Assembly: GCA_018436095.1 (NCBI GenBank)
Contig: JAHDMJ010000020.1
Location: 1-51,579 of the forward strand
DNA: 51,579 bases
Reading direction: 5' to 3'
Origin: Clostridia bacterium
Lineage (GTDB): Bacteria > Bacillota > Peptococcia > DRI-13 > UBA5745
Of the stretch, positions 1 through 51,579 are shown piece by piece. The stretch's first letter is position 1. Each line of letters opens with the position of its first letter. Below the pieces are notes generated by a model. The model was not told the origin of the DNA. It ran no database searches and was given only the letters and a program-made list of their open reading frames with translations. Both the position numbers and the translations under genes were made by a program.

Positions 1-20
1 CTTATTATAGGTCCCTCTCG

Positions 21-252
21 GTGCAAAATTGCAAGTTTGTCTACGTCTAGAGACCCTAATCAGAGGAAATGTTAGAAAGCTTAAGCATTTTTTGCAGTTT
101 GGTAGTGAACTCGTTTCTGCCAGGACACTAGATATGGTCGAGTCATACCTTTCCACCTGTTTTGGGGGCCTCCATAACTCTAAGGGGTGTCTACAAACTT
201 GCACTTTTGCTCAACTGGCGCTCTTACTGGATACAAACCTGCATTTTTGCAC
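21..252. repeat. Convergent cluster A of the dispersed 20-nt repeat
   Basis: A 20-nt repeat (window consensus GWGCAAAAWTGCAGGTTTGT) occurs forward at 21-40 and in reverse at 193-212 and 233-252. The two reverse copies are exactly 40 bp apart. The copies point toward each other around a 152-bp core. The rest of 1-481 holds no credible gene: frames that stay open here have no ribosome site, no recognisable product and run through the repeats. Function unknown; the same family recurs near 11.1, 27.1, 32.9, 38.1 and 39.0 kb. Confidence 0.75.
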
Positions 253-481
253 AGGAAATGTTCGCACCACCAGAGGACAAAACCTGCAGATTATACAAAA
301 GCGAATTCCGAGTCAAGCTTGGCATGACAAACCTGATCATTGGCATCTTTTCTCGATGTATGGTTTAATTCTGCGGGAACTCAGGATGTAGATCCCAAAT
401 AGACAGAGGGATGAATCCCCTTTTTAATATCCTTGATTGATTCTTATTTTTTGTATCTCCGTAACCATTGACTGCGCAATT

Positions 482-817
482 TTATAAACAGCCGCTCTTC
501 CCGAACATAATAGGTCCGGCGAAACTTTGGAGCAAACTGATCAGTGTGGACATTTGTTCCTGCAGAGCCTGTACTTCAGCTTGCAAGGCAGCCATATCTT
601 CGGTTGCCACAGGCTGGTTTAATGATTTGAGCTCCGGCTCCGGGTTGGTTCCTAAATGCCAGGCATATGTCTCTCGGTCATAGATTTGTCCAAGCAAGCT
701 ATAAAGATTAGTGTGATCGGATATCTCAACAAGGTTATCTTGGATTACTTCGCCGGATAAATAGGATATACCGACACATATATTGGCTTGATTTAGTTGG
801 GCATAAATATATTACAT
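482..817 (-). pseudogene. Small phage tail-associated protein gene, stop at codon 2
   Basis: A good ribosome site (AAAGAGGAGC) overlaps the stop of the upstream tail-fibre gene and is followed by ATG at 817-815. The very next codon is TAA (814-812), after which the same frame stays open to 482 for about 110 codons. The encoded sequence (YIYAQLNQANICVGISYLSG near its start, then a coiled-coil-like C-terminal half) resembles small proteins encoded next to phage tail fibres. A TTG at 697 could start a 71-residue remnant, but without a ribosome site and without the conserved N-terminal half. I infer a nonsense-inactivated gene of a decaying prophage tail cassette. Confidence 0.6.
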
Positions 818-833
818 TAGTTATTGCTCCTCT

Positions 834-1670
834 TTAATAAAATTCGACGACTTGCCAAGGCACGGAACGCATTCCTAGGTTTAGTTGTGTTATTTTTATG
901 CTTGTTGCAGAAATAAGTTCAATTTGACAATCCCCCATATTGCCCCGCACACCGAGAAGTGCAGTAGACCCCAAAACAACTATTGCTTTTTTTAAATTTA
1001 CAGTCGCAATAGATATATATACCACAGATGGAGCAGTCTCCGGGTAGCCTGGATTTGCCGGAGTAAATTCGCAAACCCCACGCTGCACGTTTTTTATCAC
1101 AGGCGCAGCTAAGGGGTTATTAACCCTTGAAAGGATAGTATCTGCCGTAATCTGCGCAGCCTTACTGGATACAAGGTTATAGGTATCAGCTACCGCTTGC
1201 TGCGTCGCACGGCTGCTAATTGTCCCGTCCAATCTATCCAACAAACCCGCCCGAGCATTCGTCCATACGCCATTACTAAGCGCAGTATTGGCCGCCGCCC
1301 GGCTGCTAACCGCCGCATCCAAATTATCCAGCTTCGCCGCCCGGCCATCTGTCCATACCGCCACAAACTTCTGCAGCACCGCATTCATCTTGGCAAAGAC
1401 GCTGCCGGCTGTGGTACTGCCGCCGGTATCACCGGCGTTGCCGATTTTCTCATCCACGCTACCAACTTGCCCGGCCGCCTGCTGAGCCTCAGCATAAGCC
1501 CCTACCACCGTTTCCGTGGTGCGCCCGGGACCGGCTATATCTTCTATAGCTTCCTCGTTCCCTTTAATCAGCTCATTAATTACATCTAAATTGGTGTTCC
1601 CTATTTCAACATCGTAGAAATCATTAGCTTCTGGCTTAGTAAGGCCATAATGCTCTGTATGTTTTGCCAT
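834..1670 (-). CDS. Phage tail fibre-like protein
   Basis: 278 residues. The N-terminus (MAKHTEHYGLTKP, then a segment counting DVINELIKGNEEAI) is the type seen on Clostridial prophage tail fibres or tail-tip proteins. A degenerate repeat of about 21 residues, with the pattern VWT-AR--LDNLDAAVSSRA, occurs at roughly 105-125 and 135-155, as in shaft segments. The C-terminal domain ends PWQVVEFY, typical of receptor-binding tips. A GAAAGGA ribosome site precedes the ATG. It is followed by the broken gene at 482-817 with overlapping signals. No other phage gene is present, so this is an orphan remnant; whether it is still expressed is unknown. Confidence 0.7.
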   Translation of the reverse strand: MAKHTEHYGLTKPEANDFYDVEIGNTNLDVINELIKGNEEAIEDIAGPGRTTETVVGAYAEAQQAAGQVGSVDEKIGNAGDTGGSTTAGSVFAKMNAVLQKFVAVWTDGRAAKLDNLDAAVSSRAAANTALSNGVWTNARAGLLDRLDGTISSRATQQAVADTYNLVSSKAAQITADTILSRVNNPLAAPVIKNVQRGVCEFTPANPGYPETAPSVVYISIATVNLKKAIVVLGSTALLGVRGNMGDCQIELISATSIKITQLNLGMRSVPWQVVEFY

Positions 1671-1911
1671 ACCTTTGTTTCCTTTCTCTTCTTTTACTCA
1701 AGCCCATCGGTTTGCCTGATACTATTACTATAACAAAAGGGCAAGGGACATTGGTTGACATGTTTTCCGCCGTTTAAGAGCCCTATTCCCCCCCCGGCGA
1801 TCCAAGTGATCAAAAAACCAGTCAAAAAATCTTCGCTAAGTTCTTCCTAAATAACCTGTGGGGCTGTATTATGGAGGGAAGAGCGGTACATATAAAAGAG
1901 GTAAATATAAA

Positions 1912-2484
1912 ATGAAAACAGAACGAATCAATACGATAAAGCTGATCAGTCCCTCCAACGAATACGCAGAACAGATAGTTGAGTATTGCGCTGAATTTTA
2001 CGCAGACGGCGGCAAAGCTATTTTTGATGGGGGTGGCAAAATCCAGGGTATGGCCCATATCCAAAATTTTGATAATCCCTTTGATTGGATAGAGAGCTGC
2101 CGCCTTTACGAAAAATACGATACGATTCCAAACAGAGAACATACTACAGCAACACAATATTTAACAGTACGTGAAAGTGACAATAAGGTTATCGGAGCAA
2201 TACAATTACGGCATGAGCTAATAGGCCACGAATTGCTTAATTTTGGCGGACATATCGGCTACTCAATCCGGCCCAGTGAACGCAGAAAAGGTTATGCTAA
2301 AGAACAACTGAGACTTTGCCTTGAAAAAGCCAGAGAATATGGGCTTGATCAAGTCCTGCTGTGCTGCGCTAATACCAACGCAGGCAGCCGGCAAACCATT
2401 CTTGCTAACGGCGGCAAATATGAATCGACAATTTTGGGCGGGGAATCCGGATTATATGTGGAGCGGTATTGGATTCAGCTTTAG
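1912..2484 (+). CDS. GNAT family N-acetyltransferase
   Basis: 190 residues from the ATG at 1912, chosen over an upstream GTG because AGAGGT lies at proper distance and the family N-terminus fits. The acetyl-CoA pyrophosphate-binding region is visible at about residues 113-133 (HIGYSIRPSERRKGYAKEQL, a variant of the Q/RxxGxG/A motif), followed by the helix and strand LEKAREYGLDQVLLCC and an N-x-x-S/A segment. This resembles the acetyltransf_3-like group that modifies amines on small molecules or protein N-termini. The substrate cannot be read from the sequence. It stands alone, opposite in strand to the phage remnant. Confidence 0.8.
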   Translation: MKTERINTIKLISPSNEYAEQIVEYCAEFYADGGKAIFDGGGKIQGMAHIQNFDNPFDWIESCRLYEKYDTIPNREHTTATQYLTVRESDNKVIGAIQLRHELIGHELLNFGGHIGYSIRPSERRKGYAKEQLRLCLEKAREYGLDQVLLCCANTNAGSRQTILANGGKYESTILGGESGLYVERYWIQL

Positions 2485-2536
2485 GAACAGGATTATGCTC
2501 ACATGAGAATTCACGGCTGCAAATCCCACCCTTTTA

Positions 2537-2565
2537 TTGACATAGTTCTGCATTGCTGATAAATT
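2537..2565 (+). promoter_or_regulatory. Sigma-A-type promoter for the 2587 gene
   Basis: TTGACA at 2537-2542, a 17-bp spacer, and TAAATT at 2560-2565. The predicted start lies just before the AGGAGGTG ribosome site of the gene at 2587, so the 5' leader would be very short. Confidence 0.55.
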
Positions 2566-2586
2566 GACCTTAGGAGGTGTCGGACT

Positions 2587-3177
2587 GTGAAAAAATTTTT
2601 ATCTGGCTTACTTATTGGCTTCATGCTTACTCTCGCTTTTACTGCTTACGCCGCTACAGACATCCGTCTGGTAATTAACGGCCAGGACATCACGGACACG
2701 ATGGATATTAAACCTCAGAACATTAGCGGCAGAATCATGGTTCCCGCAAAATATGTGGCCGAATCCTTAGGAGCTTCCGTTAGTTGGGATGCTGCCACCA
2801 GTACAATGACTATAAGCTCCGCCGCCCAAGAGCAGGTCCCGGCAAATACTAAGGGAGCTGTCTCTGGAACTGTACAACCCGCCAGCCAAACTGCCGGTCA
2901 AGCCGCTGCTCCAGCGGCGAGCTCTGATAAACTTACCGTTAAGGCAGGGGGAATGGCCACTCTCTCCTATACCGGGGAGCCAAATACTGAGTACAAGATA
3001 TCGGTTTACTACTCATCCGGCGCCAGCAAGGCTGCAGGATTGGTGGCCAAAACATCCAATGCTTCCGGCGATGTATCCTGGACATGGAAAGTTGGAACTA
3101 ATACTAAGCCCGGCGAATACCGCGTAGCTATCACCGGCGGCAATAAAACAATCGAGAAACTGTTAGTCGTACAATAA
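2587..3177 (+). CDS. Exported protein with copper-amine-oxidase N-terminal-like domain
   Basis: 196 residues from a GTG start 9 bp after AGGAGGTG. Residues 1-23 form a signal peptide (KKF, hydrophobic core, AYA). Residues about 25-78 match the copper amine oxidase N-terminal-like (stalk) domain: VINGQDIT, then GRIMVPAKYVAESLGASVSW and a WDAATSTMTI ending. A Ser/Thr/Ala/Gln-rich linker (about 80-115) leads to a C-terminal beta-rich domain (KLTVKAGGMATLSY to KLLVVQ) that looks Ig-like. The domain is structural and carries no catalytic amine oxidase part. A likely cell-wall-facing secreted protein of unknown role; compare the related protein at 3469-3954. Confidence 0.75.
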   Translation: MKKFLSGLLIGFMLTLAFTAYAATDIRLVINGQDITDTMDIKPQNISGRIMVPAKYVAESLGASVSWDAATSTMTISSAAQEQVPANTKGAVSGTVQPASQTAGQAAAPAASSDKLTVKAGGMATLSYTGEPNTEYKISVYYSSGASKAAGLVAKTSNASGDVSWTWKVGTNTKPGEYRVAITGGNKTIEKLLVVQ

Positions 3178-3372
3178 GGAAGAACAGGTCTAGGAGGGTG
3201 CCGTTGTAGGGTTTAGCCAACCCCGCTGCTCAATAAAAGGCAGGTGCGCTGTCATTTTGACTGCTCCATTCCTCTTTTGACAGGTCAAATGCTCAAAAAG
3301 TGTCGTCTGCCGTTGTATTATTTGGAAAGCTGAGCAGCGCAAGTCAAATTCAGAATCAACCCGCAAAAAACA

Positions 3373-3420
3373 AAGAGGCTGCCTCAAATTTGAAAAATCA
3401 ATTTGAGACGCCTCTTTTTT
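3373..3420 (+). terminator. Hairpin plus T-run, copy 1 of a GGCTGYCTCAAA palindrome family
   Basis: AAGAGG-CTGC-CTCAAATT pairs with AATTTGAG-ACG-CCTCTT and is followed by six T. It lies between the convergent genes at 2587 and 3469 and can terminate in either direction. The arm sequence GGCTG(C/T)CTCAAA recurs in palindromes at 11515-11575 and 51200-51252. The 3178-3372 interval before it holds no convincing gene. Confidence 0.7.
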
Positions 3421-3468
3421 AATTTGACATATTAATAACGCTGTTGCTTTATCCGCTGTTTATGTCAG

Positions 3469-3954
3469 CTATTCACTGACATAAACAGCTTTGGCCGAGG
3501 AATCATAATCCACATTAGCTCCCAAGCTTTCTGCAATAAATCTTAGAGGGACAAAGGTACGGCCATTAATAATGGTGGGCGGAACATCAATGGTTTGATA
3601 TTGAAGCTCAAGCCCTGCACCTTGCCCAATTTGAACCTCTTTGTTGCCGATTTCCAAATAATAGCCCACGTCATCACTATTGTAATAAAATATGCTTTGC
3701 ACCTCCGGATCCCAGATTATTCCGATATCCAGAGCCTCGGCAATAGCCCTGAGGGGTACAAGAGTTCTGCCGTCTTGTACGATAGGGCTGGTATCTGACT
3801 TTAATAATTTATCGTTTACATATATGGATATTTGGCTATCCGCAATAACAGGGGCTTCTTCAATAACTGGGAATATGGAATAGGCAAAAACGGGAAGTGA
3901 AAAACAAACCATTAAAAGCACCATTACCACAGCCAAGTAAACTAATTTTTTCAT
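3469..3954 (-). CDS. Exported protein with two copper-amine-oxidase N-like repeats
   Basis: 161 residues. The signal peptide spans about residues 1-24 (MKKLVYLAVV start, cleavage near VFA). Two halves of a copper amine oxidase N-terminal-like domain follow: ISIYVNDKLL with DGRTLVPLRAIAEALDIGIIW, and a second GRTFVPLRFIAESLGANVDY block ending KAVYV. The double motif (G)RT(L/F)VPLR-IAE-LG is the hallmark of the family, usually found as a surface module in Firmicutes. No enzymatic domain is attached. AGGAGGGCC precedes the ATG. Convergent with the related gene at 2587; the two may be diverged relatives. Confidence 0.75.
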   Translation of the reverse strand: MKKLVYLAVVMVLLMVCFSLPVFAYSIFPVIEEAPVIADSQISIYVNDKLLKSDTSPIVQDGRTLVPLRAIAEALDIGIIWDPEVQSIFYYNSDDVGYYLEIGNKEVQIGQGAGLELQYQTIDVPPTIINGRTFVPLRFIAESLGANVDYDSSAKAVYVSE

Positions 3955-4098
3955 AAAAGGCCCTCCTCTTTGATCAATGTCATGGCATTGCTTCTTTGAT
4001 TCTTAATTTGATCTTAGCCGAAAATAAGAAAATCCACCAGCTCTATTTTGCATAAAACATCTGCCTGCCTCTCTTCACCCGGCCTCCCTCTTATCCCC

Positions 4099-4863
4099 TC
4101 ACATCTTCCCGGCCTTGATATCCGCAATAATATCCTTCATTTCATAAAAACCGGCAGGCTTCCCCGCCATCCAGGCGGCAACCTTAGCGGCGCCGTTGCT
4201 TAAAGCCTTCCTGTCCACCACCGTATGCTTCAGCTCAAAATATTCGTTTTCGCCGCCAAACATCAAATGATGGATGCCCACAATATCGCCGGAGCGGATG
4301 CAGGATACGCCCACCTCATGCTTTTGCCTGGCCTGCTCTCTGACTGTGCGGTCAAAAACAAAGGTGGTCTCCGGCTTGGCCTCTTTAATCATGGCCATGA
4401 TAATCTCCGCCGTACCGCTGGGGGCGTCAATTTTTTTATTATGGTGTTGCTCAACCAGCTCAATATCCCATTCTTTGAAATATTTCAAGCTTTCCCGAAT
4501 CACCTCTTGCAGGTAATAGAGGCCTAAATGCATGTTGTAGCTGGCAAACACCGGAATGTGCTGTGCCGCCTCCCGCAGCATCTCGTTATGCTCCTGCTGC
4601 AGGCCGGTGGTGCCGATGACCAAAGTTTTTTTATGCTTCACGGCATACTCGCACAAAGGCTTAACAGACTGAGGCAAAGAGAAATCCACAATCATGCCGA
4701 AATCCTCTTTGACCTCCTCCAGCCTTTGATACACAGGATAGTCCTTGCTTCCGGGATAAAGATCCACACCGGCAACGACTTGCAGGCCCGGCATATTGTT
4801 TATGGCCTGCGCCGTAGCCGAGCTCATTTTTCCCATACAGCCGTGAGATAAGATATTCATCAA
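4099..4863 (-). CDS. dapB: 4-hydroxy-tetrahydrodipicolinate reductase (DapB)
   Basis: 254 residues. The N-terminal Rossmann segment begins MNILSHGCMGKM, where GCMGKM is the dinucleotide-binding loop. The catalytic signature of DapB, E-x-H-H-x3-K-x-D-A-P-S-G-T-A, is present as VEQHHNKKIDAPSGTA (near residue 140). This enzyme reduces hydroxy-tetrahydrodipicolinate with NAD(P)H in lysine/diaminopimelate synthesis. Unusually, dapA or other lysine genes are not adjacent. Instead it is the last gene after a BFD protein and an FAD oxidoreductase (gap 58 bp). It could be true DapB or a paralogue reducing a related cyclic imine made by the oxidoreductase; the intact motif favours DapB chemistry. Confidence 0.8.
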   Translation of the reverse strand: MMNILSHGCMGKMSSATAQAINNMPGLQVVAGVDLYPGSKDYPVYQRLEEVKEDFGMIVDFSLPQSVKPLCEYAVKHKKTLVIGTTGLQQEHNEMLREAAQHIPVFASYNMHLGLYYLQEVIRESLKYFKEWDIELVEQHHNKKIDAPSGTAEIIMAMIKEAKPETTFVFDRTVREQARQKHEVGVSCIRSGDIVGIHHLMFGGENEYFELKHTVVDRKALSNGAAKVAAWMAGKPAGFYEMKDIIADIKAGKM

Positions 4864-4921
4864 AAATTCCTCCTTAATCCTTAATTCTCAATTTTTAATC
4901 TTTAATCGATTTTGAGTTCTT

Positions 4922-6136
4922 CTAGGCGACGGCATATTTACGGTAAAAACGGTCAATGTCCTCCCGGCTAAACCGGGCCAGGGATAGCTGTGACAAGTCA
5001 ATGCCGCTGGACACAGGCTGGCCGGCAATGATTTCACTGACCATCTCGCCGGTAACGGCCGATAAGGCCAGACCGTCTCCTTCGTGGCCTGCCGCCACCA
5101 CCAATCCCTTGAGTTCCGGCACGGTGCTGATGATGGGCAGGCTGTCCGGCGTATAGGGGCGCAAGCCGGCAAAGCTGCGGATAATATTTATCTGCTTTAG
5201 GGCAGGAATAATTGCCGTACCGTGCCTGGCAATTAAGACCATTGCCTGCCTTGTGGTTTTGGTATTGTAGCCCACAAACTCCCGGGTTCCCCCCAGAAGC
5301 AGATTTCCTCTTTCCGTTTGGGTCAGGGAAAGGCCGATGCCCAATTGATCTTCTACGCTGTTGCCCAATAAGTCCGGCCGGAATTTTGCCGCAATATATT
5401 TGGCACAGTTGACAATGGTATTGGTCAGCTTCGGCACCGGTTCCGTCACCAAAATCTGTCCCCGGCGGGGTACAATCGGAATATCCAGGCCCATCATCTT
5501 GCCGATAAACGGGGCAAAAACGCCGCCGGCATTAACCACCCAACGGCAACTGATCATGCCCTGATCCGTATCGACGCCGGTAAGACAATTATCTTCGATC
5601 CGAAAACTGCGGATTACCGTATGCAAAAGATATTTGGCGCCGTACTTCATCGCCCCAAAGTAGTACGCCTTCGTCAGATTCTGAGGGTGAATAGTGGCGT
5701 CCTGATCACAATAAGTGGACCCTACCAGCTCCGCCCCTTTCATGGCCGGCTGTTTGGCAATGGTCTGGACCGTATCTAAGAGAGAAACATTCAGCCCTGC
5801 CGCCTGTTGCCGGGCGGCAAAGCTTTTCATCACTTCCAATTGCTCTTCCCTTTGAATAGCCAGCATTGTTCCCGTAATCTTAAAGTGGATATCAATGTCG
5901 AATTCCTTTTGCAGCACAGGGTATTTTTTGATGCTGTTCAGCGCCATTGCCAGATGTACGCCGGGGCTTTTTGACTGCAAATGAATGGCCGTATCGCAAG
6001 CGGAGGATGTACCGTTAAGAATATCCTGCTGCTCCACTAAGATAACAGACATGCCGGCCCGGGCGCAGTAAAATGCCGCAGCATTACCGATTACGCCGCC
6101 GCCCACCACCACAACATCAGCATGCATCTTCTCCAT
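4922..6136 (-). CDS. FAD-dependent amino-acid oxidoreductase (DadA/SoxB-like)
   Basis: 404 residues. The dinucleotide-binding fold is at residues 6-36 (VVVVGGGVIGNAAAFYCARA, then ILVEQ). A C-terminal FAD-contact segment FAGLRPYTPDSLPIIS and GHEGDGLALSAVTGEMV are typical of D-amino-acid dehydrogenase, sarcosine oxidase beta and octopine oxidase relatives in the DAO family. It overlaps the upstream BFD gene by 20 nt, implying translational coupling. In known multi-subunit enzymes of this type (HcnABC, OoxAB, hydroxyproline dehydrogenase) a second FAD/NAD subunit is encoded too; none is seen here. The likely reaction is oxidation of a secondary or D-amino acid, substrate unknown. Confidence 0.8.
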   Translation of the reverse strand: MEKMHADVVVVGGGVIGNAAAFYCARAGMSVILVEQQDILNGTSSACDTAIHLQSKSPGVHLAMALNSIKKYPVLQKEFDIDIHFKITGTMLAIQREEQLEVMKSFAARQQAAGLNVSLLDTVQTIAKQPAMKGAELVGSTYCDQDATIHPQNLTKAYYFGAMKYGAKYLLHTVIRSFRIEDNCLTGVDTDQGMISCRWVVNAGGVFAPFIGKMMGLDIPIVPRRGQILVTEPVPKLTNTIVNCAKYIAAKFRPDLLGNSVEDQLGIGLSLTQTERGNLLLGGTREFVGYNTKTTRQAMVLIARHGTAIIPALKQINIIRSFAGLRPYTPDSLPIISTVPELKGLVVAAGHEGDGLALSAVTGEMVSEIIAGQPVSSGIDLSQLSLARFSREDIDRFYRKYAVA

Positions 6137-6410
6137 CCTCCTTTGCTTCGGCCAAGGTATGAAGGGATAAGGTGCGTACCGGCGGCCGGTAGCTGGGGGT
6201 CACAGGAGCCTGCTGCTGATAGGGCGCCAGCATTCTTTCGATTAACCGCCGGCAAGTGCGGCCCTGGCACAAGCCCATCATTGCTTCCGTACGGTTCTTG
6301 ATCCCCTTAAGGCTGCGGCAGCCCTGACCGATGGCCTGCTGCACTTCTGCTTTCGTCACTTCCTGACACCGGCAAATGATAATCTCCTCCTGTAAATCTT
6401 CAGCCTTCAT
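6117..6410 (-). CDS. BFD-like [2Fe-2S] protein, oxidoreductase subunit
   Basis: 97 residues. Cysteines at 13, 15, 48 and 53 (IICRCQEVTK and GLCQGRTCRR) form the BFD-like [2Fe-2S] binding motif found as a small subunit or domain of amino-acid dehydrogenases and in nitrite reductases and bacterioferritin-associated ferredoxin. First gene of the three-gene operon and overlapping the FAD subunit, so it probably passes electrons from the flavin. The C-terminal 25 residues (PSYRPPVRT onward) are an unstructured tail. The short gene and overlap argue for a dedicated subunit rather than a Bfd iron-storage partner. Confidence 0.8.
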   Translation of the reverse strand: MKAEDLQEEIIICRCQEVTKAEVQQAIGQGCRSLKGIKNRTEAMMGLCQGRTCRRLIERMLAPYQQQAPVTPSYRPPVRTLSLHTLAEAKEDGEDAC

Positions 6411-6473
6411 CTTAATTCCTCCTAATTGCCATCGGCATAACAGCTAATCAAACGATGATCAGCCATAGATATA

Positions 6474-6501
6474 ATATTACGCCTTCTTCATAATATGTCA
6501 A
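6474..6501 (-). promoter_or_regulatory. Promoter of the BFD-FAD-dapB operon
   Basis: On the minus strand TTGACA (6501-6496), a 16-bp spacer and TAATAT (6479-6474). It sits between the operon and its presumed regulator at 6545, so the FCD-type protein could bind here; I see only an AT-rich partial dyad, not a clear operator. Confidence 0.6.
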
Positions 6502-6544
6502 TATCTTTAGATTTCCGTTTATTGGCGCTACTGCTTTGAACCCA

Positions 6545-7276
6545 TTATCTAATGTAGTAATCATAATAGGTTTGTATGTCGCCGACTAAGGAATCAATAT
6601 GCTGCAGCATAGCTTTTTCCGCCTTTTCCTCATCCTTTGCTTTGATGGCGCCCAAAATCTCTCTATGCTTGGAGACGAAGCCGGCATTGATTTTTTTACG
6701 CAGATATTCGAAGGCCGCCGTTTGCTGTCCCATACCGATAATTTGCATGTACAGGTGCTCAAGGACTTGGTTTTTGGCGGCTTTGGCAATAGATTTATGA
6801 AACTCCACATCTAATTGGTTAATCCAGGAGGTCCGGTAATTTTTTTCTTCCCGCTCCAAAAGCTCCTCCATTTTCAAAATTTCTTCCTGAGTGGCTCGAA
6901 GAGCGGCCAGGCGGGCCGTGCCCCCTTCGATGATACGCCGTACTTCTAAGACCGTTAGAAAATCATCCAGCATTGCCGGTGCAATATATTTCTCCAGATT
7001 GATGGTCTGGGCCGTTATTTCCCGCAGATGCTGGTCCATAGCTAAAGCTTTTATGCCTTCTTCCGTGATCAGCCGGCCCCTGTGGGTACCGTCCTGCTGC
7101 AAATAACCGGCATTCTCCAGTTTATTTAATATCCGGCCAACGGTAGCCGTGCTGGATTGGAAACCTTGATCTGCCAGGATATTGGCGATTTGCCAGGAGC
7201 CCAGAGGCACAGTACTGTTTTTGAACAGCTTTAATACCTCTATTTCTCTTTGTTCAAAGGTTTTTTTCGCAGACAT
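6545..7276 (-). CDS. Winged-helix transcription regulator with FCD effector domain
   Basis: 243 residues from the ATG at 7276, preferred over an ATG 15 nt upstream because AGGAAG sits at normal spacing before it. Residues about 1-75 are a winged helix (REIEVLKLF to STATVGRILNKLENAGYL) closer to NrpR/DUF128-type helices than to classical GntR. Residues about 100-230 are an FCD domain (LDDFLTVLEVRRIIEGGTARLAALRAT; DVEFHKSIAKAAKN; HREILGAIKAKD), with Asp and His candidates for metal or carboxylate-ligand binding. FCD regulators sense small organic acids or amino acids. The position just upstream of the oxidoreductase operon suggests local control. Confidence 0.75.
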   Translation of the reverse strand: MSAKKTFEQREIEVLKLFKNSTVPLGSWQIANILADQGFQSSTATVGRILNKLENAGYLQQDGTHRGRLITEEGIKALAMDQHLREITAQTINLEKYIAPAMLDDFLTVLEVRRIIEGGTARLAALRATQEEILKMEELLEREEKNYRTSWINQLDVEFHKSIAKAAKNQVLEHLYMQIIGMGQQTAAFEYLRKKINAGFVSKHREILGAIKAKDEEKAEKAMLQHIDSLVGDIQTYYDYYIR

Positions 7277-7367
7277 GACTATCTTCCTCATCCTGTTTTT
7301 TTATAGTATATTGGTTAAGTATACCATGTATTTACGGCAAATAAAATCGTGGCTAAGGAGGGCCCCT

Positions 7368-7787
7368 ATGGAAGTAAGGCTTGCCACAATAAAGGATATC
7401 GATGCATTATTTGTTTTGAATGAGCTTTTTGAGAACACGACAACGAAAGAAGCTATGCAAAACACTATACAAGAGAATGACCGTGAAATTATTTGCATTG
7501 CTTATGTTAAGGGCATAGCTGCCGGCTATTGCACAGGATTAATCATAAAATCAATATGTTATCGTCAGCAGCGCATTGATATTGAAACCCTTTATGTCAG
7601 AAACGAGTACCGGAATCAAGGTATCGGCCAGGCATTAATCGCATGCTTGGAAAAGGCTGCCGCCGCTGCCGGCATCTATCATTTCCATATAAATACGCAT
7701 CAGGTTAACATTGCTGCCCAAACTCTGTACAGAAGAATGGGCTATGCGCCTACCGGGGAAATTCTCCTGGACAAGACCATAGTTTAA
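7368..7787 (+). CDS. GNAT family N-acetyltransferase
   Basis: 139 residues from ATG 7368, which follows TAAGGAGGG by 6 bp; longer frames upstream overlap the regulator gene and are rejected. A complete single GNAT domain: N-terminal MEVRLATIKDIDAL, the strand DIETLYVRNEYRNQGIGQALIACLEKAA with the acetyl-CoA loop RNQGIG at about residues 85-90, and the C-terminal NIAAQTLYRRMGY motif. Divergently placed from the FCD regulator. Substrate unknown. Confidence 0.85.
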   Translation: MEVRLATIKDIDALFVLNELFENTTTKEAMQNTIQENDREIICIAYVKGIAAGYCTGLIIKSICYRQQRIDIETLYVRNEYRNQGIGQALIACLEKAAAAAGIYHFHINTHQVNIAAQTLYRRMGYAPTGEILLDKTIV

Positions 7788-7882
7788 TACCGTAATGCCG
7801 GATACCCTCGAAATCTTTCTTATAATGCGTTATAATAAATACAGAAAATGTGCCCTAAAGCACAAATATACGGAGGCAAACA

Positions 7883-8197
7883 ATGACTGTAAAAAAAAGA
7901 AAAGCCCATTGGGAGGGAAAAGAGTATTCCTTTTTCCGCCATGAAAAGTGCGAAAGCTTCCCCTGCCATGCCACTACGGATCCGGAAAATTTCAATTGCC
8001 TTTTTTGCTATTGCCCCTTATATGCACTAAAGGATAAATGCGGCGGCAATTTTGTTTATACTCCCGAAGGTCTGAAAGATTGCAGCAATTGTATGGTCCC
8101 TCATAAGCGGGAGAATTACGGCTACATTATCGGCAAATTTGATGATATTTTGGAGATTACCAAAATGCCGCCGGATAAGAAAGCCGCAGCAGAATGA
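7883..8197 (+). CDS. Cysteine-rich small-domain protein (PF04071-like)
   Basis: 104 residues. Cysteines fall in a tight pattern: EKCESFPCHAT, FNCLFCYCPLY, DKCGGNF and KDCSNCMVPH. This matches the small cysteine-rich metal-binding domain found free-standing or attached to cobalamin-synthesis proteins (CobD/CbiX-like contexts). It probably binds zinc or an iron-sulfur centre in the cytoplasm; no signal peptide. A CGGAGG ribosome site precedes the ATG, with a TATAAT-like box about 50 bp upstream. No cobalamin genes are nearby, so the role is open. Confidence 0.7.
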   Translation: MTVKKRKAHWEGKEYSFFRHEKCESFPCHATTDPENFNCLFCYCPLYALKDKCGGNFVYTPEGLKDCSNCMVPHKRENYGYIIGKFDDILEITKMPPDKKAAAE

Positions 8198-8206
8198 TCC
8201 GGATTG

Positions 8207-8419
8207 TTATATGAGCCACTTGCCGTCATCAGGAATTTCCGGCGTCAGACCGTCAGTCCAGCCGTAATATTGCCCGGCTGCCTCGGCAATGCCTTCAAAG
8301 GTAGCCAGGCTGTCTGCCTGAACCCCCGTAGCTGCCGAAAACCGGTCAAACAAGGTCTGATTAAGAAAAAACACTTCCGGTAAAATAGCTGTCCATTGCA
8401 GCCAATAGCCCCTTATCCG
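8207..8419 (-). pseudogene. C-terminal remnant of an ABC-transporter substrate-binding protein
   Basis: No start codon; bounded upstream by an in-frame stop at 8422-8420. The open frame reads YWLQWTAILPEVFFLNQTLF and then DRFSAATGVQADSLATFEGI, AEAAGQYYGWTDGLTPEIPD, ending DGKWLI. The DRFS-TG, LATFEGIA-AA--YY-WTD pattern resembles family 1 extracellular solute-binding proteins. No ribosome site, no signal peptide, no transporter genes nearby. I infer a deletion remnant, stranded between the cysteine-rich gene and the DUF1847 gene. Confidence 0.45.
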
Positions 8420-8424
8420 CTATT

Positions 8425-9087
8425 TTATTTGTTTTGAGGTTGGTTCAGAAGTTTGCTGTAGTAAGTTTTGCTGGTGTAAAGCGCGGCGGCGGGATTATGG
8501 CCCAATACGCGATCCTTAACCATCAGCGTAGTACAGATTGCCTTCGAATATTTATAAAACAGGCTGTCGTGCCCCACGCATAGCCCCACTACCACATTGA
8601 GGCCGGTTTTGGTTTTGTTGAGCAGTTTCGCCTGAAGGATAGGGTTGCACATTCGTTCGCCAGTCTTCATGATGTACTGCTCAGCCAAGTTAAGGCCGGT
8701 CTTTTTTTCCACCGCTCCTACCTTACAGGCTATCCCGTAGGGTTCGAGTCCGTTAATCCGCAGGATCTTAGCGAAAATACGGCTCTCCTCGATCAGTCCT
8801 ACGCAGGTAGCGATACCGATTTTTTTTGCGCCAATACGGTGGGCGAACTCGATAATCTCCTGCACCCGGGTGTATTTGCAATAAAAAGCCGCCTCCACCT
8901 CGGCAGCGGCAACGGCAATCTTCCGGTTGATTGGGTCGCCGTATAGCCGCAACGCCTCCTTAAGCTCCTTCTGATCGAGATTGGCGGTCAGGCAGAATTC
9001 CGGATACGTATTTTGTCCTGAATTGCAGCTCACAACGCCGCAGTCTGTGCAGGACAGGCATTTGTTTTGGTTTGACAAGATAAACAC
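8425..9087 (-). CDS. DUF1847 metal-binding protein
   Basis: 220 residues. The N-terminus carries a cysteine cluster (KCLSCTDCGVVSCNSG) and the body has further conserved cysteines (ATCVGLIEESR; ERMCNP; VGLCVGHDSLF; KAICTTLMVKDRVLGHNP). This is the DUF1847 family pattern: anaerobe proteins thought to bind a metal or cluster, with no established reaction. A sigma-A promoter (9165-9137) lies directly upstream. Stands alone in its orientation. Confidence 0.75.
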   Translation of the reverse strand: MFILSNQNKCLSCTDCGVVSCNSGQNTYPEFCLTANLDQKELKEALRLYGDPINRKIAVAAAEVEAAFYCKYTRVQEIIEFAHRIGAKKIGIATCVGLIEESRIFAKILRINGLEPYGIACKVGAVEKKTGLNLAEQYIMKTGERMCNPILQAKLLNKTKTGLNVVVGLCVGHDSLFYKYSKAICTTLMVKDRVLGHNPAAALYTSKTYYSKLLNQPQNK

Positions 9088-9136
9088 CTCATTTAATTAT
9101 TTAATAATATGCTTTATAAAATTTTGAATTTTCTTT

Positions 9137-9165
9137 ATCGTATTATGGGCGGAATTTAGTGTCAA
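9137..9165 (-). promoter_or_regulatory. Promoter of the DUF1847 gene
   Basis: Minus strand TTGACA (9165-9160), a 17-bp spacer and TACGAT (9142-9137), about 50 bp before the start codon at 9087. Confidence 0.6.
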
Positions 9166-9174
9166 CCATTTTAA

Positions 9175-9507
9175 AATAACGAAAAGCTGGAAACCATTGA
9201 ATCGGTCAAGGATATTCCCGCGGATATGGCAAGCAAGGGCAAGAAGATCGGAGAATTCATCGTGGAAAACGCCGATAAAGAATTGACGAGAATCGTCATA
9301 GAGCACTTAAAGAAAAAAGCCAAGGCTCATGTGGAGGAGGTGGCCAAAAGCGCCCTCAAGTTTGCCGACGTGCCGCTGATGCCTTTTATGGAGGATGCCG
9401 TCAAAGGCAAGGATATTGAAGACTCGGGAGGGGAAGTAGCCGGCTACAGCTTTTCCGAAGGCTTTCGGGCGGTGGTAGACGCTATATTCCCGGAAATATC
9501 CAAGTAA
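9175..9507 (+). pseudogene. Probable 5'-truncated gene of unknown family
   Basis: The frame is open from a stop at 9172 to 9507. Coding character already begins at 9181 (EKLETIESVKDIPAD), upstream of the first ATG at 9226, which has no ribosome site. The sequence is Lys/Glu/Val-rich and helical (ENADKELTRIVIEHLKKKAK) and ends SEGFRAVVDAIFPEISK. I do not recognise the family. The left boundary abuts the -35 box of the divergent DUF1847 promoter, suggesting a deletion joined foreign sequence here. It could instead be an intact small gene starting at 9226 (93 residues). Confidence 0.4.
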
Positions 9508-9543
9508 ACGCCGAAATAAGATAATAGAATGGCGGCGGCAGAT

Positions 9544-10647
9544 TTAGACCTGCTGCCGCCTGCTTCTAAGGGTGCGGTAAAGCGCATAGCAGCATTCCCC
9601 TATGGTGACAATCACGATAATTGCAGTAATAAGCAAGGTAATAATCCGGCCGCCGCCAGCCTCTAAAAAACTCATTAGGGCAGGGTTCTCACCGTCAAGG
9701 CCTCGAATAAAAGCAAGGAATTCATCGCTGAATAAACCGGGCCTGTTGATCAAATAAACTACAATAAGGGTGCTGATCAGGCTGCTGGCAACGGTGGTAC
9801 CGCAGACAAAGGGCGTCCAGCGGCCTGATTTGATTTTGACGAGGCAATCAATAATACTCAAAGAAACCACAACCGCAATAGCAGGAACACAGCTTGCTAA
9901 AAATCCCGGACTAAACAAGCTGTACAGCCGGGTTTCACCATTGATAATCACAAAAGAAAAGGGCAAGATGCCGGAGCATAATAATATAACGATTATCCCA
10001 AAAATAAGGGTCATCACCAGTTCGGCAATGCTGTCGGATAAGGGTATTCTGGCCTTATCTTCGGCAGGAAGCGGCGGTAAATCCTCTATCTTCCATTTTT
10101 TGTTTTTCTCCGGTTTCGCTCCCGTCCGTTCTGCAATCACAAAGCCTATGGTGGTCCACATCAGGGCCTGAATAACTGCGGAAAATGCTAAAGCCAGGCC
10201 TTTGGCCAGGCTCTTGGCAATTATGTAAGATAGGTCGGCCAAACCATACTCCAGGTTATCCAATGCTCCCATAACTATGCCCGCCACCAAAACCGCCACT
10301 CCCACCAGAGGCAGAACCAGCTTTAATGTGCGCAGGTATTCATCATAAATGGCCGGCGATATCAGGTATTGGGGATTTTGCCGGTATTTTTCGGCCAGAG
10401 CCGCCGGGGGCCCCAATTGCTGCAAAATCGCCCGTACCTCTCCCTCGTCAGCAGCCCCGGCGGCGGTATCGCCGGTAACGCCGCCATCAACGGTATCGCC
10501 GCCATCAACGGTATCGCCGCCATCGCCGGCCCCATCGGCCAGCATATCATAGATATTGGCCTGCAGCTCCTTGCTTACTTCCCCCCGCTCTTTTTCCGGC
10601 AGCCGGCGGGTCACATCATAAATATAGCGCTCAATTAAACCGCTCAT
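9544..10647 (-). CDS. HAAS/DUF1700-type signalling domain membrane protein
   Basis: 367 residues from ATG 10647, which overlaps the end of the PadR gene by 17 nt. The N-terminal region (MSGLIERYIYDVTRRLPEKE, then KELQANIYDML and ILQQLGPPAALAEKYR) is the helical HAAS-like domain that accompanies PadR regulators. About 30 residues of Gly/Asp/Thr-rich repeats interrupt it, encoded by an 18-bp minisatellite. Six or seven membrane segments follow, for example LVLPLVGVAVLVAGIVMG and IITLLITAIIVIVTIGECCY. The role is probably membrane sensing or regulation with the PadR partner. Confidence 0.75.
   Translation of the reverse strand: MSGLIERYIYDVTRRLPEKERGEVSKELQANIYDMLADGAGDGGDTVDGGDTVDGGVTGDTAAGAADEGEVRAILQQLGPPAALAEKYRQNPQYLISPAIYDEYLRTLKLVLPLVGVAVLVAGIVMGALDNLEYGLADLSYIIAKSLAKGLALAFSAVIQALMWTTIGFVIAERTGAKPEKNKKWKIEDLPPLPAEDKARIPLSDSIAELVMTLIFGIIVILLCSGILPFSFVIINGETRLYSLFSPGFLASCVPAIAVVVSLSIIDCLVKIKSGRWTPFVCGTTVASSLISTLIVVYLINRPGLFSDEFLAFIRGLDGENPALMSFLEAGGGRIITLLITAIIVIVTIGECCYALYRTLRSRRQQV
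10473..10526. repeat. Three 18-bp tandem repeats inside the HAAS-type gene
   Basis: Units at 10473-10490, 10491-10508 and 10509-10526 share the core CGGTATCGCCGCCATCAA with few changes. Eighteen bp is a multiple of three, so gain or loss of a unit keeps the frame and lengthens or shortens a Gly-Asp-Thr-Val linker in the encoded protein. Confidence 0.75.
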
Positions 10648-10984
10648 CCTCTTCACCCTCTCCGCAAATTGAATCAATGCTGCTTTGCATCTTCCGCCAT
10701 TCCGCCAGCAATTCCTTATATACCAGTCTGCCCTTTTCGCTTATTTCATAATATTTTCTTGGTCTGCTCTCACTGGTATCCCATTGACTGAGGAGCAGTC
10801 CCTGGCTTTCCAGCCGACGTAAAAGAGGATACAGCGTATTGGCTTCAATATCGATAAGTTTTTCCCGCATAGCTTGCAGCAGCCCGTAACCGTAATAGCT
10901 TTCCTGCAAACAACCCAAAACGGCTAAAGTTAAACTACCCCGGCGCAGCTCCGTAAGAAAGCTCTGAAATTCATTATCCGCCAT
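10631..10984 (-). CDS. PadR family transcriptional regulator
   Basis: 117 residues. The winged helix is clear: RRGSLTLAVLGCLQESYYGY, GLLQAMREK, ANTLYPLLRRLESQGLL and RKYYEISEKGRLVYKEL. It is followed by the short C-terminal dimerisation helix of PadR subfamily 2. It overlaps the HAAS-type gene, the standard PadR-effector arrangement in Firmicutes. It probably represses its own operon through the AT-rich dyad at the promoter upstream. Confidence 0.88.
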   Translation of the reverse strand: MADNEFQSFLTELRRGSLTLAVLGCLQESYYGYGLLQAMREKLIDIEANTLYPLLRRLESQGLLLSQWDTSESRPRKYYEISEKGRLVYKELLAEWRKMQSSIDSICGEGEEDERFN

Positions 10985-11004
10985 ACCATCACCTCTTCTT
11001 CCTT

Positions 11005-11034
11005 ATTATACTGTATATCACACAATATTGTAAA
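11005..11034 (-). promoter_or_regulatory. Promoter of the PadR/HAAS operon
   Basis: Minus strand TTTACA (11034-11029), an 18-bp spacer and TATAAT (11010-11005). The spacer holds an imperfect dyad (ATATTGTGTGATAT) that could be a PadR operator. Confidence 0.6.
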
Positions 11035-11086
11035 CAAAAACTTATTGGAGATTTTTAGAAGCTGATTTTCGTTTGCACCTCCGTCT

Positions 11087-11405
11087 GTACAAATTTGCAT
11101 GTTTGCCCCCCTTCATCGAAAGATGAGCAAAATTGCAGGTTTGTAAGGATCTTCTATTCCTTTTGTGCAAAATTGCAAGTTTGTTAATATGATCATGGCG
11201 TTTTGAGCAAAATTGCAAGTTTATAGTAGGTGTTTTGGCCTGAAAATAGGGTTTTGCCTTATTATTAGGCCAAATTTGTTCTGAAATCGAGATTTAAGGG
11301 GTTACAAACCTGCATTTTTGCTCAGTTAGCCTATGCGAATGATAACAAACCTGCATTTTTGCTCAGTTAGCCTGGAGAAACAATGACTAACTTGAAAAAT
11401 TGCAC
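11087..11405. repeat. Convergent cluster B of the 20-nt repeat, 40-bp period
   Basis: Forward copies begin at 11125, 11165 and 11205 (period exactly 40), with a degenerate one at 11087. Reverse copies begin at 11304 and 11345 (period 41), with a degenerate one at 11386 (again 41). Consensus GAGCAAAAWTGCAGGTTTGT; the reverse copies share a further outer AGGCTAACT. Spacers are unrelated in sequence. The 79-bp core (11225-11303) holds TTTGGCCT and AGGCCAAA as an inner inverted repeat. This and the palindrome at 11515 fill the gene-free stretch 10985-11583. Confidence 0.85.
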
Positions 11406-11514
11406 AAAAAACTCTTCTTACAAGGCTGCAAGCTAAAACAAAGCTGCTCCAGCCCCAAAGGGCGGCGGCCCCAAAGAGCGGCAGTGCCAAAGTGGCGAGA
11501 ACAAGAGCAAGAGC

Positions 11515-11575
11515 AAGGGGCTGCCTCAAAATGGTCTTTCGAAAACCATTCTAAGACAGCCCCTTGTTGAAATTC
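11515..11575. repeat. Perfectly bounded palindrome, copy 2 of the GGCTGYCTCAAA family
   Basis: AAGGGGCTGCCTCAAAATGG pairs with an arm ending ACAGCCCCTT, around a short CTTTCGAAA centre. It lies just after the stop of the HD-GYP gene on the minus strand. There is no long T-run in either direction, so termination is only possible. Outer arms resemble ends of IS1182-type elements, but no transposase is present. Confidence 0.6.
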
Positions 11576-11583
11576 AGCAATAA

Positions 11584-12852
11584 TTATTGCTTCAGACTGT
11601 TGTCGAAAATCCTGCGGAAAGCCTGTTCATTTTCCAGAAAAACATCCACCAAAAAGGGATCAAAATGGCTGCCTCTGCCTTGTTTGACGATGCCGACGCT
11701 TTTTTCGTGGCTATAGCTTTCCTTGTATACCCGCTTTGACCGCAAGGCGTCATAAACGTCTGCCAAAGCCATGATCCGGGCGGCTATTGGAATTTCCTCC
11801 CCTTTTAAACTGTTGGGATAACCGCTGCCATCCCATTTTTCATGATGACAAAGGGCGATATCCATGCCGGTTTTGATGAAGGCATTCATTTTATACTCTT
11901 TTTCCACTCCGGCCAAAGTTTCATAGCCGATAAGGGTATGGTTTTTCATGATTTCAAACTCTTCCGGCATCAACCGGCCCGGTTTAAGCAAAATGCTGTC
12001 GGGAATGCCCACCTTGCCGATATCGTGAAGGGGGCTGGCTTTGGCAATATTTTCGATGAATGAGGCGTTAATTTTATCGGGATACATCTCCTGCTGCCAA
12101 AGCTTTGATGCCACCAGCCTGCAGTATTCCGAGGTTCTGCCGATATGTTCGCCGGTATCATCATCCCGGGATTCCGCCAGTTTCACCAAAGCGTATATTG
12201 TAGCCATTTGGGAGGCGGATATCTCCACCACCTTTTCCCGCACCAATTCTTCCAGATGATCGTTGTACTTCCGCAATTTTTCCTCGGTTTCCTTGGGCCC
12301 GGTGATATCCTGGATAGTCCCCCGCACCGCCAAAGGATTGCCTTGGGCGTCATAAGACAGCACATAACGTATATGCACCCATTTAATCCTGCCGCCGGCC
12401 ATAATCAGCCGGTGCCGGAATTCGGCAGGAACAACACCCTTAAAGAGATCTTCGGCAATCCGGATATTTGCCGCCAGATCATCGGGATGAACCTTGCGGA
12501 AATAAGCCTGCAAATCGGATTCCTTATGGTTTTCTTCTATCTCCAATATTTCCTGCATGGTGTCGGACCACCAGAATTTTTTCGTCTGCAAGTCCAGTTC
12601 CCAGTTGCCCAACAAAGCGATTACCTGAGCTTCCCGGCGGCTGGCGTCGCTGCGGGCCAATTGACGGTTTTTAATTTCCAGCTGCTTCGATACCGCTGCA
12701 TAGCGGACCATCAGTTCGGAAACTAATTGGTTTTGAATCTGATTATCAATCTGATTAGCAAAATGGTCAAAGACCGTTTTGATATGCTCATCAGTCCAGG
12801 CTGCCGACAAGTCCGGCTCCCGGCCTAATGCTGTTACTCCCCTTTGCTTCAA
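11584..12852 (-). CDS. PAS domain HD-GYP protein (c-di-GMP phosphodiesterase family)
   Basis: 422 residues from a TTG that overlaps the upstream stop. Residues about 75-195 form a PAS domain with PAC ending (NWELDLQTKKFWWSDTM to VRGTIQDITG). A short helix leads to an HD-GYP domain (about 205-415): ESRDDDTGEHIGRTSEYC, the metal motif LHDIGKVGIPD, HHEKWDGSGYP in place of the GYP loop, and MALADVYDALRSKRVYK. HD-GYP enzymes hydrolyse cyclic di-GMP. It has no membrane segment and is translationally coupled to the ODP-like gene upstream, so that protein's iron/oxygen state may be the input. Confidence 0.85.
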   Translation of the reverse strand: MKQRGVTALGREPDLSAAWTDEHIKTVFDHFANQIDNQIQNQLVSELMVRYAAVSKQLEIKNRQLARSDASRREAQVIALLGNWELDLQTKKFWWSDTMQEILEIEENHKESDLQAYFRKVHPDDLAANIRIAEDLFKGVVPAEFRHRLIMAGGRIKWVHIRYVLSYDAQGNPLAVRGTIQDITGPKETEEKLRKYNDHLEELVREKVVEISASQMATIYALVKLAESRDDDTGEHIGRTSEYCRLVASKLWQQEMYPDKINASFIENIAKASPLHDIGKVGIPDSILLKPGRLMPEEFEIMKNHTLIGYETLAGVEKEYKMNAFIKTGMDIALCHHEKWDGSGYPNSLKGEEIPIAARIMALADVYDALRSKRVYKESYSHEKSVGIVKQGRGSHFDPFLVDVFLENEQAFRRIFDNSLKQ

Positions 12853-13673
12853 TGGTCCGCCTCCTCCAAGAAATAGTCTATGCCTACGTTGGTCAAGGAC
12901 TTCAAATGCCTAATGGACGCCTCCCTGGCAGCCGGGGTATTGAGGATACTGCCGTGCTGAGGAGCAATCAGCGAAATATCCAGCTTCCCGATCTCGGCAA
13001 GAGCGTAGCGGAGAGCCTTAGCCGACGTCATAATCCGCTGGTGAAAGTTGAGCATGCCTACGATCTGGCAGCTTTGTTTCGTAATGGGACAAGTTTCCTG
13101 GGGAATACAAGTTTTGCAATTTTCGTCAATTTGCGTATATAAATCCCAGTTATAATCATAGCTGCCAAAAAGGTCGCTGCTGAACAATACCTTGGTCTTT
13201 GTATCATACGTAACAAAACTGCCCGGCGAATGGGAATAAGGCGTACGGATAAACAACAAGCGCCTGCCGCTGGCAAACTCAAAAGAAAAATCCAGATTCT
13301 CAATGCACTGCTTAGGGGATCTTACTGAATAATAATTAATAAAAATATTATTTTCATAATGAGAGATGATCTTCAGCTCCTTGCTGTTGATCATGGCTTC
13401 CATATGGGGAATATTGCCGCAGAGGTCAGGATCATAGTGATGATAAATCAGGCGCCGGATCATGTTAGGGCTAACGCCTGTTCGTATGACCTTTAGCATC
13501 ACCGTACTGAAATCATCCCGGCTGCCGCTGTCTAACAGCACCGCTTCATCGCCGTCTACAATCAGATAAGGATTGCAGTGAAGGCCTATCTGCTCATCGG
13601 CAAAACCCACCCAGTAGACGCCATCGGCAATTTCGATATATTCGCTGTAGTCCAGCCCCTGATTATTCATCAT
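12849..13673 (-). CDS. ODP-family metallo-beta-lactamase-fold diiron protein
   Basis: 274 residues from the first of two adjacent ATGs at 13673, after AAAGGAG. The frame continues upstream but without a ribosome site. The fold pattern is VYWVGFADEQIGLHCNPYLI, then EAVLLDSGS, then YHHYDPDLCGNIPHM in the place of the metal-binding HxHxDH loop, YSHSPGSFVTYD, SSDLFGSYDYNWD, and a terminal PQHGSIL. This matches FprA/ODP-like proteins that lack a flavodoxin domain. A known member (Treponema denticola ODP) binds iron and oxygen and feeds chemotaxis. Here it is coupled to an HD-GYP gene, suggesting an oxygen or iron signal to c-di-GMP. Confidence 0.75.
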   Translation of the reverse strand: MMNNQGLDYSEYIEIADGVYWVGFADEQIGLHCNPYLIVDGDEAVLLDSGSRDDFSTVMLKVIRTGVSPNMIRRLIYHHYDPDLCGNIPHMEAMINSKELKIISHYENNIFINYYSVRSPKQCIENLDFSFEFASGRRLLFIRTPYSHSPGSFVTYDTKTKVLFSSDLFGSYDYNWDLYTQIDENCKTCIPQETCPITKQSCQIVGMLNFHQRIMTSAKALRYALAEIGKLDISLIAPQHGSILNTPAAREASIRHLKSLTNVGIDYFLEEADH

Positions 13674-13935
13674 TTTATCTCCTTTATAGCAGCGCCTTAA
13701 TGCCTCTTTCTGCCGCCTTCTTCCTGCCGGCTTCAGCCCCAGGGCAAAACCGGCTAAGTTGTAAGAACAGTATAAATTAAAAAAATTGCAGATACAAGGA
13801 TGAACTGCTTGCCGGCAGAGGCGGCAGCAGCAGATTTCAAAAGGCTTTTCGTAATTTTTCATCCTATCGTCATGCCATTTTCATAATCGTAAAGTATAAT
13901 GTAACGGTAATAACGATGCACGAAACGGTGGTTTT

Positions 13936-14616
13936 ATGATAAAAGTATTAATTGTAGATGATGAGCCGGGTATCCGCACTGTAATACGGGAATACGTAGA
14001 ATTTGAAGGCAACGCAGCCTTCGAGGCCGAAAACGGGATGGATGCAGTGAAGCTATGCCGGGAGCAGGATTTTGACATCATCGTCATGGATGCGATGATG
14101 CCTAAGCTGGACGGCTTCTCGGCCTGCAAAGAAATCAAGAAAATCAAAGACATTCCTATGCTGATGCTATCGGCCCGGGGTGAGGAGTACGACAAGCTTT
14201 TTGGCTTTGAAATGGGGGCGGAGGATTACGTGGTCAAACCCTTTTCTCCAAAGGAGCTGATGGCCCGGATCAATATTATCGCCAAACGCAATCAACAGCG
14301 AAAAATCCAGGAAACTCACGAAGAAGGCACCCTGATATTTGGGGGCCTGACCATAGATACACTGGGCCGCAACGTTTTTGTGGACGGCCAAAAAGTGGAT
14401 CTGACGCCAAAGGAATATGAGCTTTTGCTATATCTGGCTGCCAATAAAGGTATTGCCCTAACCCGGGATAAACTCCTCAACGCCGTCTGGGGCTATAATT
14501 TCTTTGGCGACGACCGGACGGTGGACGCCCAGATCAAATTGCTGCGGGGAAATCTCGGCCCCTACCGGGACTATATCGTAACCCTGCGAGGGGTGGGATA
14601 CAAGTTTGAGATTTGA
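13936..14616 (+). CDS. OmpR-family response regulator
   Basis: 226 residues. Receiver domain at residues 1-115 with acidic pair VDDE, phospho-acceptor Asp52 (IVMDAMMP), and the VVKPFSP lysine loop. DNA-binding winged helix at about 130-226 (LTPKEYELLLYLAANKGIAL to YIVTLRGVGYKFEI). A TATAAT lies about 30 bp upstream. The next gene, a histidine kinase, overlaps its end by 11 nt, so the pair is co-translated. The target genes may be the VTC/DUF4956/lipoprotein cluster immediately downstream, but this rests on position only. Confidence 0.92.
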   Translation: MIKVLIVDDEPGIRTVIREYVEFEGNAAFEAENGMDAVKLCREQDFDIIVMDAMMPKLDGFSACKEIKKIKDIPMLMLSARGEEYDKLFGFEMGAEDYVVKPFSPKELMARINIIAKRNQQRKIQETHEEGTLIFGGLTIDTLGRNVFVDGQKVDLTPKEYELLLYLAANKGIALTRDKLLNAVWGYNFFGDDRTVDAQIKLLRGNLGPYRDYIVTLRGVGYKFEI

Positions 14617-16033
14617 CCGCAACTCGATAGGCGTTAAGCTGTGGCTCTACTTTATTCTCTTTGCCTCCATTATCCTAACGGCTTTATGGCTTATGCAGAT
14701 CGTATTTATGCAAAGCTTCTACGAAGGCATGAAAACTAATGCCATTGCCAGTATAGCCAACCGGATCATTGCCCTTTACGGCAGCGATGATTTTGAGGCT
14801 ACGGTGGACCAGATTACCTTTCACAACTCGATTTTGGTGTTCATTACCGATACCCAAGGCAGCGTGATCTACGCTTCCGACGAGCACGGGCCCGGCGGTC
14901 CGGCAGGCGGCAAAAGGCCCGGCCACACGGCAAATAATTGGCCCTACTCCCGTCCTCTGCCCGCAGGTTTTAACGATTTTCTTGAGCAGATAAACGAAAG
15001 CGGCAGCGACCATATCCGTTATACTGTAGAAAACAGCCGGTTTCCGGGGAATTCATTGGTCTACGGGGCAAAAATGCCCGGTGCCCTGCTGTACATCAGT
15101 ACACCCTTGGACCCTGTAAATACCACCACAGACATCCTGCGCACTCAATTAATCTATGTAACTATCGCCGCCTTGGTTTTAAGCCTGATCATCGCTTTCT
15201 TTATCGCCAGAAAGTTTGCCAAGCCTGTGGCCGCTATTTCCCAGCAGGCGGGAGACTTGGCCAAAGGAAATTTTACCGTCGGTTTTGATAAAGGCTTCTG
15301 CGCCGAGCTTGACGAGTTGGCCGCTACCCTTGATCATGCTGCTCTGGAGCTTTCTAAGGTGGAAAACCTCCGGCGGGAATTGATCGCCAACATATCCCAC
15401 GACCTGCGCACCCCCCTTACGATGGTTATCGCCTATACCGAGATGATCCGGGACATTTCCGGCGGCAATAAAGAAAAACGGGAGGCCCATTTAGCGGTAA
15501 TCGCAGCGGAGGCCCAAAGGCTGACCCTGCTGGTAAACGATATTCTGGATTTATCGGTAATCCAGTCCGGCAATGAGTCCTTAGAGATGACAACCATTAA
15601 TCTCAGCGGCTTGGTGGATAAAATCCTCTCCCATTTCCAGCCGGTTTTTGAGCATGAAGGCTATATATTGGAAAAAACCGTCGAACCTGATCAGTATGTT
15701 TGGGGCGACCAGCAAAAGCTGACTCAGGTACTATATAATTTAATAGCCAATGCCATGAACTATATAGGCCAGGATCTGCGGGTATCGGTAAAGCTTTGGG
15801 ATTGCGGCGGCCGGGTACGCATTGCAGTCACCGATTATGGCGACGGCATTGCCGCAGAGGAGCTGCCCTACGTTTGGGAGCGCTACTACAAATCCAAGGA
15901 GCATAAAGGCAGCAAAGGCACAGGCCTTGGCTTGTCAATTGTGAAGGGCATTCTGGAGCTTCATGAGGCCAATTTCGGCGTTGTCAGCAATAAGGGCCAG
16001 GGGAGCACATTTTGGTTTGAACTAAACAAATAA
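14606..16033 (+). CDS. Membrane sensor histidine kinase
   Basis: 475 residues from a TTG start overlapping the response regulator gene. Two membrane segments (about 10-32 and 178-198) enclose an extracytoplasmic sensor of about 145 residues. HAMP follows (KFAKPVAAISQQAGDLAKGN), then HisKA with His265 (ANISHDLRTPLTMV) and HATPase_c with N box (LYNLIANAMNYI), DYGDGI and GTGLGLSIVKG. It phosphorylates the cognate regulator encoded just before. The sensor segment has no recognisable ligand fold. Confidence 0.92.
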   Translation: MRFDRNSIGVKLWLYFILFASIILTALWLMQIVFMQSFYEGMKTNAIASIANRIIALYGSDDFEATVDQITFHNSILVFITDTQGSVIYASDEHGPGGPAGGKRPGHTANNWPYSRPLPAGFNDFLEQINESGSDHIRYTVENSRFPGNSLVYGAKMPGALLYISTPLDPVNTTTDILRTQLIYVTIAALVLSLIIAFFIARKFAKPVAAISQQAGDLAKGNFTVGFDKGFCAELDELAATLDHAALELSKVENLRRELIANISHDLRTPLTMVIAYTEMIRDISGGNKEKREAHLAVIAAEAQRLTLLVNDILDLSVIQSGNESLEMTTINLSGLVDKILSHFQPVFEHEGYILEKTVEPDQYVWGDQQKLTQVLYNLIANAMNYIGQDLRVSVKLWDCGGRVRIAVTDYGDGIAAEELPYVWERYYKSKEHKGSKGTGLGLSIVKGILELHEANFGVVSNKGQGSTFWFELNK

Positions 16034-16051
16034 TGTATAGCGAATAAATGA

Positions 16052-16106
16052 GGGCGGCGTCTTGAACCGGATCTGAAAAAGGTCCGGGAAAGGCGCCGCC
16101 TTTGGT
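16052..16106 (+). terminator. Terminator after the two-component operon
   Basis: GGCGGCG pairs with CGCCGCC and an inner CCGGA pairs with TCCGG, followed by TTTGG. The T-run is short, so efficiency may be moderate and read-through to the VTC gene at 16234 is possible. Confidence 0.5.
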
Positions 16107-16233
16107 TTAAATACCAATTTTCTTTGCCCTTTTCCTGTCCTCATGGCCGCTCATGATTTTTTCACGGAACTTACCCTTCGCTTTCATCAGGCCGTCTTGT
16201 TCCGGCAGTAAACTAGGCTCATCAGCAAAGGAG

Positions 16234-17031
16234 ATGAGACAAATGGCTATCGAGGTTTTTAACCGTTATGAAAATAAGTATCTGCTGGATGAAAGCACTT
16301 TTGACAAGCTGGGTCAAAGGCTCTCTCCTTGTCTTGAGCTTGATCCCCATAACCGGCACCATGCTACCTATACCGTCACCAACTTATACTATGATACGGC
16401 GGACAGCTATCTGATCCGTACATCCCTGCAAAAACCGAAATACAAAGAAAAATTGCGGCTTAGGTCTTACGGAGTACCCGGGGAAAATGGCCGGATATAT
16501 GCAGAAATCAAAAAAAAGTTTGCCGGCCTTACCAATAAGCGCCGCAGCCAGCTAGCCCTGGCTGACGCCTACAGCTTTTTGGCCACAGGAATAATGCCCG
16601 AAGAAAAGCCTTATCAAAATGTTCAGGTTTTGCAGGAGATTGCCTATATCCGAAGCCGGCAAGAGCTTATACCTGTCCTCTATCTGGCCTATGACCGCAG
16701 GGCCTACTTCGGAGCCGGCCACCATGATCTGCGTATATCCTTCGACTGCAATATCCGCTGCCGGCGCTGCGATCTGACCCTGGAAGCCGGAGATTATGGA
16801 CAGCCCCTTTTGGATCAGGGCCTCTGGCTGATGGAAATTAAAACTGCCCAAAGTATTCCTCTATGGTTATGCCGCCTTTTGTCGGAATATAAGCTTTATC
16901 CCGTCAGCTTTTCAAAATACGGCAGGGAATATAGGCAAAGTCTGCAAAGAGCTTATCCGCCGGCTGCCATGTTTCATTTCACTGCCGCCGCAAGCGGCAG
17001 CGCGGCATATCCGCAGACAGTTAATATCTGA
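16234..17031 (+). CDS. VTC domain protein, probable polyphosphate polymerase
   Basis: 265 residues from ATG 16234, which follows GGAG; an earlier ATG at 16153 lacks a ribosome site. The VTC fold is recognisable: FNRYENKYLLDESTFDKL, then YTVTNLYYDTAD, KYKEKLRLRSYG, IYAEIKKKF, VLYLAYDRRAYF, DLRISFD and LMEIKTA, which supply the basic and acidic tunnel residues (K, R-x-R, E-x-K, E-x-K). Yeast VTC4 makes polyphosphate from ATP; bacterial homologues are commonly encoded next to DUF4956 membrane proteins, as here. It is cytoplasmic, and partner gene 17054 follows after 22 bp. Confidence 0.82.
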   Translation: MRQMAIEVFNRYENKYLLDESTFDKLGQRLSPCLELDPHNRHHATYTVTNLYYDTADSYLIRTSLQKPKYKEKLRLRSYGVPGENGRIYAEIKKKFAGLTNKRRSQLALADAYSFLATGIMPEEKPYQNVQVLQEIAYIRSRQELIPVLYLAYDRRAYFGAGHHDLRISFDCNIRCRRCDLTLEAGDYGQPLLDQGLWLMEIKTAQSIPLWLCRLLSEYKLYPVSFSKYGREYRQSLQRAYPPAAMFHFTAAASGSAAYPQTVNI

Positions 17032-17053
17032 CTAATTTAAGGAGGTTTCCCCT

Positions 17054-17737
17054 ATGTTTAATTCTATCTTTCCCAATACGGCGGCAGATACGGCCCTCAC
17101 CCTGTCCGGCCTTCTGACGGCCCTGACGGCAGCTCTTTGCCTGGGCCTTTTGATCAGTTTTGTATACATGAAAACCAATAAAAATACTCCCTCCCAGAGC
17201 TTTGCCTTGACTTTGGTGATGCTGCCGGCAGTGGTTACCATCATTATTCTGCTGGTGGGCAGCAATATTGCAAGAGCCTTTTCCCTATCCGGAGCTTTTG
17301 CCATCATCCGCTTCCGCAGCGCGCCGGGGGATGCCAAAGATATAACTTATGTGCTGTTTTCTATGGCCGTGGGATTGGCTGCGGGAATGGGCTTTGTTCT
17401 TTATGCACTGGTGGTAGGCATCGCCCTGTGCACAGCAATAGCCCTCCTGGAATTCTTAAATTATGGCAGTCCAAAGGAAACCTGCAAGATCTTGAAGATT
17501 ACCATTCCCGAAAATCTGGATTACGCCAATGCTTTTGAAAGCGTAATGAGTAAATATACCTCAGCCGCCAAGCTTCAAAAGCTTAAAACAACGGATCTGG
17601 GCAGCCTTTATGAGCTTGTGTACACCGTTACGACAAAGGCGGATATCAATGAAAAAGCTTTCATCGACGAGCTGCGCTGCCGCAACGGCAACCTGAATAT
17701 CACCTTGGTAATGAACGCTCCGGCCAATGAGTTTTAA
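17054..17737 (+). CDS. DUF4956 membrane protein
   Basis: 227 residues with four or five membrane segments in the first 135 residues (LLTALTAALCLGLLISFVYM; LVMLPAVVTIIILLVGSNIA; FSMAVGLAAGMGFVLYALVV; VGIALCTAIALLEFL) and the family motif GAFAIIRFRSAPGDAKDITY. The C-terminal 90 residues are a soluble alpha/beta domain. DUF4956 proteins accompany VTC-domain polymerases and probably act as the membrane partner or channel for the polymer; the biochemical role is not proven. AGGAGG precedes the ATG. Confidence 0.8.
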   Translation: MFNSIFPNTAADTALTLSGLLTALTAALCLGLLISFVYMKTNKNTPSQSFALTLVMLPAVVTIIILLVGSNIARAFSLSGAFAIIRFRSAPGDAKDITYVLFSMAVGLAAGMGFVLYALVVGIALCTAIALLEFLNYGSPKETCKILKITIPENLDYANAFESVMSKYTSAAKLQKLKTTDLGSLYELVYTVTTKADINEKAFIDELRCRNGNLNITLVMNAPANEF

Positions 17738-17766
17738 TGGCGCTATCATCGGAAAGGACAAGAAAT

Positions 17767-19761
17767 ATGAATAAAAAACCTATTGTATTTTCTCTATTAT
17801 TAGCCGCCTGTATTATAGCTATGTCCGTCTTCGCCGGCTGCTCCGCAAGCCCGGCACCGGAACAGGCGGCGGCTTTGCCGCAGACGGCAGGAGAAACCGT
17901 TGCTCCTGAACTGGCGGCCCAGACGGAAAGCGAAGACGTGGAAACCGCCTGGGATGAAGCTGCGGCAACAATGATCACTCTGAAGGGAGAAAGCATCACC
18001 GTCAATGGCGGGGGAGCGGCAGCCAAGGATTCCATCCTCACGATCACAAAAGCCGGCACCTATGTTGTCAGCGGCACACTGGCAAATGGCCAGATCAACA
18101 TTGCCGCCGCCAATACGGATACCGTGCGGCTGGTATTAAAGAATGCCCATGTTGCCAACCAAACAGGAGCGGCCATTTACGCCTCTCAATGCCGCAAGCT
18201 GATCGTAACCCTGGCGGAAGCCACCAGCAACAGCCTTACCGACGGCGGGGCCAACTACCTGTATGAAGACAATGCCAACGAAGAACCTAATGCAGCTTTA
18301 TTCAGCAAAGACGACCTGACCATCAACGGCAATGGCTCTCTGACCGTAAACGCCGGCTTCAACAACGGCATCGGCACAAAAGACCACCTTTTGATCGTCA
18401 GCGGTAATATCACGGTGACTGCCGCCAATCACGGCCTGCGGGGCAATGACTCTTTAACGCTGCTGGAGGGCGACCTCCGGATCACCGCGGGAAAAGACGG
18501 CATGCAGACGAACAATGCCGAAGAGGCCGGCAAGGGTTATATTTTAATCGAGGGGGGCAAGGTTGCTATAGCTTCAGCTTACGACGGCATACAGGCCGAC
18601 CAACTGTTGGTGATAAGAGGCGGTGAATTTGATATTACCGCCGGCGGCGGTTCAGCCAAACCGGCAGCCACGGCAACAACCACGGCAGCCACAACCACGG
18701 CAGCTACAGCCACAACGGCCGCAGATGCTTCGGCTGCCTCCTCCGACAGCTTCAAAGGAATCAAAACCGGCGGCGACATGGCAATCAGCGGCGGCAGCTT
18801 CGCTATCGACAGCAAAGACGACAGCATACATGCCAACGGCAGCATTGCTATCAGCGGCGGCGGCTTTATCCTGCGCACCGGCGACGACGGAATACATGCC
18901 GACGGCGATCTCACCATCAGCGGCGGCCAAATCGGTGTAGAGCAGTCCTATGAGGGTTTGGAAGCTAATAATATCAATATCAGCGCCGGCAGCATCAGCA
19001 TTGTGTCCTCCGACGACGGACTTAATGCGGCAGGGGGCAGCGACGGTAACGGGGAGGGCGGCCCCTTCGGCCGGGACAGCTTTTTCGGCGGCGGCGCTCA
19101 CAGCATTGCCGTCAGCGGCGGTGAGCTTACCATTTTTGCCGGCGGCGACGGCTTTGATTCCAACGGCTCCATTGCCATCAGCGGCGGCAAAATCATATCC
19201 ATCATCGACTCCCGGGCCAATGGCGCTATGGATTGCGACGGCAGCTTTACAGTAACCGGCGGTACCCTGATCTATGGCGGTACGGAAACCGGCAATCTGC
19301 CCGGCGCAGACTCTACCCAAAGCTATGTTTACGTAACAGGCATAGCTGCCGGCAGTGAGATCGCCGTGAAAAAAGAAGGTAAAACCATGATAGCCTTTAC
19401 CCCGCCGGTAAGCTGCCAGGCCCTGGCCCTTTCTTCACCGGATATAGTGAGCGGTCAAAGCTATGAAGTGTATAGCGGCGAAAGCCTGCTGTCAGAAGTG
19501 ACGGCGGGTACAGGCGGCCAAATGGGCGGTCAGATGGGGGGCCGGGGCGGAGGCGGCATGATGAGGCCTGAGGGCCAGCCGCCGCAAGGCACACCGGCTG
19601 AAGGAGCAAGGCCCGAAGGAGCAAGGCCTGAAGGGGCAAGGCCCGGTGGTATGCAACAGCCTAAGGATACACCGTCTGAGGGCTCACCGTCTGAGGGCTC
19701 ACCGCCGGCCGGCCCGCAGCCTGGCGGCCCGGGAACCGGCAACCGGCAAAAAAACAATTAA
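17767..19761 (+). CDS. Carbohydrate-binding (Cthe_2159-type) beta-helix lipoprotein
   Basis: 664 residues. The ATG at 17767 follows AAAGGA; an ATG at 17737 overlapping the previous stop is possible but lacks one. Signal peptide with lipobox VFAGC (Cys about 24). From about 70 to 560 the protein is a parallel beta-helix of Cthe_2159 type, with repeated SGG and SxDDGIHADG turns rich in Asp and Gly that can bind calcium and polysaccharide. A Thr/Ala linker (about 300-325) and C-terminal EGARP and SPSEG repeats are low-complexity. It completes the VTC-DUF4956 cassette and may bind cell-surface polymer. Confidence 0.8.
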   Translation: MNKKPIVFSLLLAACIIAMSVFAGCSASPAPEQAAALPQTAGETVAPELAAQTESEDVETAWDEAAATMITLKGESITVNGGGAAAKDSILTITKAGTYVVSGTLANGQINIAAANTDTVRLVLKNAHVANQTGAAIYASQCRKLIVTLAEATSNSLTDGGANYLYEDNANEEPNAALFSKDDLTINGNGSLTVNAGFNNGIGTKDHLLIVSGNITVTAANHGLRGNDSLTLLEGDLRITAGKDGMQTNNAEEAGKGYILIEGGKVAIASAYDGIQADQLLVIRGGEFDITAGGGSAKPAATATTTAATTTAATATTAADASAASSDSFKGIKTGGDMAISGGSFAIDSKDDSIHANGSIAISGGGFILRTGDDGIHADGDLTISGGQIGVEQSYEGLEANNINISAGSISIVSSDDGLNAAGGSDGNGEGGPFGRDSFFGGGAHSIAVSGGELTIFAGGDGFDSNGSIAISGGKIISIIDSRANGAMDCDGSFTVTGGTLIYGGTETGNLPGADSTQSYVYVTGIAAGSEIAVKKEGKTMIAFTPPVSCQALALSSPDIVSGQSYEVYSGESLLSEVTAGTGGQMGGQMGGRGGGGMMRPEGQPPQGTPAEGARPEGARPEGARPGGMQQPKDTPSEGSPSEGSPPAGPQPGGPGTGNRQKNN

Positions 19762-19796
19762 ACTCTATTGCGGTGAAGGGATAAACAAACACAGCA

Positions 19797-19858
19797 CAGC
19801 CCCGATTTCTATGGATCATGGCAGGCAGTATACCGCCGCTCCATTTAAATCGGGGCTG
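19797..19858. terminator. Hairpin between convergent genes
   Basis: Twelve-bp perfect arms CAGCCCCGATTT and AAATCGGGGCTG enclose 38 nt, followed by TTCCTT. It separates the lipoprotein gene from the convergent efflux adaptor gene, so it may stop transcription both ways. Confidence 0.5.
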
Positions 19859-19872
19859 TTCCTTAATCAGCT

Positions 19873-21051
19873 TTAATCAGCTTTAATCACTCTTACCTTA
19901 TCTCCGTCCTGCAGCCCGCCGCTGCTTTGCACTACCACCTCATCGCCGTAACTCAAGCCCGAGGTGATCTGAAGGTAAGCGTTCCGTTTTTCACCAAGGG
20001 TTACCTGCCGGCGGCTGATGCTGCCGTCCTTGACCAGGTATACCCAGGATTCATTCCCTTCCGTTGCCACGCTTTTTGCCGGCACATAGACAGAGCCGGC
20101 AGCCTCCCCTTCGGCAATACGCACGTCTGTGGTGAAGCCCAGCCTGGACCAATCAACCTCCTGGGGCAAGGCCACCTTCACCTCAAACATACCGGTTTTC
20201 CTATCGCTTACCGGCCCGATTTTCTTCACGGCGCCCGTATACGTCTCTCCCACAGCCTGAATCTGCACTTGCAGAGCCAGACCAGGCGCTAATTGACCTA
20301 TATCCCCTTCCGGCACCTGCACAACCACCTCTAGACCGCTGCCGTCAATGACGGTAACGGCAGGCGCCTGAGCCGTAACATAAGCCCCTACTTCCGTGTG
20401 GATCTGCGTTACCAGCCCGTCGATGGGAGAAACCACGGCGCAATCCGCCAGCTTTTTTTCCATGATCGCCAGGGCGGCTCCAGCGTTATCCACCTGAGCT
20501 TTAGCATTATCATAAGCGCTCTTTTGATTGATTTCCGCCGCCCTTAGCTGGGCCTCCGCCGTCTCCCAGCGGGATTTGGCCGTGTTTAAATCGTTTTCCG
20601 GAATGGCCTGGGCTTCATAGAGCACCTTTAACCGCTCATAGCTTGCTTTGGCATCGTCCCGGGCGATTTGGGCCGGCCTTACCAAAGAATCGGCGGCCTG
20701 GGAAGCGGCGGCGGCAGCGAAGGCCGCTTCTGCCGAATGAAGAGCCGCTGTTCCCTGATTAACCTGGAGGCGCAAATCGCTATCATCCAGGGAAAAGAGA
20801 AGCTCCCCTGCCTTTACCTGCTGCCCCTCCTGTACCTGGACGGATTGTACCTTGCCCGGGCTATTGGGGGATACCTCTACCGTCTGCACAGCCTCCACAG
20901 AGCCCCGCCAAACCAAGGAGGACAGACTACCGGCAGGCTTAGCCAGGGCCGTAATTACCTCTATATCCGGCGGCGGCGTCACAGCGCCGCAGCCGGCGAA
21001 AAGCCCGGCCAAAAGCAAAAAAGCCAGGGCACATATTGCTGCTTTTTTCAT
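19873..21051 (-). CDS. RND/MacA-type efflux adaptor lipoprotein
   Basis: 392 residues. Lipobox LFAGC at residue 21. The biotinyl-lipoyl half motifs (VQVQEGQQVKAGELLFSLDD and VVSPIDGLVTQIHTEVG) flank an alpha-helical hairpin of about 90 residues. A beta-barrel (VVVQVPEGDIGQLAPGLALQ) and membrane-proximal domain (VYVPAKSVATEGNESWVYLV) follow. This is the HlyD/MacA membrane-fusion family, here anchored to the outer face of the membrane. It is the last gene of a four-gene operon with two ABC exporters and a second adaptor, all downstream of a TetR-controlled promoter. Confidence 0.85.
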   Translation of the reverse strand: MKKAAICALAFLLLAGLFAGCGAVTPPPDIEVITALAKPAGSLSSLVWRGSVEAVQTVEVSPNSPGKVQSVQVQEGQQVKAGELLFSLDDSDLRLQVNQGTAALHSAEAAFAAAAASQAADSLVRPAQIARDDAKASYERLKVLYEAQAIPENDLNTAKSRWETAEAQLRAAEINQKSAYDNAKAQVDNAGAALAIMEKKLADCAVVSPIDGLVTQIHTEVGAYVTAQAPAVTVIDGSGLEVVVQVPEGDIGQLAPGLALQVQIQAVGETYTGAVKKIGPVSDRKTGMFEVKVALPQEVDWSRLGFTTDVRIAEGEAAGSVYVPAKSVATEGNESWVYLVKDGSISRRQVTLGEKRNAYLQITSGLSYGDEVVVQSSGGLQDGDKVRVIKAD

Positions 21052-21085
21052 AGGAATACCTCCTGTTGGTTACTGTATCCGCCGC

Positions 21086-21775
21086 TTACTGCAGATGAAT
21101 TTTTACCGTGGCATTCAGGCCGAAGGTTAAGGGCAGTCCCTCTTCATTTTCAATGATAATCTTAACGGGAATCAGCTGGGTTACCTTGGTAAAAGTGCCG
21201 CTGGTAGTAAAGCTTGAAGCGCCGGTAAAATAGGTCTGGGTTGCCTGATTGATTTCCGTGACCTGGCCCTTGAATACCCGGCCGGGATAGGCGTCGATAT
21301 GCACATCCGCTTTTTGGCCCAGCCGGATTTTGGCAATATCCGTCTCCTCAATATTTACGCCGATATAAAGATTCTCCGTGTCGGCAATGACCGCTAAAGG
21401 CGTACCGGCGGCAACGGTTTGATTGACGGTGGCGTCATTTTTTACTACGGTGCCGTCTATGGGCGCAAAAATGTAAGGCAGCACCTCCTGGCGGCCCAGA
21501 ATTTGATCCTGGGTGACTAAATCCCCCAGTTCCACATTCCAGGCCAAAAGCTTGCCGGAGGTTACGGGTAAAACGGAATACATTTTTGCCGTAACCTTGG
21601 CGTTATCCGTAGTGAAAAAGCGGCTGGCATCATAATAAAAGCGATAGCCCAGGGCGGCAGCGGCTAAAGCCAGGACCAGCAACACCGGGAAAACCAGCCT
21701 TTTTACCCCCCGCTTTCTCTTTTCCTTGGCGGCCGCCGGATTTTCCGGCAGCCCGTTTTTAATACTGTTGTTCAT
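21086..21775 (-). CDS. HlyD family secretion protein, EmrA-like
   Basis: 229 residues from ATG 21775, which overlaps the ABC gene upstream by 17 nt. A basic cytoplasmic head (KEKRKRGVKR) precedes one membrane segment (LVFPVLLVLALAAAALGYRF). Then come the barrel-sandwich motifs VTSGKLLAWNVELGDLVTQ and FAPIDGTVVKNDATVNQ, without a long coiled coil, and a beta-barrel (YIGVNIEETDIAKIRLGQ; DAYPGRVFKGQVTEIN). An adaptor for the ABC exporter; short because the helical hairpin is reduced. Confidence 0.82.
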   Translation of the reverse strand: MNNSIKNGLPENPAAAKEKRKRGVKRLVFPVLLVLALAAAALGYRFYYDASRFFTTDNAKVTAKMYSVLPVTSGKLLAWNVELGDLVTQDQILGRQEVLPYIFAPIDGTVVKNDATVNQTVAAGTPLAVIADTENLYIGVNIEETDIAKIRLGQKADVHIDAYPGRVFKGQVTEINQATQTYFTGASSFTTSGTFTKVTQLIPVKIIIENEEGLPLTFGLNATVKIHLQ

Positions 21776-23663
21776 ATGCGGGTTCCTCTTCCTCCTGTTC
21801 AAATTGGCTGTTATATAAATCAGCATAAAATCCGCCCCGCTCCAGCAATTCCTCATGGCTGCCCTGTTCCGCAATATCGCCATCCTTCAGTACCAGGATG
21901 ACGTCGGCATTTTTTACGGTAGACAGACGGTGGGCAATCACAAAACTGGTGCGGTTTTTGATCATGGCGTCCATAGCGTTTTGAATGAGGATTTCCGTCC
22001 GGGTATCCACGGAGCTGGTGGCTTCGTCCAGAATCAGAATCTTGGGATTTGCCAGAATCACCCGGGCGATAGTGAACAATTGCTTCTGGCCCTGGGAAAT
22101 GTTGCTGGCCTCTTCGTTCAGCACCATTTGATAACCCCCGGGCAGCGAACGGATAAATTCGTCGCAATGGGCGGCCTTGGCGGCGGCTATCACCTGCTGG
22201 TCCGTAGCCTCAAAACTGCCGTAGCGGATATTTTCCATGATGGTGGCATTATATAGCCAGGTATCCTGCAGCACCATGCCGAAGCAGGAGCGCAATTGCT
22301 GCCGGGACATATGGGCGATATTAACGCCGTCGATGGTGATGCTGCCGCTGTTTAATTCATAAAAGCGCATCAGCAGCTTAACGATGGTGGTTTTGCCGGC
22401 GCCGGTGGGTCCTACGATAGCCACCTTCTGCCCCGCCTTTACCTGGGCGGAGAAATCCTGGATGATGATTTGCTCTGGCCGGTAGCCAAAGCGGACATGG
22501 CTGAATTCCACATTGCCTTTTACGTCGAAATCAACATGTTTATCATTGTCGGCAGCCTCCTCCTCTTCCTCCAGAAATTCAAAAACCCGCTCTGCCGCGG
22601 CCACGGTGGATTGCAGCGTATTGGAAATAGTAGCCAGCTGGCCCATGGGCTGGGTGAAGCTTCTCATGTATTGAATGAAGGCCTGAATATCGCCGATATC
22701 CACCGCCCGTTTTACTGCCAGATAGCCGCCCAGAATACTGACCATCACATAGCCGAAGTTGCCGATCATGGTCATTACCGGCTGCATAAGGGAAGAAATA
22801 AATTGGGAACGCCAAGCAGAAGACAGCAGCCGGCTGTTGATTTCCTCAAACCGTTCCCTGGCTGCCTGCTGGCCGTTGTAAGCCTGAACCACCACGTGGC
22901 CGCTGTAGATTTCCTCTATATGGCCGTTGATTTCCCCCAACGACTTTTGCTGTTCCCGGAAAAAACCCTGAGAGCGTTTCAGCAAAATACCCAGAAGTCC
23001 CATGGTGGCGGGAATGATCAGCAAGGCCGCCAGGGTCATCAGCCAGCTAATGGACAGCATCATGCACAACACACCCAGGATAGTAGTGAGGGAGGTCAGC
23101 AACTGGGTTAAGCTCTGGTTCAGGGTCTGGCTCACTAAGTCCACATCATTGGTAATGCGGGATAAAATCTCCCCTCTGGTGCGGGTATCATAATACCGCA
23201 GGGGCAGACGGTACATTTTTTCACTGGTATTTTTCCTCAGGTTATAGGTAACCTTCATCGACACCTGGGACATAATGAAGCTTTGGGCGTAGGAGCAAAG
23301 GGAAGACACTGCATATAAAACGACCAGCAGGCTGATGATTCTGCCCATATAGGCAAAATCCGTCAATAAGCCGGTGCCGGCCATATAGGCCAAAAGTCCC
23401 TCCACCAGCTTGGTGGTAACCTTACCCAAAAGCTTAGGTCCTACAATGGAAAACACGGTAGACAAAAGAGCCAATAGCAGCACAAAAATAATGGTAGCTT
23501 GATAAGGCTGCAAATACCGCCACAAAGCAGCGATAGTTTTGTTAAAGTTCTTGGCTTTTTGCCCCCCGCCCATAGACATACCCATAGGACCGCCGCCGCC
23601 CGGTCCCCCGGGGCCTCTAAAAGGACCTCGGGACTGCCGGTTTTCTTGGTTTTGAACGCTCAT
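21759..23663 (-). CDS. ABC exporter half, consensus ATPase site (BmrCD/TM287-288 type)
   Basis: 634 residues. A Gly/Pro/Met-rich N-terminal tail (about 1-35) precedes a six-helix ABC exporter membrane domain (about 55-345). The nucleotide-binding domain has Walker A GPTGAGKTT, signature ISQGQKQ and Walker B ILILDEATSSVD with the catalytic Glu. It overlaps the preceding ABC gene by 4 nt (ATGA). The partner has a degenerate Walker B, so the two form a heterodimer, probably exporting drugs or peptides. Confidence 0.88.
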   Translation of the reverse strand: MSVQNQENRQSRGPFRGPGGPGGGGPMGMSMGGGQKAKNFNKTIAALWRYLQPYQATIIFVLLLALLSTVFSIVGPKLLGKVTTKLVEGLLAYMAGTGLLTDFAYMGRIISLLVVLYAVSSLCSYAQSFIMSQVSMKVTYNLRKNTSEKMYRLPLRYYDTRTRGEILSRITNDVDLVSQTLNQSLTQLLTSLTTILGVLCMMLSISWLMTLAALLIIPATMGLLGILLKRSQGFFREQQKSLGEINGHIEEIYSGHVVVQAYNGQQAARERFEEINSRLLSSAWRSQFISSLMQPVMTMIGNFGYVMVSILGGYLAVKRAVDIGDIQAFIQYMRSFTQPMGQLATISNTLQSTVAAAERVFEFLEEEEEAADNDKHVDFDVKGNVEFSHVRFGYRPEQIIIQDFSAQVKAGQKVAIVGPTGAGKTTIVKLLMRFYELNSGSITIDGVNIAHMSRQQLRSCFGMVLQDTWLYNATIMENIRYGSFEATDQQVIAAAKAAHCDEFIRSLPGGYQMVLNEEASNISQGQKQLFTIARVILANPKILILDEATSSVDTRTEILIQNAMDAMIKNRTSFVIAHRLSTVKNADVILVLKDGDIAEQGSHEELLERGGFYADLYNSQFEQEEEEPAYEQQY

Positions 23664-25393
23664 CCCATCAACTCCTTTTCGCTGAGCTGGGAACGGGCAA
23701 TCTGCCGGTACACTTCACAGCTTTCCAGAAGCTGCCGGTGAGTGCCCATACCGGCAATAGTACCGTTATCCAAAACAATAATCTGCTCCGCCTCCATGAT
23801 TGTGCCTACCCGTTGGGCGATTAAAAGAATGGTGCTGCCGCCGGTTTCCCGCTTCAGGGCTTGCCGCAGCTTGCTGTCGGTTTTGAGATCCAGGGCGGAG
23901 AAGCTGTCGTCAAAAATATAGACAGGCGCCTGTTTAACCAAGGCCCTGGCTATGGCCAGACGCTGCTTTTGACCGCCGGAAAAGTTGCCGCCCCCTTGGG
24001 CTACGGCAGAAGCCAGCCCCTCTTCCTTGCCGGCAATAAAATCGGCAGCCTGGGCCACCTCCGCCGCCTTGTCCAACACTTCGTCCTCAGCCCGGGGGCT
24101 GCCGTAGCGCAGGTTGGATTCAATGGTGCCGGAAAACAGCACGTTTTTTTGGGGAACGTAGCCGATGATTTGCCGCAGCTCCCGGCGGTCAAGCTCCCGA
24201 ATATCCCGTCCGCCGATAAGGATCCGGCCGCCGGTGACGTCGTAAAACCGTAAAATCAAGTTCATCAGCGTGGATTTGCCGCTGCCGGTGGCGCCGATGA
24301 TGGCCGTGGTTTGCCCCGGCTTGGCAGTAAAGCTGACCTGATGCAAAACGTCCTCTTCGCTGCCGGGAAAGCGGAAATTCACCCGGTCAAAAACCACTTC
24401 GCTGGAGAAATCCACCGGCAAGGCGGCAGGCTCCTCCGGGTCCAAAATACTGAATTCCGCTTCCAATACCTCGGCAATCCGGCCGGCGGAAACTGCCGCC
24501 CGGGGGATCAGAATAAACATCATCGCCAGCATCAGGAAAGACATGATGATTTGCATAGCATATTGCATATAGGCCATCATATCCCCTACACCGATGCGCA
24601 AAGCCGATACCTGTTTGGCCCCTACCCAGACAATAATCACCGTAGTCAGGTTCATAATCAGCATCATGGTGGGCATCATCACGCTCATGGCCCGGTTGAC
24701 AAAAAGGCTGGTCTCCGTCAGATCACGGTTAGCCCTGTCAAAACGCTCCAGCTCGAAAGCCTGACTGTTGAAAGCCCTGGTCACCAGCATCCCCTCCAGG
24801 TTTTCCCGGCTTACCAGATTCAGACGGTCCACCAGCTTTTGCACCAGTTTAAATTTAGGCAAGGCCACGGCAAAAAGAATCATTACCAGGCCCACCAGGC
24901 AAATCACAGCCACGGCGATGATCCAGGACATGGTTTTGCTGTTTTCCAAAGCCTTGATAATACCGCCGCCTCCCAAAATCGGTGCGTAGAACACCATGCG
25001 GATCAGCAGCACCAGCAGGGTTTGGATTTGGGTAATATCGTTGGTGGTTCTGGTAATCAGCGAAGAGGTGGAAAATTGATCAAGTTCGGCGCTAGAGAAA
25101 TCCACCACTTTATTGAATACATCCCGGCGCAGGTCGTGGGAAACGCCGGCAGCGGTAACGGCGGCAAAATAGCCTACGCTAATGGAGCAGACAGTACCCA
25201 ATAAGGTAACCAAAAGCATAGTGCCGCCGGTTTTCAGAATATAGCCGGTATTGCCGGAGATGACGCCGTTATTGACAATATCGGACATATATTCCGGCAG
25301 GGCTAAATCACATTGAGCCTGGACAAACAAAAGCACAACGGCGCAAAGTATATAAAGCATATATTTTCTGGCATAAGCTAAAATTTTAATCAT
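23660..25393 (-). CDS. ABC exporter half, degenerate ATPase site
   Basis: 577 residues. Six-helix membrane domain (about 15-305; starts ILAYARKYMLYILCAVVLLF). The NBD has Walker A GATGSGKST, signature FSGGQKQRL and Walker B YIFDDSFSALD, in which Asp replaces the catalytic Glu. This is the hallmark of the degenerate site of heterodimeric exporters. First gene of the operon, with a TTGATT/TATAAT promoter and palindromic operator in the 5' region. It is induced presumably when the TetR regulator at 25517 binds its ligand. Confidence 0.88.
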   Translation of the reverse strand: MIKILAYARKYMLYILCAVVLLFVQAQCDLALPEYMSDIVNNGVISGNTGYILKTGGTMLLVTLLGTVCSISVGYFAAVTAAGVSHDLRRDVFNKVVDFSSAELDQFSTSSLITRTTNDITQIQTLLVLLIRMVFYAPILGGGGIIKALENSKTMSWIIAVAVICLVGLVMILFAVALPKFKLVQKLVDRLNLVSRENLEGMLVTRAFNSQAFELERFDRANRDLTETSLFVNRAMSVMMPTMMLIMNLTTVIIVWVGAKQVSALRIGVGDMMAYMQYAMQIIMSFLMLAMMFILIPRAAVSAGRIAEVLEAEFSILDPEEPAALPVDFSSEVVFDRVNFRFPGSEEDVLHQVSFTAKPGQTTAIIGATGSGKSTLMNLILRFYDVTGGRILIGGRDIRELDRRELRQIIGYVPQKNVLFSGTIESNLRYGSPRAEDEVLDKAAEVAQAADFIAGKEEGLASAVAQGGGNFSGGQKQRLAIARALVKQAPVYIFDDSFSALDLKTDSKLRQALKRETGGSTILLIAQRVGTIMEAEQIIVLDNGTIAGMGTHRQLLESCEVYRQIARSQLSEKELMG

Positions 25394-25408
25394 GGAATAC
25401 CCCTTTGA

Positions 25409-25495
25409 TTATCCGACAACATGTTGTACAATAGCTTATTATAGTGATTTACTTGTTACCAATCAACCAACAACCTTGGGAGATGTGTCGGATAA
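25409..25495. promoter_or_regulatory. Divergent control region with TetR operator candidates
   Basis: On the minus strand TTGATT (25466-25461), 17 bp, and TATAAT (25443-25438) form the ABC operon promoter. Just downstream lies the perfect 12-bp palindrome ACAACATGTTGT (25416-25427). TTATCCGACA (25409-25418) and its inverse TGTCGGATAA (25486-25495) bracket the region, the latter next to the tetR start. These are candidate operators through which the TetR protein controls both directions. Confidence 0.65.
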
Positions 25496-25516
25496 AAATA
25501 AAGGGGTGACCTGGCT

Positions 25517-26095
25517 ATGAGAAAGCAACCGGAGATTACTGTCCAAACCCGGCAAAATCTAATCGACGCCTTTTGGCAGCTCTACTGCACAAAACGCATC
25601 GACAAAATTACGGTGAAGGAAATCACTGCCAAAGCCGGCTATAACCGCAGCACTTTTTACGAATATTTTACCGATGTTTATGATGTGCTGGAGCAGATTG
25701 AAAATTCTCTGCTGCCAAGGATGCGCAAATTTTCCCGGCCGGATTTGTCCGATCCTTCAAAGCCTCCTTTTGCTAAGGAGCTGGCCAAAACCCTGGAAGA
25801 GTACGGCAAATACTATGCGGTTTTGCTGGGCGACAACGGTGATCCCGCTTTCCAGAACAAGATGAAAGACAGCATGAAAGCCACCTTGAAGCAGAAGCTG
25901 GTATCCTGCAAAGCTATGGACGAACAGCAGGCGGACTTTATCCTGGAATACACCTTGTCGGCTATGATCGGGGTCTTCAGCTATTGGCTGCGGCTGGAAG
26001 AAAGGCCTCCCATTGAGGATTTGCTGCAATGGATGCATGAATGGCGGGCCACTATGCTAAAGGAAAATGACCGGCATGCCTTTGGCTGCCCGTAA
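25517..26095 (+). CDS. TetR family transcriptional regulator
   Basis: 192 residues. Residues about 8-55 are the TetR helix-turn-helix (TRQNLIDAFWQLYCTKRIDK, ITVKEITAKAGYNRSTFYEY). The C-terminal helical domain (to about 185) resembles the TetR_C_33 group and would bind the inducer. AAGGGGTG precedes the ATG. Divergent from the four-gene ABC exporter/adaptor operon, with shared palindromes between, so it most likely represses the exporter until substrate appears. Confidence 0.88.
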   Translation: MRKQPEITVQTRQNLIDAFWQLYCTKRIDKITVKEITAKAGYNRSTFYEYFTDVYDVLEQIENSLLPRMRKFSRPDLSDPSKPPFAKELAKTLEEYGKYYAVLLGDNGDPAFQNKMKDSMKATLKQKLVSCKAMDEQQADFILEYTLSAMIGVFSYWLRLEERPPIEDLLQWMHEWRATMLKENDRHAFGCP

Positions 26096-26188
26096 AGTCC
26101 GAAAAACCCAGAGGGCTTGGAAAGCCTGGGAAGCACCCAGCCCGCCGGCAATACCAAAAATTGAATATACGAATCGGCAAAGAAATTT

Positions 26189-26213
26189 GCCTCATTATTT
26201 GCTATAATGAGGC
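26189..26213 (+). promoter_or_regulatory. Dyad overlapping the -10 box of the glycosylase gene
   Basis: GCCTCATTAT and ATAATGAGGC are perfect 10-bp arms around TTGCT. The -10 box TATAAT (26203-26208) lies inside the right arm, so a protein bound to the dyad would block polymerase. No T-run follows, so it is not a terminator. Confidence 0.5.
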
Positions 26214-26250
26214 TTAATAAGATGTAATGGAGCAGTAAGGCGGTGTTTTT

Positions 26251-26964
26251 TTGTTCTTGGAATATAGTGAGAAAGAGCTTAACTATTTAAAGCAAAAGGA
26301 TAAACGGCTGGGGGAGGCCATTGACGCCATTGGCATCATTCGGCGCAAGACCGATGGGGATTTGTTTTCCTCCGTCATTCATCATATCGTGGGCCAACAG
26401 ATTTCCACGGCGGCTCAGGCCACTATTTGGGGGCGGATGAATGCCGCCTTCGGGGCAATCACTCCGGAGGCCATTTGCTCAGCCAGCGCCGAGGAATTGC
26501 AGGCCCATGGCATCACATTTAAAAAGGCTTACTATATCAAGGATTTCACCCGTAAGGTCCACCAGGAGGAGTTTGATATTCATAGCCTGTCTGCCAAAAG
26601 CGATGAAGAGGTTATTGCTGAGCTTTCCGGCCTCAACGGCATCGGGATCTGGACGGCGGAAATGCTCATGACCTTCTGTATGCAGCGGCCCAATATTTTG
26701 AGCTACGGCGATCTGGCCATCCACCGGGGGCTGCGAATGCTGTACCACCATCGCAGCATCGACCGCAAGCTTTTTGAAAAATACCGGCGGCGCTACAGCC
26801 CTTACTGCACCGTGGCCAGCCTCTATCTTTGGGCCATTGCCGGCGGCGCCATTCCGGAAATGCGGGATTACGCCCCAAAGAAAAAGCCGGCAGCGAAAAA
26901 CCAGGCGGAGAAGAAGCGCGCAGTGAAAAAAACGCCGGAAGAAGAGGCAGCCAGCGTCATCTAG
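26251..26964 (+). CDS. DNA-3-methyladenine glycosylase II family (AlkA-like, HhH-GPD)
   Basis: 237 residues from TTG 26251 after AAGGCGG. HhH-GPD superfamily fold: FSSVIHHIVGQQISTAAQAT, then the helix-hairpin-helix LSGLNGIGIWTAEMLMTFCM and the catalytic Asp in SYGDLAIHRG. It lacks the N-terminal domain of E. coli AlkA, as in the shorter glycosylases. The last 30 residues are a Lys/Ala tail (KKKPAAKNQAEKKRAVKK) that may aid DNA binding. It removes alkylated purines; adaA and ogt follow 430 bp downstream, beyond repeat cluster C. Confidence 0.85.
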   Translation: MFLEYSEKELNYLKQKDKRLGEAIDAIGIIRRKTDGDLFSSVIHHIVGQQISTAAQATIWGRMNAAFGAITPEAICSASAEELQAHGITFKKAYYIKDFTRKVHQEEFDIHSLSAKSDEEVIAELSGLNGIGIWTAEMLMTFCMQRPNILSYGDLAIHRGLRMLYHHRSIDRKLFEKYRRRYSPYCTVASLYLWAIAGGAIPEMRDYAPKKKPAAKNQAEKKRAVKKTPEEEAASVI

Positions 26965-27046
26965 ACAAGGAGTAAATAGGAAGGGGAAAGCGGCAGGGTG
27001 GCGACCGTCTGTGCCCTGGGGACAGTGCTTTAGGGGGGTGCTGTTT

Positions 27047-27277
27047 GTACAATTTTTTCGTTTGTGTGTGGTTCCGCGATCTGGCCTGTGCAATTTTTCC
27101 ATTTGTGTGCGAATTGCATTGGCTGACGAGATCGTTTTTAGCCAATTTCAGGCTAAAACGGTGCAGTTTTTTCGTTTGTGTGTAGATTTCTCCCCTTTCC
27201 CCTCTTGCATTTCACCCACAACCGAAAATTTTGCTCAGCCGCTGAGCCGAATTGCCACACAACCGCAATTTTTGCAC
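27047..27277. repeat. Convergent cluster C of the 20-nt repeat, variant form
   Basis: Forward copies begin at 27047, 27088 (41 bp apart) and 27161; reverse copies begin at 27217 and 27258 (41 bp apart). These read GTGCAATTTTTCSTTTGTGTG, a subfamily of the consensus seen at 11.1 kb. A separate palindrome, CGTTTTTAGCC/GGCTAAAACG (27133-27160), ends exactly where the third forward copy begins. The cluster occupies the gap 26965-27391, which otherwise shows no credible gene. Confidence 0.75.
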
Positions 27278-27391
27278 AGAAGGGGGTGCGGACAAAGGGC
27301 TCCGCTAAGGGGTCACTGCCCCCGTTGCCCCATGGCTTATGGCCTAACCGCCTTTTGCTATCTAAATGACATTAAAAAAAGAGGTTGACAA

Positions 27392-28024
27392 ATGAACGAG
27401 GACGCAAAGTGGGCGGCGGTTTCCGAAAATGACAGCTCCTTCGACGGTGTTTTTTTCTACGGAGTAAAAACCACCGGGATTTTCTGCCGCCCCTCCTGCA
27501 AATCAAAAGTTCCCCGCCGGGAAAACGTTCGCTTTTTTGACAGCGCCGGCCAGGCCCGGCAAGAGGGCTTTCGCCCCTGCAAAAGATGCCGTCCCGATCT
27601 GCTGAGCTACCAGCCCCTAAAAGAGCTGGCGGAAAAAGCCAAAGACCTGATCGACAGCAGCATAGAAAACAAGCTGGCTCTGGCAAACGAGTTACGCAAT
27701 CTGGGCCTGACCCAGCACCGGCTGGCGGAGCTGTTTCGGGATCATTACGGTTTAACGATCAGCGAATACAGTCAAAGGGTTCGCCTGGAAAAAGCCCGGG
27801 TAATGCTTGCGGCCACCCGGGAGCCTATTGCAAACATTGCTTTTGACGTAGGCTTTGAAAGCCTTTCTGCTTTTTACCGCTTTTTTCGCAAACAAACAGG
27901 CATGACGCCCTCCGCCTACCGCCAAACCTGTCAGCGTCCGACCGGCCAGAATTCCGCCAACCGAGGTCCGGCTAACCAAAGCTCCGCCAATCAAATTTCT
28001 GCTGAGAAACGGGAGGAAAACTGA
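27392..28024 (+). CDS. adaA: AdaA-type regulator: methylphosphotriester transferase with AraC domain
   Basis: 210 residues. The N-terminal Ada zinc-binding domain carries Cys32, Cys36, Cys63 and Cys66 (GIFCRPSC and RPCKRC), where the first is the methyl acceptor that takes a methyl group from DNA phosphotriesters. An AraC-type double helix-turn-helix follows at about 85-185 (LTQHRLAELFRDHYGL; PIANIAFDVGFESLSAFYRF). The tail is Asn/Ser/Gln-rich. Methylated AdaA activates alkylation-repair genes in Bacillus. Its stop overlaps the ogt start (TGATG). Confidence 0.9.
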   Translation: MNEDAKWAAVSENDSSFDGVFFYGVKTTGIFCRPSCKSKVPRRENVRFFDSAGQARQEGFRPCKRCRPDLLSYQPLKELAEKAKDLIDSSIENKLALANELRNLGLTQHRLAELFRDHYGLTISEYSQRVRLEKARVMLAATREPIANIAFDVGFESLSAFYRFFRKQTGMTPSAYRQTCQRPTGQNSANRGPANQSSANQISAEKREEN

Positions 28025-28572
28025 TGAATTATTTATGTAAAATACCTTCCCCCCTGGGAATCCTTACTTTGGCCAGCGACGGCCAAAACCTGACCGGCCT
28101 TTGGCTTGACGGTCAAAAATATTTTGCCTCCACTTTAGACAAAGATACCGGGAATACTGTGGAGCAGGAGCTGCCTCTTTTTGACGACGCCAGAAAATGG
28201 CTGGATCAGTATTTCAGCGGCCGGGAGCCGGATTTTCATCTGCCCCTTGCCCCTGCCGGCAGTGAGTTCCGCCAGGCCGTGTGGAAGATCCTTTTGGAGA
28301 TCCCTTATGGACAGGTTATCACTTATGGCGATATCGCCAAGCGGCTGGCAGTGGAAGGAAATCGAGGTAACCTGTCCGCCCGGCCCGTCGGCGGCGCCGT
28401 GGGTCACAACCCCATTTCTATCCTGATTCCCTGCCACCGGGTGGTTGGCGCAAACGGCAGCCTGACCGGCTATGCCGGCGGCATCGCCAATAAAATCAAG
28501 CTGCTGAAACTGGAGGGCGTTGCCGTGGAGAATTTCACTCTGCCCGTCCTCTCTGTACCGTCTGCCAAATAA
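28024..28572 (+). CDS. ogt: Methylated-DNA--protein-cysteine methyltransferase
   Basis: 182 residues. The C-terminal domain has the catalytic motif IPCHRVV with Cys137, the arginine-finger helix EFRQAVWKILLEIPYGQVIT and GYAGGIANKIKLL. It transfers the O6-methyl group of guanine to its own cysteine in a suicide reaction. A gap of about 15 residues (VEGNRGNLSAR) before the motif is a modest insertion. Co-translated with adaA, giving an adaptive-response operon similar to adaA-adaB of Bacillus. Confidence 0.92.
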   Translation: MNYLCKIPSPLGILTLASDGQNLTGLWLDGQKYFASTLDKDTGNTVEQELPLFDDARKWLDQYFSGREPDFHLPLAPAGSEFRQAVWKILLEIPYGQVITYGDIAKRLAVEGNRGNLSARPVGGAVGHNPISILIPCHRVVGANGSLTGYAGGIANKIKLLKLEGVAVENFTLPVLSVPSAK

Positions 28573-28640
28573 TCAGTAGAATCCCTAAAAGTCAACAAAA
28601 AACACTATGGGTTACTGGATAGTTAGGTTTAAAGCCCCTC

Positions 28641-28669
28641 TTGAAGAATAAAACAAGATATGTTAGGAT
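28641..28669 (+). promoter_or_regulatory. Promoter of the putative antitoxin RNA
   Basis: TTGAAG at 28641-28646, a 17-bp spacer and TAGGAT at 28664-28669. It would start a short plus-strand RNA at about 28676 running toward the toxin gene. Confidence 0.5.
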
Positions 28670-28675
28670 ATAGAT

Positions 28676-28763
28676 AGAAATAGGAGCTGCTGCTTTTTGT
28701 GGGGCGGCCAGATCCTAAATGTGTTTCGGCCGCTTATCTAAGGATAGGCGGTTTTACTTTTTT
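28676..28763 (+). ncRNA. Putative antisense RNA antitoxin
   Basis: Predicted from a promoter at 28641-28669 and a terminator at 28730-28763: CCGCTTATC pairs with GATAGGCGG over a TAAG loop, followed by TTTTACTTTTTT. A further stem GCGGCC/GGCCGC lies inside. The RNA would overlap the 3' end and 3' untranslated region of the convergent toxin mRNA, as in the txpA/RatA arrangement. It has no open frame of note. Confidence 0.5.
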
Positions 28764-28837
28764 GACTTGTTTTGCAACAAACCAATGATGCCGATGACGA
28801 CCAGACAGAACGTAAACAGTTCCATATAGCTGATCAT
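28754..28837 (-). CDS. Small membrane toxin, holin-like type I toxin
   Basis: 27 residues: MISYMELF, a single hydrophobic segment FTFCLVVIGIIGLL, and a polar basic tail QNKSKK. This is the form of Hol_Tox/TxpA-like type I toxins of Firmicutes. The ribosome site (AAGGGGGGGAT, 28843-28853) is strong but lies in a hairpin: ATCCCCC upstream pairs with GGGGGAT, so translation is probably blocked in the primary transcript. The convergent antisense RNA overlaps its 3' end. Confidence 0.6.
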   Translation of the reverse strand: MISYMELFTFCLVVIGIIGLLQNKSKK

Positions 28838-28963
28838 AGGACATCCCCCCCTTTCTTTTAGGGGGATCTAACCGCCAAGCAACAGTTCCTATATCTATGT
28901 TTTACCATTTATTTCATAGCGAATAAACAAGAATATTTATACTGCGTGCAGAAAAAAAAATGC

Positions 28964-28992
28964 TTTACACTGCTAAAAAAATATGATATGAT
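28964..28992 (+). promoter_or_regulatory. Promoter of the aroF-tyrA operon
   Basis: TTTACA (28964-28969), a 17-bp spacer and TATGAT (28987-28992). Transcription would begin near 28999, about 43 nt before the leader peptide start. Confidence 0.65.
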
Positions 28993-29041
28993 GCAACGCA
29001 ATTAAAGCATGGATGCACATGCTGGATTAAGAGGCTTGATT

Positions 29042-29155
29042 ATGCGCGACTTTATTTCTGCAGCCAACTACTATTATTACGCCGGCTTTGCTTATTTTAT
29101 GAGCAAGGTTTCTTTGCGTTTGGCTGACAGGGATATGCGCTTTATGTATTGTTAG
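29042..29155 (+). CDS. Aromatic-rich leader peptide of aroF-tyrA
   Basis: 37 residues after an AAGAGG ribosome site. It contains four consecutive Tyr (residues 10-13) and, within ten residues, a run NYYYYAGFAYF with five Tyr and two Phe; Phe and Tyr also occur at 4, 34 and 36. The stop is 20 nt before a strong intrinsic terminator that precedes the aroF gene. This is the classic layout of ribosome-mediated attenuation: stalling at Tyr (or Phe) codons when charged tRNA is scarce would let transcription continue. Unlike short leaders, about 18 residues follow the control codons. Confidence 0.7.
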   Translation: MRDFISAANYYYYAGFAYFMSKVSLRLADRDMRFMYC

Positions 29156-29175
29156 GCTTAATCTGACAGACATTG

Positions 29176-29210
29176 GAGCCCCGTGGCAAACGCCGCGGGG
29201 CTCTTTTTTT
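29176..29210 (+). terminator. Attenuator terminator before aroF
   Basis: GAGCCCCG-T-GGC pairs with GCC-G-CGGGGCTC over AAAC, followed by seven T. It lies 75 nt before the aroF start and 20 nt after the leader peptide stop. I could not identify a convincing antiterminator by eye; GGCT at about 29120 and GGCTT at 29154 could compete weakly. Confidence 0.85.
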
Positions 29211-29284
29211 ATCCCTGCTTTAATATTTTCCATCAGAAACTCAGAAACAATGATAAAACCAAAATAGAGAAGGAGCGAAAACCC

Positions 29285-30307
29285 ATGATTATTTTGATTA
29301 AAAAAGAGTCCCGCCAAGAGCAGATCGAAAGACTGATTGAGTGGCTGCAAAAACACCAGCTGAACGTCCATGTCTCCGAGGGAATGCTGCAAACCATTTT
29401 AGGCCTGGTCGGCGACACCAGCCGGCTGGATATCGATTTGGTCCGGTCCATGGAAATTGTGGAAGACGTCAAACGTATTCAGGAGCCGTTCAAAAGCGCC
29501 AACCGCAAATTCCATCCGGAAAATACGGTGGTCGCCGCCGGCGGCGCCGTCATTGGCGACGGCAGCCTGACGCTGATAGCCGGTCCCTGCTCCGTAGAGT
29601 CGGAAGAGCAAATCTGCATGATTGCCAAGTCGGTAAAAGCCTCCGGCGCCACCATGCTGCGGGGAGGCGCTTTCAAGCCCCGGACTTCCCCCTACTCCTT
29701 CCAGGGTCTGGGAGACGACGGTATTCGGATGCTTTTGACAGCCAAACAGGAAACGGGGTTGCCCATTGTCACCGAGATTATGGATTTAAGCCAGCTTCAT
29801 CTTTTTGATGACGTCGATGTGATTCAGGTAGGAGCCCGCAATATGCAAAACTTCACACTGTTAAAAGAGCTGGGCCATCAGAGAAAGCCTATTTTGCTGA
29901 AACGGGGTCTTTCCAGCACCATGGAAGAATTGCTGATGAGCGCAGAATACATTATGGCCGGCGGCAACGAGCAGGTGATTCTCTGCGAACGGGGCATCCG
30001 GACCTTTGAAAACTACACCCGCAATACCCTGGACCTCTCCGCCGTTCCTATGCTTAAACAATTGAGCCATCTGCCGGTGGTCGTTGATCCCAGCCATTCC
30101 ACGGGTATGTCCCGTCTGGTACGTCCTATGTCTTTAGCTGCTGTGGGCGCCGGAGTCGACGGCCTGATTATCGAGGTTCACAACGACCCTGCCAACGCCC
30201 TTTGCGACGGACCTCAATCCTTGACCCAGGAAGCTTTCGAGGAGGTGGCCCGGGCAGTGCAACTGGTCTATGATGCAGTGAAGGCCGGAAAAGAGGTACG
30301 CCAGTAA
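29285..30307 (+). CDS. aroF: 3-deoxy-7-phosphoheptulonate synthase (DAHP synthase, type I-beta)
   Basis: 340 residues from ATG 29285 after AGAAGGAG. The N-terminal 75 residues are the ferredoxin-like/ACT-type regulatory domain ([20 protein letters not shown] to [10 protein letters not shown]). The barrel follows, with [43 protein letters not shown] and VDPSHSTG as active-site and metal loops. It condenses phosphoenolpyruvate and erythrose 4-phosphate, the first step of aromatic amino-acid synthesis. Its control by the leader peptide at 29042 and coupling to tyrA (TAATG overlap) imply a Tyr/Phe-responsive operon. Confidence 0.93.
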
Positions 30308-31245
30308 TGAACATCGGCATCGTGGGCCTGGGCCTGATCGGCGGCTCCATGGCTAAAGCAATCAAAGAATTTACCGGTCATACCGTATGGGGTCAGGACA
30401 AGGATTTCAAAACTCAGGCCCAGGCCCTGGCCGAGGGAGTTTTGGATGGCGTTCTTGATGAAGAATCCTTGGGGCAGTGCCAGATTTTATTGCTGGCCCT
30501 TTATCCCCGGGCAACCATCGATTTTCTTTTTGCCCATGCCGATAAAATCAGCAAAAATGCCTGGGTAGTGGACTTATGCGGCGTTAAGGAGCCCGTTTGC
30601 CAGGCTGTTGCTCCTTTGGCCAGCCGTCACGGCTTTTATTTCGCAGGCGGCCACCCCATGGCCGGCCGGGAACGCTCCGGCTATGGGGCTGCCGAGGCCC
30701 GCTTGTTCTGCGGCGCTTCCATGCTGCTCACGCCGCCAGATACTGGGCCTGACGGGCCTGTATTAGGTAAACCGGCACCTGGCGGGCTTGCCCCCAGCGC
30801 AGCCCAGCCGGAGGCGCCTGCACCGGCCTCTCTGCTGCAGGGCTTGGAAACCTTCTTTCTGTCCCTGGGCTTTCGTACCGTTCACTTTACCAGTCCCGCC
30901 GAACACGACCAGGTCATCGCCTATACGTCCCAATTGGCCCATGTACTTTCCAATGCTTACGTCAAAAGCACCGCCGCTTTGCAGTACGAAAACTTTGCCG
31001 GCGGCAGCTTTCAGGATCTAACCCGGGTGGCTACCTTAAATGTAGAAATGTGGACGGAGCTGTTTTTTCTTAACCGGGAAAACCTGATCAAGGAAATTGA
31101 CGGCCTATGCGGCCGCCTGGCAGCCTACAGCGATGCGCTGAACCGGCAAGACGCCGCGGCAATGGCAGCCTTGCTGCAGGAGGGCTGTGATTGGAAAGCC
31201 AGGATCAGCAGCCCTGGAAAAGCTGCGCCGAAGATTTCCCTATAG
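30307..31245 (+). CDS. tyrA: Prephenate dehydrogenase
   Basis: 312 residues. NAD-binding loop [18 protein letters not shown] at the N-terminus, and the catalytic region GGHPMAGRERSGYGAA. A Pro/Ala/Gly-rich insert (about residues 145-175) not seen in most relatives precedes FRTVHFTSPAEHDQVIAYTS. The C-terminal helical dimer domain includes FAGGSFQDLTRVA. It oxidises prephenate to 4-hydroxyphenylpyruvate on the way to tyrosine. No ACT domain, so feedback probably acts through AroF and the attenuator. Stop-start overlap with aroF. Confidence 0.92.
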   Translation: MNIGIVGLGLIGGSMAKAIKEFTGHTVWGQDKDFKTQAQALAEGVLDGVLDEESLGQCQILLLALYPRATIDFLFAHADKISKNAWVVDLCGVKEPVCQAVAPLASRHGFYFAGGHPMAGRERSGYGAAEARLFCGASMLLTPPDTGPDGPVLGKPAPGGLAPSAAQPEAPAPASLLQGLETFFLSLGFRTVHFTSPAEHDQVIAYTSQLAHVLSNAYVKSTAALQYENFAGGSFQDLTRVATLNVEMWTELFFLNRENLIKEIDGLCGRLAAYSDALNRQDAAAMAALLQEGCDWKARISSPGKAAPKISL

Positions 31246-31319
31246 CCGAAAGAACTGCACACCCCCAGCCCGGATCGAGGTAATATACCGAACCGGCTAT
31301 ATATACCAAGCCAAACAAA

Positions 31320-31353
31320 AGCAGCGGAGTCCCAAGAGGGCGCCGCTGTTTTC
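31320..31353 (+). terminator. Terminator of the aroF-tyrA operon
   Basis: CAGCGG-AGTCCC pairs with GGGCGCCGCTG over AAGA, followed by TTTTC. Lies 75 bp after the tyrA stop. Confidence 0.6.
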
Positions 31354-31462
31354 ATATTGTTTTCTATTGGCACTTGGTGGATTTTCAGCGTCTTAGATAA
31401 ATTAAAAGCTTGACATACCAATCCATTGTCAATTCAGCGCCGCCGGGGGGCCCACAATACCC

Positions 31463-31865
31463 AGCACAGGCTTGCCGCAACACTGCGGTGATTCGCCGGG
31501 GATCATCGGGTATCACCGGATAAAGCATAGCTTTGCCACCCCACTCCTCCACCTTGGCTTTCAATACCAGCCCGTTGGTTTCCGTGGTTTTGCCGATAGG
31601 CAGGAAAGAGCAACTCGCCCTTGGCCATGGAACTGCCCACAGGGCGGATATTCTCGCCCTTATTTTTAGGCAGGGCTTGCAGGCTGATGCCCCCGTCCTC
31701 TCTTATCTCCACATCTTCAATGAGCACCACCATATCGTAGCCCTCAGCCACGGCCACACCGGTATTGCTATAGCGGTATTCGGCTCCGCAACGCCAGTCC
31801 GCCAGTTTATCCTGATCGTCCATTAACTGGTCATAGCGCAACATCATCCGCTTGTTTTTTGACAT
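31463..31865 (-). pseudogene. moeA: Degenerate moeA fragment
   Basis: The first frame (MSKNKRMMLRYDQ onward) contains GYDMVVLIEDVEIR and NIRPVGSSMAKGELLFPA, matching the MoeA domain that precedes the catalytic region. At about 31605 the similarity passes to the next frame: PIGKTTETNGLVLKAKVEEW, then MLYPVIPDDPRRITAVLRQA. Residues between the two blocks (the STGDEL-type region) are missing. I infer a deletion plus frameshift in a molybdopterin molybdotransferase gene. No other molybdenum genes are nearby. Confidence 0.55.
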
Positions 31866-32027
31866 GTTTCAACCTCCGGCAACCAGTAATAGCTCATCAT
31901 TTTACGATCGGCAATTTTCGTTTTATAATTTGAATCATTTCTACATCAGCAACGTTTCCTATAGCTAATTGAAATGTTCACAGCAAACGGGTATATTAAT
32001 AGCAAAATGAGCAAAGGCGGTGAACTA

Positions 32028-32339
32028 ATGGGGAAGATTTATCAAATTGATGAAATACAATCACGGTTATATCCTATTTTTGATTCTGCACCAGTTTACC
32101 GGGCAATTTTATTTGGCTCATACGCTAAAGGCTGTGCTACAGAACAAAGTGATGTAGATATTGTGATCGACAGCCGGGGACAGTTACTGGACTTCAATTT
32201 CTATGGAGTGCTTGAAGATGTAACACAATCCCTTGATAAAAGAGTTGATATGATCGAGATTTCCGAAATACAAAAGAATTCCCCTCTCTTCGAGGAAATA
32301 GAAAAGCAGGGGGTGATTTTGTATGATCGCCAAAGATAG
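32028..32339 (+). CDS. MNT-type minimal nucleotidyltransferase (antitoxin side of MNT-HEPN)
   Basis: 103 residues from ATG 32028 after AAAGGCGGTG; an ATG at 32007 is possible. Motif ILFGSYAKGCATEQSDVDIVID holds GS and D-x-D, with a third acidic position in KRVDMIE. Such proteins AMPylate their HEPN partner and silence it. The HEPN gene overlaps it by 17 nt but carries a stop codon, so the pair may be defunct or the nucleotidyltransferase may serve another HEPN protein. Confidence 0.8.
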   Translation: MGKIYQIDEIQSRLYPIFDSAPVYRAILFGSYAKGCATEQSDVDIVIDSRGQLLDFNFYGVLEDVTQSLDKRVDMIEISEIQKNSPLFEEIEKQGVILYDRQR

Positions 32340-32694
32340 AATTGTCCTTCAAAAGATTTGCAATTATATCCGGGATGCTATCTCATTTACCGCCGATATT
32401 GATTTCTACAGTTTTATGCAGGACAGAAAGACAATATCTGCCTCAGTTTTCTCTATTGGACAAATAGGCGAACTTGTGCGTGAGTTCAGTAATGAAGCAT
32501 AAACCAACAACCCTCAAATACCCTGGAAAAATATTCGAGGTATGAGGAACCGTATTGTCCATGATTATGAGAACTTAGACCTTGCTGTTCTATGGCGAAC
32601 ACTGACAACAAACCTGCCCGAATTACTTATCATGCTGGAAGGTATTTTGGAAAAAGAAGCTCTGCACGATTTTTCGGCTGGCGAAGAGGGTTAG
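32323..32694 (+). pseudogene. HEPN (DUF86) toxin gene with in-frame TAA
   Basis: The frame starting ATG 32323 runs 59 codons to TAA at 32500-32502, then continues in the same frame to TAG 32692. Total 123 sense-equivalent positions, the normal DUF86 length. The second half holds the HEPN ribonuclease motif GMRNRIVHDYEN (R-x4-6-H). The first half (MIAKDRIVLQKICNYIRDAI to IGQIGELVREFS) matches DUF86. A single point change could explain it. The truncated product lacks the active site. Overlap with the MNT gene is intact. Confidence 0.75.
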
Positions 32695-32739
32695 AAATCT
32701 GTTAAGTGCACTAAACGACATCTACACACTATTATAGAA

Positions 32740-32773
32740 AAACAGTCCTCATCATTACGGCGAGGGCTGTTTC
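32740..32773 (+). terminator. Terminator after the HEPN gene
   Basis: AACAG-T-CCTC pairs with GAGG-G-CTGTT over ATCATTACGGC, followed by TCTCT. Likely end of the MNT-HEPN transcript. Beyond it, to 33230, only repeat cluster D and a remnant reading frame are visible. Confidence 0.55.
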
Positions 32774-32902
32774 TCTATAGCGGCTAATTTATTGCCAACC
32801 CGACTCAATAGAGCTAGTCACTTCAGAACTATAGCTAACTGCTTAACTTCGAGGTTGTACGATAGTTGGACCCTCCCAAGCTTGTTTTCCGGGGGCAATA
32901 GT

Positions 32903-33033
32903 GTGCAGAAAACGAAGTAGTGCATGGATATTGCCAGTATATATGCAGGTTTTTGAGTGCATATTCAAATATATGGAGTCAATATTCTAAATTATATATT
33001 CCCACTTCCGTTTAATGCACCACCTCGTTTTTT
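32903..33033. repeat. Cluster D: 131-bp element with terminal copies of the repeat
   Basis: Left end GTGCAGAAAACGAAGTAGTG (32903-32922) and right end, in reverse, ATGCACCACCTCGTTTTTT (33015-33033) match each other as inverted repeats and belong to the GTGCAAAAA-CGAGGT-TG branch of the dispersed family. The core of about 90 bp is AT-rich and non-coding. Similar in layout and ends to cluster E at 38.1-38.3 kb. Confidence 0.6.
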
Positions 33034-33151
33034 AAGCAGCTAGCCCCGCAAAGTCATCCGCCTCAACTTTTATCCGTAAAGTCTGCCCGGACCGCCCGGT
33101 CACACAGAGTTCATCTATAGTTTTTCCTATATCTTCTTTGCTTTTTACCGA
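33032..33151 (-). pseudogene. Possible coding remnant of unknown gene
   Basis: A frame without start codon, bounded by a stop at 33154-33152, reads VKSKEDIGKTIDELCVTGRS then GQTLRIKVEADDFAGLAA and ends at 33032. The composition looks coding, but I do not recognise it and it lacks a ribosome site. It abuts cluster D. Confidence 0.2.
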
Positions 33152-33230
33152 TTATGTTATAAGATATAACTATTCATCCTCCCCTCATGTACTCATCCAT
33201 CCCCAACTTTAAGCGAACAGAGGTTCTTCT

Positions 33231-34355
33231 ATGAAATTCAACCGTCAAATCGTTAGCTACATGGTGCTGGCGGCAGTTCTGGTTCTTTGTATCCTGTATT
33301 TCGGTCAAATGGCCGCCTTTGCCAAAAATCTGGGCCATATCATGAGGCCCTTGTTCTTCGGCTGCGTCATTGCCTACATCTTAAACCTGCTGATGCGGTT
33401 CTTGGAAAGGTTTTACTTTCCCAATTCCACTCATAAGCTGGCTGCCAAGACGCGCAAGCCCGTCTGCCTTCTCTTGTCCATCCTGTTGATCCTCTTGATT
33501 TTGTTTACGGTATTTAATCTGGTTATCCCTCAGATCATCAATACATTTTCCGCCATTGCGGCGGTGCTGCCGGCCTACACGGAAAGAATCAACGGCTGGC
33601 TGGCGGCAAACAGAGACCAAATCCCCATCGTCGCCAAGCATATCAGCGAGATCAACATCAATTGGGAAAACATTGTTAAGCGGATAGCCACTTATACCAC
33701 CCAGGGCGTCAGCAGCATCCTCAACTCCTCCGTCAGCATCATCTCCTTGCTGACCACGGGAATCTTCAATCTCTTTGTGGCTTTGACCTTCGCCATTTAT
33801 CTGCTGCTGGGCAAAGACAGGCTGCTGCAGCAAGCCCGTCAATTACAGCGGGCGCTGATGAAAGAAGATACGGCAGCCAGGTTAAATACCGTATTAACCA
33901 TAACCAATGAATCCTTTTTCCACTTTATCGTGGGCCAGTGTACCGAGGCCTTAGTTATCGGCAGCTTGTGCACCTTGGGCATGTGGATCTTTCGTTTCCC
34001 CTACGCCACTGCCATAGGCGCTTTTGTGGGCGTCACCTCTTTCATCCCCATTTTCGGCGCTTATCTGGGGGCGGGGGTAGGAGCTTTTCTCATTTTGATT
34101 ATTGACCCCCTCAAATCTTTATTATTTCTCTTGTTTATCGTGGTGCTGCAGCAACTGGAAGGCAATTTGATCTATCCCAAAATCGTAGGCTCGTCCATGG
34201 GCCTGCCGGGCATTTGGGTTTTTGCCGCCGTCATTATTGGCGGCGGTTTAGGCGGTATTCTCGGCATGCTTCTGGGCGTGCCTGTTGCGGCCACAGCTTA
34301 TAAGCTATTGCAAATATATGTCAAAAACCGTTTAAAGGGAGAAGCAGTGGAATGA
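33231..34355 (+). CDS. AI-2E family (PerM-like) transporter
   Basis: 374 residues with about eight membrane segments (VLAAVLVLCILYFGQMAAF near the N-terminus; LLSILLILLILFTVFNLVIP; LLTTGIFNLFVALTFAIYLL; VGVTSFIPIFGAYLGAGVGA; LLFLLFIVVLQQLEGNLIYP; GIWVFAAVIIGGGLGGILGM). Family signature region LEGNLIYPKIVGSSMGLPG is intact. These permeases are named after E. coli TqsA, but many move ions or other small solutes. Its last four bases overlap the next gene (ATGA), placing it in the dehydratase-activase operon. Confidence 0.88.
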   Translation: MKFNRQIVSYMVLAAVLVLCILYFGQMAAFAKNLGHIMRPLFFGCVIAYILNLLMRFLERFYFPNSTHKLAAKTRKPVCLLLSILLILLILFTVFNLVIPQIINTFSAIAAVLPAYTERINGWLAANRDQIPIVAKHISEININWENIVKRIATYTTQGVSSILNSSVSIISLLTTGIFNLFVALTFAIYLLLGKDRLLQQARQLQRALMKEDTAARLNTVLTITNESFFHFIVGQCTEALVIGSLCTLGMWIFRFPYATAIGAFVGVTSFIPIFGAYLGAGVGAFLILIIDPLKSLLFLLFIVVLQQLEGNLIYPKIVGSSMGLPGIWVFAAVIIGGGLGGILGMLLGVPVAATAYKLLQIYVKNRLKGEAVE

Positions 34356-35278
34356 AAATCGGTATACCCCGGGCTTTCCTGTATTACCGCTACAGCTCTC
34401 TTTGGGAAACATTTTTAGAGACGCTCAATGTGGATTATGTGGTAAGCCGGGAAACAGATAAGGCTATCCTCAAGCAGGGCACCATAAGAGCTATTGACGA
34501 GGCCTGCCTGTCCTCCAAAGTGTATTTAGGTCATGTGGATGCTCTTCTTGGCAAATGCGACGCCGTCATGGTCCCGAGAATCGCCAATTTCGGCAAGGGC
34601 AATATTCTTTGCACTAAATTTTCCGCCCTTTATGATATTGTGGACAATACCTTCAGGGACAACGGCCTGCAACTGGTAGGCTATAATATGGATCCCATCA
34701 AATCCGGCGGCGAGCTGGCGGCTTTTTTGGATTTCGGCAAAAAGCTGGGCAAAAAAAAGCCGGAGTCTTTCTATGCCTATACTCTGGCCAAACAGGCGGA
34801 AAGGATCGACCGGCAGGAAACCCTGCGCCAGCATGAGGAGTCATTAAGAAAGCCGGGCATCAAGCTTCTGATTGTTGGCCATTGTTATAATATTCATGAT
34901 AAATACATCGGCCGGCCGGTGCTGGATTATCTGGCAACCCAAGGAGTTACCCCTGTTTTAGCCGACGACGCCGACCGCAGAAAAGCTCTGGAGTCTGCCG
35001 CCGCCTTGACGGAAACCATGCCCTGGATATTTAACCGGGAGCAAATGGGGGCCATAGAAATGTACCGGGATAAGGTAGACGGCATCGTGCTGCTCAGCAC
35101 TTTTCCCTGCGGTCCCGACTCCCTGGCCAACGAGACGGTGATCAGGCGGGTTAAAGATACACCCATCCTCAATTTACTGCTGGATGGCCAGGAGGGTAAT
35201 GCCGGTGTGGAAACCCGCCTGGAAAGCTTCATCGACATCATCCGTTTCCGAAGGGAGGCCGCTTATGGAGAAGCGTAA
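34352..35278 (+). CDS. Acyl-CoA dehydratase activase-related protein (DUF2229)
   Basis: 308 residues. It starts MKIGIPRAFLYYRYSSLWET, the DUF2229 (PF09989) N-terminus that in large fused Firmicutes proteins follows two BcrA-type ATPase domains. Conserved cysteines occur in EACLSSKVYLGH, NILCTKFSALYD, VGHCYNIHD and FPCGPDSL and could bind a cluster. It ends LLLDGQEGNAGVETRLESFI, shared in style with the next gene. In this window the domains are split into three genes. Reaction unknown; probably redox work with the ATPase at 36329. Confidence 0.8.
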   Translation: MKIGIPRAFLYYRYSSLWETFLETLNVDYVVSRETDKAILKQGTIRAIDEACLSSKVYLGHVDALLGKCDAVMVPRIANFGKGNILCTKFSALYDIVDNTFRDNGLQLVGYNMDPIKSGGELAAFLDFGKKLGKKKPESFYAYTLAKQAERIDRQETLRQHEESLRKPGIKLLIVGHCYNIHDKYIGRPVLDYLATQGVTPVLADDADRRKALESAAALTETMPWIFNREQMGAIEMYRDKVDGIVLLSTFPCGPDSLANETVIRRVKDTPILNLLLDGQEGNAGVETRLESFIDIIRFRREAAYGEA

Positions 35279-36332
35279 GATATCCTTCCCTCACTTCGGC
35301 AGCTATTATATTCCTATCCGCCACCTGATGATCCGGGGCCTGGAAATCGATTATGTAACACCGCCGCCTATGACCAAAAAAACCTTGGAGCTGGGCGGCA
35401 AATACAGCCCCGATTACGTCTGCGCCCCCTTCAAAATTCACTTAGGCTGCTACATCGAAGCCATTGAAAAGGGAGCCGATACCTTGATCCAGGTGGACGG
35501 CGTCTGCCGCCTGGGCTATTACGGGGAGCTTCACGAACAGATTTTACGGGACCTGGGCTATGACGTGGTTTTTGTCAACCTGGCCCGGGCCAGAAACCGG
35601 CGGATCAGAGGCTTTTATGAAGAATTCAAAAAAATCAGCCCCAACCTTTCATTAAAAAAATTCTCCACAGCCCTGCTAACCTCCATCGATATGGTGGAAA
35701 GCATTGACCAAATTGAGGATTATCTAAGAAAGAATATCGGCTTTGAGCAGCAGGAAGGCTCCTTTGACCGGCTATACGAGGACTATCTCCAGGCCCTGTC
35801 TTTGGTGGAAAGCCGCAAGGAGGCCAAATACGTAACCTCCAACTACATTAAGCGTTTCAAAGAAATCCCGGTAAATAAGCCCCTCAAGCCCCTGCGGGTA
35901 GGCGTAGTAGGCGAGTATTATTCCATTATGGACGGCTTCAGCAATCATCAGATCGAACGGGAAATGGCTAAAATGGGTATTGTGGTAGACCGCTATTTGA
36001 ATGTCTCCAACAGCCTCTTTCATTACCCGGTCAAAAAAATGCGGGAATACATCAAAGGCTATTCCAGCTACGATATAGGGGCTACGGGCACCATGACCCT
36101 TAACCGGGCTCTGAAATTTGCCAAGCGGGGCTATGACGGCATTATCCACGTTAAATCCTTCGGCTGCACCCCCGAGATAGACGCTATGCCGGTGCTGCAA
36201 AACATCAGCAAGGATTACAAAATCCCCATCCTTTATTTCAGCTTTGATTCCCAGACTGCCGAAGCCGGTATATTGACACGGCTGGAGGCTTTTTACGATA
36301 TGATGGTTATGCGAAAGGAAGGCAAAGCATGA
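35265..36332 (+). CDS. 2-hydroxyacyl-CoA dehydratase-like (HgdB/CoA activase C-part) protein
   Basis: 355 residues from ATG 35265, overlapping the previous gene by 14 nt. Conserved sequence SPDYVCAPFKIHLGCYIEAI and DGVCRLGYYGELHEQIL carries Cys ligands; HVKSFGCTPEIDAMP provides another, and the C-terminal FSFDSQTAEAGILTRLEAF matches the glutamyl-CoA-dehydratase-like cluster domain. It corresponds to the C-terminal part of fused activase-related proteins. It is likely an iron-sulfur partner reduced in an ATP-dependent way by the 36329 product. Confidence 0.75.
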   Translation: MEKRKISFPHFGSYYIPIRHLMIRGLEIDYVTPPPMTKKTLELGGKYSPDYVCAPFKIHLGCYIEAIEKGADTLIQVDGVCRLGYYGELHEQILRDLGYDVVFVNLARARNRRIRGFYEEFKKISPNLSLKKFSTALLTSIDMVESIDQIEDYLRKNIGFEQQEGSFDRLYEDYLQALSLVESRKEAKYVTSNYIKRFKEIPVNKPLKPLRVGVVGEYYSIMDGFSNHQIEREMAKMGIVVDRYLNVSNSLFHYPVKKMREYIKGYSSYDIGATGTMTLNRALKFAKRGYDGIIHVKSFGCTPEIDAMPVLQNISKDYKIPILYFSFDSQTAEAGILTRLEAFYDMMVMRKEGKA

Positions 36333-37282
36333 ATAAAGCATACCTCGGTATCGATATCGGCTCCATTTCCACTAAGGGAGTAATTATCGACCGCAACAAT
36401 AAGATTCTGGCCAGCGGCTACCTGTGGACCGAAGGCAATCCCGTCCAGGCCGTAAAAAGGCTCCTGGTTTCTTTAAAGGATCAACTGGATCATTCCCAGT
36501 ACCAGATTGTGGGGGTAGGCACCACCGGCAGCGCCCGCAAGCTTATCGGCGTCATTACCGACGCCGTGGAGGTCAAAAACGAGATTACGGCTCACGCCAT
36601 CGGCACCACCAGCCAATATCCCCAGGTCCGGACGATCTTTGAAATCGGCGGCCAGGACTCTAAAATCATTCTGGTGGAAAACGGCATAGTGGTGGACTAC
36701 GCCATGAATACCCTTTGCGCTGCCGGCACCGGTTCTTTTCTCTCCAGCCAGGCCGCCAGGCTGGGGGTGGCAGTAGAGGATTTCGGCCCCATTGCCCTGA
36801 CCTCCAAGCACCCCACCCCTATCGCCGCCCGCTGCACAGTATTTGCGGAATCGGACCTGGTTCATAAGGCTCAGATCGGCCACAGCAAAGAGGATATTAT
36901 CGCCGGCCTCTGCAACGCCGTGGTCACCAACTACCTCAATAATGTAGGCAAAGGCAAGCGCATTGCGGCCCCCATCGTTTTTCAGGGGGGCGTCAGCAAA
37001 AATGTGGGTGTAAAAAAAGCTTTTGAGGCGGCCACCGGCCACCAAGTCATCGTTGACGCCAACGGTCATCTCACCGGCGCTTTAGGCGTGGCCATCATGG
37101 TCAAGCGCAAAGGCGTGGAACGGCCCTTCAGCTTTGAGCTGGCCCAGGAGGATTTCACCACCCGGGGCCGGGAATGCTCAGGCTGCGCCAACAATTGTGA
37201 AGTCATCTGCGTTTACCGGGGCAATAAGCTCATCGACGCCTGGGGCAACAAATGCGAAAAAGGCGCCGTAAAGGTGGGTTAG
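36329..37282 (+). CDS. BcrA/BadF/HgdC-type acyl-CoA dehydratase activase ATPase
   Basis: 317 residues. ASKHA phosphate loops AYLGIDIGSISTKGV and FEIGGQDSKII, the cluster segment MNTLCAAGTGSFL with Cys, RCTVFAESDLVHK, and QGGVSKNVGVKKAFE. A C-terminal extension has four more cysteines (GRECSGCANNCEVICVYRG; NKCEKG), more than the single interface cluster of classical HgdC. This family uses ATP hydrolysis to inject low-potential electrons into an acceptor. Overlaps the preceding gene (ATGA). Confidence 0.88.
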   Translation: MNKAYLGIDIGSISTKGVIIDRNNKILASGYLWTEGNPVQAVKRLLVSLKDQLDHSQYQIVGVGTTGSARKLIGVITDAVEVKNEITAHAIGTTSQYPQVRTIFEIGGQDSKIILVENGIVVDYAMNTLCAAGTGSFLSSQAARLGVAVEDFGPIALTSKHPTPIAARCTVFAESDLVHKAQIGHSKEDIIAGLCNAVVTNYLNNVGKGKRIAAPIVFQGGVSKNVGVKKAFEAATGHQVIVDANGHLTGALGVAIMVKRKGVERPFSFELAQEDFTTRGRECSGCANNCEVICVYRGNKLIDAWGNKCEKGAVKVG

Positions 37283-37295
37283 AAGGAGTGGTTCC

Positions 37296-37952
37296 ATGGA
37301 ATTTGCTGCCTATTTTCCTATCTATCATAAATTGACGCTTAAGGAACAAGCCCTGCTGAAGTCGTCTGTATCGAAACGCCGGGTAGCCGCCGGCACCATG
37401 ATGCATAATGGCGCCGACGATTGTGTGGGTTTATTCATTCTGTCCTCCGGCCAGTTGCGGGCCTATATCCTTTCCGACGAAGGCAAGGAGATCACCCTTT
37501 ACCGCCTTTTCGAGCGGGATATCTGCCTATTTTCCGCCTCTTGCATCATGTCCAGCATCCAATTCGACATTACCATCGAAGCCGAAAAAGACTCGGAGCT
37601 CTGGATCATTCCGCCGGATATTTATAAAGAGCTAATGGACAGTTCTGCTATAGTGGCCGGCTACACCAACCAGATCATGGCCACCCGTTTTTCGGAAGTC
37701 ATGTGGCTGATGGAGCAAATTATGTGGAAAAGCTTCGATAAGCGTCTGGCCGCCTTTTTGCTGGAGGAAAGCGCCCTGGAAGAAAGCAGTGTTCTCCATC
37801 TCACCCATGAGAAAATAGCCAATCATCTGGGCACCGCCCGGGAGGTAGTGACCAGAATGCTGCGCTATTTCCAGTCTGAGCAAATGGTTCGCCTGACAAG
37901 AGGCGCAATAGAAATCACTGACCGTCAGAAGCTAAAGGCTCTTTGGGAGTGA
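37296..37952 (+). CDS. Crp/Fnr family transcriptional regulator
   Basis: 218 residues, 13 bp after the activase gene. The cyclic-nucleotide-binding-like beta roll covers about residues 10-125 (FILSSGQLRAYILSDEGKEI; FERDICLFSASCI). The C-terminal Crp HTH is at about 150-215 (LHLTHEKIANHLGTAREVVTRMLRYFQ). Two cysteines in the roll (CLFSASC) might sense redox state, but no classical FNR N-terminal cluster is present. Last gene of the operon; it may be autoregulatory for the activase cluster. Confidence 0.88.
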   Translation: MEFAAYFPIYHKLTLKEQALLKSSVSKRRVAAGTMMHNGADDCVGLFILSSGQLRAYILSDEGKEITLYRLFERDICLFSASCIMSSIQFDITIEAEKDSELWIIPPDIYKELMDSSAIVAGYTNQIMATRFSEVMWLMEQIMWKSFDKRLAAFLLEESALEESSVLHLTHEKIANHLGTAREVVTRMLRYFQSEQMVRLTRGAIEITDRQKLKALWE

Positions 37953-38035
37953 TATCAAAGGTTGCCGGCGGGCCCCTGCCGGTTGCTGGGCCCGCTGGCC
38001 TGCGGCGGTGCCGCCAGTGCCGGCAGTGCTCAAAA

Positions 38036-38090
38036 GGCTAGTTGAAAAACTTAATGCACGGGCGAGGGCGCATTAAGTTTTCAACTAGCC
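38036..38090. repeat. Long inverted repeat with 12-nt loop
   Basis: GGCTAGTTGAAAAACTTAAT(GC) at 38036-38057 and its inverse at 38070-38090 match over 21 positions with one bulged A; the loop is 12 nt. No T-run follows, so it is not a standard terminator for the Crp gene 85 bp upstream. It directly abuts three direct repeats that begin cluster E. Confidence 0.8.
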
Positions 38091-38274
38091 GGGTGTACAA
38101 AAAGACCGGGTGTACAAAAGATCGGGTGTACAAAAATCGAGGTAGTGCACTAGTAACATGCAAATACAAGTGCATATATGCAATATGCACAAAATTATGC
38201 GCATGATTAATCAAATAGTGGCACGAAGAGTCATAATGATTCCTAGTTATCACACAATACCTCGTTTTTTGCAC
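38090..38274. repeat. Cluster E: triple direct repeat and inverted terminal copies
   Basis: CGGGTGTACAAAA begins at 38090, 38107 and 38123 (spacings 17 and 16). The third unit runs into GTACAAAAATCGAGGTAGTG (38128-38147), a forward copy of the dispersed repeat. A reverse copy lies at 38253-38274 (ending CTCGTTTTTTGCAC). The core is rich in TGCATATATGCA-like palindromes. The whole gap 37953-38461 has no credible gene; 38310-38370 is a degenerate CCACTGCC tandem tract. Confidence 0.65.
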
Positions 38275-38382
38275 AGAGGCGTCTGCACAGGAGCCACACC
38301 GGCGCTCAGCACAGACGGCCCACTGCCCACTGCCTACTGTCCACTGCCACTATCTGCCGTCCACTGCCCTGGGACAAAAAAC

Positions 38383-38438
38383 AAAGAGAAATCAGCCCTG
38401 TCAAGCATTTCCACTTGAACATGGCTGATTTCTTTTTG
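38383..38438. terminator. Bidirectional terminator after trxA
   Basis: GAAATCAGCC (38388-38397) pairs with GGCTGATTTC (38423-38432), with an inner TCAAG/CTTGA stem. An A-run on the left and a T-run on the right allow function on both strands; on the minus strand it ends the thioredoxin transcript. Confidence 0.75.
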
Positions 38439-38461
38439 TTTATATAATACCATTACCGGAT

Positions 38462-38770
38462 TCAGTCCAGCATGGCCACTATTTGCTGCTTTGGCCTGGC
38501 GCCCATAGCTTGATTGACCACCTTGCCCTCTTTTATAACCACCAGTGTGGGAATGCTCATGACGTTGAAAGCTGCCGCCAACTCCCGCTGCTCATCCACA
38601 TTAATCTTGCCGACTTTAATATCCGGTTTTTCCCCGGCAATTTCATCAATAATCGGTGAAACCATCCGGCAGGGGCCGCACCAGCCGGCCCAAAAGTCCA
38701 ACAACACCGGTTTTGCGCTTTCAACAACCTCTTTTTGAAAGTTATCCTTTGTAATTGTCATTACAGACAT
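38462..38770 (-). CDS. trxA: Thioredoxin
   Basis: 102 residues from the ATG at 38770 after AGGAGG. A complete thioredoxin fold with the active-site pair in FWAGWCGPCRM (Cys31/Cys34), the cis-proline in SIPTLVVIKEG, and the Asp of the family near residue 26. It acts as a cytoplasmic disulfide reductase. It stands alone with its own terminator; the upstream gap of about 240 bp has no clear promoter by eye and holds a solo repeat copy at 38989. Confidence 0.93.
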   Translation of the reverse strand: MSVMTITKDNFQKEVVESAKPVLLDFWAGWCGPCRMVSPIIDEIAGEKPDIKVGKINVDEQRELAAAFNVMSIPTLVVIKEGKVVNQAMGARPKQQIVAMLD

Positions 38771-38988
38771 ATCTATTCCTCCTTTTTGATACGGGTCTAT
38801 AGCAACGGACCGCCTAAAACTTGCTTTTGAGTTTATAAAATGAACCGCTTAAAACTTCTTGCGGATTGTTCTGTTTCTTTACGTCTGTATTATATGGCTT
38901 TTTGCTTTTTTATTCTGTGATAAACTCACGAAGCCTATACGCAATGTCATTTGGCTCAGATTACGAAAAACTGTCCTCTAATCCGTCA

Positions 38989-39008
38989 CACAACTTCGAT
39001 TTTTGTGC
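38989..39008 (-). repeat. Solo copy F of the dispersed repeat
   Basis: In reverse, GCACAAAAATCGAAGTTGTG with the outer GCTAACT also seen beside the cluster B reverse copies. It sits 6 bp from the stop codon of the NapH-like gene. Confidence 0.55.
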
Positions 39009-39014
39009 AGTTAG

Positions 39015-39581
39015 CTAAGCCTTAGCTTTACAAATCAATTGCGTCATGGTGCCCATAGGGCAATAAACACACCAGGAACGGGGTTTAAAGAGCAGCATGG
39101 TAATCAGGCCCAGGGTAGTGGAGGTCAGCATTACACTATAGAAGCCAAAGGCGAATTGAGCCACCCAGGGCTGCACAGCCGTACCGTGATAGGCCCAATG
39201 CCAGGGCAGCTTAAAGGTCCACAGCAAGGTCACCGCCTCACTGAGGCTGCGCTGACCGGCAAAAACCAGCCAGGTGGCAAAGAGCATGAGAAAGAACATG
39301 GTGAAGAAAAAGGCCAAAAAGCCGTAGCGGAACTGCTTGCTGCGCAAAAAAGAGGGAATATTTTTTTGGCGGGAAAGGCCCAGGCTGCCGCCTAACAGAG
39401 CAAAGAGCTGGCCTCTGCCGCAATAGCGGTTGCAGTAGGCCTTGCTGCCTTTCGTCATCGCGATAATCAGCGGGATAAAAAAACAGAGCAGGCCAGCCCA
39501 GGCAAAAAGAATATTAAAAAAGCCGAGAAGCAGATAGGCAGCCGAGAATAGCCAGAGATAGTCATACCAATGTTTTTTCAT
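39015..39581 (-). CDS. NapH-like membrane iron-sulfur protein
   Basis: 188 residues with four membrane segments (WLFSAAYLLLGFFNILFAW, LLCFFIPLIIAM; FLAFFFTMFFLMLFATWLVF; FGFYSVMLTSTTLGLITMLL). Conserved cysteines CNRYCGRGQLF and SWCVYCPMGTMTQLIC are the NapH/CcoG-type motifs. It overlaps the ferredoxin gene upstream by 4 nt. The pair resembles membrane electron-transfer modules that feed reductases; shorter than NapH because no C-terminal ferredoxin domain is fused. The partner is the separate ferredoxin. Near feoAB, possibly iron reduction, by position only. Confidence 0.75.
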   Translation of the reverse strand: MKKHWYDYLWLFSAAYLLLGFFNILFAWAGLLCFFIPLIIAMTKGSKAYCNRYCGRGQLFALLGGSLGLSRQKNIPSFLRSKQFRYGFLAFFFTMFFLMLFATWLVFAGQRSLSEAVTLLWTFKLPWHWAYHGTAVQPWVAQFAFGFYSVMLTSTTLGLITMLLFKPRSWCVYCPMGTMTQLICKAKA

Positions 39582-39820
39582 GCCGGCACCTCCACCATTT
39601 CAATAATAGAAGCCGGGCAGGCCCGCAGGCACAAACCGCAGCCCACACACAGGCTTTCGTCGATAGCCGCATACACGCCCTTTATTATTGCTATTGCCTT
39701 TTGAGGGCAGGCACTAAAACAGCAGCCGCAGGCCACACATTGATCCCGGGGCACTCTGGCTTTCTCTTTAGGGATTTTCTCTTTAGAAATTTTCTCCTTG
39801 GAGATTTTATCTTTCTGCAT
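39578..39820 (-). CDS. Two-cluster [4Fe-4S] ferredoxin
   Basis: 80 residues. Two C-x2-C-x2-C-x3-C motifs, CVACGCCFSACP and CVGCGLCLRACP, bind two [4Fe-4S] clusters. The N-terminal 20 residues are repeats of (D/E)KISKEKI, a charged tail encoded by 15-bp units. AGGAGG upstream. Stop overlaps the start of the NapH-like gene, so the two are co-translated as an electron-transfer unit. Confidence 0.88.
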   Translation of the reverse strand: MQKDKISKEKISKEKIPKEKARVPRDQCVACGCCFSACPQKAIAIIKGVYAAIDESLCVGCGLCLRACPASIIEMVEVPA

Positions 39821-39898
39821 ATTGCTCCTCCTTCTTAAATATGCTTTATATGCTTTACGTCAATAATGAGATAATCCTACAAAAAAACCGGCAGGGAA

Positions 39899-39927
39899 GT
39901 CGGTGACAATATCACCGGAGGCTTTTT
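39899..39927 (+). terminator. Hairpin with T-run in the probable feoAB leader
   Basis: CGGTGA pairs with TCACCG over CAATA, then GAGGCTTTTTC. No plus-strand gene precedes it, so if transcription of feoAB starts upstream, it would act as an attenuator; otherwise it may be incidental. Confidence 0.35.
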
Positions 39928-40006
39928 CTTGCTGTTAGACAACGTACCAAACCGCAGCACCCCTCATAAATTGGGAAGAAGAAGCTGGATTCCAGGAGGG
40001 GATTTT

Positions 40007-40273
40007 ATGGATAACCATATAGAAAACCAGATTACTCAGCTTAGCCGGCTGCTCCCCGGCAGCAGAGGTCTGGTGCGTTCGTCGGCTTTACAAGGCTCTA
40101 TGCGCCGCCGCTTACAGGATTTGGGGCTGGTGGAGGGCACATTGGTCCGCTGTCTGCATCAAGGCCCCAGCGGCGATCCTATGGCCTATGATATACGGGG
40201 AGCCGTTATTGCTTTGCGCAAGGAAGATGCTCAGCATATTTTAATTGAAAGGGAGGCTCGGCCATGGCAATAG
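40007..40273 (+). CDS. feoA: Ferrous iron transport protein A
   Basis: 88 residues from ATG 40007, after AGGAGGGG; the longer frame from 39929 lacks a ribosome site. SH3-like FeoA fold: LPGSRGLVRSSALQGSMRRR, LQDLGLVEGTLVRCLHQG and AYDIRGAVIALRKEDAQHIL. It helps FeoB at the membrane. Overlaps feoB by 10 nt. Confidence 0.9.
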   Translation: MDNHIENQITQLSRLLPGSRGLVRSSALQGSMRRRLQDLGLVEGTLVRCLHQGPSGDPMAYDIRGAVIALRKEDAQHILIEREARPWQ

Positions 40274-42399
40274 ATGCTGGATTAAGCGCCCCCGTTATTG
40301 CTTTGGCCGGTAATCCCAACGTAGGCAAATCCACCATCTTCAATAGCCTGACCGGCATGCACCAGCATACGGGCAACTGGCCGGGCAAAACTGTTGCCGG
40401 CGCTGAAGGCAGGCATTTTTTTGGCGGCAGGGAATGGAGGATCGTGGATCTGCCCGGCACTTACTCCATATCGGCCCACTCTGTGGAAGAAAAGATAGCC
40501 AGGGACTACCTCTGCTTCGCCAATCCCTCGGCCGTTATCGTGGTTTGCGACGCCACTTGCCTGGAGCGAAATTTAAACCTGGTGCTGCAAATCAGGGAAA
40601 TTACCCAAAACATAGTGGTTTGCGTCAATTTACTGGATGAAGCGGCCAAAAAGCAAATTGTCCTGGATTTACCCCAGCTTTCCCGGTTGCTGGGCCTGCC
40701 GGTGGTGGGAGCCAGCGCCCGGGCCGGCCGCGGGATCAGGGAGTTGATGGAGCAGGCTGCCTTCCTGTCCCAAGAAACAAAAGAAGAGGAAACCAAAGCA
40801 GAGAAAGCCAAAGCCGAGAAAACCAAAAGGCCCCTTATCCCCAGGCTTACTTATCCCAAACCCATAGAAAAGGCTATCAGCAGGTTGCTGCCCTTTTTGG
40901 ATGGTCTGGCTCCCGCCTTGCCCCGGCATTGGCTGGCCCTGCAATTGCTGGACAAAGACGGCAGTTTTCTGGAATCCCTGGCCACAGAAGCCGCCCTGGA
41001 TATTGAAGCTTTGCCGGAGCTTGCCCGGCAGCTAGACCTGCTGCATAGTCAATTAGCCCAAGCCGGCTACGACAGTTGCCGGCTCCGGGATGAAATCACG
41101 GCTGCCGGGGTCAAAGAAGCGGAAGCCATCGCCGCTAAGGTCGTCCGCCACATTCGGGAGGACAGTCACCGCCGGGACCGCCTCATCGACAACTGGATTA
41201 CCGGCCGTTTTACCGGCATGCCCCTGATGCTGGCCCTTTTAGCCTTAGTTTTCTGGATTACCATTGTTGGCGCCAACTATCCTTCCGCTGCCCTTTCCAG
41301 TTTATTTTTTACTCTGGAAAACGGCCTGGCCCGGCTTCTCTCAGGCTTTCCCTCCTGGCTCTCTTCATTGCTGGTGGAAGGAGTTTTCCGGACTTTGACC
41401 TGGGTGGTTTCGGTAATGCTGCCGCCTATGGCCATTTTCTTTCCCCTGTTTACCCTCTTGGAAGACGCCGGCTATTTGCCCCGGGTAGCTTTTAATCTGG
41501 ACCATTATTTTCAGAAATGCGGCGCTTGCGGCAAACAAGCCCTGACCATGGCTATGGGCTTTGGCTGCAATGCCGCCGGCGTTATCGGCTGCCGTATCAT
41601 TGATTCTCCCCGGGAACGGCTGATTGCCGTCCTAACCAATTCCCTGGTGCCCTGCAATGGCCGGTTTCCTACTCTCATCGCCATCATTACCATGTTCTTT
41701 ACCGTCAATTTCAGCATGAGCGCCACCGGCTCCCTTAGCCTCACCATTTTGCTGACCGCTTTTATTCTGCTGGGTATTCTCATGACCTTTCTCTCATCGG
41801 CCTTTTTATCCCATACGCTTCTCAAGGGCATCCCCTCTTCTTTCGCTCTGGAGCTGCCGCCTTACCGCCGGCCTCAATTCCATCAGGTGATCATCCGCTC
41901 CGTTTTTGACCGAACCTTATTCGTCTTAGGCCGGGCCTTGATTGCCGCCGCTCCTGCCGGCCTGATTATTTGGCTCTTAGCCAATATTAATGCGGGCAGC
42001 CAAACGCTGCTGGCCCACTTCACCGGCTTTTTGGACCCGGCGGGCCGGTTGATGGGTTTGGACGGCGTAATTCTGATGGCCTTCATCCTGGGCTTTCCGG
42101 CTAACGAAATCGTGGTTCCTTTGATTATTATGACTTATGGAGCAGGCGCAAGCCTAACGGAAGCCGATAGCCTGCTGGCCTTAAAAACCTTGCTGCTGGA
42201 TAACGGCTGGACTTGGGTTACCGCTTTATGCGCCATGGTGTTTTGCCTTTTCCATTTCCCCTGCGCCACCACATTTTTAACCATAAAAAAAGAAACCCAG
42301 AGTTGGCGCTGGGCCCTTCTGGCTTTCTTTCTGCCTACGGCAATCGGCATTTGCTTTTGTCTGTTAATCAACGGTTTCGCGCACTTGTTCATCCTCTGA
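40264..42399 (+). CDS. feoB: Ferrous iron transporter B
   Basis: 711 residues. N-terminal G domain with GNPNVGKST (P-loop), DLPGTYS (G3) and NLLD (G4). A charged Lys/Glu linker follows (about 175-190) and then the GDI-like helical region. Around ten membrane segments include two Gate halves (CGACGKQALTMAMGFGCNA with DSPRERLIAVLTNSLVPCNG; FPANEIVVPLII). It imports Fe(II) under anaerobic conditions. The 3' end overlaps the convergent histidine kinase gene by 36 bp. Confidence 0.93.
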   Translation: MAIDAGLSAPVIALAGNPNVGKSTIFNSLTGMHQHTGNWPGKTVAGAEGRHFFGGREWRIVDLPGTYSISAHSVEEKIARDYLCFANPSAVIVVCDATCLERNLNLVLQIREITQNIVVCVNLLDEAAKKQIVLDLPQLSRLLGLPVVGASARAGRGIRELMEQAAFLSQETKEEETKAEKAKAEKTKRPLIPRLTYPKPIEKAISRLLPFLDGLAPALPRHWLALQLLDKDGSFLESLATEAALDIEALPELARQLDLLHSQLAQAGYDSCRLRDEITAAGVKEAEAIAAKVVRHIREDSHRRDRLIDNWITGRFTGMPLMLALLALVFWITIVGANYPSAALSSLFFTLENGLARLLSGFPSWLSSLLVEGVFRTLTWVVSVMLPPMAIFFPLFTLLEDAGYLPRVAFNLDHYFQKCGACGKQALTMAMGFGCNAAGVIGCRIIDSPRERLIAVLTNSLVPCNGRFPTLIAIITMFFTVNFSMSATGSLSLTILLTAFILLGILMTFLSSAFLSHTLLKGIPSSFALELPPYRRPQFHQVIIRSVFDRTLFVLGRALIAAAPAGLIIWLLANINAGSQTLLAHFTGFLDPAGRLMGLDGVILMAFILGFPANEIVVPLIIMTYGAGASLTEADSLLALKTLLLDNGWTWVTALCAMVFCLFHFPCATTFLTIKKETQSWRWALLAFFLPTAIGICFCLLINGFAHLFIL

Positions 42400-44355
42400 T
42401 GCATCATAATTTTTAGGATTACCCAAAAAACAGTTGATGGTAGAAATCAGCGTCTTGATATTAAGGGGCTTGGCTATATGAGCGTTCATCCCCGCCTTTA
42501 AGCTGCTTTCCACATCTTCTTTAAACACATTGGCGCTTACGGCCATGATAACGGTATCTTTAGCCGGCCCTTCCATAGCACGAATCTGTTTTGTGGCCTC
42601 ATAGCCGTCCATTATTGGCATCTGCACGTCCATGAAAATGATATCATAGGCATTTTCCGCCACCATGTCGACGGCCTCCCGGCCGTTAGCAGCTTCATCA
42701 ATGACCATACCGGTTTCCGCCAAAAGCTCTAATGTTACGATCCGGTTCAGTTCCACATCATCCACCACCAGGCCCCGCTTGCCGGCATAAATATTTTTGA
42801 TCTCTCCCAACTCCTCCGGGCCAGTGCCACCTGCGGTACTGGCGTTAGCCACCGGCAAATCCAGGCTGAAGGAAAAACAAGATCCCTGGCCTACCTCTGT
42901 TTCTACAGAGATATCGGAGTTCATCAAAGCAAGTATCCGTTTATTGATAGCCAGCCCAAGACCTGTACCGCCAAACCTGCGGGAAATGGAACCATCGGCT
43001 TGTACAAAGGGATGGAACAAACGTTCCAAATGATACCGGGAAATACCCAGGCCATTATCCCTAACCGAAAACAGCAGCCGGGCCTTATTATCCTCTATCC
43101 CCAGCAGCGAAACCTTCAGCTCGACCCGGCCTTTTTCCGGCGTAAATTTGACAGCGTTAGACAGAAAGTTCAGCAATACCTGAGATAAACGCATGGAATC
43201 TCCCACCAAAGTCTGGGGTATCTTTTCATCTGCCTGGATAACAAAGCAGATATTCTTCTCCCGGGCTTTTTCTCTAATCAACGAATTGATTTTTTCCATC
43301 ATTGCCGCCATAGAGAAAGGCTCAATGCTGAGATCCAGGCGGCCTTCTTCAATCTTTGACAGATCCAGAACATCATTGATCAGATCCAAGAGATGCAGGG
43401 AGGATACCTCAATAGTTTTGATGGCCTCCTGCAATTTTTCCCGGCTGCCGGTGCGGCCGGCAATCTGAGCCATGCCTACAATGGCATTTAAGGGGGTCCG
43501 CATCTCGTGGCTCATCCGGGAGAGAAATTCGCTTTTGCCCCGGTTGGCGGCTTCGGCGGCGATCTTGGCCTCCAAAAGATTCATTTCCAGCTCTTTTTGA
43601 AGGCTGATATCCACAAAACTGTCCACCAGGTATTCCTTGTCTTCAATCGTGATCCGGGTACCGGTTTTAATAACGGGAATTAAACTGCCGTCCTTCCTCT
43701 CAATAACCCTTTCGGTTACGATGGTGGTCAGTTCCCGCTCATTAACATGGGGACATAAATCCATAGAACTCCGGCACAATACATCACAGCACCTCTGCCC
43801 GATGATTTCATCGGCCCTCATTTGCAGCAGTTCCTGCATAAAACAGTTTACCATCTCAATGATATGGGTTTTCATGTTGATTAAAACGATACCTATTTTA
43901 GCGGAGTCCAGCACCTTTTGAAAAAGCTCGCTGTCCTTCTTGACCCGCTTGTTAATAGCCGGTATCTCGGCAATATCTCTGACGACAGCGGCAGTGCCGT
44001 ATATAACGCCTTTCTCATCGCAGACGGGGAAGACCGACTGGGCGACGGTAATGACGCTGCCGTTTTTATGGCGCAAATAGCCGGTGCCATTCCAGAAACC
44101 TCTTTCAAACACCATAGGTTGAATAACGTTTAACACAAAGTGGTGAAAATCATTGGCATGGACGTCGGCTATACTTGTAAATTCCGGCTGTTCCTCCGGC
44201 CCATAGCCCATTTTGGCGTAGGCTGCATTATTGAGGTAGATCAGCCTGCCCTTCAGATCGGCAATACCAATAAAATTGTTAGAACTGTCTACGATGGAGG
44301 CTTTCATCCGGGTGAGGTATTCTTCATTAAGCATTCTCTCGTCCATGCCGTTCAC
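42364..44355 (-). CDS. Hybrid histidine kinase, PAS-PAS-HisKA-HATPase-REC
   Basis: 663 residues, no membrane segment. PAS 1 (about 15-130; SSNNFIGIADLKGRLIYLNN) and PAS 2 (about 140-255; LDSAKIGIVLINMKTHII) each with a PAC tail. HisKA (FLSRMSHEMRTPLNAIVG, phospho-His) and HATPase (FLSNAVKFTPEKG; DNGLGI; FGGTGLGLAINKRI) follow. A receiver near 535-655 has phospho-Asp in IIFMDVQMPIMDGYEAT. Cytosolic sensing of redox or small ligands is likely. No cognate Hpt or output regulator adjacent. Converges on feoB. Confidence 0.9.
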   Translation of the reverse strand: MNGMDERMLNEEYLTRMKASIVDSSNNFIGIADLKGRLIYLNNAAYAKMGYGPEEQPEFTSIADVHANDFHHFVLNVIQPMVFERGFWNGTGYLRHKNGSVITVAQSVFPVCDEKGVIYGTAAVVRDIAEIPAINKRVKKDSELFQKVLDSAKIGIVLINMKTHIIEMVNCFMQELLQMRADEIIGQRCCDVLCRSSMDLCPHVNERELTTIVTERVIERKDGSLIPVIKTGTRITIEDKEYLVDSFVDISLQKELEMNLLEAKIAAEAANRGKSEFLSRMSHEMRTPLNAIVGMAQIAGRTGSREKLQEAIKTIEVSSLHLLDLINDVLDLSKIEEGRLDLSIEPFSMAAMMEKINSLIREKAREKNICFVIQADEKIPQTLVGDSMRLSQVLLNFLSNAVKFTPEKGRVELKVSLLGIEDNKARLLFSVRDNGLGISRYHLERLFHPFVQADGSISRRFGGTGLGLAINKRILALMNSDISVETEVGQGSCFSFSLDLPVANASTAGGTGPEELGEIKNIYAGKRGLVVDDVELNRIVTLELLAETGMVIDEAANGREAVDMVAENAYDIIFMDVQMPIMDGYEATKQIRAMEGPAKDTVIMAVSANVFKEDVESSLKAGMNAHIAKPLNIKTLISTINCFLGNPKNYDASEDEQVRETVD

Positions 44356-44426
44356 CTTTATCTAAATATTCTTATCCTCCCTTTATTATAGCCAATATTT
44401 AAAATCCTGTATAGTGCGGCCCTATC

Positions 44427-45983
44427 TCATCTTCCCAGATAAAGCCGGTAGGGCGCCATCAAGTAATAGACAGGATTCATGACCCGCAGCCTCAAGGATC
44501 TGCCGTCGTCCTTTTCCAAGGCAAAGGAAACTTTGGTGATAATGCCGTTTTCATCAGGCTCCACAGAATAACCGCCGCCGTCAAGCCGGCCCATAAAGCC
44601 GACTCGCATAAAGCCGGCGCCCGCCATAATTTTATCCGGCGACTTATTGTCGTAGCTCAGATTCATTACCAAGGCCTTTTCATCGCCAAAAGCCTCATTT
44701 TCTATGGCCACATCGGCAATGGTCATGATGCTATCGCCAAACTCCACTTTCTGATTCAGCGCCAGCTTTTCCCCTTCTGCCGGAACAGGCAGCTTAATGT
44801 CCCGGTACTCATTGCTTTGAACCAGGATAAAGGGAATATCCAGCACCAAATCCCGGTCCTCCGGCTCCAGGTCAAAGGTGAACTTCGTATTAGGGCCCAT
44901 GAAGCTTTCCGGCAGAGTATAGCTTTTGGGGCCGTCGCTGGTCAGCAGCCTTAAATCCAGGCCGCCGTAGCCCTTTTCCCATTCCCTGGAGAAGGACTGG
45001 ATCTGGTAATTGCTTTTGTTGAGGGGATAAAGCTCCACCGTGACCTGATCCTCTGTAAACTCCGGCACAGCCGTGATGGCAATATCGTGGTGAATATCGG
45101 TGGCCCCAATATCCGTCAGCTCCTCAAAGGTGGCCACATCTTTTAATGCAAACTCCAGGGACAAGCCTAAACCCTCATGCTCCAGCCGGTACAGGATATC
45201 TTTGCCGATGTCTTCCTCTGCCATCTGATAAGTGTAGGCGCTGCTTTCCGTCCTGGAGCCGCCGCCACTGGAACCCATGAACTCTTTATATTGCTGCTCA
45301 CCGGCATAAAGGCTGACTTCGGGGGGAAGAAGCTTGTCTTCTTTTTTCAGCCGCTCCCATTCCGCCTCTTTTCTGGCCAGCACCTCTTCTTCTCCAATGC
45401 CTTTCCACTCTACCTCAAACAAAACGGTGAGGCTATCCTTGCCGGCGATGGCGTTTTGCAGCGATAGCCGGGCTTCCTGGTTTTCGGCGCTGGGCAAGCT
45501 GTCCGCTACGTAAAGGATAGCATCTCCTTCATCAGATCCGGCCTGGTTTTCCACAATGCCATAGCCGGGAATAAAGCTGAAAAAACGGTTTACGGCAGCG
45601 ATGACCACGTCAAAGTTCATTAAAGACAGGGCTAAAAAGAGCAGTGCTCCCGCTGCCAGAAGAGCGGTTTTTTGAAACAAAGGCTTTGATGAGACGCCGG
45701 CAGCTTGGCGTTTTTTCTGCGCTTGCGGGGCCTGCAGGGGCTCTGCCGTATGCAAAGGTTTTTCCGCCTGCAAGAACTCTGCCGTATGCAGGGGCTCTGC
45801 CGGGGCCTGGAGACCGGCCTTGGCGAATACCCTTTCCTTAATCCGGCGGGCAGCCAATTCATCAAGAGATTCGTTGATTTCTGCCCCTTCCCCTCCTATA
45901 TCCCGGGGCTCTATTGCCTGCAAAAGTTCTGCCGTTGTTTCTTGATCCAATTGCTCCATAAGCTTCCTTATTTTCTCCTCCAT
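44427..45983 (-). CDS. Anti-sigma factor, DUF4179-like membrane protein
   Basis: 518 residues. The N-terminal cytoplasmic part (about 1-100) includes a low-complexity stretch with repeated PLHTAE(P/F)LQA units. One membrane segment (ALLAAGALLFLALSLMNFDV, about 107-126) is followed by a large extracellular region with a DUF4179-type domain (FFSFIPGYGIVENQAG, LYVADSLP). Its start overlaps the stop of the ECF sigma gene, so it is most likely the cognate membrane anti-sigma factor that releases sigma after an envelope signal. Confidence 0.75.
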   Translation of the reverse strand: MEEKIRKLMEQLDQETTAELLQAIEPRDIGGEGAEINESLDELAARRIKERVFAKAGLQAPAEPLHTAEFLQAEKPLHTAEPLQAPQAQKKRQAAGVSSKPLFQKTALLAAGALLFLALSLMNFDVVIAAVNRFFSFIPGYGIVENQAGSDEGDAILYVADSLPSAENQEARLSLQNAIAGKDSLTVLFEVEWKGIGEEEVLARKEAEWERLKKEDKLLPPEVSLYAGEQQYKEFMGSSGGGSRTESSAYTYQMAEEDIGKDILYRLEHEGLGLSLEFALKDVATFEELTDIGATDIHHDIAITAVPEFTEDQVTVELYPLNKSNYQIQSFSREWEKGYGGLDLRLLTSDGPKSYTLPESFMGPNTKFTFDLEPEDRDLVLDIPFILVQSNEYRDIKLPVPAEGEKLALNQKVEFGDSIMTIADVAIENEAFGDEKALVMNLSYDNKSPDKIMAGAGFMRVGFMGRLDGGGYSVEPDENGIITKVSFALEKDDGRSLRLRVMNPVYYLMAPYRLYLGR

Positions 45984-46567
45984 TACAAAACACCCCCTAA
46001 GGCCAGTTTTAGCTTATCCAGTCCTCTGGATATTTTTTTGTCGACGGTATTTTCCTTGATGTCCAGGACTTTAGCTATGGCCTTGGTGCTTTGGCCAAAA
46101 TAATACTTACGGATAAATATCTCGCTATCCGGCGGCCCTAAGGCCTTGATCTGGCGTACCAGCTCCCGGCCGGTTTCCCGGGCCGTCACCGCTGCCTCCA
46201 CCTGATTTTCTGCCGCCTGGTCCTCAATCTTTGGCCATAGCTCCTCTTGCCCTAAAGGAAGGCCCCCTCGCAAGGGCTGATTTACCTGGCCCGTAAGCTG
46301 CCGGAATTTATCAATGGCTTTGCGCTTAGCTACCGTTGCCAAAAAGCCTTTGACACTGCCTTTCGAGGCATCCATAGCTTTGCGGCTTTGAAATACAGCA
46401 TAGAAAACGTCGCTGGTGCATTCTTCGATATCCTCCCTGCCAGCTACAGCCGCCAGCTTGCCTGATACGATGGTATAAACGAAACCCAGATAATTATCCA
46501 TCATATATGCCAGGCCCTTTTCCGGCTCATCCCGCAGCAGGCGGATCAATTCCTCATCACCAATCAA
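45983..46567 (-). CDS. ECF-type RNA polymerase sigma factor
   Basis: 194 residues. Region 2 (AYMMDNYLGFVYTIVSGKLA; DIEECTSDVFYAVFQSRKAM; VKGFLATVAKRKAIDKFRQL) and region 4 (DSEIFIRKYYFGQSTKAIAK; KENTVDKKISRGLDKLK) are joined by a flexible linker; no other domains. Ends in overlap with the anti-sigma gene. The promoter region carries an AACCGTTT motif with ATAGTGAA 11 nt later, possibly an autoregulated ECF promoter. Confidence 0.88.
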   Translation of the reverse strand: MIGDEELIRLLRDEPEKGLAYMMDNYLGFVYTIVSGKLAAVAGREDIEECTSDVFYAVFQSRKAMDASKGSVKGFLATVAKRKAIDKFRQLTGQVNQPLRGGLPLGQEELWPKIEDQAAENQVEAAVTARETGRELVRQIKALGPPDSEIFIRKYYFGQSTKAIAKVLDIKENTVDKKISRGLDKLKLALGGVL

Positions 46568-46599
46568 AGGCTCACCTTCTTTGCTTCAAATAATCACTT

Positions 46600-46639
46600 C
46601 ACTATATCCATTCGTAAACGGTTGGTCAAATCTGACCAG
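46600..46639. promoter_or_regulatory. Palindrome and possible ECF promoter between divergent sigma genes
   Basis: TGGTCA-AATC-TGACCA is a perfect dyad at 46624-46639. On the minus strand it leads into AACCGTTT and ATAGTGAA, ECF-promoter-like elements of the 46567 sigma gene. The plus-strand promoter for the second sigma gene at 46736 is not obvious. Confidence 0.35.
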
Positions 46640-46735
46640 AGAAAAGAAAACTTTTTGTAAACGCCTGCGCTTTTATTGCAATTTTTAGAGGATTTTAGCC
46701 AAATATGTAAAATATATGAAACAGGAGGTGGAATA

Positions 46736-47215
46736 ATGGATAAAGAACAAGAGCACTTCTTGTCTCAATTATTTGACCAACAGTTTATTGCTTTATACAA
46801 GTATCTTTATCACCGCACCAGAGATAGTGAATTAGCCTATGACCTGGCTCAAGAGGCTTTTGCCAGATTATGCTCAAAAATAGATGATATCGGCCACACC
46901 AATCTGGCCGGCTGGCTATACGTGACCGCAAATAATTTGGTAAATAACCATCGAAAACGAAAAGATAATCAGATAGGATGCCTTGATGATTATCTGGATA
47001 TGCCTTCGCTCCCCCAAGGAACAGAACTTTGGGAACTGCTGCCCCCTCATCTTTCGGAAGAAGAGTGTCAGTTGCTGGTCTGGCGTTTTCAGGAGGATTT
47101 GTCCTATGAAACCATCAGTTCCCGGCTAAACATCTCCGCGGCAGCTTGCCGAAACAGAGTCTACCGTGCACTAAATAAGTGCAGAGGCTTATTAAAAAAA
47201 GATGATTTATTTTAA
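46736..47215 (+). CDS. ECF-type RNA polymerase sigma factor
   Basis: 159 residues from ATG 46736, 8 bp after AGGAGG. Region 2: FIALYKYLYHRTRDSELAYD, LAQEAFARLC and GWLYVTANNLVNNHRKR. Region 4: EECQLLVWRFQEDLSYETIS and ISAAACRNRVYRALNKCRG. Different in sequence from the divergent sigma factor at 45983. The next gene encodes a DUF4367-type membrane protein that is its presumed anti-sigma partner. Confidence 0.88.
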   Translation: MDKEQEHFLSQLFDQQFIALYKYLYHRTRDSELAYDLAQEAFARLCSKIDDIGHTNLAGWLYVTANNLVNNHRKRKDNQIGCLDDYLDMPSLPQGTELWELLPPHLSEEECQLLVWRFQEDLSYETISSRLNISAAACRNRVYRALNKCRGLLKKDDLF

Positions 47216-47223
47216 AAATTTCC

Positions 47224-47255
47224 TGTGACAAAACAATAGCCTCAGGAAATATAGG
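47224..47255 (+). promoter_or_regulatory. Candidate ECF promoter before the DUF4367 gene
   Basis: TCCTGTGACAAAAC with TATAGGTAA downstream (TGTGAC starts 47224; TATAGG starts 47250). A near-identical pair, TCCTGTAACAAAAC with TATAGGGTAA, precedes the metallopeptidase gene at 48685-48718. The starts of the two boxes are 26 and 28 bp apart respectively. Confidence 0.5.
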
Positions 47256-47276
47256 TAATGAGGGGGTATAAATGAG

Positions 47277-48140
47277 ATGTCGGAAAATAAGCTGTCCAAA
47301 CTATATACCGACAAAGAGCCAAAGCAAGACTGCTTTAGCGAAAATAGAGATAACCTGATCAGGAACTTAGAAGAAATCATCGATAAAATGGGGGTTGATC
47401 ATTTTGATGAGGAATTAGTGAAAAACTATTTGGATCTCTTGGAAAAAATTGATCCTGTACCTATGGATTTTTCTATGGAAGAGGCTCAAGCAGATTTTCG
47501 CCAAAGCAATTTTCCCGACTCCACACTTGAGGAGAGCAAAAAAATAGAACCGGCCAAAAAGTCCGCTCCCTTATGGCGGGGTCTCAGAGCCATTGCCGCC
47601 CTATTGGTGATTGCCTTCAGCCTGACGGCAGTAGCCGGCAAAGTAACGGGTACGAAACCTTTTCAGCAGTTTATTTATTGGAAAGATGATATTCTGCAAA
47701 TTTTTTCTGAGGAGCCTTCCGGGGAAATGATCTTCCCTGAACGGACTGCCGATCAACCATATGAATCCTTGGAGGCAGCTTTGGAAAGTAACGGGATATC
47801 TTCTAAACACTGTCCTACCTGGATTCCAGAAGATTTATCAATATCTACGATCGAAGTGACTCAGCTTTCGCAGATAGCAACCTATTCGGCCATTTATGAG
47901 GGGGAAACGAGGGCTCTAGTTATCAGTGTAGATCATCAATTAGGCAAAGCAGGTCCTTTAATCATAGAAAAAAATCCCGGTCCCGTCATGGTTTATGAGC
48001 ATAATGACAGGGAGTATTATATTGTGTTCAATCTGGATATTTGTACTGTGGTTTGGGTCATTGACGATCTTACTTTTACCTTTGCCGGTCAATTAACAGA
48101 AAAAGAAGCAAAAAAAATAATCGATTCCATACCGGAATGA
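47277..48140 (+). CDS. DUF4367-type membrane anti-sigma protein
   Basis: 287 residues. The N-terminal cytoplasmic region (about 1-100) has acidic helical segments (LIRNLEEIIDKMGVDHFDEE) able to bind sigma. A membrane segment (LRAIAALLVIAFSLTAVAG, about 103-121) follows, then an extracellular domain ending VWVIDDLTFTFAGQLTEKEA, the DUF4367 signature. ATG at 47277. The sequence lies 60 bp after the sigma gene and carries its own ECF-like promoter, so it may be induced as feedback. Confidence 0.8.
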   Translation: MSENKLSKLYTDKEPKQDCFSENRDNLIRNLEEIIDKMGVDHFDEELVKNYLDLLEKIDPVPMDFSMEEAQADFRQSNFPDSTLEESKKIEPAKKSAPLWRGLRAIAALLVIAFSLTAVAGKVTGTKPFQQFIYWKDDILQIFSEEPSGEMIFPERTADQPYESLEAALESNGISSKHCPTWIPEDLSISTIEVTQLSQIATYSAIYEGETRALVISVDHQLGKAGPLIIEKNPGPVMVYEHNDREYYIVFNLDICTVVWVIDDLTFTFAGQLTEKEAKKIIDSIPE

Positions 48141-48160
48141 TACAGTGAGGAGTTTTGAAA

Positions 48161-48592
48161 ATGAAAAAAAGATTTCTATCGATCTTATTAATTATGGTGA
48201 TGAGTTTATCTATTGGCGGGGGTAGCTTGTTGGCTTGGATAGGCGTACAGTCAAGCACCCATCTAAATACGTATTCTATATATCTTGGTGCAACCGGTAA
48301 TAATAAAATGGCAGTCTCCTTTTCTGTCCTAGGTACAGGTCAAATGACCAAAATCGGCGCCCAAAAAATACTTATTGAAAAACAATCGGGCTCCAGTTGG
48401 GTTACGGTGGCAACCTATCATGGCAGTACCAATCCTGCTTTCTACCGAAGTAATGCCTATTCCCACGCTTATGAATTTAGTTTTACTGGTTCTCCCGGTA
48501 CTACCTACCGGGCAACGTTGACTGCTTATGCCGAAAATTCCAGCGGTTCCGATACGCAGACCGGAGTATCTAATACAAGCCAATGCTATTAG
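48161..48592 (+). CDS. Small exported protein (DUF6147-like)
   Basis: 143 residues, ATG 48161 after GTGAGGAG. Signal peptide about 1-25 (KKRFLSILLIMVMSLSIGGG). The mature part is beta-rich (YSIYLGATGNNKMAVSFSVL; IGAQKILIEKQSGSSWVTVA; TYRATLTAYAENSSGS) and resembles DUF6147 exported proteins; that assignment is tentative. Follows the DUF4367 gene by 20 bp, so it belongs to the sigma operon and is secreted. Confidence 0.6.
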   Translation: MKKRFLSILLIMVMSLSIGGGSLLAWIGVQSSTHLNTYSIYLGATGNNKMAVSFSVLGTGQMTKIGAQKILIEKQSGSSWVTVATYHGSTNPAFYRSNAYSHAYEFSFTGSPGTTYRATLTAYAENSSGSDTQTGVSNTSQCY

Positions 48593-48642
48593 CATAGCCA
48601 AAGGCAAGAAAATTAGTGAAAATACTTATAAAAGAGCTTGGC

Positions 48643-48676
48643 AAAAACCGGAGAAAAAATTTTTTCCGGTTTTTTC
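48643..48676 (+). terminator. Terminator of the second sigma operon
   Basis: AAAAACCGGAGAAAAA pairs with TTTTTTCCGGTTTTTT; the loop is minimal. Strong A/T-flanked hairpin 50 bp after the 48592 stop. Followed at once by the ECF-like promoter at 48685. Confidence 0.75.
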
Positions 48677-48684
48677 ATTTTTCC

Positions 48685-48718
48685 TGTAACAAAACTGCCT
48701 GCTGAAGAGATGTATAGG
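48685..48718 (+). promoter_or_regulatory. Candidate ECF promoter before the metallopeptidase gene
   Basis: TGTAACAAAAC (48685) and TATAGGGTAA (48713). Matches the candidate before 47277, and both sit 3 bp after a T-rich stretch. This suggests that the 46736 sigma factor drives the secreted protease. Confidence 0.5.
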
Positions 48719-48782
48719 GTAAAGGGGAAATTGGCAGAAGCAATAATTGGGAGGAATTTTTTATAAGGGGATGAGCTTGAGA

Positions 48783-50408
48783 ATGAAAGTGAATTTGAAA
48801 CTTGTTCTATCTTTATGTTTAATCACTTTGATGGTTACCAACTTGTTTCCTTTGAATGCAATGGCAGATATTATGTCAAAAACGTCCATATACGACGATA
48901 TTGTTTATTTAAAAGAAGCACCACCAGAACATGCCAATTCGTTATTAGAAGATGCTGATTTATTGGAAGCAATTACAGCTGGTTCCGCTATAATTTCTGA
49001 ACCTGTTGCCATCGAAGAACTCTTGCCTTCAAAACAATCAGCGTCACCGGGTGACTCAACCGCAAAGACAATTCAAGATGGGTTGAAAGCGGAAGCCGAC
49101 TTTAGTATAGTAGTTGAAATAGGAGATATCATATTTAAAGCTATCCCAGAAAATGAAATAAATATCGTGCAAAGCGAACAAAAGGAAATGCCGTCAAATA
49201 AGGTTTCCATTGCCAGCGCAGATTCCTGTGATATATTCGCTAGGGATCTTGTCGTTAAGCCGGGAGCAAACTATCCCTTTATCATGGGTGAAGCTGCGTA
49301 TATGCAATTTGTAATCGGCAATTATGGTCCAGATACCGCAATGGGCGTAGGCTTCTCCGTATATGTTAACAATATGCCTGCGGACTCGTATAGTACAGGT
49401 GTTTTGCCCGGCAATACCCAAGGCATAGTTCCGATCTCCGTGAATCTCAGCGGTGGCGCGGCAGGCGACTACACGGTGAGGATTGTTGCCTCAGCGGCAG
49501 CGCCAGTTGATGCAAATACGGGAAACAATGAAACGTCGAATTCCTTCCAATGGTTAGTTAACAGTGCCTTAGTCGATTTAGGAATACGTTATGGCGAAAT
49601 AATTAACAGTACAAGCGGCAGTGCGCCTTTTGAAACAACTGCTACACAGTGGTATCAGTTTTATGTAATCAATTATGGTCCGGGAGCCACGTCCTCTCCA
49701 TATGCCAGGCTAACTGTTGTAAAATCTGACGATAGTGGCATACTCTATTCTGAACCCCTTGGTTTACCATCAATTCCCGCCGGATATGGTTGCACGGTCA
49801 ATTGGCCGCTAAATATAAACAGTTCAGGAATTTACAATTTCACTGCCAGTGTTTATGACGAGAATCGGACAGATCCGGACCTCGGAGACAATTACGCATA
49901 TAATACGTTCACCTGTATTCCTGACGGTTGCGGCATTTGGGCAAAAACGTTGAATTGTGATACACGAAACATCTCTATTTCTATTATAGATCCCTCCATC
50001 GACCTGGCGGATGTACAAGCGGCCGCTTCTGACTGGAACGGCATAACCAGTCAAATTCATATTAGTACGGTTGGCCGTAACCTTAGTAACCCAACTTGTA
50101 TCATGTATCTAGGTGTTGTTGAGGATGGTTTTAGAGGTGAGTTTATCGAAAATGACAAGCCCAATACATATTATAGTGGTGGGACGATTATCATTAATCG
50201 TGCTACTTATAATATGCCCGGCTACGAATTTGTTGACGATCACGTTATCCGTCATGAAATCGGGCATCTCATAAGTTTAAACCATCCCCATATGCATAAC
50301 CCTCTTTGCGAAGATAAGGCAGTTATGCAATACAAAGCCAATTGCTTTTCAGCCACTGTCACTGAGCACGATCGGCAAGCTCTAATAAACAAATGGGGCC
50401 TTCAGTAG
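48783..50408 (+). CDS. Secreted zinc metallopeptidase with CARDB-like domains
   Basis: 541 residues from ATG 48783, placed 10 nt after AAGGGG; ATG 48771 is the alternative. Signal peptide to about residue 30 (FPLNAMA). After a linker, two beta-sandwich CARDB-like domains are visible: FVIGNYGPDTAMGVGFSVYV with VDANTGNNE, and YVINYGPGATSSPYARLTVV with DPDLGDN. The C-terminal catalytic domain holds the zinc motif HEIGHLISLNH (His491, Glu492, His495, His501) and a Met-turn VMQY, typical of metzincin-like peptidases. Its promoter resembles an ECF site shared with the anti-sigma gene. Confidence 0.8.
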   Translation: MKVNLKLVLSLCLITLMVTNLFPLNAMADIMSKTSIYDDIVYLKEAPPEHANSLLEDADLLEAITAGSAIISEPVAIEELLPSKQSASPGDSTAKTIQDGLKAEADFSIVVEIGDIIFKAIPENEINIVQSEQKEMPSNKVSIASADSCDIFARDLVVKPGANYPFIMGEAAYMQFVIGNYGPDTAMGVGFSVYVNNMPADSYSTGVLPGNTQGIVPISVNLSGGAAGDYTVRIVASAAAPVDANTGNNETSNSFQWLVNSALVDLGIRYGEIINSTSGSAPFETTATQWYQFYVINYGPGATSSPYARLTVVKSDDSGILYSEPLGLPSIPAGYGCTVNWPLNINSSGIYNFTASVYDENRTDPDLGDNYAYNTFTCIPDGCGIWAKTLNCDTRNISISIIDPSIDLADVQAAASDWNGITSQIHISTVGRNLSNPTCIMYLGVVEDGFRGEFIENDKPNTYYSGGTIIINRATYNMPGYEFVDDHVIRHEIGHLISLNHPHMHNPLCEDKAVMQYKANCFSATVTEHDRQALINKWGLQ

Positions 50409-50412
50409 ACTA

Positions 50413-50447
50413 TGTTTTTATTCTATCATTATGATGGAATAAAAACA
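50413..50447. terminator. Hairpin after the metallopeptidase gene
   Basis: TGTTTTTATTC and GAATAAAAACA form an 11-bp stem around TATCATTATGATG. No long T-run follows, so terminator function is uncertain. Confidence 0.4.
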
Positions 50448-50522
50448 GACGAATTGACGGTAAATGAATAGTCAGGAAAGAACCAGAATGAGCCAGTATA
50501 GTCAAAAAAGGAGGAATTTACC

Positions 50523-51197
50523 TTGAAGTACATAGCTATTATTATGGCGGCCTTTTTGCTTTCGTCCGGCGGCGTTGATTTACCCCAACAACATAGTCTA
50601 GAAGAATACGATATAGTCCAACCAGGGGAAAACGACAGTATCCAACCAGGAGAATATGACAGTATCGAATATACCAATCCAGTATTGGCTTATTATGAAA
50701 CAACACTGGATGGATTGGAGAGCAGAGCCTCCAATATTGTTAGAGGAGTTGTGTCAAATGACGCAAGAAATGTACTTCATTACTTCCCGGGCATAGATCC
50801 AATTCCTCTATATAGCGCAATAACCTTTGAAGTTCTTGAGGTAATCCAAGGTGACGGTGATGTTAAAGCAGGCGATATCATGACTATTCTTGAACCATAC
50901 TATATTATTGATCGCATTTTAGTTACACGTGGAAATTATCTTCCTTCAACACCCCATCAGGAATATATATTCTTTTTGGGAAACCGCGTTCCTGATACAT
51001 TGGAAGAAGGATATGGCCCACAAGGGTACGAAGGGGCACATTTTGTCATCCATTGTGAGCGTGGAAGATACCTGGTGCCCAATGGCGAAGTCCCAAATAT
51101 CAAAGCATATTCCAATAAAGAATTATCTCTGGGCGAACAGGATACCGAATTGTATAGGAGTTTGTACCAAGAGGTTGTTGACGCCTATTTGAATTGA
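50523..51197 (+). CDS. Exported protein of unknown function
   Basis: 224 residues from TTG 50523 after AGGAGG. Signal peptide-like start (KYIAIIMAAFLLSSGGVDL), with a short hydrophobic core. A variable Glu/Asp/Gln-rich segment (PGENDSIQPGEYDSIEYT) with internal repeats precedes a beta-rich domain (YSAITFEVLEVIQGDGDVKA; IMTILEPYYIIDRILV; EYIFFLGNRVP; RYLVPNGEVP). I do not recognise the family. The position after the metallopeptidase gene makes it a candidate substrate or partner. Confidence 0.7.
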   Translation: MKYIAIIMAAFLLSSGGVDLPQQHSLEEYDIVQPGENDSIQPGEYDSIEYTNPVLAYYETTLDGLESRASNIVRGVVSNDARNVLHYFPGIDPIPLYSAITFEVLEVIQGDGDVKAGDIMTILEPYYIIDRILVTRGNYLPSTPHQEYIFFLGNRVPDTLEEGYGPQGYEGAHFVIHCERGRYLVPNGEVPNIKAYSNKELSLGEQDTELYRSLYQEVVDAYLN

Positions 51198-51199
51198 CA

Positions 51200-51252
51200 G
51201 GGAGAGGCTGTCTCAAATTGGTTTTTTAAAACCAATTTGAGCGGCTTTTTTC
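51200..51252. terminator. Hairpin plus T-run, copy 3 of the GGCTGYCTCAAA palindrome
   Basis: GAGGCTGTCTCAAATTGGTT pairs with AACCAATTTGAGCGGCTTTT. It shares its arm with the hairpins at 3373-3420 and 11515-11575. It follows the 51197 stop directly. Confidence 0.7.
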
Positions 51253-51360
51253 GTGGAAAAAAAGAGTGAAGGATAGCAAAAACGGGCTCCGAAGAACCCA
51301 GCCGTCACTGACTCTTTTTCAGCAGCAGCATAATTTCATTAAGGATAGGGGGAGCAGAAG

Positions 51361-51579
51361 ATGAAAAGACAAGGCTTTTTTTTCCTGGTAGCATTAATAT
51401 GTTTAGGAGGAATCTGTGGGGTAGTTTACCTTAATCACATTTCAAATTCTGCCCCTCTTTCAGCTAGTGAAAAAAAGATTATTTTGATTAAGGATTTTTT
51501 TGAACGGCCTGAAGAATATCAAATTATCTGGATAGAAACTAACGAAGACATAACAGAGAAGGTCTTTCAAAAGTACTTA
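51361..51579 (+). CDS. Exported or membrane-anchored protein, cut by window end
   Basis: At least 73 residues, with no stop before the window end. A short basic head (MKRQG) and hydrophobic segment (FFFLVALICLGGICGVVYL) form a signal peptide or anchor; then NHISNSAPLSASEKKIILIK and a charged stretch EYQIIWIETNEDIT. AGGGGG-AGC lies ahead of the ATG. No family recognised. Probably one more secreted product downstream of the ECF locus. Confidence 0.65.
   Translation, partial: MKRQGFFFLVALICLGGICGVVYLNHISNSAPLSASEKKIILIKDFFERPEEYQIIWIETNEDITEKVFQKYL

Follow-up and report, generated by a model that had tools for sequence, protein, structure and literature searches.

A conserved Tyr/Phe-rich leader and alternative RNA pairings suggest ribosome-mediated attenuation of aroF-tyrA in Clostridia

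RESULTS

Organization of the aroF-tyrA locus

The window, the whole stretch of DNA analysed here, is 51,579 nucleotides in length and belongs to the 3.7 Mb genome of a Clostridia bacterium. It contains aroF followed by tyrA (Table 1), a gene order that the initial annotation had claimed and that the Pfam matches support. The nearest named relative of the aroF gene is that of the Clostridia MAG SM1-B15.1, with 93% identity. Ada-like and methyltransferase-like genes (ada/ogt-like) are located upstream of the leader on the same strand; they are followed on the 3′ side by one terminator-like hairpin (28728-28753), and a similar hairpin is conserved in locus L012.

The leader ORF is short and translatable, it has its own RBS, and codons for the regulated amino acid are over-represented in it. 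Its aromatic run consists of Y10-Y13, F16, Y18 and F19, five Tyr and two Phe in 10 residues. The initial annotation had reported the 37-codon ORF with four consecutive Tyr and this cluster, as well as the ribosome site in front of it; all were borne out. In most relatives the leader RBS is of the AGGAG type. One intrinsic terminator lies between the leader and the first structural gene. As annotated before, it starts 20 nt past the leader stop codon and ends in T7; the stem, however, is 12 bp in length, not 8 bp. The distance between the terminator and the aroF RBS is 60 nt. Compared to dinucleotide shuffles, the leader fold is much more stable (z = -7.8). The annotated promoter was also recovered, upstream of the range (29042-29210) that had been assigned to the leader; its putative boxes, recognized by sequence, are conserved in L012.

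Table 1. Features of the leader and the aroF-tyrA operon, numbered along the window
Feature	Position	Strand	Description and evidence
Putative promoter, sigma-70 type	28964-28992	+	TTTACA-17-TATGAT, extended -10 TG; sequence; same boxes in L012
Leader RBS	29029-29034	+	AAGAGG, 7 nt before ATG; sequence
Leader peptide ORF	29042-29155	+	37 codons, MRDFISAANYYYYAGFAYFMSKVSLRLADRDMRFMYC, then stop
Strand 1	29058-29067	+	CUGCAGCCAA, codons A7-A8-N9, with 29061-29067 as the paired core; own-vs-swapped z -7.8 for 1:2; GCA/GCT/GAA fixed among synonymous codons across the family
Control codons Tyr10-Tyr13	29069-29080	+	Predicted stalling site masking strand 1; constrained folding (model); Tyr codon choice free in family
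In-ORF hairpin H	29084-29110	+	GGCUUUGCU...AGCAAGGUU; covariation in 22 sequences
Strand 2	29116-29126	+	GCGUUUGGCUG, codons L25-D29, partner of strand 1 or strand 3; duplex tests and covariation
Strand 3	29184-29193	+	UGGCAAACGC, terminator 5′ arm and loop; 2:3 pairs covary
Intrinsic terminator 3:4	29176-29210	+	12-bp GC-rich stem, 29176-29187 with 29192-29203; loop AAAC; T7 29204-29210
aroF RBS	29270-29275	+	AAGGAG; sequence
aroF	29285-30307	+	3-deoxy-7-phosphoheptulonate synthase (DAHP synthase), B. subtilis type; PF00793 8.9e-77, PF18152, TIGR01361 above cut-off
tyrA	30307-31245	+	Prephenate dehydrogenase, start overlaps aroF stop; PF02153, PF20463 above cut-off

Conservation of the leader upstream of related aroF genes

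We compared 80 aroF relatives from species-representative genomes, mostly Clostridia; close relatives of the window's aroF are over-represented in this sample, and the loci are not phylogenetically independent. An aromatic-rich leader ORF was found upstream of aroF in 70 of the 80 loci, most of them also with a terminator, and about 10 loci have no aromatic leader. This comparison of upstream regions was the check proposed in the initial annotation, and both the leader ORF and the Tyr/Phe run proved to be conserved. When an RBS and seven or more aromatics in 12 residues are required, 68% of 78 related aroF genes have a leader ORF upstream; the same definition is satisfied by 0.1% of dinucleotide shuffles and by 0% of the reverse strands. 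The typical leader peptide contains AAEYFYFSFTYFFGKAYLGLAE, and genomes of the same family have YFYYSYRSFYSFGFF-type leaders with terminators.

The carriers are mostly Clostridia MAGs; the named ones include Oscillibacter valericigenes and Anaerovorax odorimutans. Other carriers are MAGs labelled Lentisphaeria, Planctomycetia and Coriobacteriia, although MAG labels can be wrong. Six loci from Lentisphaeria- or Lentisphaerae-labelled MAGs (L016, L026, L036, L042, L064 and L071) are aroF-pheA operons with Phe-rich leaders and the shared attenuator, which suggests either that aroF and its leader were transferred together or that the MAGs were misbinned. Model R1, built from aroF leaders only, matched 41 of 59 held-out loci on the right strand and just before aroF (E <= 0.01). 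Three same-family leaders (L005, L006 and L009) possess the Tyr/Phe run and the terminator, yet were unmatched by R1.

With ada/ogt-like genes upstream on the same strand, the terminator might simply end that unit, and the leader ORF might be a genuine small protein gene. However, those genes have the separate terminator-like hairpin described above, and the promoter lies at 28964-28992. In addition, the leader and terminator precede aroF in genomes of many groups with varying length and tail, and the antiterminator covaries (see below). We regard this explanation as highly improbable.

Mutually exclusive pairings in the leader RNA

Four pairings are evident in alignment A1 (22 sequences). Strand 1 (family consensus GCAGCUGAAUA) is immediately 5′ of the aromatic run and strand 2 (consensus GGUUUGGCUG) is 3′ of it; hairpin H (consensus AGCUUUACC...GGUAAGGCU) is located between the two strands, inside the ORF. 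Strand 3 (consensus GCAGCCAAAC) comprises the terminator 5′ arm and loop, and strand 4 is the 3′ arm. Strand 1 resembles strand 3, therefore strand 2 is able to pair with either of them. All four pairings covary; by sequence, the 1:2 and 2:3 pairings are mutually exclusive, and so are 2:3 and 3:4. In the window, CAAACGC of strand 3 and GCGUUUG of strand 2 form 7 bp; together with one bulge and weaker pairs, they make a 2:3 helix of modest size.

In the OFF structure (1:2, H and 3:4), 88.8% of the cells in A1 are paired; 62 cells are double-changed, compared to 19 after shuffling (0/500). When this structure was slid out of register, only 34-50% of the cells were paired. The ON structure (2:3 and H) has 89.4% of its cells paired. 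For hairpin H, 95-100% of the cells are paired in the 22 sequences, with AU13/GC8 at columns 67:93; for terminator 3:4, the value is 93%, with compensatory changes in 11 of the 12 pairs.

The alternative stem, whose covariation had also been proposed as a check, covaries. When the 2:3 helix was analysed alone, 83.8% of its cells were paired across 61 distinct sequences, and 64 cells were double-changed, compared to 28 after shuffling (0/500); one pair shows six standard types (GC13, CG11, UA9, UG5, AU2 and GU2). In fitting A4, we used the 1:2 and 3:4 pairings and left out 2:3, for which it therefore offers a fair test. We also compared own with swapped duplexes at 60 non-redundant loci, an approach that is free of alignment. 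The z values are -9.4 for 2:3, -10.3 for 1:2 and -0.2 for the 1:3 control; after composition correction, they are -8.5, -7.8 and -1.0, respectively. The antiterminator 2:3, which excludes the terminator, is thus conserved by covariation. One candidate outer helix, between the 5′ UTR (29000-29040) and the post-stop linker (29150-29172), gave an own-vs-swapped z of -3.9, and the control pairing gave -3.2.

The leader might instead act mainly on aroF translation or mRNA stability, not on termination. However, strand 3 is the 5′ arm of a terminator, which at most loci ends in a T-run, and the aroF RBS is located well past the terminator; control at that level is therefore very unlikely.

The leader tail is conserved as RNA

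Synonymous choice was judged against the codon usage of the neighbouring aroF. It is nearly fixed in strand 1 (GCA in 10 of 10, expected 2.8), in hairpin H (TTT in 20 of 20, expected 9.0; AAG in 17 of 19, expected 10) and in strand 2 (GGT in 9 of 9, expected 1.6; the Leu codon TTG in 13 of 15, expected 1.6; GCT in 12 of 12, expected 2.4). Different from these flanks, the Tyr control codons are free, with TAC in 11 of 19 (expected 11.9) and 10 of 15 (expected 9.6). Therefore, the Tyr residues are kept for decoding and the flanks for RNA.

These results bear on one idea of the initial annotation, that the C-terminal residues might act as a nascent-chain sensor, a conserved tail by which the peptide stalls the ribosome in the exit tunnel. 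GKA..LA-like residues do recur 3′ of the aromatic run. However, the synonymous codons of these tail residues are the nearly fixed ones, and at the nucleotide level the tail shows pairing and covariation both with strand 1 and with the terminator. The strand 2 residues vary (GLA, FTA and FAA) with complementarity kept. Moreover, strand 2 is beyond the leader stop codon in about eight loci (L067, with a misassigned ORF, was left out), and the ORF ends inside strand 2 in four; the conserved tail is therefore RNA, not a nascent-chain sensor. An arrest peptide should be conserved with free synonymous change, a pattern that the tail does not have. We rejected this candidate, and the sensor idea, now contradicted, has hardly any probability left.

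Folding with a stalled ribosome and the proposed mechanism

We folded the leader under constraint, using a ribosome footprint of ~29 nt. Helix 1:2 forms (P 0.99), and 2:3 stays unformed, when the ribosome is absent or has reached the stop codon. When the A site is at Tyr10, Tyr11 or Tyr12, strand 1 is masked, and 2:3 has a probability of 0.95 for RNA extending to 29193 and 0.83-0.86 for RNA extending to 29196. With the A site at Tyr13, the ON state is found at 29193, mostly not at 29196. At Phe16, Tyr18 or Phe19, strand 1 is free and 1:2 wins (0.91-0.92). In the model, strand 2 is released only with codons 10-13 in the A site, and the control codons are so placed that a stalled ribosome would mask strand 1. 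Since only Tyr10-Tyr13 release strand 2, the switch in the window's genome should respond to Tyr, in agreement with its location before aroF-tyrA. At equilibrium, the 12-bp terminator always wins in the complete leader (P 1.00 at 29203); the choice would therefore have to be kinetic, made as the RNA emerges, like in classical attenuators.

Taken together, these observations indicated that the leader is very probably a ribosome-mediated transcription attenuator, one that would read the supply of charged tRNA-Tyr and control aroF-tyrA. Attenuation of the trp/pheA type at this Bacillota operon, as the initial annotation had proposed, is strongly supported by conservation and by covariation that includes the antiterminator. 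When Tyr is plentiful, the leader ribosome would clear the Tyr run, and 1:2 would pair with H nested between; strand 3 would stay free, terminator 3:4 would form and transcription would end before aroF. When Tyr is scarce, the ribosome would wait at Tyr10-Tyr13 and cover strand 1; strand 2, now free, would capture strand 3 before strand 4 is available, the terminator would fail and aroF-tyrA would be transcribed. Hairpin H may be an RNA polymerase pause hairpin that helps the polymerase wait for the ribosome. In-cell stalling, read-through, the Tyr response, the kinetic decision and the pacing of RNA polymerase by H are all steps that we infer.

Amino acid specificity and the same RNA frame before other genes

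In many relatives, the signal is best explained as tRNA-Tyr and tRNA-Phe. The Tyr/(Tyr+Phe) ratio is 0.47 in 48 tyrA operons vs 0.30 in 10 pheA operons (p = 0.013); restricted to the five codons that follow strand 1, it is 0.64 for tyrA vs 0.39 for pheA (p = 0.017, n = 40 and 5, respectively). Both tests ignore shared ancestry, and the contrast includes few pheA loci. Trp is nearly absent from the leaders (mean 0.12).

Beyond aroF, we searched 398 genomes of the phylum with R1. In L114 (G322:C35:39260-39401), the same RNA frame carries a Val-rich leader, MFSLAHIVNVVAVVVSVVVVYNAVLRCAEQECR, before ilvB (acetolactate synthase); in L115 (G114:C10:441781-441942), it carries a Leu/Ile-rich leader, MNTLFVSAAILLTVIAGLLTSDSGYLRCLQTD, which starts with TTG and precedes leuA. 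Both ilvB and leuA are above the NCBIfam cut-offs. The control codons thus match the product, Tyr/Phe with aroF-tyrA/pheA, Val with ilvB and Leu/Ile with leuA. Two tandem Phe-rich leaders, each with a terminator, precede one aroF gene in a one-contig genome (L113/L120, G270:C1:739454-739752). The broader model R2 found 12 places above 60 bits in the 398-genome sample; all of the readable ones are amino acid leaders.

Matches of R1 or R2 at about 30-43 bits in other genomes are mostly plain terminators (L116-L119, L121-L123, L125-L136 and L138), which we rejected; among those read, only L124 and L137 are aroF leaders.

The frame, composed of strand 1, a control-codon run, the in-ORF hairpin, a coding strand 2 and the terminator, may be a modular one that is widespread in Clostridia. 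Under this proposal, the control codons alone would be swapped between pathways, sometimes in tandem, and the frame would have travelled with aroF into genomes assigned to Lentisphaerota and Planctomycetota; we put the chances for and against it as even. If this is true, T-boxes would have a large ribosome-mediated counterpart in Bacillota.

DISCUSSION

Comparison with known attenuators

Ribosome-mediated attenuation is a classical mechanism. In trpL, the control codons are located in strand 1 and the stop codon between strands 1 and 2. Like the Proteobacteria trpL and pheL leaders (trp/phe/his type), the leader described here encodes a peptide in which the regulated amino acid is abundant; it also has strands 1-4 that exclude one another in pairing, an intrinsic terminator and a biosynthetic operon behind it. 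Different from trpL, the control codons come directly after strand 1, and the ORF as a rule includes strand 2, with the stop codon past it; different from trp/phe/his-type attenuators, there is one extra conserved hairpin, H, within the ORF. We judge this layout to be unusual: strands 1 and 2 flank the control codons, hairpin H falls within the ORF, and most loci have a coding strand 2.

The report closest to our case concerns uORFC-13-1, a motif upstream of aroF in Acholeplasma for which attenuation was proposed; as described in the text of that report, it has 24 sequences, from Acholeplasma and environmental sources only (PMC8632094). By the same text description, on which our comparison is based, its uORF likewise lies ahead of aroF, contains one or more Phe codons and is directly followed by a terminator (PMC8632094). 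In E. coli, attenuation by tRNA-Tyr was proposed for aroF-tyrA (Camakaris 1980, as cited in PMC2659441); going by this citation, operon and proposed signal are the same, although it is a hypothesis only and concerns a proteobacterium. Ribosome-mediated attenuators of amino acid operons with experimental support are also known in Firmicutes, the Rli60 leader of Listeria ilv-leu (PMC5864092) and the Leu-rich attenuator peptide of Staphylococcus aureus leu (PMC5794164). Different from the leader described here, both are branched-chain systems of Bacilli and do not involve aromatic sensing. Histidine leader peptides, predicted only, precede hisS/hisZ in Bacilli (PMC2965389); they likewise use a leader peptide instead of a T-box in Firmicutes, but for histidine and other genes.

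The kind of regulation is therefore known. From the literature we looked up, the family, its breadth and its layout are apparently unreported; the 2010 comparative survey of Lopatovskaya and colleagues, as cited in PMC4833913, could list some of the operons. The aromatic attenuator, which covaries in 61 sequences, is found commonly among uncultured Clostridia from gut and environment, and is absent from Rfam. The analysis yields one covariance model and one point-by-point prediction, that only Tyr10-Tyr13 count.

T-boxes in the same genome

RNA-based control of amino acid genes in Clostridia is usually ascribed to T-boxes. Like the proposed attenuator, T-box riboswitches (RF00230) sense charged vs uncharged tRNA; different from it, they do so without leader translation. 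The same terminator could be controlled by a T-box, a protein-binding RNA or a small-molecule riboswitch, with the ORF being incidental, and T-boxes do serve other amino acid genes in the window's genome. However, RF00230 was not matched upstream of aroF, and none of the 4227 models of Rfam release 15 matched the leader at gathering score; a permissive E-value scan gave chance-level matches only. Furthermore, conservation extends to the reading frame, the RBS and the Tyr/Phe run, with the choice between the Tyr codons being free. Such control is accordingly most improbable, and we keep to ribosome-mediated attenuation.

The window's genome has 12 T-box matches, none at aroF; they are upstream of trpE, trpD, a trpB-like gene, pheS, leuA (two in tandem), an aminotransferase and others. 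The attenuator thus occurs side by side with T-boxes, which this genome uses for its tryptophan, PheS and leucine genes. The contrast with T-boxes drawn in the initial annotation is real within this genome (trp genes, pheS and leuA vs aroF). The leader is less isolated than supposed, since 70 of 80 loci have an aromatic leader and Firmicutes cases are published. This raises the question of why translation serves one pathway branch and a T-box another in the same cell.

No second copy of the attenuator element was found in the window's own genome. The genome has a second aroF copy next to pheA (L001, G000:C4:130589-131317), without an aromatic leader or nearby T-box. The two T-box matches upstream of leuA (L098/L102, G000:C31:50869-51566) are adjacent to each other.
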